Source: Rubripirellula obstinata
GTDB lineage: Bacteria; Planctomycetota; Planctomycetia; Pirellulales; Pirellulaceae
DNA length: 52,235 nt
NCBI RefSeq assembly: GCF_001642955.1
Contig: NZ_LWSK01000035.1
Span: forward strand, 1-52,235
Direction: 5' to 3'
This document shows, piece by piece, positions 1 through 52,235 of this stretch. A model generated the notes under the pieces. The model was not told the DNA's origin, searched no databases, and saw only the letters and a list, made by a program, of their open reading frames with translations. A program made the position numbers and the translations under genes. Position 1 is the first letter of the stretch; each line of letters opens with the position of its first letter.

Positions 1-222
1 AGCAAATTGGGCAAGCTGCACCATGGCAGGCAACACAAACTGGAACGCTGGGAAACATTGAGGCAACGGGACAATTGCCTGATCGCCAGTATGTAGGCCG
101 TAGCGAGCCATAGCGAGTTACGGCAATTTGCCCACCGCCGTAACTCGCTATGGCTCGCTACGGCCTACTTTCTACTTTCAAGGGTTGCTACAAGTTGACA
201 ACGACAAATTTTCATCAGCCCA
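1..222 (-). repeat. MITE-like dispersed repeat, copy 1 (cut by window edge)
   Basis: Read on the minus strand, this stretch begins with TGGGCTGATGAAAAT two bases after the stop codon of the ResB-CcsA gene. It matches 26720-26909 over about 200 bp in inverted orientation, with small indels and substitutions. It carries the same internal long palindrome (93-168). The far terminus seen in the other copy is missing because it would lie left of base 1. It has no coding potential. It is best read as a non-autonomous mobile repeat; that interpretation rests on the better-defined second copy. Confidence 0.75.
93..168. repeat. Long palindrome, GTAGGCCG family
   Basis: The arms are about 32 bp, start with GTAGGCCGTAGCGAGCC and end with GGCTCGCTACGGCCTAC, and are separated by a short spacer. 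As RNA or single-stranded DNA this would fold into one long hairpin. The same palindrome occurs at 26767-26841, and shorter relatives with the same outer core occur at 3915-3949 and 47996-48083. Confidence 0.85.
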
Positions 223-224
223 GT

Positions 225-3200
225 CTAAACCTGTGGCGTTGGGCGGACGAATCCTATGACCGCGTCGATGAGGACGACCGCTAACTGCGTTAGCACGAAG
301 AACGCAAACCACCACATGACGCCGGAGGTGAATCCGTAGCTATGCAGACCGATGCCAAGCGCGTTGGTGCCAAACCAGCTCCATGCCGTGACGATATTGC
401 CACCAATCGCAAGCATTGCGAAGCCGCGGCCTTTGATCATGCCATCCCAACGTGCATGCAACATCAGTGCGTTCCAAATCACAATCAGCAGTGCTCCGTT
501 TTCCTTCGGATCCCAGCCCCAAAAACGGCCCCAACTGTCGTCAGCCCACAAACCGCCCAAAACGGTTCCGATGAAACTGAATAGGATCCCGAAACAAGCT
601 GCGCCGTAGCAACAACGGTAAATGTCTCGCAAGAACTTGTCGTCCTTGCCAATCCACGACGCCAACAGATAACCGACGCCGAAGGAACCTGCCACCAAGG
701 TTGCCACGTATCCGAGCGTGACGGTGATCACGTGCGTTGCCAACCAAAACTGGGTGTCCAAGACCGCTTGCAACACGGGCATCGTATCGCCCTTGTTCAA
801 GCCGTAAGCAACCAACAATGACATCACGCCCGTCGCAGCCGACAAGACATTACCGACGCCGTATTTAAAGATCCGCTCGACCACCAATCCACCAAGCACC
901 ATCGCCCAACCGATAAACACGGCGGACGAGTAAAGGTTAATGACCGGCGCGCGACCGGTGATGGTGATCCGACAGATGATCGCGATGGTGTGAATGACGA
1001 TCGCCAGTGCCAGCGTTCCCCAAACGACTTGACGCAGTCGCGGTAATTCAAAGAAGAAGTAAACCAGTCCCAGCACCAATGCGGCCAAGTACAGGAACAT
1101 CGAAACGCCCGTCGGCCAATTCGATTGCATCCAACGTTCCAGCGAGACAATCGACGGTTCGTAACCCGCGATTGTGCGACTGGCCAAATCGGCCAAGTGT
1201 TCATCGACGGCTTTGTTAAACTCCGCTGGTTCGTCGTCACCGTACGCCTTGATCATATTGCTGAATGACTGCACGCCCGTGGGACTCTTTGCGGCGGCAG
1301 CGGTTTCAGGCGAAGACACAAGTTCGCTGTAGAAGTTAAAGAACGCCGGTGCAAATGCAGCCCATTTCGGATCGCCAACCGACACTTCGGCTTGTTTTTC
1401 CGTCGGCGCGACAATCGAGGGTGAATCCCGACTGCTGACCGATTCCATTCGTCGCTGGAGTTCGCGAATCATGATCGTTTGGCGATCACGCTCGGTCGCC
1501 TCTGGACGAAACTTCTGCAATTCCTCCATCGTGATTTCAGAAGGCACAGGCAGTTGGAACGCATCCGAGGCCATCAAGAATTGCTGAACCCGCTGATTGA
1601 GTTCGACCACCTTCTTTTCCTTGAACGATAAATCAGCCGCGTCTTTTTCTCGAGCACGTTTTAGGATCACCTGCAAACGCGAGATGTTGTCAAAAATTTC
1701 CGTCAGCGTGTACAGCTTGCTCTCGCGTCGATCCAGGTTCAATTCACTACGAACCTCTTCGGCATCGATGCGGAACATCGGCAGCGAACGCAATTCGGGT
1801 TGATCGGTTGCGACTTCCATCAACCATTGCATCGCTGACAGTTTTCGCTCGGAAGTCGAACGCGACTTGATGCCTAGCGGCGCTTCGGCAAGCGGAATCG
1901 ATTCCTTGTTGCTCATGGCTTTGACAGTCGCCCGTGCGTAAGCATCCAGCGGCATCACGCGTCCACCATACTGGGTCGGAATTTTACCGGCGGTATAGAA
2001 ATCGAACTTGGATGCGCGTTGATCGGGCTGCATTGAATTTTGCACCGCGGACCATGGCACCAGCATGATCGATGCCAGCACGGCGAACGCCGACACCGAT
2101 GCAACCACCGGCCATTTTCGTGGCGGAGTGATACCAAATTCGGCGAGGTCGGATCGTTGTTTGCGAGTTTCCCGTTCGCGGCGGCGAACGAAACGGGTTA
2201 GCGTCCCCAAGAAGTGGACCAGCATGCCTAACCCGGTGATGCTGCAGGCAACGTAGGGAATCAACCAGCCCGAGTTTTGCACGACCTGAATGCCGGTCAA
2301 TTCCTGGCCGGTCGGCAACTGCGTGTAATTGGATTGATAAAACGTTTCACCACGGTAACGCAGCGGATTGTTCATCCAAACACGTTCCTTGAAATCGTCG
2401 CCATCTTCCTTGTGAACAATGCGAATGACCGAGTGGTAATCGCGTGGCGTTTCGGTGCCGCTGTAATTGACCCGTTCGACATCTTGGAGCTGAACCCAAT
2501 ACGGTTTGACCTGGCGATGAAATCTCAGGCCCATTTCGTAGGTTTGGTCACCGACGACGACATCGTCCAACACATCCTTGCTTTTCCCATCGGGTGCCAG
2601 GACTTCGCGTTCGGAAATCCAATGACTGACCAAGTGCTTGCCCAGTGAATCACCAGTTTCCTTGTCCAAAATTTCAACATAGGCCGACGCCACATCGGTC
2701 CCCATGTCGGCACCACCCGACTTTGGCTTTGGAATCGCCATCACTTGAAGCCCAACGCCGGTGTCGGCGATGTTTTTGGACGTCACGTCAACCAAGGCAC
2801 TGTTGGGAAAGTAATCCAACACGCGAACATCCACCGGCAATGATGGATCGGTGATGACATTGTCGGACGGCTTGGATCGATTGGGATACTCGTTGCTGAC
2901 GTCTTGGTTGGCGGCAGCCATTCGACTTGCCGGCAATGCAATCACTTTCCGCTCGTTGTTTTCAATTTGACTGAATGCCAATTCAGTTTCGGAAGTGTTG
3001 ATCAGTTGGTTGGTGGATTGACCTTCGATCAGGGATAGACGTTGTTCGGTTTGTCGGTCGCCAAAAAAGAATTGCCCGAACATCAGCAATCCGACACCAA
3101 TGTGCAGCAACACATTGCCGCCTTGCTTATCAAACACCAGCATGCAACCGACCATCAGCACCACGCCCGCGCCGAGTCCCTTTGCCAGTTGCCACACAAT

Positions 3201-3881
3201 CCGCAAACCGGGATCACCGATCCGAAAACCGCTCAACATGGCGTACACGACAAACGCGACCAGACCAATTGCTGCGATAAACGCGGTGCGGCGAAGTGTA
3301 GGCTGACTGATTCGCGTTCCCGCGTAGGCCACGCCCGCTCCCATCACCGCGACGCCAGCCAAAGTCAGTCCCCAAAGCGCCGAGTATCCGATGCCGGGTT
3401 CTCCTTGCAATCCGTCGGTGCTGTTGCCCCACGAAACGATTACGCCCGCGGTTAACATTCCGAACGCGATGAACGCCAACCCAGTGATCAGCTTTGCACC
3501 GGAGGAATGAATTTTAAACCGCGTTGTCTTGGCAGCGATTAGGTTGATCATCAGCAACATGCCGATCAGCGCGCCACCTGGGAACGGAAGCACCAGGCCG
3601 ATGGGTTTGCTGTGCGGGAAGAACGACTGCGGAAAAAAGTCGTCGATGTGCAACGGTGCAATCCACGAAAGGAAGTACCGCTCTTTGACATCCAGCATGT
3701 TCATCTCGTCTTGCGCCAGCGTGCCCACCAGCACAATGACAAGCGACAGAGCAAACAGAACAACGGTCGCCTTGAGTGATCCGAGCACTTGCAGGACCGT
3801 CCACGCATCGATGTTGGATTTATCGATGTTGGATCGATTGGCGACTCGAGTTGTTTCGAATTCGGAAGCAGCAGTTGCCAT
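225..3881 (-). CDS. Fused cytochrome c biogenesis protein (ResB-CcsA, System II)
   Basis: A 1218-residue membrane protein fusing the two subunits of the System II cytochrome c synthase, which moves haem across the membrane and attaches it to CXXCH motifs of exported apocytochromes. The N-terminal ResB part has a first membrane helix at about residues 36-56 (SLKATVVLFALSL), further helices at about 100-250 and a large periplasmic domain up to about 545. After another helix there is a roughly 300-residue, mostly soluble, Gln/Glu/Arg-rich linker. The CcsA part begins at about residue 920 and carries the haem-handling tryptophan-rich motif WGRFWGWDPKENGALL near residue 1121, with later helices and a conserved His at about 1180. 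Bacteroidetes and planctomycetes often have such fusions. The WDPKE motif continues with N where many CcsA proteins have T. The context fits the multi-haem cytochrome-type protein at 14400. Residues 16-26 contain a short repeated NID segment caused by a DNA tandem repeat. Confidence 0.93.
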   Translation of the reverse strand: MATAASEFETTRVANRSNIDKSNIDAWTVLQVLGSLKATVVLFALSLVIVLVGTLAQDEMNMLDVKERYFLSWIAPLHIDDFFPQSFFPHSKPIGLVLPFPGGALIGMLLMINLIAAKTTRFKIHSSGAKLITGLAFIAFGMLTAGVIVSWGNSTDGLQGEPGIGYSALWGLTLAGVAVMGAGVAYAGTRISQPTLRRTAFIAAIGLVAFVVYAMLSGFRIGDPGLRIVWQLAKGLGAGVVLMVGCMLVFDKQGGNVLLHIGVGLLMFGQFFFGDRQTEQRLSLIEGQSTNQLINTSETELAFSQIENNERKVIALPASRMAAANQDVSNEYPNRSKPSDNVITDPSLPVDVRVLDYFPNSALVDVTSKNIADTGVGLQVMAIPKPKSGGADMGTDVASAYVEILDKETGDSLGKHLVSHWISEREVLAPDGKSKDVLDDVVVGDQTYEMGLRFHRQVKPYWVQLQDVERVNYSGTETPRDYHSVIRIVHKEDGDDFKERVWMNNPLRYRGETFYQSNYTQLPTGQELTGIQVVQNSGWLIPYVACSITGLGMLVHFLGTLTRFVRRRERETRKQRSDLAEFGITPPRKWPVVASVSAFAVLASIMLVPWSAVQNSMQPDQRASKFDFYTAGKIPTQYGGRVMPLDAYARATVKAMSNKESIPLAEAPLGIKSRSTSERKLSAMQWLMEVATDQPELRSLPMFRIDAEEVRSELNLDRRESKLYTLTEIFDNISRLQVILKRAREKDAADLSFKEKKVVELNQRVQQFLMASDAFQLPVPSEITMEELQKFRPEATERDRQTIMIRELQRRMESVSSRDSPSIVAPTEKQAEVSVGDPKWAAFAPAFFNFYSELVSSPETAAAAKSPTGVQSFSNMIKAYGDDEPAEFNKAVDEHLADLASRTIAGYEPSIVSLERWMQSNWPTGVSMFLYLAALVLGLVYFFFELPRLRQVVWGTLALAIVIHTIAIICRITITGRAPVINLYSSAVFIGWAMVLGGLVVERIFKYGVGNVLSAATGVMSLLVAYGLNKGDTMPVLQAVLDTQFWLATHVITVTLGYVATLVAGSFGVGYLLASWIGKDDKFLRDIYRCCYGAACFGILFSFIGTVLGGLWADDSWGRFWGWDPKENGALLIVIWNALMLHARWDGMIKGRGFAMLAIGGNIVTAWSWFGTNALGIGLHSYGFTSGVMWWFAFFVLTQLAVVLIDAVIGFVRPTPQV

Positions 3882-3914
3882 CTTAGAAATCGTTTAGGTG
3901 GGAGTGGTGTTGTG

Positions 3915-3949
3915 GTAGGCCGTATGGAATGGAGCGAACTACGGCCTAC
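3915..3949. repeat. Short GTAGGCCG palindrome overlapping a stop codon
   Basis: Arms GTAGGCCGT and ACGGCCTAC are separated by 17 bp. The TAG stop codon of the minus-strand lipoprotein gene (3946-3948) is the TAG of the right arm read on the minus strand. The palindrome therefore both ends the ORF and could act as a 3' hairpin for it. It has the same outer core as the longer palindromes at 93, 26767 and 47996. Confidence 0.7.
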
Positions 3950-5160
3950 ATTTTAAGCTTGATTGACTTCAAAAACTCATCAATCTTTTGGGTCTGTTCA
4001 TTCAAAGTTTCTTTCGGACCTGTCATCTTGATGAACAGACTCATGCCGCCGTCCATCGGCACGATGGTGGCGTCGATGGCGGTCCCGTCGTCTTCGCCGT
4101 TGCCACTTAGAATGAACCGTTTTCCGTCACGTCCATCAACATTGACGTCCAATGCCGCTTCCATCGCAGCATCGACGACTTCCTCGGGTGCGACACTGCC
4201 GAGTGCCTGGCCCAACCATCGTGCGACGTTGCCGCGCAAGTCGCCACCGGCCGGGATCACGGTGATCTCGGCCAAGCGGTCATCGGGGCCAACGTTGAAC
4301 GCCGCCATACGCATGCTGTTCATCCGACCATCTCGCCAACCTTCGGGGCGATCAAATTTCAAACGTGGGTCTGGCTCCATCGGTGGAATGTCATCGGCAT
4401 CGCCAGCGGCGACCGAACCAATCGGCGGTGGCATAGGCGGCAACGCCGATGGAGAAGCAGGAGCGGAGGGAGCCGGTGTGGTTTGATTTGGTGTGGTTCG
4501 ATTTGGCGTGGTTCGATTCGGAGGTGACGGGAAGCCTGACATTGATCCGCCCATCATCGATCCGCCGGCGGGCGAACCGTCGCCCACGATGTCCACCCAG
4601 ACTGCTTTGTCATCCACGGCGGCAACGTCGATCGGTTCGCCATCGGCCCATTTATCATCGCTGTTATCCAGCCCAAGTTGACCGCGCCAACGATTGACAT
4701 TCATCGCCACCATGGAATCCCAATCAGGTTGGCGACCAAGTTTGGATACGCTGATGTCGAGCTGCTTTTCAGGCGTATCGACATTGATCGACGCAAAACG
4801 GAACTGCGTCTGTTTGCCACCCTTGCGCCAACCCTCGGGCAATTCGTCTAGCTTGGGTTCATCACCCTCAAAAGAAACCTGTTCAACAAATTGTCGCAGG
4901 TCGTCACGTACCAATTCGACCGCGGATTCGGGACCGGTCACCTTGAAGAACCAAACCTGATCCGTCAGCGGAACCATTGCCGCCAGCATCCGAGATTTCT
5001 CGGACTTAAATTCGTCCGGTTCTTCCAACGGAATCGTGTAAGTCACGACCGGGCGAGTTTCCTCGCAGCCCGTTGTCAGCAAAACGAAGGTACAACCTGC
5101 AAACCAAACGGCACAGGCATAGAAAGAGGTGGAATTTAGTCGTGAGATAGTTTTCGCCAT
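3946..5160 (-). CDS. Putative lipoprotein, unknown function
   Basis: A 404-residue protein with an N-terminal hydrophobic signal and a lipobox-like LLTTGC with Cys at residue 32, so it is probably a lipid-anchored periplasmic or outer-membrane protein. Two similar halves can be made out: each contains an 'EGWR-G' segment followed by 'MRMAAFNV' or 'FRFASINV' and then a Trp/Leu-Gly segment, which suggests an internal duplication of a domain of about 150 residues. Between the halves is a Pro/Ser/Thr linker with a short NRTTP repeat. No enzyme motif was recognised. It follows the HTH protein gene with about 65 bp between them, and ResB-CcsA lies downstream on the same strand, so the genes could be cotranscribed. 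Confidence 0.8.
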   Translation of the reverse strand: MAKTISRLNSTSFYACAVWFAGCTFVLLTTGCEETRPVVTYTIPLEEPDEFKSEKSRMLAAMVPLTDQVWFFKVTGPESAVELVRDDLRQFVEQVSFEGDEPKLDELPEGWRKGGKQTQFRFASINVDTPEKQLDISVSKLGRQPDWDSMVAMNVNRWRGQLGLDNSDDKWADGEPIDVAAVDDKAVWVDIVGDGSPAGGSMMGGSMSGFPSPPNRTTPNRTTPNQTTPAPSAPASPSALPPMPPPIGSVAAGDADDIPPMEPDPRLKFDRPEGWRDGRMNSMRMAAFNVGPDDRLAEITVIPAGGDLRGNVARWLGQALGSVAPEEVVDAAMEAALDVNVDGRDGKRFILSGNGEDDGTAIDATIVPMDGGMSLFIKMTGPKETLNEQTQKIDEFLKSIKLKM

Positions 5161-5227
5161 GCCGTTAGTCTAACGCCATGACGCAACCTCTCGTACCCAG
5201 TATCTCAAGTGCCGAGGGCTAAATCGA

Positions 5228-6964
5228 TTACTCGATTAGGCCGATCAGGGTATCGGTCAACGTACTAACGGGTGCTGAAACTTCGTTGTAAGTCCACATA
5301 TTGCGAACCAAATCGGTCATCAGCATTCCGCACAGTCCCATCATCAACAGAATGGACATCAGTGCGACACATTGAAGCATGCTGAAAGGAACCTCGTAGG
5401 CCGCCGTCGCGCTGGCACCCATCGGTTGGACTTCGGAATCGTCCAGAGCGATCGCTTCGCCGTCGTCGTCACCAAACCCATCATCGCCGGCGGGTGCATC
5501 GTCAAAACCACCGTCAGCAAACCCGGCCGAGTCGCCGAAAACGTCTCCGCCCATCGGATCGGCTTCGGCAACCGCAGCGTCATCAAAGACGACCGCTTCG
5601 CCGATTGCTTCGCCTGAATCTTCAATCTCGATGACTTGCGAACCGCTATCGATGTCGGCATCCAACCCGACACCCGAGGGTGAAAGCTGAAACTCTTCGT
5701 CCGCTTCAAAATCCGCCAACGACTCTCCGCTGATTCCACTTCCGCTGCCGCTGCCACTGCCACTTCCGATTCCACTGCCGTCGGCAAGTTCGGCTCCGAG
5801 GTCCAGTGCGGAAATACTGCTGCCCGCAAGATCCAGGGGTTCGCTTTCCAGCGACAAACCGCTGTCCGACGGACTCATCAAATTAATGCCACTGTCGCCA
5901 GCAACCGAAATGTCGCTGCCCGCGCTGCTGATCACCAAGTCGTCGTCGTCATCGGCGATCACCAAGTCATCATCGTCGGCAAGTGCGTCATCAATGCCGG
6001 AAAGATCCGAACCACCAATCAGGTCGGCTCCCATGCTGCTGCCCAGACCCGATCCACTGGCGATGCCCGAGGACACTAGCAGGTCTTCGCTATCGCCCGA
6101 AATCAAACCGCTGCCACCTTGTTCGGCGCTCAGCAAGTCAAGTTCACTCAGCACGTCCGCACCGCGTGAATCGCCGCCAAGCAATGAGTCGGTTCCTGCT
6201 GGTTCGTCGTCAAGTTCCTTCATCAGTTCCAGACTGCTCGCACCGGCGGCAGGTTCTTCGCTAACTCCGCCACCCAAAACGTCTGCTTCGCTATCGGGTC
6301 CGAAATCGAGCGAGTTGTCGATGCTATCGTCTTCGGCGGCTTCGTCCTCGCCAGCCAAAACGTCAGGATGCGATTCGGCGATCTCTTTCAATTCTGCATC
6401 CGTCACTGGACCAGTGCTGCCCGCGTTGGGTTCAATCGCCAGATCAATCTGCGCCGAATCATGCGTGATCGCGGGATCTTTCAAATTCAATTCAGCCGAA
6501 TCGAGTTCGACCAATTCGTGATTCTCGATCAGGTCGCTTGCGCTGTCGGCCAACAAATCCATGTCGCTGGCAACGATCGCAACGTCGCTGCCTTCGCCGT
6601 CAGCGGTGACCAGGTTGACATCGCTGCCGCCCGAACCGGTCGAAAGTTTTTCGCTGCCAATGCCAATGCCCAGATCACTGTCATTGCCGCTGCCGCTGCC
6701 GTCGCCTACATCCGAACCTTCATCGCCACCGATAATGCTGCTGCCGAGCGACAGTTCGGAATCATCGCTGACCAAGAACCCGCTACCGCCGCCGACCAGG
6801 TCGGCAAGGTCGTCCTGCAAACGTTCGATTTCGTTTTCAGGGAACTTCCAGCTCGCGCCGTCGCGGAAACCACGGACTTGCCCCTGGCTGCGCAGTTCCA
6901 CCAACTTTTCAGTCGGGATTCCAAGTTGTTTGGCAGCGTCTTCGAGTGACAGATATTCAGCCAT
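5228..6964 (-). CDS. Acidic HTH protein with C-terminal membrane anchor
   Basis: A 578-residue protein with three parts. Residues 1-50 resemble the excisionase/MerR-type winged HTH (HTH_17): LSLEDAAKQLGIPTEKL, then a wing ending WKFPENEIERL. The middle (about 55-520) is very acidic and of low complexity, rich in Asp, Ser and Gly, with GSGSGSG runs and repeated 'SDL' or 'DDDDLVI' segments. A hydrophobic helix at about 529-551 is followed by a short tail of about 27 residues. A DNA-binding-type head on a tail-anchored acidic protein is unusual. The head may bind protein or DNA at the membrane, but no function can be assigned. It is the first gene of a possible minus-strand group with the lipoprotein and ResB-CcsA. 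Confidence 0.85.
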   Translation of the reverse strand: MAEYLSLEDAAKQLGIPTEKLVELRSQGQVRGFRDGASWKFPENEIERLQDDLADLVGGGSGFLVSDDSELSLGSSIIGGDEGSDVGDGSGSGNDSDLGIGIGSEKLSTGSGGSDVNLVTADGEGSDVAIVASDMDLLADSASDLIENHELVELDSAELNLKDPAITHDSAQIDLAIEPNAGSTGPVTDAELKEIAESHPDVLAGEDEAAEDDSIDNSLDFGPDSEADVLGGGVSEEPAAGASSLELMKELDDEPAGTDSLLGGDSRGADVLSELDLLSAEQGGSGLISGDSEDLLVSSGIASGSGLGSSMGADLIGGSDLSGIDDALADDDDLVIADDDDDLVISSAGSDISVAGDSGINLMSPSDSGLSLESEPLDLAGSSISALDLGAELADGSGIGSGSGSGSGSGISGESLADFEADEEFQLSPSGVGLDADIDSGSQVIEIEDSGEAIGEAVVFDDAAVAEADPMGGDVFGDSAGFADGGFDDAPAGDDGFGDDDGEAIALDDSEVQPMGASATAAYEVPFSMLQCVALMSILLMMGLCGMLMTDLVRNMWTYNEVSAPVSTLTDTLIGLIE

Positions 6965-7067
6965 GCGTCTTACGGCTCCGCAGATGGTCAGATGAGTGTG
7001 GGTGTAGTTCTAGTTGTAATTCTTGCAGCGTCGTTCTTGTAACGCCCTATTTTTGGCGCTCTTTTTT

Positions 7068-7090
7068 TAGCTTCCGTTTTTAGCTTCCGT
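7068..7090. repeat. Direct repeat TTAGCTTCCGTTT upstream of HTH gene
   Basis: The 10-bp word TAGCTTCCGT occurs twice in tandem in the 215-bp gap upstream of the HTH protein gene. It is one of several short tandem duplications found near gene ends in this window. Confidence 0.5.
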
Positions 7091-7179
7091 GCAAGCCTAC
7101 GTCACCCATTGATCACCGGCGGTGTCGGTGCCAATTATCGACCATCAATTTGTCGACGACTCAGCTACCGACGATTCGA

Positions 7180-7638
7180 TTATCGACGATCCATACGACG
7201 AATTTCGTCGGGCAGCGGAGCGGTGGCGTTAAGTTGCAGCGTGAAATCGGCATCAATCGGTCGGCTGCTGGCCAGACGGATTTTTCCCGATCTATCGATA
7301 TGATACACGGCCATCCACGATTTGCTGGTGTTTACGAGCGTTATTCTCTGACTTCCCGCACCGTCAGAATGGGAAAATCCGATGATGTCGCCCGCAGCGC
7401 CCACATTCGGAGCTGAAACCCCGCTCGCGGGTGGATTCAGATTTGCAGCTTGCGCCGTTTGATCGACTTGTCCGGCCCAGGCGGGCAACCCGGCAAGATT
7501 TGGGTCGCTCGAGGGCTCAAAACCTTGGTTCTGCGCAGGATTTTGATAATCAGGGTTTTGTCCAACGCCGACCACCTGAATGCTGGCAATCCCCAGAATC
7601 CCAAGCAAAACGAGCGGTGATGTCTGAAAACGCTTCAT
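7180..7638 (-). CDS. Small exported protein, unknown function
   Basis: The chosen start (MKRFQTSPLVLLGILG) gives 152 residues with a clear Sec signal peptide. An in-frame start 8 codons upstream is possible but would put extra charged residues before the signal. After cleavage there is an Asn/Gln/Pro-rich stretch. The C-terminal 60 residues form a compact-looking domain containing 'SKSWMAVYHID' followed by 'GKIRLASSRPI', which suggests a small beta-rich periplasmic domain. No family was recognised. It is oriented away from the TolQ-like operon, with about 190 bp between the two starts, so the two could share a divergent control region. Confidence 0.75.
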   Translation of the reverse strand: MKRFQTSPLVLLGILGIASIQVVGVGQNPDYQNPAQNQGFEPSSDPNLAGLPAWAGQVDQTAQAANLNPPASGVSAPNVGAAGDIIGFSHSDGAGSQRITLVNTSKSWMAVYHIDRSGKIRLASSRPIDADFTLQLNATAPLPDEIRRMDRR

Positions 7639-7828
7639 GGCGAACTTCCTTGATCGGGGCAACTTCCAGGGGCGAATCGCAATCTAAACCCTGGCTGACC
7701 CACGCAACAAGGCGAACCTTGCGGATTAGGTAAAGACGAGCGGTCGAAACGGTCGAAACGATGAAGGTATGCCTCCGCTCTTTTGAGCAAACGACCTCCC
7801 AAAGCCCTCTCCAGCAAAGCGTGTTTCG

Positions 7829-9232
7829 ATGGCCCAACCATCTAAAACTCAGTCATTTAAAACTCAGTCGTCAAAGACCCAGTCGTCAAAGACTCAGTCG
7901 TCGGCGAATTCTCCCGAGACCGCCAGCATCGCCCACTATCAAATGGGCAGTCCGCTGACCGCGGTTTCCATCAGCGTCGCATCCGCAGTCGTATTCTACG
8001 GCCTGGTGATGATTCTGACGGCGTCCGAAATGACCTCGTTCGTGGGCGATCCACTTCGGCGATACTTCCTGGGCCACCCGATCGCGATCGCCGCAACCAT
8101 TCTGTTCTGGTTTGCAATTGGTTCGCTGGCCGCAAAACAGTTCGCAGTATCAGCCCAAAACAATCTGCTTGCTCGAATTTTCGACCAGCATCTTTCGCCC
8201 GGCGGCAGCGGCAGCGATTCGTCGTCCGGCCCAGCCGACCAATGGCTGGCCAGCAACGATGCCGGTCATGTTGCCAAGGGCTGGCTGCGCAGTCTTGCAT
8301 CGCTGCAGCAATCAACCCGCGACAGCGTCCTGGTTCGCCGCTTGGAAGAAATTCTGATGCGGCAATCACGGCGAGGATCATCGAAACAGTTGCCCGATGA
8401 CTTGCGAGAAGTCGCCGCCCGCGATGGCGATGCCGCTCATGATTCGCTTGGCATGGTGCGGATCATTGTCTGGGCGATTCCGATGTTGGGTTTCCTGGGA
8501 ACCGTTATCGGGATCACGCAAACCTTGGGCGGACTCGATTTTACCAACGGTTCAGCCGCAGTGGATAATCTAAAAAGCGGTCTGTACGTCGCGTTCGATA
8601 CCACCGCCGTCGGATTGGTTCTGTCCGTTGTCGCAATCTTCTTACAATTCCCAGTCGAACGTAGCGAACAACGACTGCTCGCCGACATCGACCAACGCGT
8701 CGGCTCGCTCGTCTCGTCGAATCTGCCAAGCGATGAAGCATCGGACAATCAAACCGTCTTGATCGCGGACCTGTGCCGCGGCGTCCAAGCAGCCGTCGCG
8801 GAATCGCTGAACAATCAAGCCAAACTATGGCGAGACACCATCGACACCGCGCAAGGCCAATGGCAATCGGTCCACGATGACAACAACAACAAAATGGTCG
8901 ATGCGTTCAAACTAAGTTTGGTCCCGGCACTGATTCAACACACCGAAACGTTGACCAAGTCCCAAGACCGATTCGAGTCGATGGGTAACATCGAAGAACG
9001 GCTCAGCGATAACTTGCAAGCGCTTCGCGAAACCAGCGAATCGATTCAGCAAGGTCTGCAAAGTAAAGAAACGACACGGAAAGAGACCGACGAAACGATG
9101 GCCGACGCCGTCCGTACGCTTGCTCGTGCAGTCGATATTTTGTCGACCCACATGAGCCAAAACCAACGGACTGGCAATACTGGTTACAACAATGCTGATC
9201 ACGGTAACCGTCAACTAGGACGTGCAGCATGA
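7829..9232 (+). CDS. MotA/TolQ/ExbB-type proton channel protein
   Basis: 467 residues. Membrane helices are at about 44-65, 84-104, 208-230 and 255-275. The conserved MotA/TolQ/ExbB core is VWAIPMLGFLGTVIGITQTL (about 214-233) followed by 'GLYVAFDTTAVGLVLS'. Such proteins form the proton-conducting ring that powers an ExbD/TolR/MotB partner. The C-terminal 170 residues are soluble and probably coiled coil. The N-terminal residues 5-25 are a TQSSK repeat encoded by a DNA tandem repeat, so the real start could be the later one near MGSPLTAV. The next gene starts within an ATGA overlap, so translation is coupled. Confidence 0.88.
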   Translation: MAQPSKTQSFKTQSSKTQSSKTQSSANSPETASIAHYQMGSPLTAVSISVASAVVFYGLVMILTASEMTSFVGDPLRRYFLGHPIAIAATILFWFAIGSLAAKQFAVSAQNNLLARIFDQHLSPGGSGSDSSSGPADQWLASNDAGHVAKGWLRSLASLQQSTRDSVLVRRLEEILMRQSRRGSSKQLPDDLREVAARDGDAAHDSLGMVRIIVWAIPMLGFLGTVIGITQTLGGLDFTNGSAAVDNLKSGLYVAFDTTAVGLVLSVVAIFLQFPVERSEQRLLADIDQRVGSLVSSNLPSDEASDNQTVLIADLCRGVQAAVAESLNNQAKLWRDTIDTAQGQWQSVHDDNNNKMVDAFKLSLVPALIQHTETLTKSQDRFESMGNIEERLSDNLQALRETSESIQQGLQSKETTRKETDETMADAVRTLARAVDILSTHMSQNQRTGNTGYNNADHGNRQLGRAA

Positions 9233-11259
9233 GTGGTGGTCGCCGATCCAAGCTATCACCTTCGCTGTTCCCGTTTCTTGCCGTACTGATTTGTACGTTG
9301 GGAACGTTGATCTTGCTGCTTGCGCTCGTTGCAGAAAAAGCAACCGATGCCGCGGCGGTTGCGTCGGCGTCGGAAGCTGAAATCGAAACGGCCGACGCTG
9401 CAAGTTTAGGCCCTGCACGCCCAGGCTTAGCCGCCACAGCGGTTTCGTCCATGATCGAAGAGGAAGAATTCCTGGTCGCTCAATTGGTTTCAGTACGCCA
9501 AGCCCAAACCGACGACATCGAACAGCGCCGCGACAAACTGGCTCATGTCGAAGAGCACACGCGTCGGCTGACGGATGAACTCAAACGACTCAGCGATGAA
9601 GTTGATCGAGCGACACAACAGCAAAGTGCTGACAGCGAAATCACCGACGAGCAACTGGCGATTTTGAAACAAGAAATCGAAATCGAAGAACGCGAAATCG
9701 AGGAGAAACTTGCTGAATCAGGCACGCGAAAACCGCGAGTCATCATTGTGCCCCACAAAGGCCCCAACGGTACCGACCGACGACCGGTGTATCTGGAATG
9801 CACCGAAGACGCACTGGTGATTTGGCCCGAGGAAGTCCGAATCTCAATCGATCAACTGCAACAATCCGACGCCGGTGCCAATCCAGTCGAATCGGCTCTG
9901 CGAGTGATCCGAAACCATGCCATGACGCAGTACGGTGATTCGGTACCGCCCTACCCTTTGCTGATTGTCCGCCCCGACGGAATTCTGACCTACGCATCGG
10001 CACGCGGCGCGATGAAGGATTACGACGATCAATTTGGATACGAACTGGTTCCAACCGACATCGAATTGGCGACCTCAAAACCCGACACCAACTTAAAGCG
10101 AAAGATCGATCGCGCGATCACTGAAGCGATCGCCAACCAAACCCGTTTAGAACTAATCGCCCAGCGAAACAATATCTCATCGGGTCGTCGGTTGCCGGTC
10201 TTATCGGCCGCGGCTCTCGATCGCCAAGGCCGATCCAGCGGCTACCGATCACTCGGCCGCAACGAACAAAACCTGTACACCGAACAAGCCAACGATGCCC
10301 GCAGTATCGCTCGTTCGTATGCAGATGACCGAGCCGATTCTCGCAGCAAATCACCCAGCGTGACCTACGGGAATTCCAACAACTACGGCCAGCAATCGGC
10401 GCAGGTGAACGCCAACACCAATCCCGGCGGCATCGATCCGGCGATGGATCAAAAGTGGTCCGAGGATATGCGGCAAGCTGCCGGTGAATTGAGTGGACGT
10501 TCGCTTGATGGAAGCGGCGCGTTTGACGAAAACGGCAACCCACGTTCGCTGATGGATTCCTACCTTCAAGGCGCTGGCCAACAAAGCGGTTCCGAAGGCA
10601 AGCCTTCTGATTTCAACAGTGAATTTGCCGGCGCCGACGGCAACACCGATCAAGTCGAACAGCCCAACGGTCTGTCCGGTGCCGGCGGCGAAATGAACGA
10701 AGGAAAGAAGCCGAACCAGAATCCGTACGAAGCGTCGGGTGGCTCCGCGGGCGCGGGCCAACCGCAAAGCGGATCATGCCAAGGCGATTCGGCCCAGCGA
10801 CCAAACTCGCAAGACCAACAAGCCGATGCCAGCGACGCGCAAGATCCGCCACCGGAAAACTCCTACAGCCAAACTGCCACCGAAGATCTTGCCAAACCGG
10901 GCAGCCCCGGATGGGCACTGCCACGCGAAGTGGCACGATCGCACGGCAATGAAATCCTGCGAACGATCCGAGTGGAATCTCGCAGCGACCGTTTTGTGTT
11001 GTTGCCGGGTGACCGCAGATCGTCACCGGAAATGTTTGGCGTCTTTGACCGCAACGCACGACGAGCAAGTTTGGAACTGGCGACCGCGATTCGTGATCGA
11101 GTCGATCATTGGGGTGCGGCGTTGCCGGGCGGACGATGGCAGCCAGTGCTTGAGGTCGATGTCAAACCAGGGGGCGAAGTTCGTTTCCAACAACTGCAAA
11201 TGATTCTGCAAGACAGCGGCGTCAATGTGGTTCCAAAGAAGAGGTTGCCTAAGAACTAA
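9229..11259 (+). CDS. Large single-pass partner of the TolQ/ExbB-like channel
   Basis: 676 residues. A basic N-terminus is followed by one membrane helix at about 13-35 (LFPFLAVLICTLGTLILLLAL), the layout of ExbD/TolR/MotB-type proteins. Next come a predicted coiled coil at about 85-165 (heptad-like Glu/Gln/Arg segments), a folded region around 'RKPRVIIVPHKGPNG' and 'RPVYLECTEDALVIWPEEV', a long Asn/Gln/Ser/Gly-rich disordered part (about 380-555) and a conserved-looking C-terminal domain of about 110 residues beginning 'GWALPREVARSHGNEI'. It overlaps the upstream TolQ-like gene by 4 nt and is followed 2 nt later by a second ExbD-like gene. Its role as energised periplasm-reaching subunit is inferred from topology and context. 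Confidence 0.8.
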   Translation: MSGGRRSKLSPSLFPFLAVLICTLGTLILLLALVAEKATDAAAVASASEAEIETADAASLGPARPGLAATAVSSMIEEEEFLVAQLVSVRQAQTDDIEQRRDKLAHVEEHTRRLTDELKRLSDEVDRATQQQSADSEITDEQLAILKQEIEIEEREIEEKLAESGTRKPRVIIVPHKGPNGTDRRPVYLECTEDALVIWPEEVRISIDQLQQSDAGANPVESALRVIRNHAMTQYGDSVPPYPLLIVRPDGILTYASARGAMKDYDDQFGYELVPTDIELATSKPDTNLKRKIDRAITEAIANQTRLELIAQRNNISSGRRLPVLSAAALDRQGRSSGYRSLGRNEQNLYTEQANDARSIARSYADDRADSRSKSPSVTYGNSNNYGQQSAQVNANTNPGGIDPAMDQKWSEDMRQAAGELSGRSLDGSGAFDENGNPRSLMDSYLQGAGQQSGSEGKPSDFNSEFAGADGNTDQVEQPNGLSGAGGEMNEGKKPNQNPYEASGGSAGAGQPQSGSCQGDSAQRPNSQDQQADASDAQDPPPENSYSQTATEDLAKPGSPGWALPREVARSHGNEILRTIRVESRSDRFVLLPGDRRSSPEMFGVFDRNARRASLELATAIRDRVDHWGAALPGGRWQPVLEVDVKPGGEVRFQQLQMILQDSGVNVVPKKRLPKN

Positions 11260-11261
11260 TC

Positions 11262-12308
11262 ATGGCCAATCTAAAACGAAAACGTTCCACGATCGAACTC
11301 GGTCACGATGCCTTTCTGGATATCGTCGCCAACTTGGTGGGCATCCTGATCATCCTGGTCGTCGTCCTGGGAGCCCAGTCGACCGAAGTCATTCAGCGGG
11401 CCATCCATGAACCAGACGACGCGGCGATTGCGACGCCCGAGGGTGGTTTTGCAACCGAAGAGCAATTGCAAAAACTTGCCGGAAGTTCGATGCGTGCAGC
11501 CGCCGCTCGGGCTGATTCGGATCGCCTGGAAGCCTTGGTCAAACAGTATGACCGCGAACTAGCTGCTCGCGAAAAACAACGCGCGATGCTGATGGATTTG
11601 CTGACCGAAGCCCAAGCGGCCTGGCAAGCCAACCAGGACAAAATGGATCAACAAGCGTTGGCCCGCGCGAAACGGCAAACCGAGTTTGATGTCGCCCGTC
11701 AAAAACTGGAACAACTGCAAGGCACGCGAGACCAAATCGACAACCAGCCCGAAAACGTGGTCGCATTGGATCACCTGCCCACACCGATGGCCAAGACCGT
11801 CTTTGGAAAAGAAGTCCATCTACGATTGAAAGACAATCATGTATCCGTGGTTCCAATCGACGGACTGGTCAAAGAGATGGAACGCGATCTACAGCGTGCC
11901 TTGTCTGGTTCGCGGCAAGGACGATCCGATGGCGCGGTCGGTCCCGTCCGCGGCTACGTCGCTCGTTACGTGATGGACAAGAGCCAAGGCGTGGTTGCAC
12001 GCGGCGGCAAGGCACAAATGGCAACTCGGGTGCAAGTCGTCGGTATGAAGCTGGAACCGATGAGTGAACCTCACGGACAGCCACTTTCGCGAACCCTAAC
12101 CGGTTCCAGCGAGCTGGATGTTGAACTCGCTGGTCACAATCCATCAACGACAACGATCACAGTCTGGGTCTACCCGGATAGCTTCGCAGCTTTTAGAAGC
12201 CTCAAAGAACGCCTCTACGCCAAAGGCTTCGCCACCGCCGCAAGACCGCTGCCCAAAGGCGAAAAGATCGGCCTCAGCAGCCAAGGCAGCCGATCGAATG
12301 CGCAGTAG
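11262..12308 (+). CDS. ExbD/TolR-like single-pass protein with coiled coil
   Basis: 348 residues. The N-terminus has a helix at about 20-38 (FLDIVANLVGILIILVVVLG) whose start retains an Asp and an Asn, as expected for the proton-relay segment of ExbD/TolR/MotB. A long coiled coil covers about 65-155, followed by a periplasmic domain of about 190 residues ending in a region reminiscent of 'WVYPDSFAAFRSLKERL'. It is the last gene of the operon 7829-12308. A channel protein plus two differently sized single-helix partners suggests a proton-driven envelope machine, but the cargo is unknown. Confidence 0.82.
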   Translation: MANLKRKRSTIELGHDAFLDIVANLVGILIILVVVLGAQSTEVIQRAIHEPDDAAIATPEGGFATEEQLQKLAGSSMRAAAARADSDRLEALVKQYDRELAAREKQRAMLMDLLTEAQAAWQANQDKMDQQALARAKRQTEFDVARQKLEQLQGTRDQIDNQPENVVALDHLPTPMAKTVFGKEVHLRLKDNHVSVVPIDGLVKEMERDLQRALSGSRQGRSDGAVGPVRGYVARYVMDKSQGVVARGGKAQMATRVQVVGMKLEPMSEPHGQPLSRTLTGSSELDVELAGHNPSTTTITVWVYPDSFAAFRSLKERLYAKGFATAARPLPKGEKIGLSSQGSRSNAQ

Positions 12309-12323
12309 GACGGGGTGCACCGG

Positions 12324-12339
12324 TGGGCTGATGAAAATG
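12324..12339 (+). repeat. Terminal motif TGGGCTGATGAAAATG
   Basis: This 16-bp word begins 16 bp after the stop codon of the ExbD-like gene. The same motif occurs at 207-222 (minus strand), 26720-26735 and 52112-52127, each time at the edge of a different repeat, so it looks like the end sequence of a family of non-autonomous elements. Confidence 0.65.
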
Positions 12340-12372
12340 CTGTGAGTGATGTTATTCGCGAACCAGTCGAAC

Positions 12373-12476
12373 GTTGCAAATTGCAAAATGAACATTGCAA
12401 ATTGAAAATTCTTGGGAAGCGGTATTTGCTGGTCAATTTACATTTTTCAGTGTTCATTTTGCAATTTGCAATCAAC
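12373..12476. repeat. AT-rich long imperfect palindrome, also at right window end
   Basis: The left arm begins GTTGCAAATTGCAAAATGAACA and the right arm ends with its near reverse complement, so about 40 bp on each side can pair with mismatches. The right half and its flank (12428-12495) reappear in inverted orientation at 52163-52232. The A+T content is far above that of the surrounding DNA. Confidence 0.8.
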
Positions 12477-12500
12477 ACCGAGGCCGGTCAGCCACACCCT

Positions 12501-12960
12501 GGGCCGCTAAATCTTTGGTATTGACATAGTATTTTGCAATTAAGAATTTGTTCCGCTTTCAGTCCAATGCGGCCATTCGAATCGTAGGAGGCAACTCGAT
12601 CGATTTCCGTTGCGGGCTTGTCCCGGCGGAATCACAACTGGCGGCTACCAATGCTCCGTTTCAACGCCAGTTCCAATCTTCTTCAGCCACGATCTCCGCT
12701 GCGGGCTTGCCCCGGCGGGATCAACGAATTTCGCTCGATCGCGCTCTTGATCGTGATGGGGGTAGCCAAGTCGTTGGCTCCGCCGGGACAAGCCCGCAAC
12801 GGAGGCCTACGTGAGAGTACCCTTTCGAATAGTATCTGCGGTTAGGTAGCTTCCAGTTGCCGCTCCGTCCGGGGCAAGCCCGGCGGAAGCACTCAACGTC
12901 GCGGTGAGAATGAAACCTGCGCAAACGAGAACTGATGCAATCCCAAAGATTTAGCGGTCC
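12501..12960. repeat. Nested inverted-repeat block between operon and ROK gene
   Basis: The outer arms are 23 bp (12501-12523 and 12938-12960, core CCGCTAAATCTTTGG, two mismatches). Inside, a perfect 24-bp inverted pair with core TTGCGGGCTTGTCCCGGC lies at 12607-12630 and 12779-12802. Two further degenerate copies of the GGGCTTGCCCCGGCGG word lie near 12699-12719 and 12871-12892. The block has no convincing ORF. It may be one composite non-autonomous element or an accumulation of several repeats. Confidence 0.65.
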
Positions 12961-12970
12961 AGCCCACTCC

Positions 12971-13978
12971 CTATGCCTTGTCACTCGTCTTCTCGGTCTG
13001 ATCTCGTGCCCAGGCCGCTGCACCGATTGCTCCGGCGTCGTCGCCCAACTTGGCTGCGACGACATCGAAGCGATCTTTGTAAACGCTCATCACGTTTTGC
13101 TTGGCGACTTTCTTGACGGTACCGATGAACAAGTCTTCCATCGCCTCGACCATTCCGCCGCCCAAAACAATTTTGTCGGGTGCCAAAATGTGAACGATGT
13201 TAGCGACCGCAATGCCGATGGTCTCGGCCGCCTCTTCAACCAGACGCTTGACGACCTTGTCGCCGTTCTTGATCGAATCGGCGAGTGCTCCGCTGCGAAT
13301 TTCAGCGATGTCGGTACCAGTCTTCTCGTACAGGTAAGGAGCTTCACCGCGCTGGGCGGCCTTGGCTGCTTCGGCCGCGATCGTCAAACGACTGGCATCA
13401 GATTCGACGGTCCCTGCGAAAGCCGAACCACCGCCTCGGCTGCTGCTAATTCGCGTGTGTCCAATTTCCATGCAGCTAATCCCCGCCCCCTGCAAAACCT
13501 TGCCCTCATAAACACATCCACCGCCAACGCCAGTGCCTGGGAAAATCCCAACAACACAGCGAGCCTTCTTGGCCGCGCCAAATTGGTACTCGCCATACAC
13601 CCCGGCATCGACATCATTCATCACGACCACCGGGCAATCGAATTCTTTTTTCAGATGGCTGCTGACTTTGACGTTGTCCCAACCCAAATTGGGAGTCATC
13701 AAGACCTCACCCTTTTCCAAATCGATTGGCCCAGGACATCCAATTCCGATCCCAGCGATGTCCTTCACCGATAACTTGGATTCATCCAACAAGCGAGAGA
13801 TGGTAGAAGCGATCCGCTGGATACCACTTTCGCTGCCTTCACTGCCTTTGGTTTTCCGACGCCGACGGCCGACTTCTTTCCAGTCCTCGTCATAGGCAAT
13901 CGCCAGCATCTTCGTGCCACCAAGATCAAAACCAATCCAAACTTTCTTGTCAGCGTCAGTGGAGTCGTTGGCGGCCAT
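12971..13978 (-). CDS. ROK-family sugar kinase (glucokinase-like)
   Basis: 335 residues. The N-terminal phosphate-binding loop is GFDLGGTK (16-23). A second ROK feature is 'VVVMNDVDAGVYGEYQFGAAK', containing the catalytic-type Asp. A glycine-rich segment 'GIFPGTGVGGGCVYEGK' follows, then the 'EIGHTRIS' motif. ROK kinases phosphorylate glucose or another hexose with ATP in the cytoplasm. In most ROK kinases EIGH is followed by a zinc-binding CxCGxxGCxE motif. Here that region reads 'GGGSAFAGTVESDASR' with no cysteines, so the zinc site is absent and substrate choice is uncertain. It stands alone between repeat-rich intergenic regions. Confidence 0.88.
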   Translation of the reverse strand: MAANDSTDADKKVWIGFDLGGTKMLAIAYDEDWKEVGRRRRKTKGSEGSESGIQRIASTISRLLDESKLSVKDIAGIGIGCPGPIDLEKGEVLMTPNLGWDNVKVSSHLKKEFDCPVVVMNDVDAGVYGEYQFGAAKKARCVVGIFPGTGVGGGCVYEGKVLQGAGISCMEIGHTRISSSRGGGSAFAGTVESDASRLTIAAEAAKAAQRGEAPYLYEKTGTDIAEIRSGALADSIKNGDKVVKRLVEEAAETIGIAVANIVHILAPDKIVLGGGMVEAMEDLFIGTVKKVAKQNVMSVYKDRFDVVAAKLGDDAGAIGAAAWARDQTEKTSDKA

Positions 13979-14399
13979 GAAAAATCTCGAGAGATAAGAA
14001 GGTGCAATTGAGAAGTCGGGAAATCAGAATCAAAGCGAACGGAGGATTCAACCCGACATGCCTGCACGGGTGCAATCCATTCCCCCACCCCGAGAGGTCG
14101 TGCAATTTTAACCTCCCCCGCGCAGCGGGCGGAGGTCGGACGTTTCAGCGGCCGGGAGGGGGCAGCGTTGCTCGTAAACCCTCTCCCTCGCTTAGGCTCG
14201 ACCTCTCCCAAAGGGAGAAGTGCGTCGCAATCACTGTGTTTTTCGGGCTCCAAAAACTGCACGACCTCCGATCAAGCAGGCCATGCAGCAGGTGGATATT
14301 TTGTCCATAAATTGAGTTTTGTCAGAAACTAACCGCCACAACTTTGGTTAAATCTAGGTGTTGTCGCGGTTCTCTTTGTCCACCAACAATCGAATTTGC
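13979..14399. other. Gene-free divergent region with degenerate repeats
   Basis: 420 bp between the divergent ROK and PSCyt1/DUF1549 genes. It contains C-rich and G-rich segments, including a small hairpin ACCTCTCCCAAAGGGAGAAG near 14200, but no supported gene. Promoters for both flanking genes must lie here; no clear consensus could be fixed by eye. Confidence 0.5.
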
Positions 14400-17207
14400 A
14401 TGAAATTCCGATTCCAAACTCCACTCATTGGCTTTCTTGTCATCTTCCTGGCAAGCGTCACCGCGTCGGCAGCTAAACCGGACCAGGCTAGTCGGCCGCT
14501 GAGTGAACGTTTCGCTGGCAAACAGCCGGACGCCAACCACGACGAAGTCCCTCACTTTCAAAAGCACGTCATACCGCTGCTTGGAAAACTCGGGTGTAAC
14601 GGTCGGGCATGCCACGGATCGTTCCAGGGGCGTGGCGGGTTCCAGTTGTCACTTTTTGGCTACGACTTTTCAGCCGACCATTTGGCGTTACTGGATGAAG
14701 ACAGTGGACGCGTCGATGTCCAGGACGTCGAGGAGAGTTTGATCCTGAGCAAACCGACCGATGCGGACATGCACGAAGGAGGCAAACGGTTTGACCGAGA
14801 TAGCTGGCAATATCGAGTGCTGGAAAAATGGATCAGCAAGGGAGCGATCGGCCCGAAAAAAACACCGACCAAGCTGGTCAAACTAAGCGTCACGCCCGCC
14901 GAGATCCGTTTTGATTCTGACAAGCAATCTGTTTCGCTAAACGCGGTCGCTCATTGGCAAGACGGCACCATCGAAGACGTGACCGAGCTTTGCCGATTCA
15001 GTTCCAACGATGATTCAATCGCAGCGATCGATGAAGATGGAAACTTACAGTCGGGTGAAGTTGGTGATACGCATGTCGTCGTCTACTACGACAACGCTGT
15101 CGTTCCGATTCCAGTCATCCGGCCAACCAAATCATTACCAACTGGGCAAGAACCGCTGAACGTTAGTCAGTCCACGTCGAATCATCCCATTGATCAATTG
15201 GTTGCGGACAAGCTTTCAAAACTCGGCATCGAACCCTCGCGATCTTGCACCGACAGTGAATTCATTCGCCGGGTTTCGCTGGACATGACCGGCATCCTGC
15301 CAACGTCGGATGCGGTTCGTGAGTTCTTGGATGACTCGTCGCCCGACAAACGAGAAGTCCTGATTGAAAGCTTGCTGCAATCGCCCGGCTATGCGGCTTG
15401 GTGGGCGACTCGTCTTTCGGACTGGACGGGTAATAGCGATGAACAGCTTAACAATGTTTTGCCCGTTCGCGGTGTTGCAACCAAGCTGTGGTATGCATGG
15501 CTCAAAAAACGACTCGACGACAACGTTCCCTACGACGAACTTGTCGAAGGAATCGTTAGCGCTGAAAGTCGCGAAGAGGGGGAAGACTATCGACAGTTCT
15601 GTGAAAACATGACGCAAGCTTGCCAGCCCGGTGGTGAAGACTTGTTTGCCGAGCGCAGCGGATTGCCGTTGTATTGGTCACGAAGGAATTTCAAGAAACC
15701 GGAAGAACGTGCGATCGGTTTTGCCTACACGTTTTTGGGAGTTCGCATCGAATGCGCACAGTGTCACAAGCACCCGTTTGATCGATGGTCCAAAAATGAC
15801 TTTGATGAATTCGCCAAGCTCTTTACGCCGATTAAAGCCAACGCGAAGGGCGGCAAAGCAATCCAAGAAATACGCAACGAAATGATCGCTAAGATCACCA
15901 AGGGCAACAAAGTCGAAAAAGGAAACTTACGAAGAGCGATCTACAAGGCTGCGAGAGAGGGAGAAGTCGTTCCGTTTGATGAATTGTTGGTCAACACCAG
16001 CGCCGCGGCCAACAACGCCGCCAAGGCACGCCGCATCGCCAAGAAGAAGGGACGCAAGCCTGGCAATGTGAAAGTCGCCAGCGGAACGATCCTGGGCGAA
16101 GAAGAACCAACAACATTAGACAAAGATCCGCGAGTCGATTTAATGCAGTGGTTGCGGTCACCAGAAAATCCGTACTTTGCCAAAGCGATTGTCAACCGTG
16201 TCTGGAGCAACTACTTCGGGATCGGCATTGTTGATCCATCGGACGACATGAACTTGGCGAATCCGCCAAGCAATGCGCCTCTGTTGGATTACTTGGCAAG
16301 CGAATTTGTCGCCAATGATTTTGATTTGCATTGGTTGCATCGCACGATCACCACCAGTGACACCTACCAACGCAGTGCCGCTGCCAACGTGACCAACGCC
16401 AGCGATCGCAAAAACTTTTCCAGGCACATTCCACGTCGCTTGCCAGCCGAGGTTGTTTACGACTGCGTCGTGCTGGCGACGGGATCAGACGCGTCCGCTG
16501 AAAAACTTCGCAGCGACTTGGATGACATGGCGATCGCCGATGGAAAGGCAAAGCTGCGTAACCGCCAAGACTTTGCGTTGGAAGTCTTTGGTCAATCCGA
16601 ACGAGAATCCAATTGTGATTGTGATCGCAGTGATGACCCAAGCTTGCTGCAATCAATTTACTTGCGCAACGATGTCGATATGTACAAGCGTTTGTCGGAC
16701 AAAAACGGCTGGGTGAACCAAGCGTGCAAAACGCTTGGCGTACCTGGCCCCACGGGGAATGGCAACGCGAAAAAGCAAGCAATCCAGCGCAACCTAGCGG
16801 CCGCTCAGCAACAGTTTCTAAAGCGTTTGGATCGGTTCAAACACCAAAGCCGGAATGCAAAACAACGAAAGCAGATTAGAAAAGGGTTGAACAAAGGACA
16901 TCAAAATCTGGTCCGTCGTATGAAACCGCATGGATATGAAATCCCCGATCTCGATGACCTGATCAAGAACCCAGAAATCTGGAAACCGATTGACGCTGAC
17001 GAGTCTTCCAAATCAACCGCTGCGATCGCAGCGTCGCTTGATTCGCTGATCGAAGAAGCCTACCTACGAACACTAAGCCGGTTTCCCGAGCCGGAAGAAA
17101 CCGAGATTGGAATCGCCTACATCAAAGAATCCAAGACACCGGCCGCAGGCCTGGAATCATTGCTGTGGGCCTTGGTCAACACCAAAGAATTCATCATCAG
17201 CCACTAA
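14400..17207 (+). CDS. Exported PSCyt1/DUF1549/DUF1553 cytochrome-type protein
   Basis: 935 residues from the chosen ATG (MKFRFQTPLIGFLVIF), which gives a clean Sec signal; an upstream in-frame start 14 codons earlier would hide it. The N-terminal PSCyt1-like part has the haem-type motif GCNGRACHG (Cys66, Cys71, His72; spacing CX4CH) and 'GRGGFQLSLFGYDF'. A bacterial Ig-like stretch around 165-260 is followed by DUF1549 (about 275-480, 'VSLDMTGILPTSDAV') with a canonical CAQCH at 452-456, and then by DUF1553 at the C-terminus ('NPYFAKAIVNRVWSNYFGIG'). These proteins are abundant in planctomycetes and are nearly always paired with a DUF1501 protein, as here (45 bp downstream). They are thought to act outside the cytoplasm, perhaps on polysaccharides or in electron transfer; the function is not established. 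Confidence 0.92.
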   Translation: MKFRFQTPLIGFLVIFLASVTASAAKPDQASRPLSERFAGKQPDANHDEVPHFQKHVIPLLGKLGCNGRACHGSFQGRGGFQLSLFGYDFSADHLALLDEDSGRVDVQDVEESLILSKPTDADMHEGGKRFDRDSWQYRVLEKWISKGAIGPKKTPTKLVKLSVTPAEIRFDSDKQSVSLNAVAHWQDGTIEDVTELCRFSSNDDSIAAIDEDGNLQSGEVGDTHVVVYYDNAVVPIPVIRPTKSLPTGQEPLNVSQSTSNHPIDQLVADKLSKLGIEPSRSCTDSEFIRRVSLDMTGILPTSDAVREFLDDSSPDKREVLIESLLQSPGYAAWWATRLSDWTGNSDEQLNNVLPVRGVATKLWYAWLKKRLDDNVPYDELVEGIVSAESREEGEDYRQFCENMTQACQPGGEDLFAERSGLPLYWSRRNFKKPEERAIGFAYTFLGVRIECAQCHKHPFDRWSKNDFDEFAKLFTPIKANAKGGKAIQEIRNEMIAKITKGNKVEKGNLRRAIYKAAREGEVVPFDELLVNTSAAANNAAKARRIAKKKGRKPGNVKVASGTILGEEEPTTLDKDPRVDLMQWLRSPENPYFAKAIVNRVWSNYFGIGIVDPSDDMNLANPPSNAPLLDYLASEFVANDFDLHWLHRTITTSDTYQRSAAANVTNASDRKNFSRHIPRRLPAEVVYDCVVLATGSDASAEKLRSDLDDMAIADGKAKLRNRQDFALEVFGQSERESNCDCDRSDDPSLLQSIYLRNDVDMYKRLSDKNGWVNQACKTLGVPGPTGNGNAKKQAIQRNLAAAQQQFLKRLDRFKHQSRNAKQRKQIRKGLNKGHQNLVRRMKPHGYEIPDLDDLIKNPEIWKPIDADESSKSTAAIAASLDSLIEEAYLRTLSRFPEPEETEIGIAYIKESKTPAAGLESLLWALVNTKEFIISH

Positions 17208-17241
17208 AACTAAAACTAAAACTTAAACTTAAACCTAAACC
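17204..17241. repeat. Hexanucleotide tandem repeat starting at a stop codon
   Basis: About six units of a 6-bp repeat (TAAAAC grading into TTAAAC and then CTAAAC) fill the space between the DUF1553 and DUF1501 genes. The first unit supplies the TAA stop codon of the upstream gene. Confidence 0.8.
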
Positions 17242-17252
17242 TCCTTCAAATC

Positions 17253-18551
17253 ATGCATCGTACTTGTGACGGAATCCATCGCCGCGACATGCTTCGTGCC
17301 GGCGTTTTATCATTGGGCGGATTATCGCTTAGCGGCTATTTGAAGATGGCCGATGCTGGGCAAGTAGCGCCCGGTCGTGCCACGCGGGCAATCTTCATTG
17401 AATTGCCGGGCGGACCGTCGCACCTCGATTCGTTTGATCCAAAACCAAACGCGCCCGACGATATCCGCGGATCATTCAAAACGATCAATACCAACGTTCC
17501 CGGAATTCAAGTCTCCGAACACTTGCCAAAGTTGGCGCGAGTGATGGACAAGTTTGTGATCCTGCGCGGGGTCAGCCACACGTTGGCAGCGCACCGGTTG
17601 GGGCAAGAGTACGTCAACACGGGCAGCAAGCCGATTCCGGCGCTTGAATATCCCAGCTACGGTTCGGTGCTGGCCAAGGAACAACCAGGCCGTCCTGAAA
17701 TCCCGACTCAAGTCGCGATCCCACGTGGCAGCCAAGGCCCAGGCTTTCTTGGCATTCGTTACGCGGCACTGGAAACCAATTCGACGCCAGCGTTTGGGAA
17801 ACCGTATTCGGTTCGCGGCATTTCGTTGCCAAGCGGTATCGGTGTTGAAGAAGTTCGTCGTCGCCAAACGTTGCTGGAAAAACTGGACCGTCGTTTCAGT
17901 AAGCTGGAACAAAACAGTCAACTGCTGGATGGCCTGGATCGCTTTGGTCAACAAGCCTATTCGATGATCACGTCACCGGATGCGCGCAAGGCGTTCGACA
18001 TCAGCCAAGAACCGGATAGCTTTGCATCGCAGTTTGGCGAGAGCGGTTTTGGACAAAGCTGTTTACTCGCTCTTCGTCTGGTCGAATCCGGCGTGCGAAT
18101 GGTCAGCGTGCAATTGGGCGGTTGGGACACGCATCAAGATAATTTCACCAAGCTAAAAACCGACAACTTGCCGAAGCTGGACGAAGGACTTAGCGGATTG
18201 CTGACTGGACTAGATCAACGTGGACTGCTGGAATCGACCGCCGTTTACGTCACCGGTGAATTCGGTCGCACTCCTAAAATCAACAGTCGCAGCGCCGAAG
18301 GTGGTCGCGATCACTATCCACGATGCATGTTCATGCTGATGGCGGGCGGCGGCGTTCGTGGCGGCCAGGTCATTGGCGAAAGTGACGATACCGCGTCCGG
18401 GCCTCGACACGATGCGATCAAACCCGACGACGTTGCGGCAAGCTTCTACCACAACCTGGGGATCGATCCGTCGCTGGAATTCGACAGTAACACCGGACGC
18501 CCCATTACTTTGGTACGCGATGGCACGGTGATCGATCAGCTATTCTCGTGA
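17253..18551 (+). CDS. DUF1501 (sulfatase-fold) Tat-exported protein
   Basis: 432 residues. The N-terminus has a twin-arginine signal (CDGIHRRDMLRAG, then a hydrophobic 'VLSLGGLSLSGYL'). The DUF1501 domain follows, with 'IFIELPGGPSHLDSFDPKP', 'LRGVSHTLAAH', 'VSVQLGGWDTHQDNF' and 'YVTGEFGRTPKIN', the metal-site pattern of an alkaline phosphatase/sulfatase-like fold. It is exported folded, probably with bound metal. It forms a conserved two-gene unit with the upstream PSCyt1/DUF1549 gene. The substrate is unknown. Confidence 0.92.
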   Translation: MHRTCDGIHRRDMLRAGVLSLGGLSLSGYLKMADAGQVAPGRATRAIFIELPGGPSHLDSFDPKPNAPDDIRGSFKTINTNVPGIQVSEHLPKLARVMDKFVILRGVSHTLAAHRLGQEYVNTGSKPIPALEYPSYGSVLAKEQPGRPEIPTQVAIPRGSQGPGFLGIRYAALETNSTPAFGKPYSVRGISLPSGIGVEEVRRRQTLLEKLDRRFSKLEQNSQLLDGLDRFGQQAYSMITSPDARKAFDISQEPDSFASQFGESGFGQSCLLALRLVESGVRMVSVQLGGWDTHQDNFTKLKTDNLPKLDEGLSGLLTGLDQRGLLESTAVYVTGEFGRTPKINSRSAEGGRDHYPRCMFMLMAGGGVRGGQVIGESDDTASGPRHDAIKPDDVAASFYHNLGIDPSLEFDSNTGRPITLVRDGTVIDQLFS

Positions 18552-18603
18552 TATAACTCCCGATTCGAAAACGCAGTGCGTCATCCCGAATCGGTTCAAG
18601 AGA

Positions 18604-20715
18604 ATGCAATTCACTAAACCTAACAGCCTAGCAATCTATTGCGTCGTCTGTGCCTTTCTCGCACAAACGCAAACTTCTGCTCAGAACTTCCGCGTGATTC
18701 CCGACAAATGCAAGGATGTTGAGATATCACAGCGGGACGATGTCTTGGAAATTAAGACGATCGGCAAAGATCCGTTCTTGGTCGGCGACTTGGTTGGCGT
18801 CGGGGCCAATGACTCGGTGTTGGAAATGGAAGTCTTTGCGGCCGATGGTGTTCGTGGTTTCGAGGTTTACCTGGGGCCGCCGTTTTCAAAGCAAGCACGC
18901 AGTCAGTTGCCGCCCATTCCAGAGTCGGAAACTTGGACTACTTACCAGAGTGAAATCGATCCGGAGGTGATCAAGAAGTTGCGGAAGCCTCCCGAGAAGA
19001 TGCGTCTTGATTTGGGAAAACAGGAAGGCGTGCGGTTGCAGATTCGTGCCGTTCGACTGCGTCCGCTGTCGGCGGCGGATCGAAAAGCAAGACTGGAAGC
19101 TCTGCGTATCGAAAAAGAACGAGAAAGCCGAGCAACAAAAATCAGCCGATACCTAAAACTGCGTTACCGAGACCGAATCGAAACCGTTGTTGTTTCTGAC
19201 GACAAGATTCTGCTGGCCGGAAAGACGCTGTCTTCCAAGGTTGACGAATCAGAGATTCAAATCATGGAGTGTCCTGCTTGGACCGACGTTACCGACGATC
19301 CATCCGCATTCCCTGTCAATGCAACCTTGAAGCTTGGGGCTAAAACTTGGAACGCAACCATCCCTCGCTATGACGGTAAACGCGATCGATTGCACAGCAG
19401 TTGGCGGCTTTCATTCCAGGATCGTTTTCTTACGGCGCGTCGTTTCCCAACGACCATTCAAACCAAAGGCAAAAACCATGTGAAGGAACGCCCCGTGCCC
19501 TTCAATCAGAAAGGGCTCGGTGGGATCGATCGCGCGAGCCCGATGGAGGAACTGCCTGAACTGGGAATCTCGGCGATCACCGTCAACATTCTTTTGAGTG
19601 CCTTCTTGGTCGATAAGCCAGGACCGGGACGTGAAGTGATTCCTCTCGAATCGCCCAGTGGTTTTGGATCGTTCGACGGCGAAAACTCGTCAGACGACAT
19701 TGGGCCAGTCTATTTCAATCCAGCGGCGTTTCGGCCACTCGATGCGACGATGATGTTTGCACGAAAACACAAGATCATCGTTTCTGGCATCCTGTTGGTT
19801 CCTGCCAACAACAAGCAATCCGCTGCATCGATGTTGATCCATCCAGACAACGACGGCGGCGTCTATTCGATGCCCAACTTGACCAATGCTCGTTCAGCGG
19901 AAGCCTATGCTTATGTTTTGAATCGACTTGCACGCCGCTACAGCAACCCATCGAAGCCGCCTGGTGGCATCACCAATTGGATCGTTCAGAATGAAGTGGA
20001 TCACCATCATCAGTGGACCAACATGGGCAAGCAGCCGCGTGCCTTGGTCACGGAGGCCTACTATCGATCGATGCGGATGATCTACAACGCGACCCGGCAA
20101 TACAATCCCCATGCTCGCGTCTTCGCATCGCTGACGCATAGCTGGATGGTCGACGAAGCCGTGGGCAAAGGGACTCGGTTGTCGCCTCGCGAAGTGCTGA
20201 TCACGCTTCAGCGCTACTCGCTCGTAGAAGGCGATTTTGATTGGGGCGTCGCGTATCACCCTTATCCTCAAAGCCTGTTTGCCGCGACCGCTTGGAACGA
20301 CACCAAGGTGACCGATGGATTGGATACGCCTTTCATTACGATTCAAAATATCGAAGTACTTGAAAAATTTTTGGCTCATCGTTTGATGTTGAACGCCGCC
20401 AGGCAACCTCGCCCGATCCTGCTTAGCGAGCAAGGATTCCACACCGATTCGTACGACACAGAAGCTCAGGCGAATCAAGCAGGTTCGCTTGCCTACGCGA
20501 TGCGAAAGATCGCAAAGATGCCGACGGTGGAATCATTTCACTATCATCGTTGGATCGACCACCCCAAGGAAGGCGGACTCAAAATGGGCCTGCGAACGCT
20601 ACCAACCCCGGGAAACCCTCACGGCGAAAAGAAACAATCCTGGTACGTCTATCAAGCGATCGCCACGCCCGATGAAAAACAAGCCACGGAAAACCTTCCT
20701 GGCCCCAGCGAGTGA
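18604..20715 (+). CDS. Exported DUF5722-like protein, possibly glycosidase-fold
   Basis: 703 residues with a Sec signal peptide ending about SAQNF (residues 1-28). Residues 30-160 look like a beta-rich accessory domain, and 165-285 like a second one. The C-terminal 400 residues, with 'NQKGLGGIDRASPMEE', 'WIVQNEVDHHHQWTNMG', 'DWGVAYHPYPQSLF', 'PILLSEQGFHT' and 'FHYHRWIDHP', match my memory of the DUF5722 family. The conserved NE and SEQG elements on successive strands resemble the acid/base and nucleophile Glu of TIM-barrel glycosidases, which is an inference. It lies 52 bp after the DUF1501 gene on the same strand. Confidence 0.78.
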   Translation: MQFTKPNSLAIYCVVCAFLAQTQTSAQNFRVIPDKCKDVEISQRDDVLEIKTIGKDPFLVGDLVGVGANDSVLEMEVFAADGVRGFEVYLGPPFSKQARSQLPPIPESETWTTYQSEIDPEVIKKLRKPPEKMRLDLGKQEGVRLQIRAVRLRPLSAADRKARLEALRIEKERESRATKISRYLKLRYRDRIETVVVSDDKILLAGKTLSSKVDESEIQIMECPAWTDVTDDPSAFPVNATLKLGAKTWNATIPRYDGKRDRLHSSWRLSFQDRFLTARRFPTTIQTKGKNHVKERPVPFNQKGLGGIDRASPMEELPELGISAITVNILLSAFLVDKPGPGREVIPLESPSGFGSFDGENSSDDIGPVYFNPAAFRPLDATMMFARKHKIIVSGILLVPANNKQSAASMLIHPDNDGGVYSMPNLTNARSAEAYAYVLNRLARRYSNPSKPPGGITNWIVQNEVDHHHQWTNMGKQPRALVTEAYYRSMRMIYNATRQYNPHARVFASLTHSWMVDEAVGKGTRLSPREVLITLQRYSLVEGDFDWGVAYHPYPQSLFAATAWNDTKVTDGLDTPFITIQNIEVLEKFLAHRLMLNAARQPRPILLSEQGFHTDSYDTEAQANQAGSLAYAMRKIAKMPTVESFHYHRWIDHPKEGGLKMGLRTLPTPGNPHGEKKQSWYVYQAIATPDEKQATENLPGPSE

Positions 20716-20817
20716 GTAACCGGTTCTTCCCAGAATCTAACTGCTGACTTGCGTCTTCAGTTTTGCGAAATTCACGGGCCACCAACATTATTTCCCCAAT
20801 CACCATAGTGCCACTTC

Positions 20818-21693
20818 ATGACTGTTCAACTGATCGTGACTCATCCGGGCGGAGCCCACAAAGACGATTTCCTTGCTTGCAGTGTGCTCGCGCATTTGCA
20901 TGGGGTTCCAATCAGTCGGCGCGAGCCAACCGATGACGACTTGGCCAATCCGTCGATCTGCGTCGTTGATGTCGGCGGCGTTCACGATCCGGAACTCAAC
21001 AACTTTGACCATCACCAATTCCCTCGCGATGCGCCGCCGCTTTGTGCATTGTCGCTCGTACTGCAGAGCCTAGAACTCTACGAAGATGCATTGTCGTTCT
21101 GTGCCTGGCTTCGTCCGGCGGAATGGCTCGACACGCTCGGTCCCAACGAAGCCGCCAAGTTGATGGGGATTCCGCGTGAAGCTTTGAGTGCGCTCAATTC
21201 GCCGGTCGATATGACCATGCTGAACCGATTCGCAAACCATTCCGAATTGAATCTGGAAAACCCGATCCACCAAATCATGGGCATGATCGGTGAAGACATC
21301 GTCAACTATTTGCGAACTCTGCGAACGCGACTCGACTACCTGAAACAACATGGTCAGTACTGGACGATCGAAACCGATGGCGAACCAATTCAGGCTTTGT
21401 TTTTGGAAAAGAGTGACACGATATCAGATGATCCAGCGTTTGGTATTTATGCGTTCATCGAAAGCGAAGGAAAAGAAAACGAAGTGCAAGCGATGGTGTA
21501 TCCCGATCGGCGAAGTGACGGCTACGGATTATCGCGTTACGACGACAATCAACGTCTAGACTTTTCGCGAATCGAATCACAGGACGATGTGCATTTCGCT
21601 CACAAACGCGGCTTTGTCGCAAAGGTCTCGGCAACGGATCCCATTCGTCTGAAAGAGCTGTTGGAACTTGCGATTGTTGAACCGAGTCTTTGA
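20818..21693 (+). CDS. MYG1-family (UPF0160) DHH-type protein
   Basis: 291 residues, slightly shorter than eukaryotic MYG1. It has the family's metal-binding elements: THPGGAHKDDFLA (residues 8-20, with His14, Asp16 and Asp17), 'CVVDVGGVHDPE' and 'NNFDHHQF' (Asp64-His65-His66). Human and yeast MYG1 are 3'-5' exoribonucleases, so a phosphoesterase or nuclease acting in the cytoplasm is plausible. The start is supported by the initial strand MTVQLIVTHPG. No partner genes are evident. Confidence 0.85.
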   Translation: MTVQLIVTHPGGAHKDDFLACSVLAHLHGVPISRREPTDDDLANPSICVVDVGGVHDPELNNFDHHQFPRDAPPLCALSLVLQSLELYEDALSFCAWLRPAEWLDTLGPNEAAKLMGIPREALSALNSPVDMTMLNRFANHSELNLENPIHQIMGMIGEDIVNYLRTLRTRLDYLKQHGQYWTIETDGEPIQALFLEKSDTISDDPAFGIYAFIESEGKENEVQAMVYPDRRSDGYGLSRYDDNQRLDFSRIESQDDVHFAHKRGFVAKVSATDPIRLKELLELAIVEPSL

Positions 21694-21782
21694 ATTGGCA
21701 ATAAAGTTGTTGAGTTCGATGCTGGTTAGCGACTATAAAAAGTCGACTCCTAGATTTCAATTCAAAGTAATGAGCCAGAACT

Positions 21783-22670
21783 ATGCCGACTCGAAGAACA
21801 TTTCTAGCCACCACGGCGGCGACCGCATTGGCTCGCTCGGCGTTTGCAGGCGATGCGTCGGCCGAGTCTGAATCGAATTCTATCTGCGTCTTTACGAAGC
21901 CGTTTCAATCGTTGACCTTCGACGAACTGGCGCAACAAACCGCTGCGGTTGGCTTTGGCGGCATCGAAGCTCCCATTCGGCCGGGCGGGCACATTGAACC
22001 AGAAGCGGTTCCTGACAAGCTTCCGGAACTGGTGGAATCACTTCGCAAACAAAACCTGAAGTTGACCGTCCTGACGTCCAACATCAACGATGCCTCGGAT
22101 CCGATCACTGAATCTGTTTTGAGCACAACGGCCAGTCTCGGCATTCGGTACTATCGCATGCAGTATTTTAAATACGACGAGGGAAAGTCGATCACCAAGC
22201 AGATCGACCAGTGGAATCGTCGCATGAAAGACCTGGCGGCGCTCAACAAGCAACTAGGAATTACCGGCGTCTACCAGAATCACGCGGGACGCAATTACTT
22301 TGGAGCTGCGATCTGGGATTTGCATCGAGGTCTCGACGGCATTGATCCCAACGACATTGGAGTCGCCTACGATATCCGCCACGCTGCGGTCGAAGCCGGA
22401 ATGAGCTGGCCGATCAACTTTCAATTAATTCGCGACCACGTTCAGGTTGTCTACGTCAAGGATTTCACATGGGGCGAGTCGGGGCTGACCAATGTCCCGC
22501 TGGGTCAAGGCGAAGTTGATCCGAACTTTTTCAGCATGTTAAAAAAAGCCAATTTCCGCGGTCCGATTTCTTTGCACCAGGAATACATTGACCACCGAAA
22601 TCCTAAATTGGTGCCACAGCACTGGGCCGCGATCAAGTCCGATTTCCAGACACTCAAATTTTGGTTGTAG
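21783..22670 (+). CDS. Tat-exported sugar phosphate isomerase/epimerase-like protein
   Basis: 295 residues. The N-terminus is a short twin-arginine type signal (PTRRTFLATTAATALARSAFA). The rest is an AP-endonuclease-2/xylose isomerase-like TIM barrel, with 'GFGGIEAPIRPGGHIEPE', 'GVYQNHAGRNYFG', 'VVYVKDFTW' and 'GPISLHQEYIDHR' supplying likely metal ligands (His, Asp, Glu). In planctomycetes such exported isomerases usually accompany Gfo/Idh/MocA oxidoreductases, and the next gene here is one, which suggests processing of a sugar or cyclitol outside the cytoplasm. The substrate is unknown. Confidence 0.85.
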   Translation: MPTRRTFLATTAATALARSAFAGDASAESESNSICVFTKPFQSLTFDELAQQTAAVGFGGIEAPIRPGGHIEPEAVPDKLPELVESLRKQNLKLTVLTSNINDASDPITESVLSTTASLGIRYYRMQYFKYDEGKSITKQIDQWNRRMKDLAALNKQLGITGVYQNHAGRNYFGAAIWDLHRGLDGIDPNDIGVAYDIRHAAVEAGMSWPINFQLIRDHVQVVYVKDFTWGESGLTNVPLGQGEVDPNFFSMLKKANFRGPISLHQEYIDHRNPKLVPQHWAAIKSDFQTLKFWL

Positions 22671-22750
22671 AAAGAAATAACCACGGCAAGCGTCGGAGCA
22701 CATCCAGTACTGCTTTATTTTCAAAACCTCACATTAGCTTTCATCAACCC

Positions 22751-24049
22751 ATGTCAAACCGAACAACACGCCGCAGTCTGATCAAGCAAACCGCAACAGC
22801 AGCGGGACTCGTATTCTGCCACGGTGCTTCGCCATCACGATTGTTTGCTGCCCCCAGCCCCAACGAAAAACTCAACATCGCCTGCATTGGTGTCGGCGGT
22901 CGAGGTGTGGCCAATGTGAATGGAGTGCAGAGCCAAAACATTATTGCAATGGTGGACGTTGACGAGAATCGAGCGGCCCCGACGCTGAAGAAGTTCCCCA
23001 ATCCTCGGCGATTTACTGACTATCGGAAAATGTTTGACACGCTGGGCAATCAACTTGATGCCGTCGTGATTAGCACACCCGATCATTCGCACTTCCATCC
23101 CGCATCGATTGCGATGCAAATGGGATTGCATGTTTACCTTGAAAAACCCCTGGCACACACGGTTGCTGAAACTCGGACGCTGACCAATCTGGCCCGCGAA
23201 AAAGGGATCGCAACCCAGCTCGGCGCTCAGCGTCACGCGATACCCAACATGCATCGCGTTGTTGAACACATTCAGGCGGGTGCAATCGGCAAGGTGAGCG
23301 AGGTTCACAGTTGGATCAATGGCAATCGCGGGATGCCTTCGATCCCTCTGGACAGTCCACCGGTTCCAAGCGGATTGGATTACGATCTGTGGATTGGTCC
23401 CGCGAAAAGTCGCCCCTACCATCCATCGTTTTGTCCTTACGGTTGGCGTTTTTGGTGGGATTTTGGAACGGGCGAAACGGGAAATTGGGGATGCCACGTC
23501 CTGGACATTCCCTATTGGGCTTTGGGGCTAAAACATCCATCACGAGTGGACGCAGTCGGTCCTGCGGTCGATGACCAACGCACGCCGACTTCGATGCATG
23601 TGACCTTTCAGTTTGCTGAGTCAAACCAAAACTCAGAGATCGTTTTGCATTGGCGTCACGGATCTCCTGACGAATTGCTTCGCCAGCACCGAATCGATGG
23701 CGAAGGAATGAATACGGTGTTCATCGGCAGCGAAGGCATTCTGGCCTGCGGCTTCGATACGCTGAAACTCTACCCCGAAGAAAAATACGCCGACTTCCGT
23801 GCCCCCAGCCCGACGATCCCGGACTCGCCCGGCTTCTATCAGGAATGGATCGCAGCCTGCCGAGGAGACGATGCCGCGACGTGCCACTTCGACTATTCGG
23901 GACCGCTGTCCGAAACCGTGTTACTGGGCAACGTTGCTTACCGAGCCGGTGGATTCGACTGGGATGCCGATGGACTAAAAACGGGCACCAACGCTGAAGC
24001 ACAAAGCCTGATCCAAACGGCCTACCGCAAAGGCTGGGAAGTAGTTTGA
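22751..24049 (+). CDS. Tat-exported Gfo/Idh/MocA family oxidoreductase
   Basis: 432 residues from the chosen ATG (MSNRTTRRSLIK); a longer in-frame ORF starting at 22661 would overlap the isomerase gene and mask the Tat signal. The twin-arginine signal (residues 1-34) is followed by a Rossmann fold with CIGVGGRGVANV (about 45-56), the hallmark EKPLAHT of the family and a C-terminal alpha/beta domain with 'GGFDWDADGLKTG'. These enzymes use tightly bound NAD(P) to oxidise or isomerise sugars. It pairs with the isomerase upstream and is probably in the same operon. Confidence 0.9.
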   Translation: MSNRTTRRSLIKQTATAAGLVFCHGASPSRLFAAPSPNEKLNIACIGVGGRGVANVNGVQSQNIIAMVDVDENRAAPTLKKFPNPRRFTDYRKMFDTLGNQLDAVVISTPDHSHFHPASIAMQMGLHVYLEKPLAHTVAETRTLTNLAREKGIATQLGAQRHAIPNMHRVVEHIQAGAIGKVSEVHSWINGNRGMPSIPLDSPPVPSGLDYDLWIGPAKSRPYHPSFCPYGWRFWWDFGTGETGNWGCHVLDIPYWALGLKHPSRVDAVGPAVDDQRTPTSMHVTFQFAESNQNSEIVLHWRHGSPDELLRQHRIDGEGMNTVFIGSEGILACGFDTLKLYPEEKYADFRAPSPTIPDSPGFYQEWIAACRGDDAATCHFDYSGPLSETVLLGNVAYRAGGFDWDADGLKTGTNAEAQSLIQTAYRKGWEVV

Positions 24050-24230
24050 CGCTTCGCGGGTAGCAAAGAAATCGCGCCGTTCCGTTTCGCCAAGCTAGTA
24101 AACCGACCGGCCTCGCCGAGCAGAGGTCGTGCAGATAAATGCAAACAGTCGTTGATCGCTCCGCGATCAGAACGTTCGTGAATCGTCCCGGCAGGACGAA
24201 AGCCAACGCCGTGAAGGGTTTCTAAATTGT

Positions 24231-24300
24231 TTAACCGCGTGGGCATCGCCCCGCGCGTTGTGCTGGCCCAAACGCGCGGGGCGATGCCCACGCGGCTAAA
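24231..24300. repeat. REP palindrome (CCGCGTGGGCATCGCC family), complete
   Basis: A near-perfect 70-bp hairpin: left arm TTAACCGCGTGGGCATCGCC, then CCGCGCG, a short loop, and the reverse-complement right arm ending CACGCGGCTAAA. It is preceded by CGCCGTGAAGGGTTTCT, which also precedes the related copy at 52070. Other copies are at 26661-26719 with 26937-26967 (interrupted) and 52086-52111 (half). It lies 3' of the oxidoreductase and 3' of the TPR gene, so it could act as a convergent terminator-like structure. Confidence 0.88.
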
Positions 24301-24443
24301 CGATCTAACACGTTTTTTCCGGGACCAAAACTCTTCACGGCGCTCGGGTGGGATCGCTTGAAAAATCGCAGCCTCATTGTCAGCTCGTAATATTTCGGGC
24401 AATTGACGATAGTAATTCCGTTGCCGTTTTCTTGCTTGCCCCC

Positions 24444-24503
24444 TGCGAATTGTAGATCTGCGAATTTTAGATCTGTGACTTGTAGATCTGCGACTTGTAG
24501 ATC
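24444..24503. repeat. 15-bp tandem repeat forming the C-terminus of the TPR gene
   Basis: Four consecutive 15-bp units (TGCGAATTGTAGATC and variants) run across the end of the minus-strand TPR gene. On the minus strand the units encode the repeated pentapeptide YKSQI. A one-base variant in the second unit creates the stop codon at 24467-24469, and the repeat continues beyond it. Confidence 0.85.
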
Positions 24504-26464
24504 TGCTGGAGATCACGAACGGGTTCCATCATACGAGCTGCCTGTTCCACCACCGGATCGTCCTCGCCGAGTGAATGGGTCATCACCTTAAACGTCGCTT
24601 CGGCCGAATCAAAGTCTTCTTTGGCAATCGCCAGTCGGATTTGAACTGTGAAGAGAGAGCGTGCTTCGGTGAAATGAAGTCGCGATCGCTTCATCAGTGG
24701 TGCCAGCATTTCGATTGCTGCACTCAGATTTTTATCGGCGACGTGACGCTGTGCCAATTCCGTCGTCGCAAACAAGTAGTCGGGATCTTTTTGATGAAGC
24801 TTTTCAAGCCATTGCCTTGCTTCGGCTTCAAACTCTTCCCCAAGCAGCCATGTTCGAGCCATCACCCAGTTAAATCTTTTAGGGATGTTATCGGGATCCG
24901 CGTTGACCAGCTTGTCGTGCAATTGGACCGCAAGTTCATAATCGCCATCGTATGCTGCTTGACATGCCCGTTCATTGATTTCTTGTATCTCCGGCGAATC
25001 ATCGGTGATCGTTTGTTCTTCATGAATTTCCACACCGCCGATGTACACTCCCTCCCATTTCCTGCGGCTAAAAAATCGATGCGGTCCACGGTCGATTCGC
25101 CCACATTCACGGAGATAACACAACGCGTCTAACCGCGAACTATCTGATCCACGCTCACCCAACGCGAACTGCAAAAGAGGCTCAATCAACGCATCATCAT
25201 CGAACTGTACCGATGCCTTGATGGCGATTTCGCGAGCAAGCGGGTCGCCGCGATCCAACAAGGCAGGAATGATGGGCTTGAGATAGTCTCGCAGTTTTTC
25301 GATGTTTTTTCCTGACCGCGATTTGCTTGAAAAATCACTAGTCAATGCCTTTGGCAACCAATGTTGCGCTGCCACAGCAAACGGCGCGTGCCCCACCTTT
25401 TCGTCCAAGTCGTTTAGGTTCTCTTTCGCCATGGAATACCCAGGAACCGCTGCAAGACTTTGACGCCAATGCTTTCTCGCTAGCCGTTTGTCGCCTTGGC
25501 GACAATATGCGTAGGCGACGTAGTGCAGCACCATTGCCTTGGCGGTCGAATCCGCCAGCGAATCACAATCAATGTTTTGGTGCAACGTCAGGATATCTTC
25601 ATCACGTCCGACCATTGCAAGCGTTTCAAAAAGCATGGTTATCGGATCAGTGTCGCTGGGCGGATCAGCCATCAGTTCGTCAAGTATTTGATTGGATTGA
25701 TCGTGGTCACCGCGAATCATTAACCAACGGGCCAGGATTGATCGCGTGAACGCATTGCCGGGATGTGCTTGAAGTGTTTTGGTGCTGACGTCGATCGCTT
25801 CATCGAGTTGACCGCGAAAAAACAATGCCATCGATCGGTTGTTCCATGGCGACGTAAATTCGGGGACTTGTTCGTTTAAGCATTCACAAAGCTTGTGACA
25901 TTGATCGTATTCTCCGTCGCCCAACAGTCCGATGCACTCTTCATGCTTGGCGTACATTGCCAGATCATCCGGGTAGCTCATCGCCACCTTGCTGAGTCGC
26001 TGTTTGGCTTCGGTTTCGAGTTTTCCAAGCAGGTGGCCTACTTTCGACTTCGCAGGATACGAATCTGGAAGTTTGGCGAATTGCAGAAGAGCCAAGCAAG
26101 CTCGCTCGCAGATCACTGACTGGATTCCGTAGAAGTATTGGGCTTGCATATCGGTCGGCGAAACTCTGGCCCAACGTCTCGCTTCAACCCAGGCAGATTC
26201 AGAGTCATCAATGCGTTGATACAGCGAGACCAAACACTGAGCAACCTCGGGAAATTCGCGATCGCTTGGCGTCAATTGTTTTGCGATTTCGATCGCTTCG
26301 TCAAAATCATGCTCATCAATTAATTCGATAATACGATCGACCCGACGGCTGACACCACGCGGCATCTTGCCCTGTGTGGCAATCGTTGACTGACCGCCTG
26401 TCCTTCGCCGCCGGTCCAGTTTTCTTCGTCGAGCGATTGCCGAATTTTTGTTTCCACGAGCCAT
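24467..26464 (-). CDS. TPR-repeat protein, unknown function
   Basis: 665 residues from the chosen ATG (MARGNKNSAIARRRK); an upstream in-frame start 18 codons earlier looks less likely. The first 40 residues are very basic. Several tetratricopeptide-like helical pairs follow, for example near 60-130, 165-245, 265-330 and 480-580, with 'AQCLVSLYQRIDDSESAWVE'-like and 'ALFFRGQLDEAIDVSTK'-like units. There is no signal peptide or membrane helix, so it is cytoplasmic. TPR arrays mediate protein contacts; no catalytic domain was seen. The last residues are a YKSQI repeat made by a DNA tandem repeat, which suggests the original stop was lost or moved. Confidence 0.82.
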   Translation of the reverse strand: MARGNKNSAIARRRKLDRRRRTGGQSTIATQGKMPRGVSRRVDRIIELIDEHDFDEAIEIAKQLTPSDREFPEVAQCLVSLYQRIDDSESAWVEARRWARVSPTDMQAQYFYGIQSVICERACLALLQFAKLPDSYPAKSKVGHLLGKLETEAKQRLSKVAMSYPDDLAMYAKHEECIGLLGDGEYDQCHKLCECLNEQVPEFTSPWNNRSMALFFRGQLDEAIDVSTKTLQAHPGNAFTRSILARWLMIRGDHDQSNQILDELMADPPSDTDPITMLFETLAMVGRDEDILTLHQNIDCDSLADSTAKAMVLHYVAYAYCRQGDKRLARKHWRQSLAAVPGYSMAKENLNDLDEKVGHAPFAVAAQHWLPKALTSDFSSKSRSGKNIEKLRDYLKPIIPALLDRGDPLAREIAIKASVQFDDDALIEPLLQFALGERGSDSSRLDALCYLRECGRIDRGPHRFFSRRKWEGVYIGGVEIHEEQTITDDSPEIQEINERACQAAYDGDYELAVQLHDKLVNADPDNIPKRFNWVMARTWLLGEEFEAEARQWLEKLHQKDPDYLFATTELAQRHVADKNLSAAIEMLAPLMKRSRLHFTEARSLFTVQIRLAIAKEDFDSAEATFKVMTHSLGEDDPVVEQAARMMEPVRDLQQIYKSQIYKSQI

Positions 26465-26660
26465 GATGACGTCCTTGATTGTTTTGGAACGGAAAAAGTC
26501 CAATGAAACCGAACGCATAACTTATCAATCACTAGCAATTTTGCACCCACGTTTTCGATGCTTTTCGCTGACAATCAGTTCTCGTGCATTGTCTCGTTTG
26601 CGGAACGGCTAAACCACAACGCCGCAAAGAGATTTTTCCCGAAAAACACGTGCTAGTTCG

Positions 26661-26719
26661 TTTAGCCGCGTGGGCATCGCCCCGCGCGTTCGGGCCGGCA
26701 CAACGCGCGGGGCGATGCC
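26661..26719. repeat. REP palindrome interrupted by a MITE-like insertion
   Basis: The left arm (TTTAGCCGCGTGGGCATCGCC), loop and first part of the right arm (AACGCGCGGGGCGATGCC) are present. The right arm then stops and resumes at 26937 with GCGATGCCCACGCGGTTAAA. The intervening 26720-26936 behaves as an insertion, and GCGATGCC (26712-26719 and 26937-26944) is repeated on both sides. Confidence 0.8.
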
Positions 26720-26936
26720 TGGGGTGATGAAAATGTGTCGTTGTCAACTTGTCACGAACCTTGAAAGTAGGCCGTAGCGAGCCATAGCGAGTTACGGCGT
26801 TGCGCAAATTGCCGTAACTCGCTATGCTCGCTACGGCCTACATACTGGCGATCAGGGAAATGTGCCGTTGCCACAATGCTTCGCAGCACTGCAGTTTGCC
26901 CAATTTGCTGCGATGCAACGATTTCCATCAGGCCAA
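26720..26936 (+). mobile_element. Putative 217-bp MITE-like element, complete copy
   Basis: It begins TGGGGTGATGAAAATG. Its end, read on the minus strand, begins TTGGCCTGATGGAAAT, giving imperfect terminal inverted repeats with a shared TGATGRAAAT core. It is flanked by 8-bp direct repeats GCGATGCC that join to restore an otherwise complete REP palindrome. A second copy, inverted, is at 1-222. It encodes no protein and carries the long GTAGGCCG palindrome (26767-26841) in its centre. A transposase encoded elsewhere must move it; which one is unknown. Confidence 0.7.
26767..26841. repeat. Long palindrome, GTAGGCCG family, inside the MITE
   Basis: The arms are 31-32 bp, with the same sequence as 93-168 except for one base missing from the right arm and a different loop. 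It would form a stable hairpin. Confidence 0.85.
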
Positions 26937-27125
26937 GCGATGCCCACGCGGTTAAACGGTTCAGACGTTGGCTAAACCAGGTGATGACGCGATGGCGTAG
27001 AGGTCGTCCGCTTCAAGGACATGCACGTCGCCATCTAAGCGAGTACCGTTTTTATTGGCTTCCAAATCGAGTAAGCAACTTCGATCGAGCCGGGAAAACA
27101 CGTGTTATGTTAGCGCATAAAAGAA

Positions 27126-27162
27126 GGGCCATGGTGAAGCCCTCCCTGCCTCACCATGGCCC
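27126..27162 (-). terminator. Rho-independent terminator for the Cys-rich gene at 27320
   Basis: A perfect 12-bp stem (GGGCCATGGTGA / TCACCATGGCCC) with a 13-nt loop is followed on the minus strand by TTCTTTTAT. It lies about 160 nt beyond the stop of the minus-strand Cys-rich gene. A second 8-bp hairpin (GGAACGAA / TTCGTTCC, 27172-27194) precedes it in the same transcript direction, so the 3' UTR has two stem-loops. Confidence 0.7.
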
Positions 27163-27319
27163 ATCAAATGCGGAACGAAGGCACCGTTCGTTCCACCCTC
27201 CCAATCCATGGTACTAGTAGCATCGGCCAGCGATTGACAATCGCTGAAACTCTTTTGCTAACTGCACCACATTTTCTTAAAAATGATACCTGATTGGTCT
27301 TGCGAGGGCCGAACCTGGG

Positions 27320-28204
27320 TTAGTGACAAAACCCGCTGTCGCAGCCGGAATCGCAACTGTCGCAATCGTTACAAGCTTGTCGTGGAGGCAAAACCTCGCC
27401 ACAGCTTCCGCCACAAAGACCGCTCAAACAACTGCGTTTCTTTTTCGTTCCGCAATCACAGGTGCCGTTGGCGTGTTTGTGGTCAGCACTGCATTCCCGT
27501 GTGTAGCCGTCCCAGACGTTGGTGTTACAGCGGTCGCTGCGGAAGTACTGACGTAGCGTTGACGCGGGCAGATTCACAGCAGTCCGTGGCGGGCAAACCT
27601 TTTGCTCGACGTGCTTGTGTTTCTTTCCTAGCCCCAACCCACATCCTTTACCGCAACCACTCCCACAACCACTGCTGCAACCACAAGGTGCGTCGATGAT
27701 TTCACCGCAACCGGGCCCGCAGCAGGATTTGCATCCCAGCTTGGGTAACCGAATCGGCCTTCGGGGCATAGGCATGGCGTCGCAAGCGTCGCACGATCCA
27801 CCATCACAACTGGAACCAGCGTGATGATGCCCGCCGAGCAAGTGCCCCACTGAACTTGCTGCGACCTGGCCTGACCTTGCTGTCATCTGCCCAAGTGCCG
27901 ACCTGGCTGACATCGACGAATTACCTGGGACCCTATCACGGTTGACAACCCGATCACGGTTGACGATAGGTGCCTGCAAGGTTGCAGCGCCAGCACTGTA
28001 CGCCTGGTGACCCGATGGAACTGGACGAAGAGCCGCAGCAGAATGGTGATTCGCAATGCCGAGAGGCTGTGCATTGGTGGTTCGTTTGGAGAAGTTCAGC
28101 TCAGACAGAAGGGAGCGAAAATCGTTTGCACATGACTCCGTGAAACTGATCACCGAGAAGGCCACAGTGAGGACAATAGCGACGGCAAGATTGAAGTGGT
28201 TCAT
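27320..28204 (-). CDS. Cys-rich secreted protein 1
   Basis: 294 residues from the chosen ATG (MNHFNLAVAIVLTVAFSV), which is preceded by AAGGATGACC, a reasonable ribosome-binding site. A Sec signal peptide (about 1-24) is followed by a Ser/Ala/Arg region with a repeated VNRDRV, then a His patch (GGHHHAGSS) and a Cys-rich half with CGSGCGKGCG, 'CKSCCGPGCGEI' and a C-terminal 'CDSCDSGCDSGFCH'. No CXXCH haem motif is present. The Cys and His content suggests metal binding or a disulfide-rich surface protein. It shares its style (DSGCDSC motifs, signal peptide) with the protein at 37477, so the two may be paralogues. Confidence 0.8.
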   Translation of the reverse strand: MNHFNLAVAIVLTVAFSVISFTESCANDFRSLLSELNFSKRTTNAQPLGIANHHSAAALRPVPSGHQAYSAGAATLQAPIVNRDRVVNRDRVPGNSSMSARSALGQMTARSGQVAASSVGHLLGGHHHAGSSCDGGSCDACDAMPMPRRPIRLPKLGCKSCCGPGCGEIIDAPCGCSSGCGSGCGKGCGLGLGKKHKHVEQKVCPPRTAVNLPASTLRQYFRSDRCNTNVWDGYTRECSADHKHANGTCDCGTKKKRSCLSGLCGGSCGEVLPPRQACNDCDSCDSGCDSGFCH

Positions 28205-28380
28205 AGCAAGGTCATCCTTGAATAGGGGAACGGTGTGGTTCATCAATCAAGACCCGCTGCCAAACTCACTGTTCCATGTTTTTGTAAAGGTGTTTCGATA
28301 CGGTTCAAGGAGCTTCGGGAACCAAGTTTTTGGTTTAACGTGTGCTCTTGAATCGCCACCAAACAGCTCGCCAAATCACC

Positions 28381-28413
28381 GATGACCAAGTGCATGAATT
28401 GCACTTGATCATC
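28381..28413. repeat. 14-bp inverted repeat upstream of Cys-rich gene 1
   Basis: GATGACCAAGTGCA and TGCACTTGATCATC are separated by 5 bp with one mismatch. It lies about 180 bp upstream of the minus-strand Cys-rich gene, between it and the glnD stop. It could be a regulator-binding site or the 3' hairpin of glnD, but it is not followed by a T-run on the minus strand. Otherwise the 512-bp gap (28205-28717) holds no gene I can support. Confidence 0.45.
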
Positions 28414-28717
28414 TGGTGTTTAAGCGGCAACCAGTGAGTCGGTGATCGCTTGGTGAATCCCCGTGATAATCCGAGGCGGGCGGTTGAAGGCCAAGCCTGG
28501 GTTTTGGGTGGCGGGTTTCGCCTTGCGATCGTGATCGTTGACCAACAAAGAATTGCCGCGCCCGTCAAGGGCTGCAAATGATTTCGAGCAAAACAAGCTC
28601 GGATGTGAAGAAATGCAAATGCTTAATGAGAACGAACAGCAGACACTTCTTAACTAGACAGCTTTCGCCAACCACTAAACTCGACGCAACGAGAGCAATG
28701 CATGATCGCGTCCGAGT

Positions 28718-31366
28718 TCAAACATCATCCACCACGCTAAGCATCGCTTGCCGCACTGTTTCTTGACGCTCTGGATCGATTAGCTTGGATCCATCTTGTT
28801 CGCTAACGTAGAAAACGTCCGCCACTTGATCGATGTGCGTGTCAATCTTGGCGAACGACAGATTCAATTTCTGTTGAGACATCGCCAGCGCGATCCGAGA
28901 TAGCAAACCAACTCGGTTGTAGGCAAAAAACGAGATGATGGTGTAACGATCAATCGACTCGTTATCAAAGACGACTTTCTTTGGCAAAACATTCACGCTA
29001 TCCGGTTCCGACAACTCCTTGGGACTCCAAGTCTTTGGCGGTTTCGGCATCGGTTGCTGAGTTGAATCAATCAAGTCGCGAACACGATTGCTGACCGCAT
29101 CGATGGTCCTCGCATCGAGTTCAGGTTCCTGATCGCTCAATCCCACCTTGGAATCGACCACCCAGAAATAATCCCAGGCGAAGTCACCGACAGTTTCAAT
29201 CTGAGCTCTTTGAATGTCGAAACCGTTTGCTGCGAGTGCTGCCGTTGCGCGAGCAAAGGTTCCCATCGTCAAATAGTCCTCGCGACGAATGACAACAAAA
29301 CGCAATGCTTGAACCGCGTTATCGTATCCCGCCATGCAAATGGTTCGACGATCGTCATCCCAATCAAATGCTCCCACCGCCATGATTTCGGCTGCCAATG
29401 AATCAGCCTCGCAGCGACTAAGCAACGACAATGGCATGTCCGAAAGCAACTCTCTGGCCTGGGGCAAAAGTTCTGCGCTGCAATGCTTGATAAGTTGCTC
29501 ATCGACTCGGTTGCGAGTTCGGTCAATTTCTGGATCGTCGGGACTTCCCGGTAAGTCGCCCGAATCAAAGTACCGTCGCGTTCGGCGATACAGGTCTTCG
29601 ATCAAATTCAATTTCCACTGCGTCGCGACACCAGGTCCAACGGCGGTAAGATCACAGTAAGTGTGAACGACCAACATTTCCAACCGCCTGATGGAGCCTA
29701 CTTCGGCGGCGAACGACAAAACGATCTGCGGATCGCTCAAGTCATGCCGAAAGGCAACCACGTTGACGATCAAATGCTTCAGCACCAACCAGCGCAGCAT
29801 TTCGGAATCACTGGAGCTAAGATTCAACCGATTGGCGACCTTTTCAGCAATTCGTTCGCCGACGATGCAGTGATCTTCTTCGTAGCCCTTGCCGATGTCA
29901 TGCACCAGCAAGGCCAAATGAAGCAGTCGCTTATCCTCGATTCGCCGATAGCGCCGGCCCATGCCTGATTCTAAATCGTCCTGCAAATCGGTTGCCGCTT
30001 CGACAGCTAGAAAGCTGTGCGCGTCGACGGTGTACTTGTGATAGGCATTGAATTGCAACAGCCCTCGCATCCGCTCGAATTCAGGAATCAGTTGTTCAAT
30101 AATTCGCAGTTCATGCAGACGCCGAAGCAGATCCGCCAGACGACCTGGGCGGCTCAACAACGACAGGAACGATTCGATGGAACGTTCGTCCGGCGGCGAC
30201 GGTTCGCGTTCTCGCATCGCATTACGGATCGCCTGCCACGTTCGGTGCGAAATTCGACGGGTGTGTTGATTGGCAAGACTCATCAAACCCAGCACATCGG
30301 GTAAGCTGTTGGAAAATTCCTTCAGTGCGTCTTGCCGAACCCAAATGCTGGTTGGGCCCATTCGAATGTTGTCGCTCATCTTCCTGGATAGCGCCGACTC
30401 CGTCAGCCTAGCCGGCAGCGAGCGGCTTCTGGCATCGTCAACAAAGTAGGCTGAACTGTAACGGACGTTACGTGTGTTATCGAAATAGTCCTGCATGAAC
30501 TGCTCAACCGGCAGCACACCATCGTCGCCCTGGTAACCCCATGCTTTGGCGATGTCCATCTGCGTTGGGCGATCAAGCACGTCCTGACTCTTGCCGCTGC
30601 GAAAATGCAATTCATGCCGAACCCGCAACATGAATCCATAGGCTCTTCGCATCAGCCGAAAGTCCTCTTCGGGTAGGGCCCCCAGTTTCAGCAGGCGTTC
30701 CAAATCGGTCTCGCCAAACCGAGCGAACCCGATCCAGCGAATCAATTGAATGTCTCGCAAAGCACCGCTGGACCTTTTAACATTGGGGCGGAGCATATAG
30801 TTTGTCTCGCCCCATTTGCTTCGTTCTTCGCGTCTCGCTTCGACGATGTTTTTGATCAGACGATTGCTACGTCGTTTTGCACCGAGGCGATACGAATCAA
30901 AAAACTTGCGGTAAAGCTGCAAACCGCCAGCCAAGAACCGCGACTCGGTCAACGACGAAAAAACCACCGCATCAGTCCACGACAATGAACAAGCTTCGGC
31001 GGGCGAACGAATCGATAGACCAGGATCAATTCCACAGTCTGATAAATCACGCGTCAGGTTGCCGGCAATTTTGGCCGCCAAGTCGGCTGAACCGCGCGTC
31101 GATAACAGCATCAAGTCGGCGTCAGAATACGGGGCAAGATCGCGACGCCCGAAACCACCGTGAGCGACCAGTGCCAATCCGCTTAGCCGATCGTCGTCGC
31201 CGTGCTGGGCGATCGCTTGGTGCCAGATTTCCAAGACAACATCATCATAGAGATCCGCCAGCAGGGTTGAGACTTGCATCCCTGGGCTGCCCAACCGGTG
31301 TTGGGCGTAGGCCTTTTCGCGGCCCGCCTCCAGCATTTCACGACATCGGTTGATAAATGGCCGCAT
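28718..31366 (-). CDS. glnD: Bifunctional PII uridylyltransferase / uridylyl-removing enzyme
   Basis: 882 residues, the usual GlnD length. The nucleotidyltransferase motif is VAHGGFGRRDLAPYSDADL (about 67-85, catalytic Asp82 and Asp84). A GlnD-linker helical region follows, then an HD domain with 'YHKYTVDAHSF' and 'LVHDIGKGYEEDH', and two C-terminal ACT domains ('VVIRREDYLTMGTFARA' and 'IISFFAYNRVGLLSRIALAM'). It adds UMP to PII when glutamine is low and removes it when glutamine is high. The PII gene lies about 230 bp upstream on the same strand, so the sensor and its target are together. Confidence 0.95.
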   Translation of the reverse strand: MRPFINRCREMLEAGREKAYAQHRLGSPGMQVSTLLADLYDDVVLEIWHQAIAQHGDDDRLSGLALVAHGGFGRRDLAPYSDADLMLLSTRGSADLAAKIAGNLTRDLSDCGIDPGLSIRSPAEACSLSWTDAVVFSSLTESRFLAGGLQLYRKFFDSYRLGAKRRSNRLIKNIVEARREERSKWGETNYMLRPNVKRSSGALRDIQLIRWIGFARFGETDLERLLKLGALPEEDFRLMRRAYGFMLRVRHELHFRSGKSQDVLDRPTQMDIAKAWGYQGDDGVLPVEQFMQDYFDNTRNVRYSSAYFVDDARSRSLPARLTESALSRKMSDNIRMGPTSIWVRQDALKEFSNSLPDVLGLMSLANQHTRRISHRTWQAIRNAMREREPSPPDERSIESFLSLLSRPGRLADLLRRLHELRIIEQLIPEFERMRGLLQFNAYHKYTVDAHSFLAVEAATDLQDDLESGMGRRYRRIEDKRLLHLALLVHDIGKGYEEDHCIVGERIAEKVANRLNLSSSDSEMLRWLVLKHLIVNVVAFRHDLSDPQIVLSFAAEVGSIRRLEMLVVHTYCDLTAVGPGVATQWKLNLIEDLYRRTRRYFDSGDLPGSPDDPEIDRTRNRVDEQLIKHCSAELLPQARELLSDMPLSLLSRCEADSLAAEIMAVGAFDWDDDRRTICMAGYDNAVQALRFVVIRREDYLTMGTFARATAALAANGFDIQRAQIETVGDFAWDYFWVVDSKVGLSDQEPELDARTIDAVSNRVRDLIDSTQQPMPKPPKTWSPKELSEPDSVNVLPKKVVFDNESIDRYTIISFFAYNRVGLLSRIALAMSQQKLNLSFAKIDTHIDQVADVFYVSEQDGSKLIDPERQETVRQAMLSVVDDV

Positions 31367-31391
31367 GCTGGCTCAAAGGCGAGTCGAAGAC

Positions 31392-31448
31392 TCAGATAAG
31401 TGAGAACTCAGATGAGTGAGAACCCAGATGAGTGAGAACTCAGATAAG
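31392..31448. repeat. 16-bp tandem repeat between PII and glnD
   Basis: About 3.5 units of CAGATGAGTGAGAACT with single-base variants lie just upstream of glnD (whose start is at 31366 on the minus strand). There is no evident coding role. The repeat sits where the glnD ribosome-binding region or leader would be. Confidence 0.75.
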
Positions 31449-31467
31449 GAACGAGCGGGAAATTAGT

Positions 31468-31525
31468 GTCGCCTTTCGCTCCGCGAAAGTAGCGAATCCG
31501 CTGCTTTCGCGGAGCGAAAGGCGAC
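31468..31525. repeat. Perfect 22-bp inverted repeat between PII and glnD
   Basis: Arms GTCGCCTTTCGCTCCGCGAAAG and its exact reverse complement are separated by 14 bp. It would form a strong hairpin in the intergenic RNA and could attenuate or stabilise the glnB-glnD transcript. The adjacent GCGACTATAAAAAGTCG word also occurs near 21728. Confidence 0.8.
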
Positions 31526-31597
31526 TATAAAAAGTCGCACGTTCCTAAGCGAGGACTCGTAGCCTCGTCCACTACGGATCAACTGCGACCAACGTCA

Positions 31598-31996
<399 letters not shown>

Positions 31997-32183
31997 TTAG
32001 TCGGCATTGTACACCGGGCCAACGCAATGCCCAGCGGGCTAGCGGGCATTGTCCAGCCAAACATTGTCCAGCCAAAATCACGTGCCGGACTGCTTCAAAA
32101 CGCGGCCGATCGCGACCAATTCGGGCCAATCGAGCCGGTGATCGAGCCGGTGATCGAGCCAGTGTACGAACAAAACCGCGTCC

Positions 32184-32735
32184 TTAGGCCGGACTGACCC
32201 ATTTGACCTCCTCAATCCCGGCTTCGTGATTGACGACCCGAGTGAGAACGAAAAGTAGGTCGCTGAGCCGGTTTAAATAGATGATCAGTTCCTCCGAAAC
32301 CTGCGTCTCGTGATGGCGAACCAGCGTCACCACTCGCCGCTCGGCACGCCGGCAGATCGATCGAGCAAGATGCAGAGCCGTGCATCCGGGGTGTCCGGCG
32401 GGCAAAATGAAATGCTTCAACTCGGGCACCGTCTTTTCATGCTGATCAATCCAAATTTCCAACTGTTCGATGTGCGATTGAGAAATGATTCGCATCTGTT
32501 TGGCGTCAGGATCAGGCGTCGCCAATTCGGCTCCGATTGAAAACAGAGCATGTTGGATCGTGTCGAGCTGACCATCGATGGCTTCAGATAATCCCGCCGA
32601 CCGAGCCATTCCGATTGCCGCGTTCAATTCATCAACAGTCCCATAGGACTCGATTCGGTCATCATCTTTGGACACTCGCGGTCCCCCAAACAATCCTGTG
32701 CTACCAGTATCCCCAGTACGTGTATAGATTTTCAT
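32184..32735 (-). CDS. PduO/MMAB-type cob(I)alamin adenosyltransferase
   Basis: 183 residues; the ATG at 32735 gives the standard family start MKIYTRTGDTGSTGLFGG, whereas the codon before it is a GTG. ATP-binding features are the N-terminal TRTGDTGSTGLFGG and 'ESYGTVDELNAAIG'. The cobalamin-side segment is 'HFILPAGHPGCTALHLARS' followed by 'CRRAERRV'. The enzyme transfers the adenosyl group of ATP to cob(I)alamin, making coenzyme B12. It is divergent from the Nudix gene with only about 46 bp between starts. Confidence 0.93.
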   Translation of the reverse strand: MKIYTRTGDTGSTGLFGGPRVSKDDDRIESYGTVDELNAAIGMARSAGLSEAIDGQLDTIQHALFSIGAELATPDPDAKQMRIISQSHIEQLEIWIDQHEKTVPELKHFILPAGHPGCTALHLARSICRRAERRVVTLVRHHETQVSEELIIYLNRLSDLLFVLTRVVNHEAGIEEVKWVSPA

Positions 32736-32781
32736 CACTTAAAAGTTGACCCGATCGTGCGTGTTAAAAAAAGTGGATTTG

Positions 32782-33255
32782 ATGCCCGAGTCGTCTGAAA
32801 AGCCGAAGAAACCGACAAAGCCTCTGCAAGTTGTCCGTGCCGCGGGCGTCTTGTTGTATTGCAACGTCAACATAAACGATTTGGGAAAATTTTTCCTGCT
32901 GATGCGGCATTCCAACCGCTGGGATCTTCCAAAGGGACACTGCGACGGCGACGAATCCTTTCTTGAAACCGCTATCCGAGAAATGGAAGAGGAAACAGGA
33001 ATCTCTCGCGAAAAAGTCACCTGGGATCCCGACTTTCAATTCGATCTTCGCTACCGAGTCACCTATCGCCGGCATGGCGATCAAGTGTTCGACAAGCATG
33101 TTCGTTACTTTCTAGGCAAGGTTCCTAAAAAGATGAAGATCAGTGTCACCGAGCATGATTCGTTTGAGTGGTTACCCTGGGATCCTCCGCACCAAATTCA
33201 AGCCGAAACGATCGACCCATTGTTGGCGGCCGTCGCTATGCACTGGAACAAATAA
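32782..33255 (+). CDS. Nudix hydrolase, Ap4A-hydrolase-like
   Basis: 157 residues from the ATG at 32782; GTG and TTG starts up to 12 codons upstream are possible. The Nudix box is exact: Gly52, Glu58, Arg66-Glu67, Glu70-Glu71, Gly73, in GHCDGDESFLETAIREMEEE then TGI. The surrounding 'AAGVLLYC', 'RWDLPKGHCDG' and the C-terminal 'WLPWD' fit the diadenosine-tetraphosphate hydrolase subgroup, which cleaves nucleotide polyphosphates with Mg2+. The exact substrate is not shown by the sequence. Confidence 0.87.
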   Translation: MPESSEKPKKPTKPLQVVRAAGVLLYCNVNINDLGKFFLLMRHSNRWDLPKGHCDGDESFLETAIREMEEETGISREKVTWDPDFQFDLRYRVTYRRHGDQVFDKHVRYFLGKVPKKMKISVTEHDSFEWLPWDPPHQIQAETIDPLLAAVAMHWNK

Positions 33256-33301
33256 AGCCGGTCAATTTGCAACACAGGCTGGAAGCCTATGCCACTTGAT
33301 T

Positions 33302-33338
33302 AGTACTGGTTGATCAGTACTGGTTGATCAGTACTGGG
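33302..33338. repeat. 14-bp tandem repeat across a stop codon
   Basis: About 2.6 units of AGTACTGGTTGATC. The TGA stop of the minus-strand transglutaminase-like gene (33328-33330) and its last two codons lie inside the repeat. Confidence 0.8.
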
Positions 33339-35088
33339 CTTTCAGGACGTTGACCTGCATTCGGCTGACGGCTTCCAAGAAAGGAATAAAAGCGCGGTAC
33401 TCGCTTTTGTCGGCGAACGTTGCTGTGGACAGTGTGATTCGATCCGGCGGAGCGATGCCACCGGCTTCGACATCGAGTGGCACCCATTGGTTATCAACGT
33501 AGGCCAGTGTCCACGGGTGGTAAATCATTCGTGCTGGTGGTTCCGGTTCCTCAGGATCATCCGATGGTGGCTGGTCAGATGGCTGATACTTGATTCCCAA
33601 GGCGACTCGCGATGGAATCCCTTTGGCGCGTAGCATCGCGCACAAAAAGATGGACCGGCCCAGTTCATTGGCAGAACTTAGTTTTGCCACATCGCTGGCT
33701 TTGACCAATCCAATCTTCGTTGGATCTTTTTGGATCAACGACTGAACGGTTCGCGTCATCTCGATCGCGATTTCTTCTTTGCTTAACGATTTTGATGCGC
33801 CCGCGGCATCGGCAAAGCGGCGTACGGTACGGTCGCGATAATCGATGTACCCGCTTGGTGCCGTATCAAACTTCGATGGCGTCATGTCGGACGTCTCAAA
33901 CCCGCGACGTTCTGGTTCTTGCTGGCGACTGACAAGAACCTGAAAACGATTGGCGCTGACTTTACGAATTGTTTGCCGTGGTGCCGCAATGATGTCCAGC
34001 AAATAGTCGCGATCTTCTTCGGGTGTTCGTTCGATCAAACCTGGCAACGGACTAACTTCATATCCAATCCGCTTTGCCTTGGCCGGCTGATCAATTTTGC
34101 CTTTTACCGGCAACCATAACGGCTGTTCGATCGACTGCGGAAGATTGGTCGCGGTCATTTTGTCAGTGCGGTAAGACACCAAGTCGATGCCGGGCGTGTA
34201 GGTGCGTCTGACGTTTCCCGAGGGGTCGATCCAAAGAGTCGAATAGGTTGTTTCACCTTCACTCTTTTCAACTTCGTAATTGATCTCGATCAGACGCATC
34301 GATTCGCCATCAAGCATTGGCACGTAGGCATCGCCGCTGCACTTTAGCCTGGCAATCGCGACGTCGTAGTAGCCCGATAGCAACACTTTCATTGATCGCA
34401 TTTCGCCCTTGTTGATCAAGGGGCGATTTCTTAGCGATTGCTCGATCGCGATCAGACCACGATTGGTCTTGTCCCAGGGGATGGTTTTGGTGGTGCGTTT
34501 GCTGCCGCGAAGTGTTTCCACCTGCAACAAACTTCCTTCGCCATTCAAACCTGACAGGATCCCGTTGTGCCGGGTGACGACTGGACCAACCTGCAGCGAA
34601 CTATCAAAGTTGATTAGGCGTCCTTTATTCGTCTCTTTGCTGGTTTGACGAAGTCGCTGCAGTGTCCTTGCTTGCCCTTGATTGATGAATAGGACATTGT
34701 CCATTTCGTAAACGATATCGTCACGGTCACTGTCTTGATCGACTTCGCAACTGATGTGGTTGTAACCGACGTGGCGATCGCCAACGTAGTAGGCGTCCCA
34801 GGTATCCCAGCCGACATCGATTCGGCCACCGGCTAGTTCCAACGATTCGCCGCCAGTTCCATCCTCGGACGCATCATTGTAAACCGTTTTTGGTTTATCG
34901 GATTTCTTTGCCAAAGGAGGACGCTGGGGGATATCGCAGCCGGTACTTCCGATGCCCAGCACGGTCATGGCAAACGCGGTCATCATTGCCAGCGACGGAT
35001 TCGGACGCCATCGCCAGCTCGATGCAAAGACCGACCAGCTCGAACGAAAAACCGAGCTTCGCGGGTTAGATCGAACTGTGAAAAACAT
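33328..35088 (-). CDS. Transglutaminase-like (cysteine protease fold) lipoprotein
   Basis: 586 residues. After a basic N-terminus a hydrophobic stretch ends at 'GIGSTGC' (Cys51), a plausible but weak lipobox, so it is probably exported and lipid-anchored. Residues 90-400 form a large beta-rich region without a recognised family. The C-terminal part is a transglutaminase-like domain: the catalytic Cys is in 'ELGRSIFLCAMLRAKGIPSR', and the His and Asp are in 'YHPWTLAYVDNQWVPLDVE'. Such domains act as proteases or amide-bond remodelers. It stands alone and is divergent from the gene at 35524. Confidence 0.85.
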   Translation of the reverse strand: MFFTVRSNPRSSVFRSSWSVFASSWRWRPNPSLAMMTAFAMTVLGIGSTGCDIPQRPPLAKKSDKPKTVYNDASEDGTGGESLELAGGRIDVGWDTWDAYYVGDRHVGYNHISCEVDQDSDRDDIVYEMDNVLFINQGQARTLQRLRQTSKETNKGRLINFDSSLQVGPVVTRHNGILSGLNGEGSLLQVETLRGSKRTTKTIPWDKTNRGLIAIEQSLRNRPLINKGEMRSMKVLLSGYYDVAIARLKCSGDAYVPMLDGESMRLIEINYEVEKSEGETTYSTLWIDPSGNVRRTYTPGIDLVSYRTDKMTATNLPQSIEQPLWLPVKGKIDQPAKAKRIGYEVSPLPGLIERTPEEDRDYLLDIIAAPRQTIRKVSANRFQVLVSRQQEPERRGFETSDMTPSKFDTAPSGYIDYRDRTVRRFADAAGASKSLSKEEIAIEMTRTVQSLIQKDPTKIGLVKASDVAKLSSANELGRSIFLCAMLRAKGIPSRVALGIKYQPSDQPPSDDPEEPEPPARMIYHPWTLAYVDNQWVPLDVEAGGIAPPDRITLSTATFADKSEYRAFIPFLEAVSRMQVNVLKAQY

Positions 35089-35523
35089 ACGATTTCAAAG
35101 TAAAAAAGTGTAAGGAAAAGGCGATGCGTTGCCAGAGAAGCCCAGATGTGCGTTGTTAAAGCAACCAAGCCCTCATCACGATCACCAGCGATTTGCGGAC
35201 GTCTATCTTATCGCCCCAGCATGCACCACGCACCGGGCGACTGTACAGAGTGACAAATTGCAGGCCGTGATCCTAGCAGGTTGTCGATTGCAACACCTGA
35301 TTCCATTGTGCCGTTTCTGAACGGTTCTAACGATTGTGCCGCCGATTTAGTTTGGGAAAAGTGTTCAGGAAGACACTTCCGGGGTGCTCATCGCCACAAC
35401 TGACCTAGCTTTGGGTGTCAGTTCAGCTTCATGAGCATGTTGTCCTGGCCCAACTTTTAAATGCACTCCCTTACTTGCTAGCAGACTGCGAAAGTCAGTT
35501 TTCTTACAGGCCGAAATTAAATC
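35089..35523. other. Divergent intergenic region, no gene seen
   Basis: 435 bp between divergent starts. Nothing repeated or structured beyond a weak AAGTGTT...AACACTT-like dyad near 35357 was seen. Promoters for both genes are expected here. Confidence 0.4.
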
Positions 35524-36234
35524 ATGGGTTTTCTAAAACGTATCCTCCGAAACGGACCGAGCGACGAAACATCGCTCCGAAGCGTTCCCGAAGGTAGCTT
35601 CGAATCACTAACCGACGAAGAACTGCAAGCCCACATGGGCATTCGGTCCTACGGCGTGTTCGAGCTTTCAGACGCAATCCGGCCATCGTACGATCTTCAA
35701 ATCGTACCCAAGCAAGGATTTCGTCATGATCAATATGTTGATGACGCCAGCGGAACCAAGACGCCCGTTGTCATGGCATCGGCGACTCGCAATTCGCTGA
35801 TGGATCTGTTTTTGGAATTGATCGAACCACTCGGACAAGTCGTCGATGTGGTGCTTGAAACCAGCCATCAAGCTGGCGAAGGTCACGCGGACTTGTACCG
35901 CGAACACATTGACATGCCAGTGCTGAAAAGCACGCTGCTTGAATTCGAAGACTTGCTGATCAACGATGGTTGCACAGGCATCGCCGTGATCAACCCAGCG
36001 AAGCGTCAAGAAGTCCAACTGGACGAACACAAGCTGTTGATCGCCTACGGAGAACCGCTCAAACCGTTCGAGCAAATCCTGATCGAAGGCGACGTCTATC
36101 CCGATCAAGATTTACGTTTCATCACCGAAGCGGAACACGTCCACAGCAGCAGCGAACGCCTGCAAGAACAATTCGAGATTTTGAAAACTCGATTGGGCAT
36201 GGACAGCGAAGGCGAAGCCGCCGGCGCTTGGTAA
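35524..36234 (+). CDS. Conserved-looking cytoplasmic protein, unknown function
   Basis: 236 residues, no signal peptide or membrane helix. It is acidic, with a compact alpha/beta appearance: 'VVDVVLETSHQAGEGHADLY', 'STLLEFEDLLINDGCTGIAV', 'EVQLDEHKLLIAYG' and a C-terminal helix 'SSERLQEQFEILKTRLG'. I do not recognise the family. The coding pattern and single ATG at the ORF start support a real gene. Confidence 0.75.
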   Translation: MGFLKRILRNGPSDETSLRSVPEGSFESLTDEELQAHMGIRSYGVFELSDAIRPSYDLQIVPKQGFRHDQYVDDASGTKTPVVMASATRNSLMDLFLELIEPLGQVVDVVLETSHQAGEGHADLYREHIDMPVLKSTLLEFEDLLINDGCTGIAVINPAKRQEVQLDEHKLLIAYGEPLKPFEQILIEGDVYPDQDLRFITEAEHVHSSSERLQEQFEILKTRLGMDSEGEAAGAW

Positions 36235-36255
36235 TCCTTGGCTGCAGTATTCCTT

Positions 36256-36298
36256 CGCATGAAAGCGTTGGCATGAACGCGTTGGCATGAACGCGTTG
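36256..36298. repeat. 14-bp tandem repeat GGCATGAACGCGTT
   Basis: Three units, the first with variants, lie 20 bp after the stop of the preceding gene. Non-coding. Confidence 0.75.
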
Positions 36299-36484
36299 AA
36301 GGCTCGTTGATTTAGTGAGCCGTGATCGCGTAAGCGGCCGGGCATTCGATGGTAGCCTAGCCTGATGAAAAATTTTCGAATGAGGCAAACTACGCGGTCG
36401 TGGTAAGGATGTTGATCCGGGACTACTATCTTCACGTCGTCATTGATTTCACGCCGTGATTCCTCGTTCTGTACCGCCGATACC

Positions 36485-37009
36485 ATGATTCTTGTTTTAA
36501 GCTCCTCGCTGCACCCCGATTCTCGCAGCCGCATTTTGGCCCGCGCTTGTGTTGAGAAACTTGAATCGCTTGGCGAGACGACGGAGCTGTTTGATCTGTC
36601 GCAGACAAAGTTGCCGGCGTGTGATGGAGCAACCGCTTATGGCGATCCGAATGTTGTTGCATTATCGAAATTGATCGGCGCAGCGGATGCGGTTTTGATC
36701 GCGTCGCCGGTTTACAACTACGACGTCAACGCGGCAGCGAAGAACGCGGTTGAGTTGACCGGCAAGGCTTGGACGGGCAAGGTCGTTGGCATGATGTTGG
36801 CCGCCGGTGGTCAGGGCAGCTACATGTCGGCGATGGGATTGGCGAACAGCCTGATGTTGGATTTTCGCTGTCACATTGTGCCGCGATTTATCTATGCCAC
36901 GGGCGAATCATTCGAGGGCAACGACTTGGCGGATGAAAGCATCCAGGATCGCGTTGACACTTTGGTGACCGAAACGTTGCACCTGAGTACGGCGATCAAG
37001 GAAGGTTGA
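36485..37009 (+). CDS. NADPH-dependent FMN reductase family protein
   Basis: 174 residues from the ATG that gives MILVLSSSLHPDSRSRILAR; the longer ORF adds 14 unlikely residues. It has a flavodoxin-like fold: the phosphate loop SSSLHPDSRSR (6-16) and 'ADAVLIASPVYNYDVNAAAKN' with the SPVYN flavin-binding motif, followed by 'GKVVGMMLAAGGQGSYMS'. It reduces FMN or a quinone or azo substrate with NAD(P)H. No dedicated partner is seen. Confidence 0.9.
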   Translation: MILVLSSSLHPDSRSRILARACVEKLESLGETTELFDLSQTKLPACDGATAYGDPNVVALSKLIGAADAVLIASPVYNYDVNAAAKNAVELTGKAWTGKVVGMMLAAGGQGSYMSAMGLANSLMLDFRCHIVPRFIYATGESFEGNDLADESIQDRVDTLVTETLHLSTAIKEG

Positions 37010-37090
37010 GGTAGGTTCGCAACGTCGCGTTTTTTTGGGTTAGAATGGGGAACGGCAAGTCCGCATTCCCCAGTTTGCAAAGAGAGAACC

Positions 37091-37312
37091 ATGGATCGCG
37101 ACGGAATCATTGAGCTTCTCAAACGCGGCCCCATCCGGGTTACCATGAATGATGGAAGCGAACATGTTATTCCGGCTTATGGCGATAGGGCCTTGGTCAG
37201 CAGCTTGTCGATTCATGTTCTGTATCAAGATGAATCAGATGGCAAGTGGCGGTTTCACATCCTGTCGCTGCTGGGAATGGTTCGCGCGGAGGAGCTTGAA
37301 TCGGCCGCCTGA
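37091..37312 (+). CDS. Small conserved-looking protein, unknown function
   Basis: 73 residues, preceded by AAAGAGAGAACC, a good ribosome-binding site. The sequence reads as one small beta-sheet domain: 'GIIELLKRGPIRVTMNDGSE', 'IPAYGDRALVSSLSIHVLY', 'KWRFHILSLLGMVRAEEL'. It may bind nucleic acid or protein; nothing specific can be said. Confidence 0.7.
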   Translation: MDRDGIIELLKRGPIRVTMNDGSEHVIPAYGDRALVSSLSIHVLYQDESDGKWRFHILSLLGMVRAEELESAA

Positions 37313-37355
37313 AGGTGAGAGCGACGTCGTCGGTCGCTGAGCTTGATTCGAAAGT

Positions 37356-37398
37356 AAAAAACGACCCGGTAAGGTTTCCCTCGCCGAGTCGTTTTTTT
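37356..37398. terminator. Bidirectional terminator between convergent genes
   Basis: AAAAAACGAC and GTCGTTTTTTT form a stem with further C/G pairs inside, followed by T-runs in both directions. It lies between the stop of the small plus-strand gene (37312) and the stop of the minus-strand Cys-rich gene (37477). Confidence 0.85.
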
Positions 37399-37476
37399 GT
37401 CGCGGTCACGTCTTAAGGTGATCAGTGAATCTTCGCTTCGTGTTCAAACTTTTGGGCTTTCGCCTTTCCAGTTTTA

Positions 37477-38601
37477 CTAGCGAACGAAAACGGCACTGGC
37501 CTGAATGACGCGTCGCTTTTGTGTCAAGCTTGCACTTGGGTCAACAACGGGTGCTGGTGGCATTGGTGCAGCTTCGTATGAAGGTGCAGCCATTGGAGCA
37601 GCCATTGGTGCAGCCATAGGAGCCGATCCGCAACCGCAAGATGGTGCAGCAGGTGCACATCCGCAGCCGCTGTCGCAGCCCATGTCGCAACCGCTGTCGC
37701 AGCAACTGTTCTTGTTGCAACCGAGGTTGCCGAACAGCTTCTTCAACAGTTGGCCGTTGCCGATGTTGCAGCTTTTGCTGCAGCAGCTATCGCAGCCGCT
37801 GTCGCAGCCCATGTCGCATCCGCAAGCGGGTGCTTCACAGCCACAAGTTGGTGCTTCGCAGCCACAAGTTGGTGCTTCGCAGCAGCCGCTGCTGCGTCCG
37901 CCGAACATCTTGGCGTGATGAGCTTTCTTGCAAGCGAAAAACTTGCTAAGAAGTCCACCGCCACAGCTCTTTTGGCAACCGCTATCGCAGCCACCGTCAC
38001 AGCCCATGTCGCATCCGCAAGCAGGTGCTTCGCAACCGCAAGCTGGTTCAGCAGCACAGCCACAGGCTGGTGCTTCGCAACCGCAAGCTGGTTCAGCAGC
38101 ACAGCCGCAGGCTGGTGCTTCGCAGCCCATGTCGCAGCCGCAAGCAGGTGCTTCACAACCGCAAGCTGGTTCAGCAGCACAGCCACAAGCTGGTGCTTCG
38201 CAGCCGCAAGCTGGTTCGCAACTGTTGCAACCCTTGTTGCAGCCTAGTTTGCCAAGAAGTCCGCATCCGCTTTCGCATCCGCAACTTGGTTCGCTACAGC
38301 CGCAAGCTGGTGCTTCGCAACCGCATGCTGGTTCAGCACAGCCGCAAGCAGGTGCTTCGCAACCGCATGCTGGTTCTTCGCAGCACGATGGTGCTTCGCA
38401 GCCCATGTCGCAACCGCAAGCTGGTGCTTCGCAACCGCAAGCTGGTTCGCATGACGGCATTTCACATCCGCTGTCGCAACATTGTGTGTCGCAGCCACAG
38501 CCCTTAAGGCCGAGCATACGATCCAAAAGGTCAAATCCAAAGCTCTGAGTACTCAAAGTACATCCAAGAACCATGGTCAAAGTCATGATAGTACGCTTCA
38601 T
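37477..38601 (-). CDS. Cys-rich repetitive secreted protein 2
   Basis: 374 residues from the ATG at 38601 (MKRTIMTLTMVLGCTLSTQS); a GTG three codons upstream is also possible. A GGGAG lies upstream. A Sec signal peptide (about 1-22) is followed by roughly 270 residues dominated by Cys, Gly, Ala, Glu and Pro. The decapeptide CGCEAPACGC occurs about seven times, linked by AAEPA, DMG or AEPA, with 'CDSGCDSCCSKSC'-like clusters between repeats. The C-terminus switches to an Ala/Met/Pro stretch and ends 'LTQKRRVIQASAVFVR'. No haem motif. Such a protein could bind metal or form a disulfide-linked wall layer. The repeats at the DNA level make expansion and contraction likely. Confidence 0.85.
   Translation of the reverse strand: MKRTIMTLTMVLGCTLSTQSFGFDLLDRMLGLKGCGCDTQCCDSGCEMPSCEPACGCEAPACGCDMGCEAPSCCEEPACGCEAPACGCAEPACGCEAPACGCSEPSCGCESGCGLLGKLGCNKGCNSCEPACGCEAPACGCAAEPACGCEAPACGCDMGCEAPACGCAAEPACGCEAPACGCAAEPACGCEAPACGCDMGCDGGCDSGCQKSCGGGLLSKFFACKKAHHAKMFGGRSSGCCEAPTCGCEAPTCGCEAPACGCDMGCDSGCDSCCSKSCNIGNGQLLKKLFGNLGCNKNSCCDSGCDMGCDSGCGCAPAAPSCGCGSAPMAAPMAAPMAAPSYEAAPMPPAPVVDPSASLTQKRRVIQASAVFVR
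37800..38470. repeat. Imperfect tandem repeat array inside Cys-rich gene 2
   Basis: Units of about 24-48 bp built from words such as GCTGGTGCTTCGCAACCGCA and CAAGCTGGTTCAGCAGCACA are arranged head to tail with small changes. They encode the CGCEAPACGC and AAEPA peptides and also keep the opposite strand open, which produces long antisense ORFs. Confidence 0.85.
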
Positions 38602-39263
38602 TGGAGCCACGTCTCCCTAATCTCTTTTTCGCAGGTAATTATTCGCCGCTTATCAAAGTCAAAAGTTGGAAGCGTTTTTTCACAAAGACAGTTTCGCAGA
38701 GATGCGTTCGTCGGACGAAGTCGCCGGCGAACGAACCTCTCTCATCAAACCTGACGAACACTTAACGAGCCGGGTGCGGACACCCAGCCCGCCGACTTCG
38801 TTCAATTCGTCAGATTTTGCTTCGTGATTGAACCGCTTCTCGATTCAAATTTGGTACTTGGCAAGACGTCAACATCCGGTGTCAACGCCTCTGATCACGT
38901 CCGTCGTTTACCCGTTTCACTGGCCACGAGCCAGCGTACTGCGGTAAGCGAGTCTGTAACGGTATCGACGTAGATTCCCGTCAGAACCAATGTTCCATGG
39001 CATTTTCGGCCTGTTGCTAAGCTTTACCGACTGGGCAAAAGCAGCCTGATTTTCCGGCGATTCCTGTTCGTCCGAACATGCACGTGGCGGATCCGACACG
39101 ATCGGTATAAACTGCGTCGCTGGCGTCTTATTGATGTCGTGAAACTGAATTCACCCCGCTATCGGGCGGAACCCCAGTCGGCAAGTTTTTTCACAATCCC
39201 CGACGCCACCTAGTGCCCACCTTTGCCGCCATCGTCGTTTTTCCCTCGAAGAGTACTTCATTG
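38602..39263. other. Divergent intergenic region, no gene seen
   Basis: About 660 bp between the Cys-rich gene and the PQQ-propeller gene. It holds only short unsupported ORFs and no clear repeats. It must contain the promoters of both genes. Confidence 0.4.
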
Positions 39264-41492
39264 ATGAAACCGGCCTGCCATCTTTCGGCAACATTACTGC
39301 TGTTGAGTTCGCTCGCAATCACATTCGCCAGTCCTTCAAATGCGGATTGGCCGTACTGGCGTGGTCCAAGCTATGACGGAACCGCCAATGCGAGCGGCCT
39401 GGCCGAATCGTGGGATCCCAATGGTGACAAAGACGATGGCAATCTGCTTTGGAAACGAGAAGACATCGGTGGCCCCTGCACTCCGATCGTGATGGACGGT
39501 CGGTTGTTCACCATTCAACGCGACCAACCCAACACGCCAAACGAAGGCGAGAAAGTCGTCTGCTTGGATGCGGCGACCGGCGAAACGATCTGGGAGAACC
39601 GTTTCAACGTCTGGATGTCAGACGTTCCCGCCGAACGGATCGGGTGGAGCAGTGTTGTTGGCGATCCTGAAACCGGCAATCTATATGCACTGGGCTCGTG
39701 CGACTTATTCCAATGCATTGACAGCAAAACGGGAAAGACGTTGTGGAGCGTTCCACTGCACGAACAGTTTGGGATGCTCAGCACTTATGGTGGTCGAACC
39801 AATTTCCCAATCGTTCACGAAGACCTGGTGATCATCAGCGGGATCATCATTAACTACGGCGAAAAGGCAAAGCCCAACCATCGTTTGATTGCGATGGACA
39901 AAGAAAGCGGCGAAGTCCGCTGGTTCAGCGGTACTCGCGACCTGCCCTATGACACGACCTATTCCGCACCCAGCCTGGTCACGATCGACGGCCAGCGTCA
40001 ATTGATCCTTGGCGCGGGCGACGGAGCGATCTGGGGATTCCAACCTCGCACCGGCCGGCCGCTTTGGCACTATGACCTATCCCGCCGCGGCATCTTTGCC
40101 ACGCCGCTGGTGGTTGGCGACCAAGTGTTTGCCAGCCATAGCGAGGAAAATGTCGCTCCCGATGAGAATGTGATGGGCGGCGTTGTTGGGTTGAAGATTT
40201 CGGGTACCGGCAGCGATACCAAAGTCACCGAACAATGGAAACAGTTCGAGGTCGTATCGGGTTACAGCGAACCGGTGTTGGTCGATGGCAAACTGTATCT
40301 GGTCGATGATCGCTGCAAGATGTGGATCTTTGACGCGGAAACAGGCGAGCCGATTGTTGAGCGGAAGTCGTTCGTCGGCAGCCGACAACGGGCCGCGTTA
40401 TTGCACGCCGATGGCAAGATCTATGTTTTGACTGAAAACGGACGTTGGGCGATTATCGAACCAACCGAAGACGGCTTTGACGTTCTCAGCAAAGGTCGCG
40501 TTCGTGACATGGGATTTGCCGGGTCGCCGATCGTGTCTGATGGACGGCTTTACTTTCCGGGTACCACGACGCTCTTCTGTGTTTCGACTGGTGATGGGAA
40601 AGGTGAACCAATCAACATCACCGAATCCATGGGCCAAGAAACGCCTGTCGCTGAGAACGAAACCGTCGATTGGGTGCAATTGGTTCCAACCGAATCGCTG
40701 ATTCAGCCTGGCCAGAGTATTGAATTGAGTGTGTACGCTTTCAACTCAATCGGCCAAGCACTGCCTGATCCGACCGACGTTGAGTTTTCAGTCGAAGGCG
40801 CTGGAAAGATCGACGGAAACACCTTCACCGCTGATTCGGATGCCACCCATACCGCGGCCAAAATCACCGCGACGGTCGGCGAGATCTCGGGGACCGCTCG
40901 AGTACGTATCGTGCCTCCGTTGCCTTGGAAGTTTACGTTTGACGGTTTGAACGATCCGCCATTGTCTTGGGTGGGAGCTCGTTACCGGCATATCATTCGG
41001 CCTGTCGATGGTTCACCGGCACTGACCAAGATCACGACCATTCCCAAGGGAGCGAGAAGTCGAGCTTGGATGGGGCCAAGCGATTTGTCGCAGTACACGA
41101 TCGCCGCCGATGTTCGCGGCAAACGCATGAGCCAACAGTTGGGCGATATCGGTTTGACCAACCAAGGTTATGTCTTGGACTTAATGGGCGAGAGCCAGCA
41201 ATTGCAGATTCGCACTTGGTCGGCGCAGTTGCGAATGGCTCAAACGATCAAATTCCCGTGGCGTGAAGACACCTGGTATCGAATGAAGTTTCAATCTGAA
41301 TTGGAAGGCGAAGGGGAATCCGCGGTGGCAGTTCTTCGTGGCAAGGTTTGGGAAAAAGACAAGCCCGAGCCCAAAGAGTGGACCATTACTGCACGTGACC
41401 AATCGCCCAACAAAGCGGCAAGCCCTGGGCTTTACGGAAACGCCAAGGTCGCCGAAATCTATTACGACAACATTGAAGTAACTAAGAACTAA
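39264..41492 (+). CDS. Exported PQQ-like beta-propeller protein 1
   Basis: 742 residues from the ATG at 39264; the longer ORF begins with GTG and would mask the Sec signal (MKPACHLSATLLLLSSLAIT). Successive PQQ-type blades are seen, for example 'DWPYWRGPSYDGTA', 'CLDAATGETIWENRF', 'CIDSKTGKTLWSVPL', 'AMDKESGEVRWFSG' and 'GFQPRTGRPLWHYDL', covering about 25-460. An Ig-like region (about 470-565) and a C-terminal jelly-roll-like domain follow, ending 'VAEIYYDNIEVTKN'. It is periplasmic. Many planctomycete proteins of this kind are of unknown function and may not bind PQQ. It is the first of three same-strand genes. Confidence 0.87.
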   Translation: MKPACHLSATLLLLSSLAITFASPSNADWPYWRGPSYDGTANASGLAESWDPNGDKDDGNLLWKREDIGGPCTPIVMDGRLFTIQRDQPNTPNEGEKVVCLDAATGETIWENRFNVWMSDVPAERIGWSSVVGDPETGNLYALGSCDLFQCIDSKTGKTLWSVPLHEQFGMLSTYGGRTNFPIVHEDLVIISGIIINYGEKAKPNHRLIAMDKESGEVRWFSGTRDLPYDTTYSAPSLVTIDGQRQLILGAGDGAIWGFQPRTGRPLWHYDLSRRGIFATPLVVGDQVFASHSEENVAPDENVMGGVVGLKISGTGSDTKVTEQWKQFEVVSGYSEPVLVDGKLYLVDDRCKMWIFDAETGEPIVERKSFVGSRQRAALLHADGKIYVLTENGRWAIIEPTEDGFDVLSKGRVRDMGFAGSPIVSDGRLYFPGTTTLFCVSTGDGKGEPINITESMGQETPVAENETVDWVQLVPTESLIQPGQSIELSVYAFNSIGQALPDPTDVEFSVEGAGKIDGNTFTADSDATHTAAKITATVGEISGTARVRIVPPLPWKFTFDGLNDPPLSWVGARYRHIIRPVDGSPALTKITTIPKGARSRAWMGPSDLSQYTIAADVRGKRMSQQLGDIGLTNQGYVLDLMGESQQLQIRTWSAQLRMAQTIKFPWREDTWYRMKFQSELEGEGESAVAVLRGKVWEKDKPEPKEWTITARDQSPNKAASPGLYGNAKVAEIYYDNIEVTKN

Positions 41493-41497
41493 ACATC

Positions 41498-41734
41498 ATG
41501 AAACGCAATGAACTCACAATTTGGGCGATGCTGATCACTTCATCAGTGGTAGGCAGCATCGTCGCGGCGGCTCTTCCTAATCCAGAGGCCAAATCAACCA
41601 GCAAGCAAGTCCAGCAGGCTGTCGAAGTCGGATCGGATGAGGCCTTCGCCAATCACACCTTGGTAACCACGCGATCAAAAACAAAGAGCGACGCTTCAAG
41701 TGGCGGGCGTTTTGCCGCGTCAAAGTCTTTTTAA
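41498..41734 (+). CDS. Small exported protein between two PQQ-propeller genes
   Basis: 78 residues. It starts 5 nt after the stop of the upstream gene, which favours a real cotranscribed gene. The N-terminal hydrophobic stretch (TIWAMLITSSVVGSIVAAAL) fits a signal peptide or membrane anchor; the rest is polar, Lys/Ser-rich and probably unstructured. No family was recognised. Confidence 0.6.
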   Translation: MKRNELTIWAMLITSSVVGSIVAAALPNPEAKSTSKQVQQAVEVGSDEAFANHTLVTTRSKTKSDASSGGRFAASKSF

Positions 41735-41764
41735 AGATGACGACTCTTGCAACCTCGAAAAGCC

Positions 41765-41866
41765 GTAGTGGATCTTGTTAAAGATCCGCCCAGTAAAGAT
41801 CCGCCCAGTGCCGTGGGATCAGTGCTGTGGGATCAGTGCAGTCGGATCTTTAACAAGATCCACTAC
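41765..41866. repeat. Perfect 23-bp inverted repeat with internal tandem repeats
   Basis: Arms GTAGTGGATCTTGTTAAAGATCC and its exact reverse complement enclose direct repeats of AAAGATCCGCCCAGT and TGTGGGATCAGTG. It lies between the small gene and the second PQQ-propeller gene. It could be a cotranscribed hairpin limiting read-through. Confidence 0.8.
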
Positions 41867-41930
41867 CCATTGATCCGCCCCACGTAACAATCACACCGCG
41901 CAACAATCACACCGCAACCAATAAATACTC

Positions 41931-43943
41931 ATGAAATCTATCAATCATAAACTGGAAAGGTTGAACCTGAACGCGGTTCTCTCTTTCATCGCGGCCGTCG
42001 TCTTCGTCTCGCTGATTTCGGGACACGCCAAAGCTGAATCGATCACGCCAACCACGCAAGTCGATGAGTATCAATCTCCCGAAGAAGTGACCAGCAGCGG
42101 TGGCGATTGGCCTCAGTGGGGCGGCACCCGGCTTCGCAACAATGTTCCTGGCGTGACCGGCTTGGTCCAAGAATGGAACATTGGAAAGTTCGATCGCCGA
42201 ACCGGTGACTGGGATAAGAGCAAGGCGGAAAACGTCAATTGGTTCTCGCGACTCGGCAGCCAAACCTACGGCAACCCCGTGGTCGCCGGCGGACGTGTCT
42301 TTGTCGGTACCAACAACGGTTCGGGACACATGAAACGTTACCCCGCCGACGTTGACCTGGGATGCTTGTTGGCGTTCGACGAATCCAATGGTGATTTTTT
42401 GTGGCAACACAGCAGCGAGAAATTGATTACCGGTCGCGTCCACGATTGGCCGCTGCAAGGCATTTGTTGTGCGCCGTTGGTCGAAGGCGAACGAATGTGG
42501 TTTGTCACCAGTCGTGGCGAAGTCCGATGCTTGGACACAAATGGTTTCTACGACGATGAAGACGACGGCCCCGTCAAAGATGAACCTGCCAACGTTACAT
42601 CGATCATGAACGCTGGCCCGGCTGCGGAGGCGCACGCAAAAACACTTGAAGCGCTCGCCGATGGAAAGCTTTCCGATGCGGCAAAGAAATCGCTTGCCGA
42701 TGCAGGGGAAGCTGTCGAAGGCGATATCAAGATTGAAACAGTCACCGAGGGCAAGTCATGGAAAGCGACTGGCAACTTTGGCGGCGTCGATCGAACCATC
42801 GCGATCAAACAGATCGGTCCTCGCATCATGTTCATCAAGGCGTTGGGCGTATCGGACAAACGCGAAGCCGATGTCATTTGGATCTACGACATGATGGGGC
42901 CGGACATGGGCGTCAGCCAACACAACATGTGCGCTTGCAGCGTGACCAGTTACGGCGATCTGCTGTTTGTGACGACATCCAATGGACTCGACGAATCCCA
43001 CATCAACCTGCCTGCTCCCGAAGCCCCCAGCTTCATTTGCATGAACAAAAACACTGGCGAAGTTTTGTGGCGGGATGCGTCACCGGGCCTGAACATCTTG
43101 CATGGTCAATGGTCCAGCCCAGCGGTCGGTGTTTTCGACGGAGTGCCGCAAGTGATTTTCCCAGGCGGCGACGGGATCCTGTACAGCTTTCGGGCTGACG
43201 AAGGAACCGACGGCAAGCCAGAGTTTCTGTGGAAGTTTGACTGCAACCCAAAGAAAACCATTTGGCGACTCGGCGGCGAAGGAACTCGCAACAACATCAT
43301 CGCAACGCCGGTGATCTACGAAGGCCGAATTTACATCGCCGTTGGTCAGGACCCTGAACACGGTGAAGGCGAAGGCCACCTGTGGTGCATCGATCCGACC
43401 GGTCGCGGAGACATTTCGCCCACGCTGGCCCATCGATTCGAAGACGACAAACGCGTCATCATTCCTCATCGTCGGATTCAAGCCGTTTCGGAAAAGGATA
43501 ATGAAACCGAAGACGACAATCCTAATTCGGGCGTCGTTTGGCACTACTCATTCTTTGACGCCGATGGTGATAACGACATCGCGTTCGAGGAAGAAATGCA
43601 TCGCAGCATTGGAACCTGTGCCATCAAGGATGATGTTTTGTACATCGCCGACTTTTCGGGACTGCTACACTGTTTAGATGCAAAGGGCACCCCGGACCGC
43701 AAACCGATTGTCCACTTCACCTACGATATGCTGGCCCAAAGCTGGGGCAGCCCGTTGATCGCCGACGGACACGTTTACATTGGTGACGAAGACGGTGATG
43801 TTGCGATTTTTGAATTCGGAGCCGACAATAAGGAACCGATCGAAGAGATCAACATGGGCAGCAGCGTTTACAGCACCCCAGTCGCGGCAAACAAAACGAT
43901 CTTTATCAGCACCAAAGACAAGTTGTTCTCGATCGGCAAGTAA
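41931..43943 (+). CDS. Exported PQQ-like beta-propeller protein 2
   Basis: 670 residues with a Sec signal (hydrophobic AVLSFIAAVVFVSLISGHAKA, about 16-37). Propeller blades include 'GDWPQWGGTRLRNNVPG', 'LLAFDESNGDFLWQHSSEKL', 'CMNKNTGEVLWRDASPG', 'LHCLDAKGTPDRKPI' and the last 'GSSVYSTPVAANKTIFIST'. An insertion at about 205-300 has an Ala/Lys-rich helical region ('AAKKSLADAGEAVEGDIKI'). A segment 'ADGDNDIAFEEEMHRSIG' resembles a calcium-binding loop. It is in the same direction as PQQ protein 1 and probably functionally linked to it. Confidence 0.87.
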   Translation: MKSINHKLERLNLNAVLSFIAAVVFVSLISGHAKAESITPTTQVDEYQSPEEVTSSGGDWPQWGGTRLRNNVPGVTGLVQEWNIGKFDRRTGDWDKSKAENVNWFSRLGSQTYGNPVVAGGRVFVGTNNGSGHMKRYPADVDLGCLLAFDESNGDFLWQHSSEKLITGRVHDWPLQGICCAPLVEGERMWFVTSRGEVRCLDTNGFYDDEDDGPVKDEPANVTSIMNAGPAAEAHAKTLEALADGKLSDAAKKSLADAGEAVEGDIKIETVTEGKSWKATGNFGGVDRTIAIKQIGPRIMFIKALGVSDKREADVIWIYDMMGPDMGVSQHNMCACSVTSYGDLLFVTTSNGLDESHINLPAPEAPSFICMNKNTGEVLWRDASPGLNILHGQWSSPAVGVFDGVPQVIFPGGDGILYSFRADEGTDGKPEFLWKFDCNPKKTIWRLGGEGTRNNIIATPVIYEGRIYIAVGQDPEHGEGEGHLWCIDPTGRGDISPTLAHRFEDDKRVIIPHRRIQAVSEKDNETEDDNPNSGVVWHYSFFDADGDNDIAFEEEMHRSIGTCAIKDDVLYIADFSGLLHCLDAKGTPDRKPIVHFTYDMLAQSWGSPLIADGHVYIGDEDGDVAIFEFGADNKEPIEEINMGSSVYSTPVAANKTIFISTKDKLFSIGK

Positions 43944-43950
43944 GTCGACT

Positions 43951-43999
43951 CGTTCCCAGGCTCCGCCTGGGAACGCACTGTCTTGGAGGCTCCGCCTCC
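43951..43999. repeat. Two adjacent hairpins after PQQ gene 2
   Basis: CGTTCCCAGGCTCCGCCTGGGAACG (25 bp) and GGAGGCTCCGCCTCC (15 bp) are each self-complementary and share the core GGCTCCGCC. They follow the stop codon by a few bases and could act as a 3' structure. Confidence 0.7.
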
Positions 44000-44061
44000 C
44001 CACACTCTCAAAAATCCGACATTCAACACTCACCAACCCTTATTCGTTGGGATTAAACACC

Positions 44062-44496
44062 ATGACCAAGACACTCCTCGACTGCGGAAATTGCGGTCCC
44101 GACTTCAATTCGATTCGCCAAATGGTCAAATCAAAATTCGGAGCCTCGGTCGTTCAGTCCCATGGTGCCGAAGACACGCTGGCGATGTTGCGCGAAAAGA
44201 AGATCGATCTGGTGACGGTCAACCGCAAGCTGGATCGTGATTACACCGATGGACTTGAAGTCATCAAAGCGATCAAGTCAGACCCCGAAGTCGGTTCGGT
44301 TCCCGTCATGTTGGTGACCAATTACGACGAACACCAAGAAACAGCCATCGAAGCTGGTTGCGTTCGCGGATTCGGAAAGCTGTCGATCGGCGACGAAGAA
44401 ACTCGCTTGCTGCTTGAACCCTTCCTGGGAAAAGATTCAGCGAATGCAGCGACCGACAGTGACCCAGTAACAGCGTCCAGCGACCAACAGTCGTGA
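44062..44496 (+). CDS. Receiver-like domain lacking the phosphoacceptor Asp
   Basis: 144 residues from the ATG at 44062; the longer ORF upstream starts inside the propeller gene. It is a stand-alone CheY-like receiver fold: the beta-3 end reads 'KKIDLVTVNRKLDRDYTDGLEV', where Asn54 occupies the place of the phosphorylated Asp. The acidic pair after beta-1 is reduced ('LLDCGN'), while the conserved Thr (Thr86 in 'MLVTNYDE') and Lys (Lys106 in 'GFGKLS') remain. It is probably a pseudo-receiver that does not take phosphate in the usual way. It overlaps the next gene by 4 nt. Confidence 0.82.
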   Translation: MTKTLLDCGNCGPDFNSIRQMVKSKFGASVVQSHGAEDTLAMLREKKIDLVTVNRKLDRDYTDGLEVIKAIKSDPEVGSVPVMLVTNYDEHQETAIEAGCVRGFGKLSIGDEETRLLLEPFLGKDSANAATDSDPVTASSDQQS

Positions 44497-45014
44497 TCTA
44501 CCTGATCGGGATTGTGATCGCGTTGGCCGTCGGTTGCCTGTTCGGAATCCAGCCCAGTGTCAACGCGAACCTTGGATCAGCCGTCCAGCATCCGCTGCAA
44601 GCTGCCCTAATTTCGTTTGGCAGTGGAACGCTGATTATCGCATTTTGTTGCATGGCGACTGGCAATTTCCCACCGCGTTTTACGACGACGCCTTCCCAGA
44701 TTCCCGTTTGGATGTGGATGGGCGGGACCATTGGTGCTGTCGTGGTGACTAGCTCACTGATCATCGTGCCCCGAATGGGATCTTTACCCTGGTTTGCAGC
44801 GATGATCACGGGGCAAGTCATTGCCGCAACGGTCTTGGACCATTTCGGATGGCTGGGCAATCCTCGCGTGACGGCGTCACCGACGCGATTGATTGGCGCG
44901 GGGCTATTATTGGCCGGTTTGCTAGTTATTGTGGGTGCAAAGTGGTCTGACGCGGGCTCGCAAGAGGAGCCTCAACCGGGTTTCGCAGCCAAAAACAGCC
45001 CTCGAATCGACTGA
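44493..45014 (+). CDS. DMT-superfamily transporter (YdcZ/DUF606 type)
   Basis: 173 residues, GTG start, overlapping the previous stop by 4 nt. Five hydrophobic helices are visible (about 1-20, 32-54, 66-90, 92-113 and 126-150). 'GCLFGIQPSVNANLG' and 'MITGQVIAATVLDHFGWLG' are typical of this small family of half-size drug/metabolite transporters. These usually work as dimers. The substrate is unknown. Coupling to a pseudo-receiver is unusual. Confidence 0.87.
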   Translation: MIYLIGIVIALAVGCLFGIQPSVNANLGSAVQHPLQAALISFGSGTLIIAFCCMATGNFPPRFTTTPSQIPVWMWMGGTIGAVVVTSSLIIVPRMGSLPWFAAMITGQVIAATVLDHFGWLGNPRVTASPTRLIGAGLLLAGLLVIVGAKWSDAGSQEEPQPGFAAKNSPRID

Positions 45015-45127
45015 AACCGCGGCAAACAGGGCCTAGGACGGTTGAGGCAAAATTTGCGGGCCTCTATTTTAGGGTCCGATCCCGATTTTCAGGGACCGCG
45101 GACAGCATCCCAAGTTTTCGACGGCAC

Positions 45128-45631
45128 ATGAAATACCGCCAACTCGACACGATCAAATCAATTCAGCCCGGCAAATCGCTTACGGGCACTCGAACATTGC
45201 GCGCCGACGAAGAACACTTGCTCGACCACTTCCCGCGTTTTCCCGTCATGCCCGGCGTCATGATGTTGGAAGCCCTGCACCAGGCTGCAATTTGGCTGGT
45301 ACGATCAGGCGATAACTTCCAAACCCCATTGGTGCTGCTTCGCGAGGTCCGAAGCGTTAAGTTTGGCGAATTCCTCGCACCCGGCGAAACGCTCGATATC
45401 ACTGCCGAGACCATCAAAACCGACGGTGACTTCACGACAATCAAAGCGTCAGCCAAGAAAGGCGACAAAGTAACCGTCTCAGCACGCTTGATTATCGAAA
45501 AATGCAAGACAGGCGACTGCGATCGAATCGGCACCGACGAAGAGGTTCGGCGATGCACCGAAGAACAATTCCAAGAACTCTTTGGCGATGATGCAGTGAA
45601 TCTGGTCAAGGATTCCATGCAGACAACCTAG
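45128..45631 (+). CDS. 3-hydroxyacyl-ACP dehydratase, FabZ-like
   Basis: 167 residues. It has the hot-dog fold active site LLDHFPRFPVMPGVMMLEAL with catalytic His34 and Glu48. The C-terminal 30 residues extend beyond normal FabZ ('CDRIGTDEEVRRCTEEQF'). It removes water from 3-hydroxyacyl-ACP in fatty acid or related synthesis. It heads a cluster with an ACP, a second FabZ-like protein and a ketosynthase. Confidence 0.87.
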   Translation: MKYRQLDTIKSIQPGKSLTGTRTLRADEEHLLDHFPRFPVMPGVMMLEALHQAAIWLVRSGDNFQTPLVLLREVRSVKFGEFLAPGETLDITAETIKTDGDFTTIKASAKKGDKVTVSARLIIEKCKTGDCDRIGTDEEVRRCTEEQFQELFGDDAVNLVKDSMQTT

Positions 45632-45765
45632 TCGCCTTGCAGCCAACCTAGCCACTGTGCGAAATTAACCGCTCAAAACTAAGCAGCGCGAAACTCAACG
45701 GCGAAATCCAACCCAACACTTCACTCGATCACTTTCTAACGAATCCAGTAAGGAAATCACTCACG

Positions 45766-46152
45766 ATGGCGTTATCAGCAGACGAAATTTACGCAAAGGT
45801 CCAAGAAGCTCTCGAAGATGCTCTTGGCGTTGACAATGACGAAGTCACCAAAGAAGCCACCTTGGTGGGCGATTTGGGCGCAGAGTCAATCGACTTTTTG
45901 GACATCGTTTTCAAGCTCGAAAAAATGTTCGATATCACGATCCCACGCGAAGAACTCTCACCCGAAGACATCCTGACCAACGCTCAATACGTGCAAGACG
46001 GGTCGGTCACCGGCGAAGGCATGGCCGAACTGAAACGCCGAATGCCATGGGCTGACCTCAGCGAATTTGAAAAGAGCCCACGCGTTCAAGATTTCGGAAA
46101 CTTGTTGACCGTTGGCGATCTCTGCAACTACGTCGAATCGAAGGTTGGCTAG
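45766..46152 (+). CDS. Acyl carrier protein with C-terminal extension
   Basis: 128 residues versus about 80 for a housekeeping ACP. The phosphopantetheine site is GDLGAESIDFLDIVFKLEKM with Ser41, where the usual Asp before Ser is Glu. Residues 80-128 ('ELKRRMPWADLSEFEKSP' and 'VGDLCNYVESKVG') form the extension, although the final helix may be the normal ACP helix IV after an insertion. It is preceded by AAGGAAATC, a good ribosome-binding site. It is probably specific to this cluster. Confidence 0.9.
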   Translation: MALSADEIYAKVQEALEDALGVDNDEVTKEATLVGDLGAESIDFLDIVFKLEKMFDITIPREELSPEDILTNAQYVQDGSVTGEGMAELKRRMPWADLSEFEKSPRVQDFGNLLTVGDLCNYVESKVG

Positions 46153-46157
46153 TCGCG

Positions 46158-46670
46158 ATGCGATGGTTTTGGGTGGATCGGTTTACTGAGTTCGTAAGCG
46201 GCTCTCATGTCTGCGGGATTAAAAATATCGCGTTGGCTGAAGAGGCGGTTGATAAGTATTGCCCCGGTTTCCCGATGCTTCCGCCGACGTTGATCATTGA
46301 AGGCATGGCACAACTTGGCGGCATCATGGTCGCCGAACATTTTGGTTTTGAAAAACGAGTCGTGCTTGCCAAAGTCGGCAGTGCAAAGTTCCATGCACCG
46401 GCTCGAACCGGTGACCAACTTCATTACCGTGTGGATGTCGATGCGATCGGCGATCAAGGTGCCACGGTGACCTGCGTCAGTCATTGCGATGATCAATTGC
46501 AAGCCGAAGTCCAGATGATGTTTGCGTTTTTAGAACCAGGTGACGATCGCTTTACCGATGGCCCGCTCTTCGAGCCAGGCGATCTTGAATCAATGCTTCG
46601 AATGATGAACTTCTTCCATGTCGCCGTCGATGCTGACGGTGAACCTGTACCAATCTACGAAAATCTCTAA
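46158..46670 (+). CDS. FabZ-like hot-dog protein lacking the catalytic His
   Basis: 170 residues, 5 nt after the ACP stop. The active-site region KYCPGFPMLPPTLIIEGMAQ aligns residue for residue with that of the FabZ-like gene at 45128 (His34 is replaced by Tyr34, Glu48 is kept). The rest, 'VLAKVGSAKFHAPARTGDQL', is typical of the hot-dog dehydratase/thioesterase fold. It may be a non-catalytic partner, a thioesterase, or a dehydratase with altered chemistry. Confidence 0.83.
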   Translation: MRWFWVDRFTEFVSGSHVCGIKNIALAEEAVDKYCPGFPMLPPTLIIEGMAQLGGIMVAEHFGFEKRVVLAKVGSAKFHAPARTGDQLHYRVDVDAIGDQGATVTCVSHCDDQLQAEVQMMFAFLEPGDDRFTDGPLFEPGDLESMLRMMNFFHVAVDADGEPVPIYENL

Positions 46671-46686
46671 CATCGGTTCTCCTCAC

Positions 46687-47967
46687 ATGCGTCGTCGCGT
46701 TGTCGTCACTGGCATTGGCATGATCAACCCCATGGGGCACGATGCCGAAACCGTCTGGTCTGGACTCAAAGAAGGCAAAAGCGGCGTCGCAAAAACAACG
46801 CTGTTCGACGCCAGCGGCTTCCCCACCAAAATCAGCGCCGAAGTCAAAGGCTGGGACATCACCGATGCAGGTGAGCCCGCTGAAAAATGGCAAAACCGCG
46901 GACGTCACACCAAGTTTGCCATCGGTGCTGGCAAGCAAGCCGTCCTGGACAGCGGCGTGGTCGATAGCCTGCAAGACCCGACTCGCTTTGGTGTCTATCT
47001 GGGCAGCGGCGAAGGCAACCAAGATTTTGCAACATTTAGCAAGATGATGGCAGCCGCATTGGCAAGCGGCGAATATGACGCGTCCAGGTTTATTGCTGCC
47101 GGTTTGGAATTGCTCGATCCCGCAAAAGAACTTGAACAAGAACCCAACATGCCCGCCGCCCACTTGGCGACCATGTTCAACGCCCAAGGTCCAAACCTAA
47201 ACTGCCTGACCGCCTGCGCCGCCAGCAGCCAAGCGATCGGCGAAGCCACCGAAATCATTCGCCGCAGCGACGCCGACGTGATGCTGGCCGGCGGAACCCA
47301 CAGCATGATTCACCCCTTCGGCGTGACCGGATTCAACTTGCTGACCGCACTTAGCGAAAGCAACGACGAACCCACCAAAGCATCACGCCCATTCGATCGA
47401 CTTCGCAACGGCTTTGTCCTGGGCGAAGGATCGGCAATGGTCATTTTGGAAGAACTGGAATCAGCCAAGGCTCGTGGAGCAAAAATCTACGGCGAGATCG
47501 CGGGCTACGGTACCACCGCCGACGCGTATCGAATCACCGATATTCCACCCGACGGCCATGGCGGAATCGCGGCGATGCGAATGTCGATCGCCGATGCGGG
47601 ATTGAATCCGTCGGACATCGACTACGTCAACGCGCACGGAACCAGCACGACGGTCAACGACAAAGTCGAATCGCTGGCGTGCCGAGAAGTTTTTGGGGAA
47701 GATGCTGCCAAGACTCCCGTCAGTAGCACGAAGAGCATGATGGGGCACTTGATCGCAGCGGCGGGCGTCACCGAAATGATCGTCTGTTTAATGGCGATGC
47801 GAGATTCAGTGCTGCCGCCGACAATCAATTACGAAAACCCAGACCCGCTTTGCGACCTCGATTACGTTCCCAACGTGGCCCGCGAAGCTCCGATCAAATA
47901 CGCACTCAACAATAGCTTCGGCTTCGGCGGACAAAACGTCACGCTGTGCCTGTCGCGATTCGAGTAA
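46687..47967 (+). CDS. Beta-ketoacyl-ACP synthase, FabF-like
   Basis: 426 residues from ATG 46687 (MRRRVVVTGIGMINPMG); an upstream in-frame start overlaps the preceding gene. The catalytic triad is intact: Cys177 in 'CLTACAASSQAIGEA', His317 in 'NAHGTSTTVND' and His354 in 'STKSMMGHLIAAAG'. It condenses acyl-ACP with malonyl-ACP. Together with two hot-dog proteins and an ACP this makes a compact synthase set; no ketoreductase, malonyltransferase or enoyl reductase is adjacent, so those are probably supplied in trans. Confidence 0.92.
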   Translation: MRRRVVVTGIGMINPMGHDAETVWSGLKEGKSGVAKTTLFDASGFPTKISAEVKGWDITDAGEPAEKWQNRGRHTKFAIGAGKQAVLDSGVVDSLQDPTRFGVYLGSGEGNQDFATFSKMMAAALASGEYDASRFIAAGLELLDPAKELEQEPNMPAAHLATMFNAQGPNLNCLTACAASSQAIGEATEIIRRSDADVMLAGGTHSMIHPFGVTGFNLLTALSESNDEPTKASRPFDRLRNGFVLGEGSAMVILEELESAKARGAKIYGEIAGYGTTADAYRITDIPPDGHGGIAAMRMSIADAGLNPSDIDYVNAHGTSTTVNDKVESLACREVFGEDAAKTPVSSTKSMMGHLIAAAGVTEMIVCLMAMRDSVLPPTINYENPDPLCDLDYVPNVAREAPIKYALNNSFGFGGQNVTLCLSRFE

Positions 47968-47995
47968 GCATTGATCCCTCCAATGGCACTCGTGT

Positions 47996-48083
47996 GTAGG
48001 CCGGAACAAGCTTAGCGCAGCTCCGGCAATTGCAAAGTAGTGCATTGGATTGCCGGAACTGCGCTAAGCTTGTTCCGGCCTAC
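47996..48083. repeat. Palindrome GTAGGCCGGAACAAGC, 88 bp
   Basis: The left arm GTAGGCCGGAACAAGCTTAG and right arm CTAAGCTTGTTCCGGCCTAC pair over about 35 bp with few mismatches. It shares the GTAGGCCG core and lies 28 bp after the ketosynthase stop. A shorter relative is inside the duplicated block at 48849-48885 and 50461-50497. Confidence 0.85.
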
Positions 48084-48138
48084 GTCAATTCACGAGACGT
48101 TCCACAAACGACGACCCGCCGAACAAAGGTTCGATTTC

Positions 48139-48537
48139 ATGTCCAGTTTTACCGACGCTGAAATCGCAGCCTTCTTGGATGAAGCACTCGCACCTGCCCG
48201 CAGCGCTGAATTTGAATCAGCACTTCGCGACGACGAACAACTCCGCCAACGCTTGATCTCAGTCCGCGGACGCGAAACCGCGGGACTTCACACCGTCGGC
48301 GCAATCTGGCGACGCCGAAGATTGTCATGCCCTAATCGAACCCAACTCGGACAATTCGTTTTGGGCACGCTCGATGAAGACCACGCCGACTACATCCAAT
48401 TTCACATCCAAGAAATCGGTTGCCGCTACTGCGAAGCCAACCTAGCCGACCTGCAAGCCGCCAGTCAAAAAACGCAGCAATCGACCCAGCGACGACAACG
48501 TTACTTCCAAACCAGCGCCGGTTATCTGAAACGTTAG
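48139..48537 (+). CDS. Putative zinc-binding anti-sigma-like protein, copy A
   Basis: 132 residues. The first 45 residues are helical ('EIAAFLDEALAPARSAEFES'). The C-terminal half has 'LGQFVLGTLDEDHADYIQFH' followed by 'GCRYCEANL', a His-X-Cys-X-X-Cys pattern as in zinc-finger anti-sigma factors, although one further ligand is not obvious. There is no membrane helix. Planctomycetes have many such proteins, but the assignment is tentative. An almost identical gene lies at 49751. Confidence 0.7.
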   Translation: MSSFTDAEIAAFLDEALAPARSAEFESALRDDEQLRQRLISVRGRETAGLHTVGAIWRRRRLSCPNRTQLGQFVLGTLDEDHADYIQFHIQEIGCRYCEANLADLQAASQKTQQSTQRRQRYFQTSAGYLKR

Positions 48538-49013
48538 GCCACTTTGCGGCAACGCAAAAAACCGACTTGATAAGGCTCATCCGACAGAAGCGTGCGTCAA
48601 GGTTCGTTGAGGACTTTCCAGGCCGAAGGTGGGTTTCTTAGCGGAACTCAATGTCGAACACGAACAAGGAATCTCGAATGTTGAACTGTTTGTTCGCACA
48701 TGTCCCGGACTTCCTCATTGAAAACTCCTTGTTCGACATTCGATGTTCTCCAACGGTCCACACAGCCTTCGGCAATAAGTTGGTCGCTAAAAACAACCAT
48801 CTTTCGACACTTCTCAGTGAACGCCACCAATCAAACGCTCGAGCGTGTGTAGGCCGGAACAAGCCGCTTCGGCGCAGTTCCGGCAAGTGCATGGTACGGC
48901 GTTGGATCGCCGACGAGCAAAAAGGTGTCAGGTACCAATTTGGCTGTCTAGGCAAGCTGTTGGTCGATCGTTAGTTTCTGTGATATTGAAAACACTTCAC
49001 TAAGAGCGACGAC
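48538..49013. other. Non-coding spacer with repeats upstream of RAYT
   Basis: 476 bp. It contains an imperfect inverted repeat built on TGTTCGACATTCGA/TCGAATGTTGAAC (48651-48745) and the half palindrome GTAGGCCGGAACAAGCCGC (48849-48885). ORFs here change length between the two copies by single substitutions, arguing against a protein. Confidence 0.6.
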
Positions 49014-49732
49014 ATGGGGCGACCAAAGAGAGCCGACGAAGCAGGTTGCATTTATCACATGCTCAATCGGGCAAATCGTCGCGATGAGATCTTTGAGAAG
49101 GAAGCTGACTACGAAGCGTTTGAGAGAGTTCTTATTGAAGCGGTATCACGCTACGAGGTTGAACTATTTTCGTATTGTTTGATGCCCAATCATTGGCACC
49201 TTTGCGTCCGCCCAGGTGTTGACGGTGAAATGTCGCGGTTCGCTCAGTGGCTCACCCTGACCCACACTCAGCGATACAATGCTCACCACAAAACGGTCGG
49301 CCATGGGCATCTCTACCAGGGACGCTACAAGTCGTTTCCTGTTCAGGATGATGAGCATTTCCTAACAGTCTGCCGCTATGTTGAGCGAAACGCGTTCACA
49401 GCCGAACTTTGTCAGGCACCCGAACAATGGCGATACGGAAGTCTTCATCGGTGGAAACATGGGACTACCAAAGAAAAGAAAATGCTTGCACCGTGGCCGA
49501 TCACCCGCCACCGAAACTGGGTCGATGTGGTCACGATGGCTTTGTCTGATAACGAGTTGAAACGCCTCCGTTGGTCCAGGCAAAGGGGGTGCCCTTTTGG
49601 TGAAGAAACTTGGGTCGAATCGGTCGCGCGGCGTTTTGACCTCGAGATGACAATGCGACCGCGAGGCAGACCAAGGAAGTTTCCAAATGCAGACAAAACC
49701 ACCTAAACCTCCAATTCGGTACCTGACACCTT
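48922..49732 (+). mobile_element. RAYT-type element bounded by 22-bp inverted repeats
   Basis: The left end AAGGTGTCAGGTACCAATTTGG (48922-48943) and right end CCAATTCGGTACCTGACACCTT (49711-49732) are inverted repeats with two mismatches. Together they bound an 811-bp unit with one transposase gene. The arrangement suggests a self-contained IS200-like/RAYT unit. Copy B keeps only the left end (50534-50555). Confidence 0.75.
49014..49706 (+). CDS. REP-associated tyrosine transposase (RAYT), intact
   Basis: 230 residues of the Y1 HUH transposase family. The HUH motif is 'YCLMPNHWHLCV' with His60 and His62, and the likely nucleophile is Tyr122 in 'LTVCRYVERNA'. A typical 'GHGHLYQGRYKSF' lies between. 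RAYTs cut single-stranded palindromic DNA and are usually found as single domesticated copies with REP repeats. Here it lies inside 22-bp inverted repeats, and palindromes of several families are nearby. The first 86 codons are duplicated at 50626. Confidence 0.93.
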   Translation: MGRPKRADEAGCIYHMLNRANRRDEIFEKEADYEAFERVLIEAVSRYEVELFSYCLMPNHWHLCVRPGVDGEMSRFAQWLTLTHTQRYNAHHKTVGHGHLYQGRYKSFPVQDDEHFLTVCRYVERNAFTAELCQAPEQWRYGSLHRWKHGTTKEKKMLAPWPITRHRNWVDVVTMALSDNELKRLRWSRQRGCPFGEETWVESVARRFDLEMTMRPRGRPRKFPNADKTT

Positions 49733-49743
49733 AATCCGGCTCC

Positions 49744-50883
49744 CGATTTCATGTCCAGTTTTACCGACGCTGAAATCGCAGCCTTCTTGGATGAAGCACT
49801 CGCACCTGCCCGCAGCGCTGAATTTGAATCAGCACTTCGCGACGACGAACAACTCCGCCAACGCTTGATCTCAGTCCGCGGACGCGAAACCGCGGGACTT
49901 CACACCGTCGGTGCAATCTGGCGACGCCGAAGATTGTCATGCCCTAATCGAACCCAACTCGGACAATTCGTTTTGGGCACGCTCGATGAAGACCACACCG
50001 AATACATCCAATTTCACATCCAAGAAATCGGTTGCCGCTACTGCGAAGCCAACCTAGCCGACCTGCAAGCCGCCAGTCAAAAAACGCAGCAATCGACCCA
50101 GCGACGACAACGTTACTTCCAAACCAGCGCCGGTTATCTGAAACGTTAGGTCACTTTGCGGTAACACAAAAAACCGACTTGATAGGGCTCATCCGACAGA
50201 AGCGTGCGTCAAGGTTCGTTGAGGACTTTCCAGGCCGAAGGTGGGTTTCTCAGCGGAACTCAATGTCGAACACGAACAAGGAATCTCGAATGTTGAACTG
50301 TTTGTTCGCACATGTCCCGGACTTCCTCATTGAAAACTCCTTGTTCGACATTCGATGTTCTCCAACGGTCCACACAGCCTTCGGCAATAAGTTGGTCGCT
50401 AAAAACAACCATCTTTCGACACTTCTCAGTGAACGCCACCAATCAAACGCTCGAGCGTGTGTAGGCCGGAACAAGCCGCTTCGGCGCAGTTCCGGCAAGT
50501 GCATGGTACGGCGTTGGATCGCCGACGAGCAAAAAGGTGTCAGGTACCAATTTGGCTGTCTAGGCAAGCTGTTGGTCGATCGTTAGTTTCTGTGATATTG
50601 AAAACACTTCACTAAGAGCGACGACATGGGGCGACCAAAGAGAGCCGACGAAGCAGGTTGCATTTATCACATGCTCAATCGGGCAAATCGTCGCGATGAG
50701 ATCTTTGAGAAGGAAGCTGACTACGAAGCGTTTGAGAGAGTTCTTATTGAAGCGGTATCACGCTACGAGGTTGAACTATTTTCGTATTGTTTGATGCCCA
50801 ATCATTGGCACCTTTGCGTCCGCCCAGGTGTTGACGGTGAAATGTCGCGGTTCGCTCAGTGGCTCACCCTGACCCACACTCAG
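49744..50883 (+). repeat. Duplicated block, copy B (1140 bp)
   Basis: The second copy of 48132-49271. It starts 12 bp after the right inverted repeat of the intact RAYT element and ends abruptly inside the second RAYT gene, where another transposase element follows. Confidence 0.95.
49751..50149 (+). CDS. Putative zinc-binding anti-sigma-like protein, copy B
   Basis: 132 residues, differing from copy A by two residues (HTEY for HADY at about 79-82). The same His-Cys-Cys pattern is present. Both copies keep an intact reading frame, so both could be expressed; whether both are needed is unknown. Confidence 0.68.
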   Translation: MSSFTDAEIAAFLDEALAPARSAEFESALRDDEQLRQRLISVRGRETAGLHTVGAIWRRRRLSCPNRTQLGQFVLGTLDEDHTEYIQFHIQEIGCRYCEANLADLQAASQKTQQSTQRRQRYFQTSAGYLKR

Positions 50884-50907
50884 GGGTTAGAAAAGGGACA
50901 GGCATAA
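50626..50907 (+). pseudogene. Truncated RAYT transposase, copy B
   Basis: The first 86 codons are identical to the intact gene, including the HWH motif. After 'LTLTHTQ' the frame runs into unrelated DNA (50884 onward) and stops, so the catalytic Tyr and the C-terminal domain are lost. It is almost certainly inactive. Confidence 0.92.
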
Positions 50908-52061
50908 ACTGATCTTGCTGCCCGAACGCGTTTTCGCTTATTTTTGCTTAATCGGAATTCTGCAATCCCCATTAAGAGGCTGCTGCCATGCCTAGGCTTG
51001 CTCGTGGCGAGATCATTGATCCCGCTGAAATCCAGGTCGTTCACTGTATTCAGCGTTGCGTTCGCCGTGCATTTCTGTGCGGCGAAGATCCTCTGACCGG
51101 TCAATCCTTTGAGCACCGACGAAAGTGGATTCGGCAAAGACTGGAGTTTTTGGCCAGTGTTTTTGCGATTGATTGCCTTACTTACACGGTAATGCACAAT
51201 CACATCCATTTAGTTCTCAGAAGCCGGCCGGACGTTTTAGGAACCTGGAGCGACGAGGAAGTTGCCCGGCGCTGGTTGCGACTGTTTCCCAAGCGGCGTG
51301 ACAAAGATGGCTCGCCCGCTGAACCGACGGCACCCGAAATTAACATGATTGTCAATGATCCTGATCGACTTGCCGAGCGACGCCGACGCTTGAGCGACTT
51401 GAGTTGGTGGATGCGATGCACGGCTGAAAATATTGCTCGGCGAAGCAACGCAGAAGACGAAGTGACGGGTCATTTCTGGGAAGGTCGCTACAAGGCGACA
51501 GTGTTGCTCGACGAAGCATCACTTTTGGCTTGTTCTGCTTATGTCGATTTGAACCCGGTCCGGGCAGCCATTGCTGAAACTCCTGAGTCAAGTGATTACA
51601 CCGGTGCAAAGGACCGGCTCGACGATTTGGCTCAGCGTGAGGACCGTACTCGCATGAGCACTCACGATTGGGAACGCAGCCGGCGACGACACAAGAGCGG
51701 TTGGCTCAGTCCGATCGAGATCAATGAGCGTGATGATGCGATCGGTGCCGATACCGATAGCGGCGGTCGTCGGGCCAGCAAAAAGGGATTTCTTTCCATC
51801 TCGATGTTGAACTATTTGGAGTTGCTTGATTGGACAGGGCGACAAGTCCATCAAGAAAAGGTCGGTACGATCCCCTCGCATCTCGCTCCGATCCTATCGA
51901 GGATCGGATTGGACAGCCATGCTTGGTGTGACCTGATAAAGCGGTTTGGCCGTACTTTCAAGCGCGCAGCAGGAACGGCGGAAAGTCTCTGCGACGAAGC
52001 TTCTCGCCGAAGCCAAGGATGGTTGTGCAGTCCGGGCAATCCGCTTCAATCGAGCGGTTAG
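50884..52061 (+). mobile_element. Second RAYT-type element joined to the truncated copy
   Basis: The left boundary is the exact point where copy B stops matching copy A (50883/50884). The first bases, GGGGTTAGAAAAGGGACAGG, look like a transposon end. The right boundary is not defined; after the gene's stop the sequence runs into a REP half palindrome. No matching inverted end was found. Confidence 0.6.
50988..52061 (+). CDS. IS200-like/RAYT-family transposase, long form
   Basis: 357 residues. The HUH motif is 'TYTVMHNHIHLVLR' with His72 and His74. The likely catalytic Tyr185 is in 'LLACSAYVDLNPVRAA', and 'GHFWEGRYKATVLLDE' precedes it. An insertion (about 85-140) and a C-terminal extension of about 150 residues make it longer than the 230-residue RAYT, and the two are clearly different subfamilies. 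The frame is intact. Confidence 0.9.
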   Translation: MPRLARGEIIDPAEIQVVHCIQRCVRRAFLCGEDPLTGQSFEHRRKWIRQRLEFLASVFAIDCLTYTVMHNHIHLVLRSRPDVLGTWSDEEVARRWLRLFPKRRDKDGSPAEPTAPEINMIVNDPDRLAERRRRLSDLSWWMRCTAENIARRSNAEDEVTGHFWEGRYKATVLLDEASLLACSAYVDLNPVRAAIAETPESSDYTGAKDRLDDLAQREDRTRMSTHDWERSRRRHKSGWLSPIEINERDDAIGADTDSGGRRASKKGFLSISMLNYLELLDWTGRQVHQEKVGTIPSHLAPILSRIGLDSHAWCDLIKRFGRTFKRAAGTAESLCDEASRRSQGWLCSPGNPLQSSG

Positions 52062-52069
52062 CCCCAACG

Positions 52070-52111
52070 CCGTGAAGGGTTTCTGAATCGTTTAACCGCG
52101 TGGGCATCGCC
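52070..52111 (+). repeat. REP half palindrome with leader
   Basis: CGCCGTGAAGGGTTTCT followed by TTTAACCGCGTGGGCATCGCC matches 24209-24249 and stops at 52111, exactly where TGGGCTGACGAAAATG (52112-52127) begins. The REP arm is thus again abutted by the MITE-type terminal motif. Confidence 0.8.
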
Positions 52112-52235
52112 TGGGCTGACGAAAATGTTTGCGTGGAGGGAAACTGGACGACTTTGGGGGTTTGTGGCTGACCGGCCTCGGTGTTGATTGCAAATTGCAA
52201 AATGAACACTGAAAAATGTAAATTGACCAGCGAAT
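52112..52235 (-). repeat. Composite repeat at right edge, inverted copy of 12428-12495
   Basis: It starts with the terminal motif TGGGCTGACGAAAATG. From 52163 to 52232 it matches 12428-12495 in inverted orientation (the GGCCGGTCAGCCACA and GCAAATTGCAAAATGAACA parts). It is cut by the window edge. Confidence 0.8.

Follow-up and report, generated by a model that had tools for sequence, protein, structure and literature searches.

A non-coding miniature element in a palindromic repeat of Rubripirellula obstinata and its probable DDE-type transposase partner

Introduction

In the planctomycete Rubripirellula obstinata, one copy of a palindromic repeat is interrupted by a short stretch of foreign DNA, and the locus raises the question of what this DNA is and which enzyme could have brought it there. 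A first-pass annotation of the surrounding 52,235 nucleotides (contig NZ_LWSK01000035.1; hereafter the window) had described it as a MITE-like insertion of 217 bp at 26720-26936, set in a REP palindrome with an 8-bp target duplication and possibly moved by a DDE-type transposase rather than by a RAYT (HUH tyrosine transposase). Our results strongly favour the view that the interrupting DNA is a non-autonomous MITE of a family termed here A, lying in one arm of the palindrome, and that the enzyme mobilising it in trans is most likely a DDE transposase from the family of P0001, a protein encoded in the same genome.

Results

A 216-bp insertion in one arm of a high-copy palindrome

Direct reading of positions 26500-27150 places the end of the palindrome arm, GCGCGGGGCGATGCC, at 26719; foreign DNA comes next, and the palindrome picks up at GCGATGCCCACGCGGTTAAACG. 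The insert begins with TGGGGTGATGAAAAT and ends with ATTTCCATCAGGCCA at 26935, followed by AGCGATGCCCACGCGGTTAAACG. The target duplication proposed by the first-pass annotation is present, with its length revised from 8 to 9 bp and with one mismatch (GGCGATGCC at 26711-26719 and AGCGATGCC at 26936-26944, both on the plus strand). Because of this length, and because other copies are flanked by perfect 9-bp repeats, the element is assigned to 26720-26935 on the plus strand and measures 216 bp instead of 217. Its terminal inverted repeats are TGGGGTGATGAAAAT at 26720-26734 (plus strand, one mismatch to TGGSCTGATGAAAAT) and TGGCCTGATGGAAAT at 26921-26935 (minus strand, one mismatch). The absence of coding capacity and the presence of terminal inverted repeats, both noted earlier, are borne out by this reading and by a scan of 22000-29500, in which no open reading frame (ORF) of at least 120 aa overlaps the element; 216 bp leave room only for ORFs shorter than 72 aa. 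Aligned with the 241-bp consensus of family A, the copy lacks one 24-base block and one further base. A search of Rfam with the window gave nothing at the gathering score.

The interrupted palindrome consists of a left part at 26661-26719 (plus strand; the start is that of the first-pass annotation) and a right remainder at 26936-26966 (plus strand). Taking out the insert and one repeat restores it, as had been claimed, to a site that shows no mismatch to the arm consensus (0 of 16), and an intact copy at 24223-24307 (no strand assigned) represents a paralogous empty site. The arm GCGTGGGCATCGCCCCGCGCG has 254 + 261 genome matches at up to two mismatches, compared with none for the reversed control, so the target is a high-copy repeat. 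This palindrome is not GTAG-tagged; the GTAG-type REP pair sits inside the element, at 26767-26841, as an inverted, BIME-like pair (no strand assigned). Another genome of the genus also has many matches to the palindromic part of the query, and searches of it turned up neither family A nor the transposase. The 22 genus genomes examined yielded no orthologous empty site, and the intergenic flanks were unmatched in the genus except for a downstream stretch of about 100 bases and, at the far end of the query, weak matches.

The window holds three further copies of related elements. The inverted second copy reported at 1-222 is real: it belongs to family A, lies on the minus strand and is cut by the contig start, so that it runs from element position 27 onward. 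Family B, a second miniature family described below, is represented at 12324-12496 (plus strand, right end missing) and at 52112-52235 (minus strand), the latter in the same palindrome site, with the left flank GGCATCGCC, and cut by the contig end. After the truncated B copy, from window position 12504 onward, stands TGGGCCGCTAAATCTTTGGTATTGACAT, which recurs near a divergent transposase relative (L064) and is perhaps the end of another element.

Elsewhere in the window, two 300-base direct repeats (48132-48431 and 49744-50043) are 99% identical, with starts 1612 bases apart. A stretch of some 90 bases at 27125-27215 contains two inverted repeats as well as C-rich loops and is matched at 90-94% identity in 19 of 21 other genus genomes; Rfam gave no hit there at the gathering score (best E 0.038, 21.1 bits against a cut-off of 72.2), and the segment looks like an unnamed small RNA.

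Two miniature families share their ends

The end pattern TGGSCTGATGAAAAT has 270 genome matches at up to two mismatches, compared with 15 for the reversed pattern, from which the number of elements is estimated to be of the order of 120; BLAST with the insert gave 105 rows in the same genome, many of which are the internal palindrome matching itself. These ends, TGGSCTGAYGAAAAT, enclose two miniature families with unrelated interiors: family A, with a consensus of 241 bp and a mean pairwise divergence of 8.0% among 24 aligned full-length copies, and family B, with a consensus of 224 bp and a divergence of 5.1% among 15 aligned copies; element lengths are 216-241 bp. Among 60 genomes, with up to 13 candidates scored in each, family A was matched in one, its own. 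The assembly consists of 307 contigs, and contig ends truncate many copies: of 100 listed end places, out of the 270, at least 21 lie within 200 bases of the first base of a contig, and the elements probably account for many of the contig breaks.

The interior of family A carries GTAGGCCGTAGCGAGCC...GGCTCGCTACGGCCTAC, two sequences in inverted orientation bearing the GTAG tag that, in the part of PMC3733652 consulted, marks RAYT-type REPs. Its 15-mer GTAGGCCGTAGCGAG has 325 + 339 = 664 genome matches at up to one mismatch (control 0). In 452 kb of the genome, at up to two mismatches, it occurs 28 times: six times in MITEs (four flagged by script and two in the window copy), eight times in one array on contig C1 whose surroundings resemble the interior of family A, and 14 times elsewhere. 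As at least 14 of the 28 matches thus lie outside family A-like sequence, the REP pair is part of a repeat family that is also found independently of the element. Family B has no GTAG REP.

Several copies show irregularities. Family A forms tandem arrays at two loci of the genome, 183 bp x 2.6 at L151:1-468 (contig C270) and 216 bp x 2.2 at L049:1498-1978 (contig C25), and CTGGTTCCCAGACG-like junctions stand upstream of several copies. At five loci (L031, L033, L048, L054 and L056) family A copies break off at the internal REP pair (GGCCTAC) or soon afterwards, as though its hairpin were where deletions end. One contig (C239; L015:1-14) starts with CGCTCTTCCGATCT, which resembles a sequencing adapter, and continues as a repeat.

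Nine-base-pair duplications at a symmetric target

Target repeats were assessed in 49 elements with both ends recognisable, from a subset of the 270 end places. They comprise 30 copies of family A, 16 of family B, one more that is B-like, the coding element described below and one unclear case. Identical 9-mers flank 14 of the 49, and 26 match at eight or more of nine positions (12 A, 13 B and the B-like copy), compared with a mean of 2.8 perfect pairs and a maximum of 9 when right flanks were shuffled among copies 10,000 times. With the ends fixed at TGG...CCA and lengths from 4 to 13 tried, perfect pairs appeared only at 9, and the 8-bp duplication was rejected on the same count (0 perfect pairs at 8, 14 at 9). 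Family B, despite its unrelated interior, has the same ends, the same target and the same repeats. On contig C265, a single GGCATCGCC is all that stands between a B copy and the next A end, one 9-mer being used twice. The insertion model of the first-pass annotation would have failed if copies lacked common ends or a direct repeat; the ends are shared genome-wide and the repeat is recognisable in the 26 copies.

The other 23 of the 49 flank pairs match at seven or fewer positions and require later recombination, decay or misassembly. At C286:34652 and C101:15408 the flanks are opposite palindrome arms, the outcome expected if copies in different palindromes recombined; misassembly might produce the same picture.

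The usual target is GGCNNNGCC, a symmetric site: in the 26 good copies, G occupies position 1 in 25, position 2 in 25 and position 7 in 24, and C occupies position 3 in 19, position 8 in 23 and position 9 in 24. At least one flank lies in a palindrome arm in 32 of the 49 copies (none in 17), and 18 of the 26 good copies are located in a palindrome. Insertions at the exact motif fall in palindromes in 15 of 16 cases, whereas over 400 kb of the genome 54 of 210 motif sites do so (Fisher, 7e-8). When the background is cut to intergenic or palindromic sites, however, p becomes 0.16, 0.041 and 0.007 at gene-calling cut-offs of 80, 120 and 200 aa, and with most of the contrast lost, recognition of the palindrome beyond the motif was not retained as an explanation. 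The economical reading is that a symmetric 9-bp target and selection against insertion in genes may suffice.

A coding element with the same ends

One of the end matches (L032) extends into a gene and led to a full element of 1702 bp, bounded by TGGGCTGATGAAAAA and TGGGCTGATGAAAAT (L060:2588-4289), which supplies the full-length element to which the termini were to be matched. It encodes P0001, 516 aa in one ORF (contig C2 of the same genome, 25702-27249), with the start taken at GTG 2703 of L060, preceded by AAGGAG. A second copy of P0001 is cut by a contig end, its last 66 residues being 98% identical. The flanks of the intact element are unmatched (left GGCGATGCC, a palindrome arm; right GGGTCAGGC; 4 of 9 positions). 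The right end of family A is identical to that of the coding element at 17 of 17 positions and the left end at 74% over 42 bp. The ends alone match, and a derivation of the interior of family A (or B) from the coding element by deletion was rejected. The element in the window is thus short and non-coding, with terminal inverted repeats, a duplication of fixed length and a putative autonomous partner with the same ends, the features by which a MITE is recognised.

Adjoining the transposase element, on the minus strand at L060:4544-5764, is an ORF of 406 aa with a pattern that resembles, by eye, a tyrosine transposase of the REP-associated type; it had no Pfam match at E 0.01.

In Pfam, NCBIfam and PDB sequences, P0001 and its relatives found no convincing match to a transposase. 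With 16 members scanned at E up to 1, the best 25 of 41 NCBIfam families included, as IS-family hits, IS5 (0.02) and ISH6 (0.025), each with one member, and the best 25 of 77 Pfam families included no transposase family and two domains of unknown function (3.4e-5 and 4.1e-5, single members); coiled-coil-type matches were also among the best 25 in these scans.

An AlphaFold2 model built on 16 sequences (mean pLDDT 85.4, pTM 0.71) has the predicted order strand-strand-strand-helix-strand, in which D167 ends the first strand, D236 lies just past the fourth, and E436/E439 open a late helix that follows about 200 residues, mostly helical. At E up to 0.001, Foldseek gave 11 matches in the PDB, every one of them to Hermes (best 4.8e-5) or to ISCth4 (best 5.9e-5); Transib (1.6e-3) and RAG (1e-2) come next, interleaved with UvrC, and unrelated proteins lie further down. 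With TM-scores of 0.2-0.4 and rmsd values of 12-19, these matches support the fold type and not the family. D167, D236, D260, H263 and E439 are invariant in 12 members, whereas the members from Thiodictyon and cyanobacteria have D in place of E436, which points to E439 as the residue likely to be catalytic. P0001 is therefore predicted from the model to be a DDE protein with an RNase H fold, a D167-D236-E439 triad and a DxxH motif. D260xxH263, 24 positions past D236 within a D236-E439 span of about 200 residues, fits the C/D(2)H signature that the consulted part of PMC3942029 gives for Mutator-like transposases.

Relatives of the transposase in other genomes and plasmids

Relatives of the transposase were found in 5 of 60 near-relative genomes, that of R. 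obstinata included, and in at least 2 of 392 genomes of a phylum sample, a search of low sensitivity in which mostly up to three candidates were scored per genome. Two relatives lie in the R. obstinata genome itself, one with the ends TGGGCTGCGCAACTG (L062) and one with indistinct ends (L064). A single peptide pattern recovered 17 relatives among 81 stretches of GTDB contigs, the record titles naming a planctomycete for 16 of them and just a bacterium for the other; none was encoded in 62 stretches of viral contigs.

Two closed, single-contig genomes carry related coding elements. In G430, all three copies are flanked by perfect repeats (GGCTCCGCC, GGCAGAGCC and GGCTCCGCC), the ends are TGGGCTGCGCGAAATC and the target motif is again GGCNNNGCC. 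In G032, four copies have the ends TGGCCTGACGAATCGG and the target motif CCCNNNGGG; three of the four carry perfect repeats (CCCTCCGGG, CCCGGAGGG and CCCGGAGGG, the second of them interrupted by other DNA), and the fourth has the 9-mer CCCGGCGGG with one end altered. G032 has 22 weaker end matches (control 3) beyond the eight ends of its four elements; 12 of these were inspected for MITEs, and none had a second end, at up to two mismatches, within its locus, so that this sample gives no indication of MITEs derived from the G032 element.

Ends were searched in 16 of the 17 GTDB relatives (L108 being left out). No convincing end pair was found at L098, L100, L106 or L107, and one flank is missing at L092, L095 and L101; L099, L101 and L105 are the same places as near-relative loci. 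Of the nine with both flanks readable, three have a perfect 9-bp repeat (L099, L102 and L104) and six do not, among them L097, where the flanks are opposite palindrome arms.

Beyond the phylum, 11 plasmid records match at 20-27% identity, from Nostoc, Calothrix, Gloeothece, Thiodictyon and Persicobacter, the feature under the match being a hypothetical protein in ten of them and absent in one. At the seven loci examined from the 11 records, five have a perfect 9-mer together with ends (L210, L211, L213, L215 and L216, the repeat at L211 being read off the printed flanks), and no convincing ends were found at L212 and L214.

In a divergent branch (L213, L215, L216, L062, L064, L105 and L165), the transposase is divided between a coiled-coil-like ORF and a catalytic ORF that overlaps it in a different frame. 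At L062 and L064 the overlap is A-rich, and the arrangement suggests programmed frameshifting or slippage; P0001 has a single ORF.

Discussion

How the insertions would arise can be outlined from these observations. We infer mobilisation in trans by P0001 from the shared ends, the repeat length and the target. A transposase of this family would bind the 15-17-bp ends TGGSCTGAYGAAAAT, and its RNase H-type active site (D167, D236 and E439) would presumably cut them; the ends would then be joined to a symmetric 9-bp target, mostly GGCNNNGCC, across a 9-bp stagger whose repair would leave the direct repeat. Family A would in this way enter one arm of a palindromic repeat and duplicate 9 bp of it. 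Since the abundant palindromes hold the motif in each arm and are intergenic, insertions would accumulate there. Weighing against this reading are the unmatched flanks of the intact coding element, the 23 of 49 copies whose flanks agree at seven or fewer positions, the perfect repeats at just three of nine readable GTDB relatives, the restriction of similarity between the coding element and families A and B to their ends, the lack of a second end at the 12 weaker matches inspected in G032, the low TM-scores and the failure to find an orthologous empty site.

Three other explanations have to be weighed against mobilisation by P0001. An unlikely one is that another transposase with the same end recognition, such as that of a lost or unassembled autonomous element, moves family A, and that P0001 merely has similar ends. 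P0001 is indeed present as one full and one contig-end copy, the full one with mismatched flanks; family A shares with the coding element its terminal 17 to 42 bp only; and the assembly is fragmented, with listed ends near contig starts, and the loci read are a part of the 270 end places. Yet P0001 belongs to the sole coding element with these ends among the loci read, and in G430 a homologous transposase again goes together with the 9-bp repeat and the GGCNNNGCC motif. It is very improbable that a RAYT moves the insert through its GTAG-tagged REP pair. Target duplications are not expected from RAYT transposition, and here 9-bp repeats flank whole elements, including those of family B, which has the same ends and repeats and no REP; a RAYT/HUH origin is contradicted on both counts. 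The 664 genome matches of GTAGGCCGTAGCGAG, at least half of those in 452 kb lying outside family A-like sequence, and the tyrosine-transposase-like ORF next to P0001 would be in keeping with RAYT activity in this genome, but that ORF finds no match in Pfam at E 0.01.

Least probable of all is an assembly artefact in which contigs misjoined inside high-copy repeats mimic an insertion. Misjoins would yield no excess of matched 9-bp pairs over shuffled ones, and the coding relatives in single-contig G032 and G430 show the same architecture, even though contig ends in R. obstinata are often inside elements, the flank pairs are unmatched at close to half of the loci and one contig opens with adapter-like bases. 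Mobilisation by P0001 thus accords with the DDE-type, non-RAYT origin first suggested for the insertion, with shared ends, 9-bp repeats and a coding element for a predicted DDE protein now in its support.

Comparison with known systems places the P0001 lineage at some distance from each. The p-MULT 1-5 groups (IS256, ISH6, ISLre2, the ISKra4 group and Mycoplasma ICE), as characterised in the consulted part of PMC3942029, resemble it in their 8-9-bp direct repeats (9 bp here) and general fold type. They differ in a helical insert of 99-138 residues against about 200 in P0001, in a C/D(2)H 11-19 residues after the second aspartate against a DxxH at 24, and in a conserved terminal cytosine against TGG...CCA here and TAGG in distant members (PMC3942029, same part). 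Their family models in NCBIfam and Pfam gave no convincing match to P0001 among the best 25 of 41 and 77 families, respectively. ISCth4, among the best fold matches of P0001, is placed in the context of IS256 in the portion of PMC7780238 consulted. Hermes, a hAT element and the best Foldseek match (E 4.8e-5), is likewise a DDE transposase with a helical insertion, at 9-13% identity to P0001 and TM-scores of 0.28-0.40. In hAT elements, 8-bp duplications are usual.

MITEs are known to insert into REP-like palindromes. The REP-targeting insertion sequences named in the consulted part of PMC1525189 (ISPsy8, ISRm22, ISRm19, ISPa11, ISPpu9/10, IS1397, ISKpn1 and IS621) share with our elements a fixed insertion point in a repeated palindrome; they are assigned there to IS3, IS110, IS4, IS256 and IS5, whereas P0001 matches no family model convincingly and most copies here are non-coding. 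RUP, NEMIS, ERIC and Nezha, in the excerpt of PMC3733652 available, are also short and non-coding, with terminal inverted repeats and a transposase elsewhere, as is MITEAba12, a short non-coding MITE dependent on an outside transposase (PMC6382973, likewise in excerpt). So far as these excerpts go, all five have other ends and another target than family A, which in addition has a GTAG-tagged REP pair. The RAYT or REPtron system, with no target duplication, differs from the 9-bp duplication and predicted DDE partner seen here. No description of the element or its ends was found in the open PMC literature, a scope outside which ISfinder, subscription journals and preprints lie.

With slightly more doubt than conviction, we put forward the broader proposal that P0001 may represent an undescribed IS family of Planctomycetota, with distant forms in Cyanobacteriota, Gammaproteobacteria and probably Bacteroidota, a DDE protein carrying DxxH and a helical insert of 200 residues, T(G/A)GG ends, 9-bp duplications and a symmetric, GC-rich target that steers it to palindromes, and that in R. 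obstinata it may have bred two MITE families of about 120 elements, one of them with REP cargo. If this is true, one palindrome family has been spread into another by a DDE transposase. What is added to the known kind of event is a specific partner lineage, unnamed by the domain libraries searched and hypothetical in plasmid records, which can be recognised through its fold, catalytic motifs, ends and 9-bp repeats. The system would offer a test case for target symmetry alone directing elements to palindromic, intergenic sites, and another for a REP pair travelling as the cargo of a DDE-type element.
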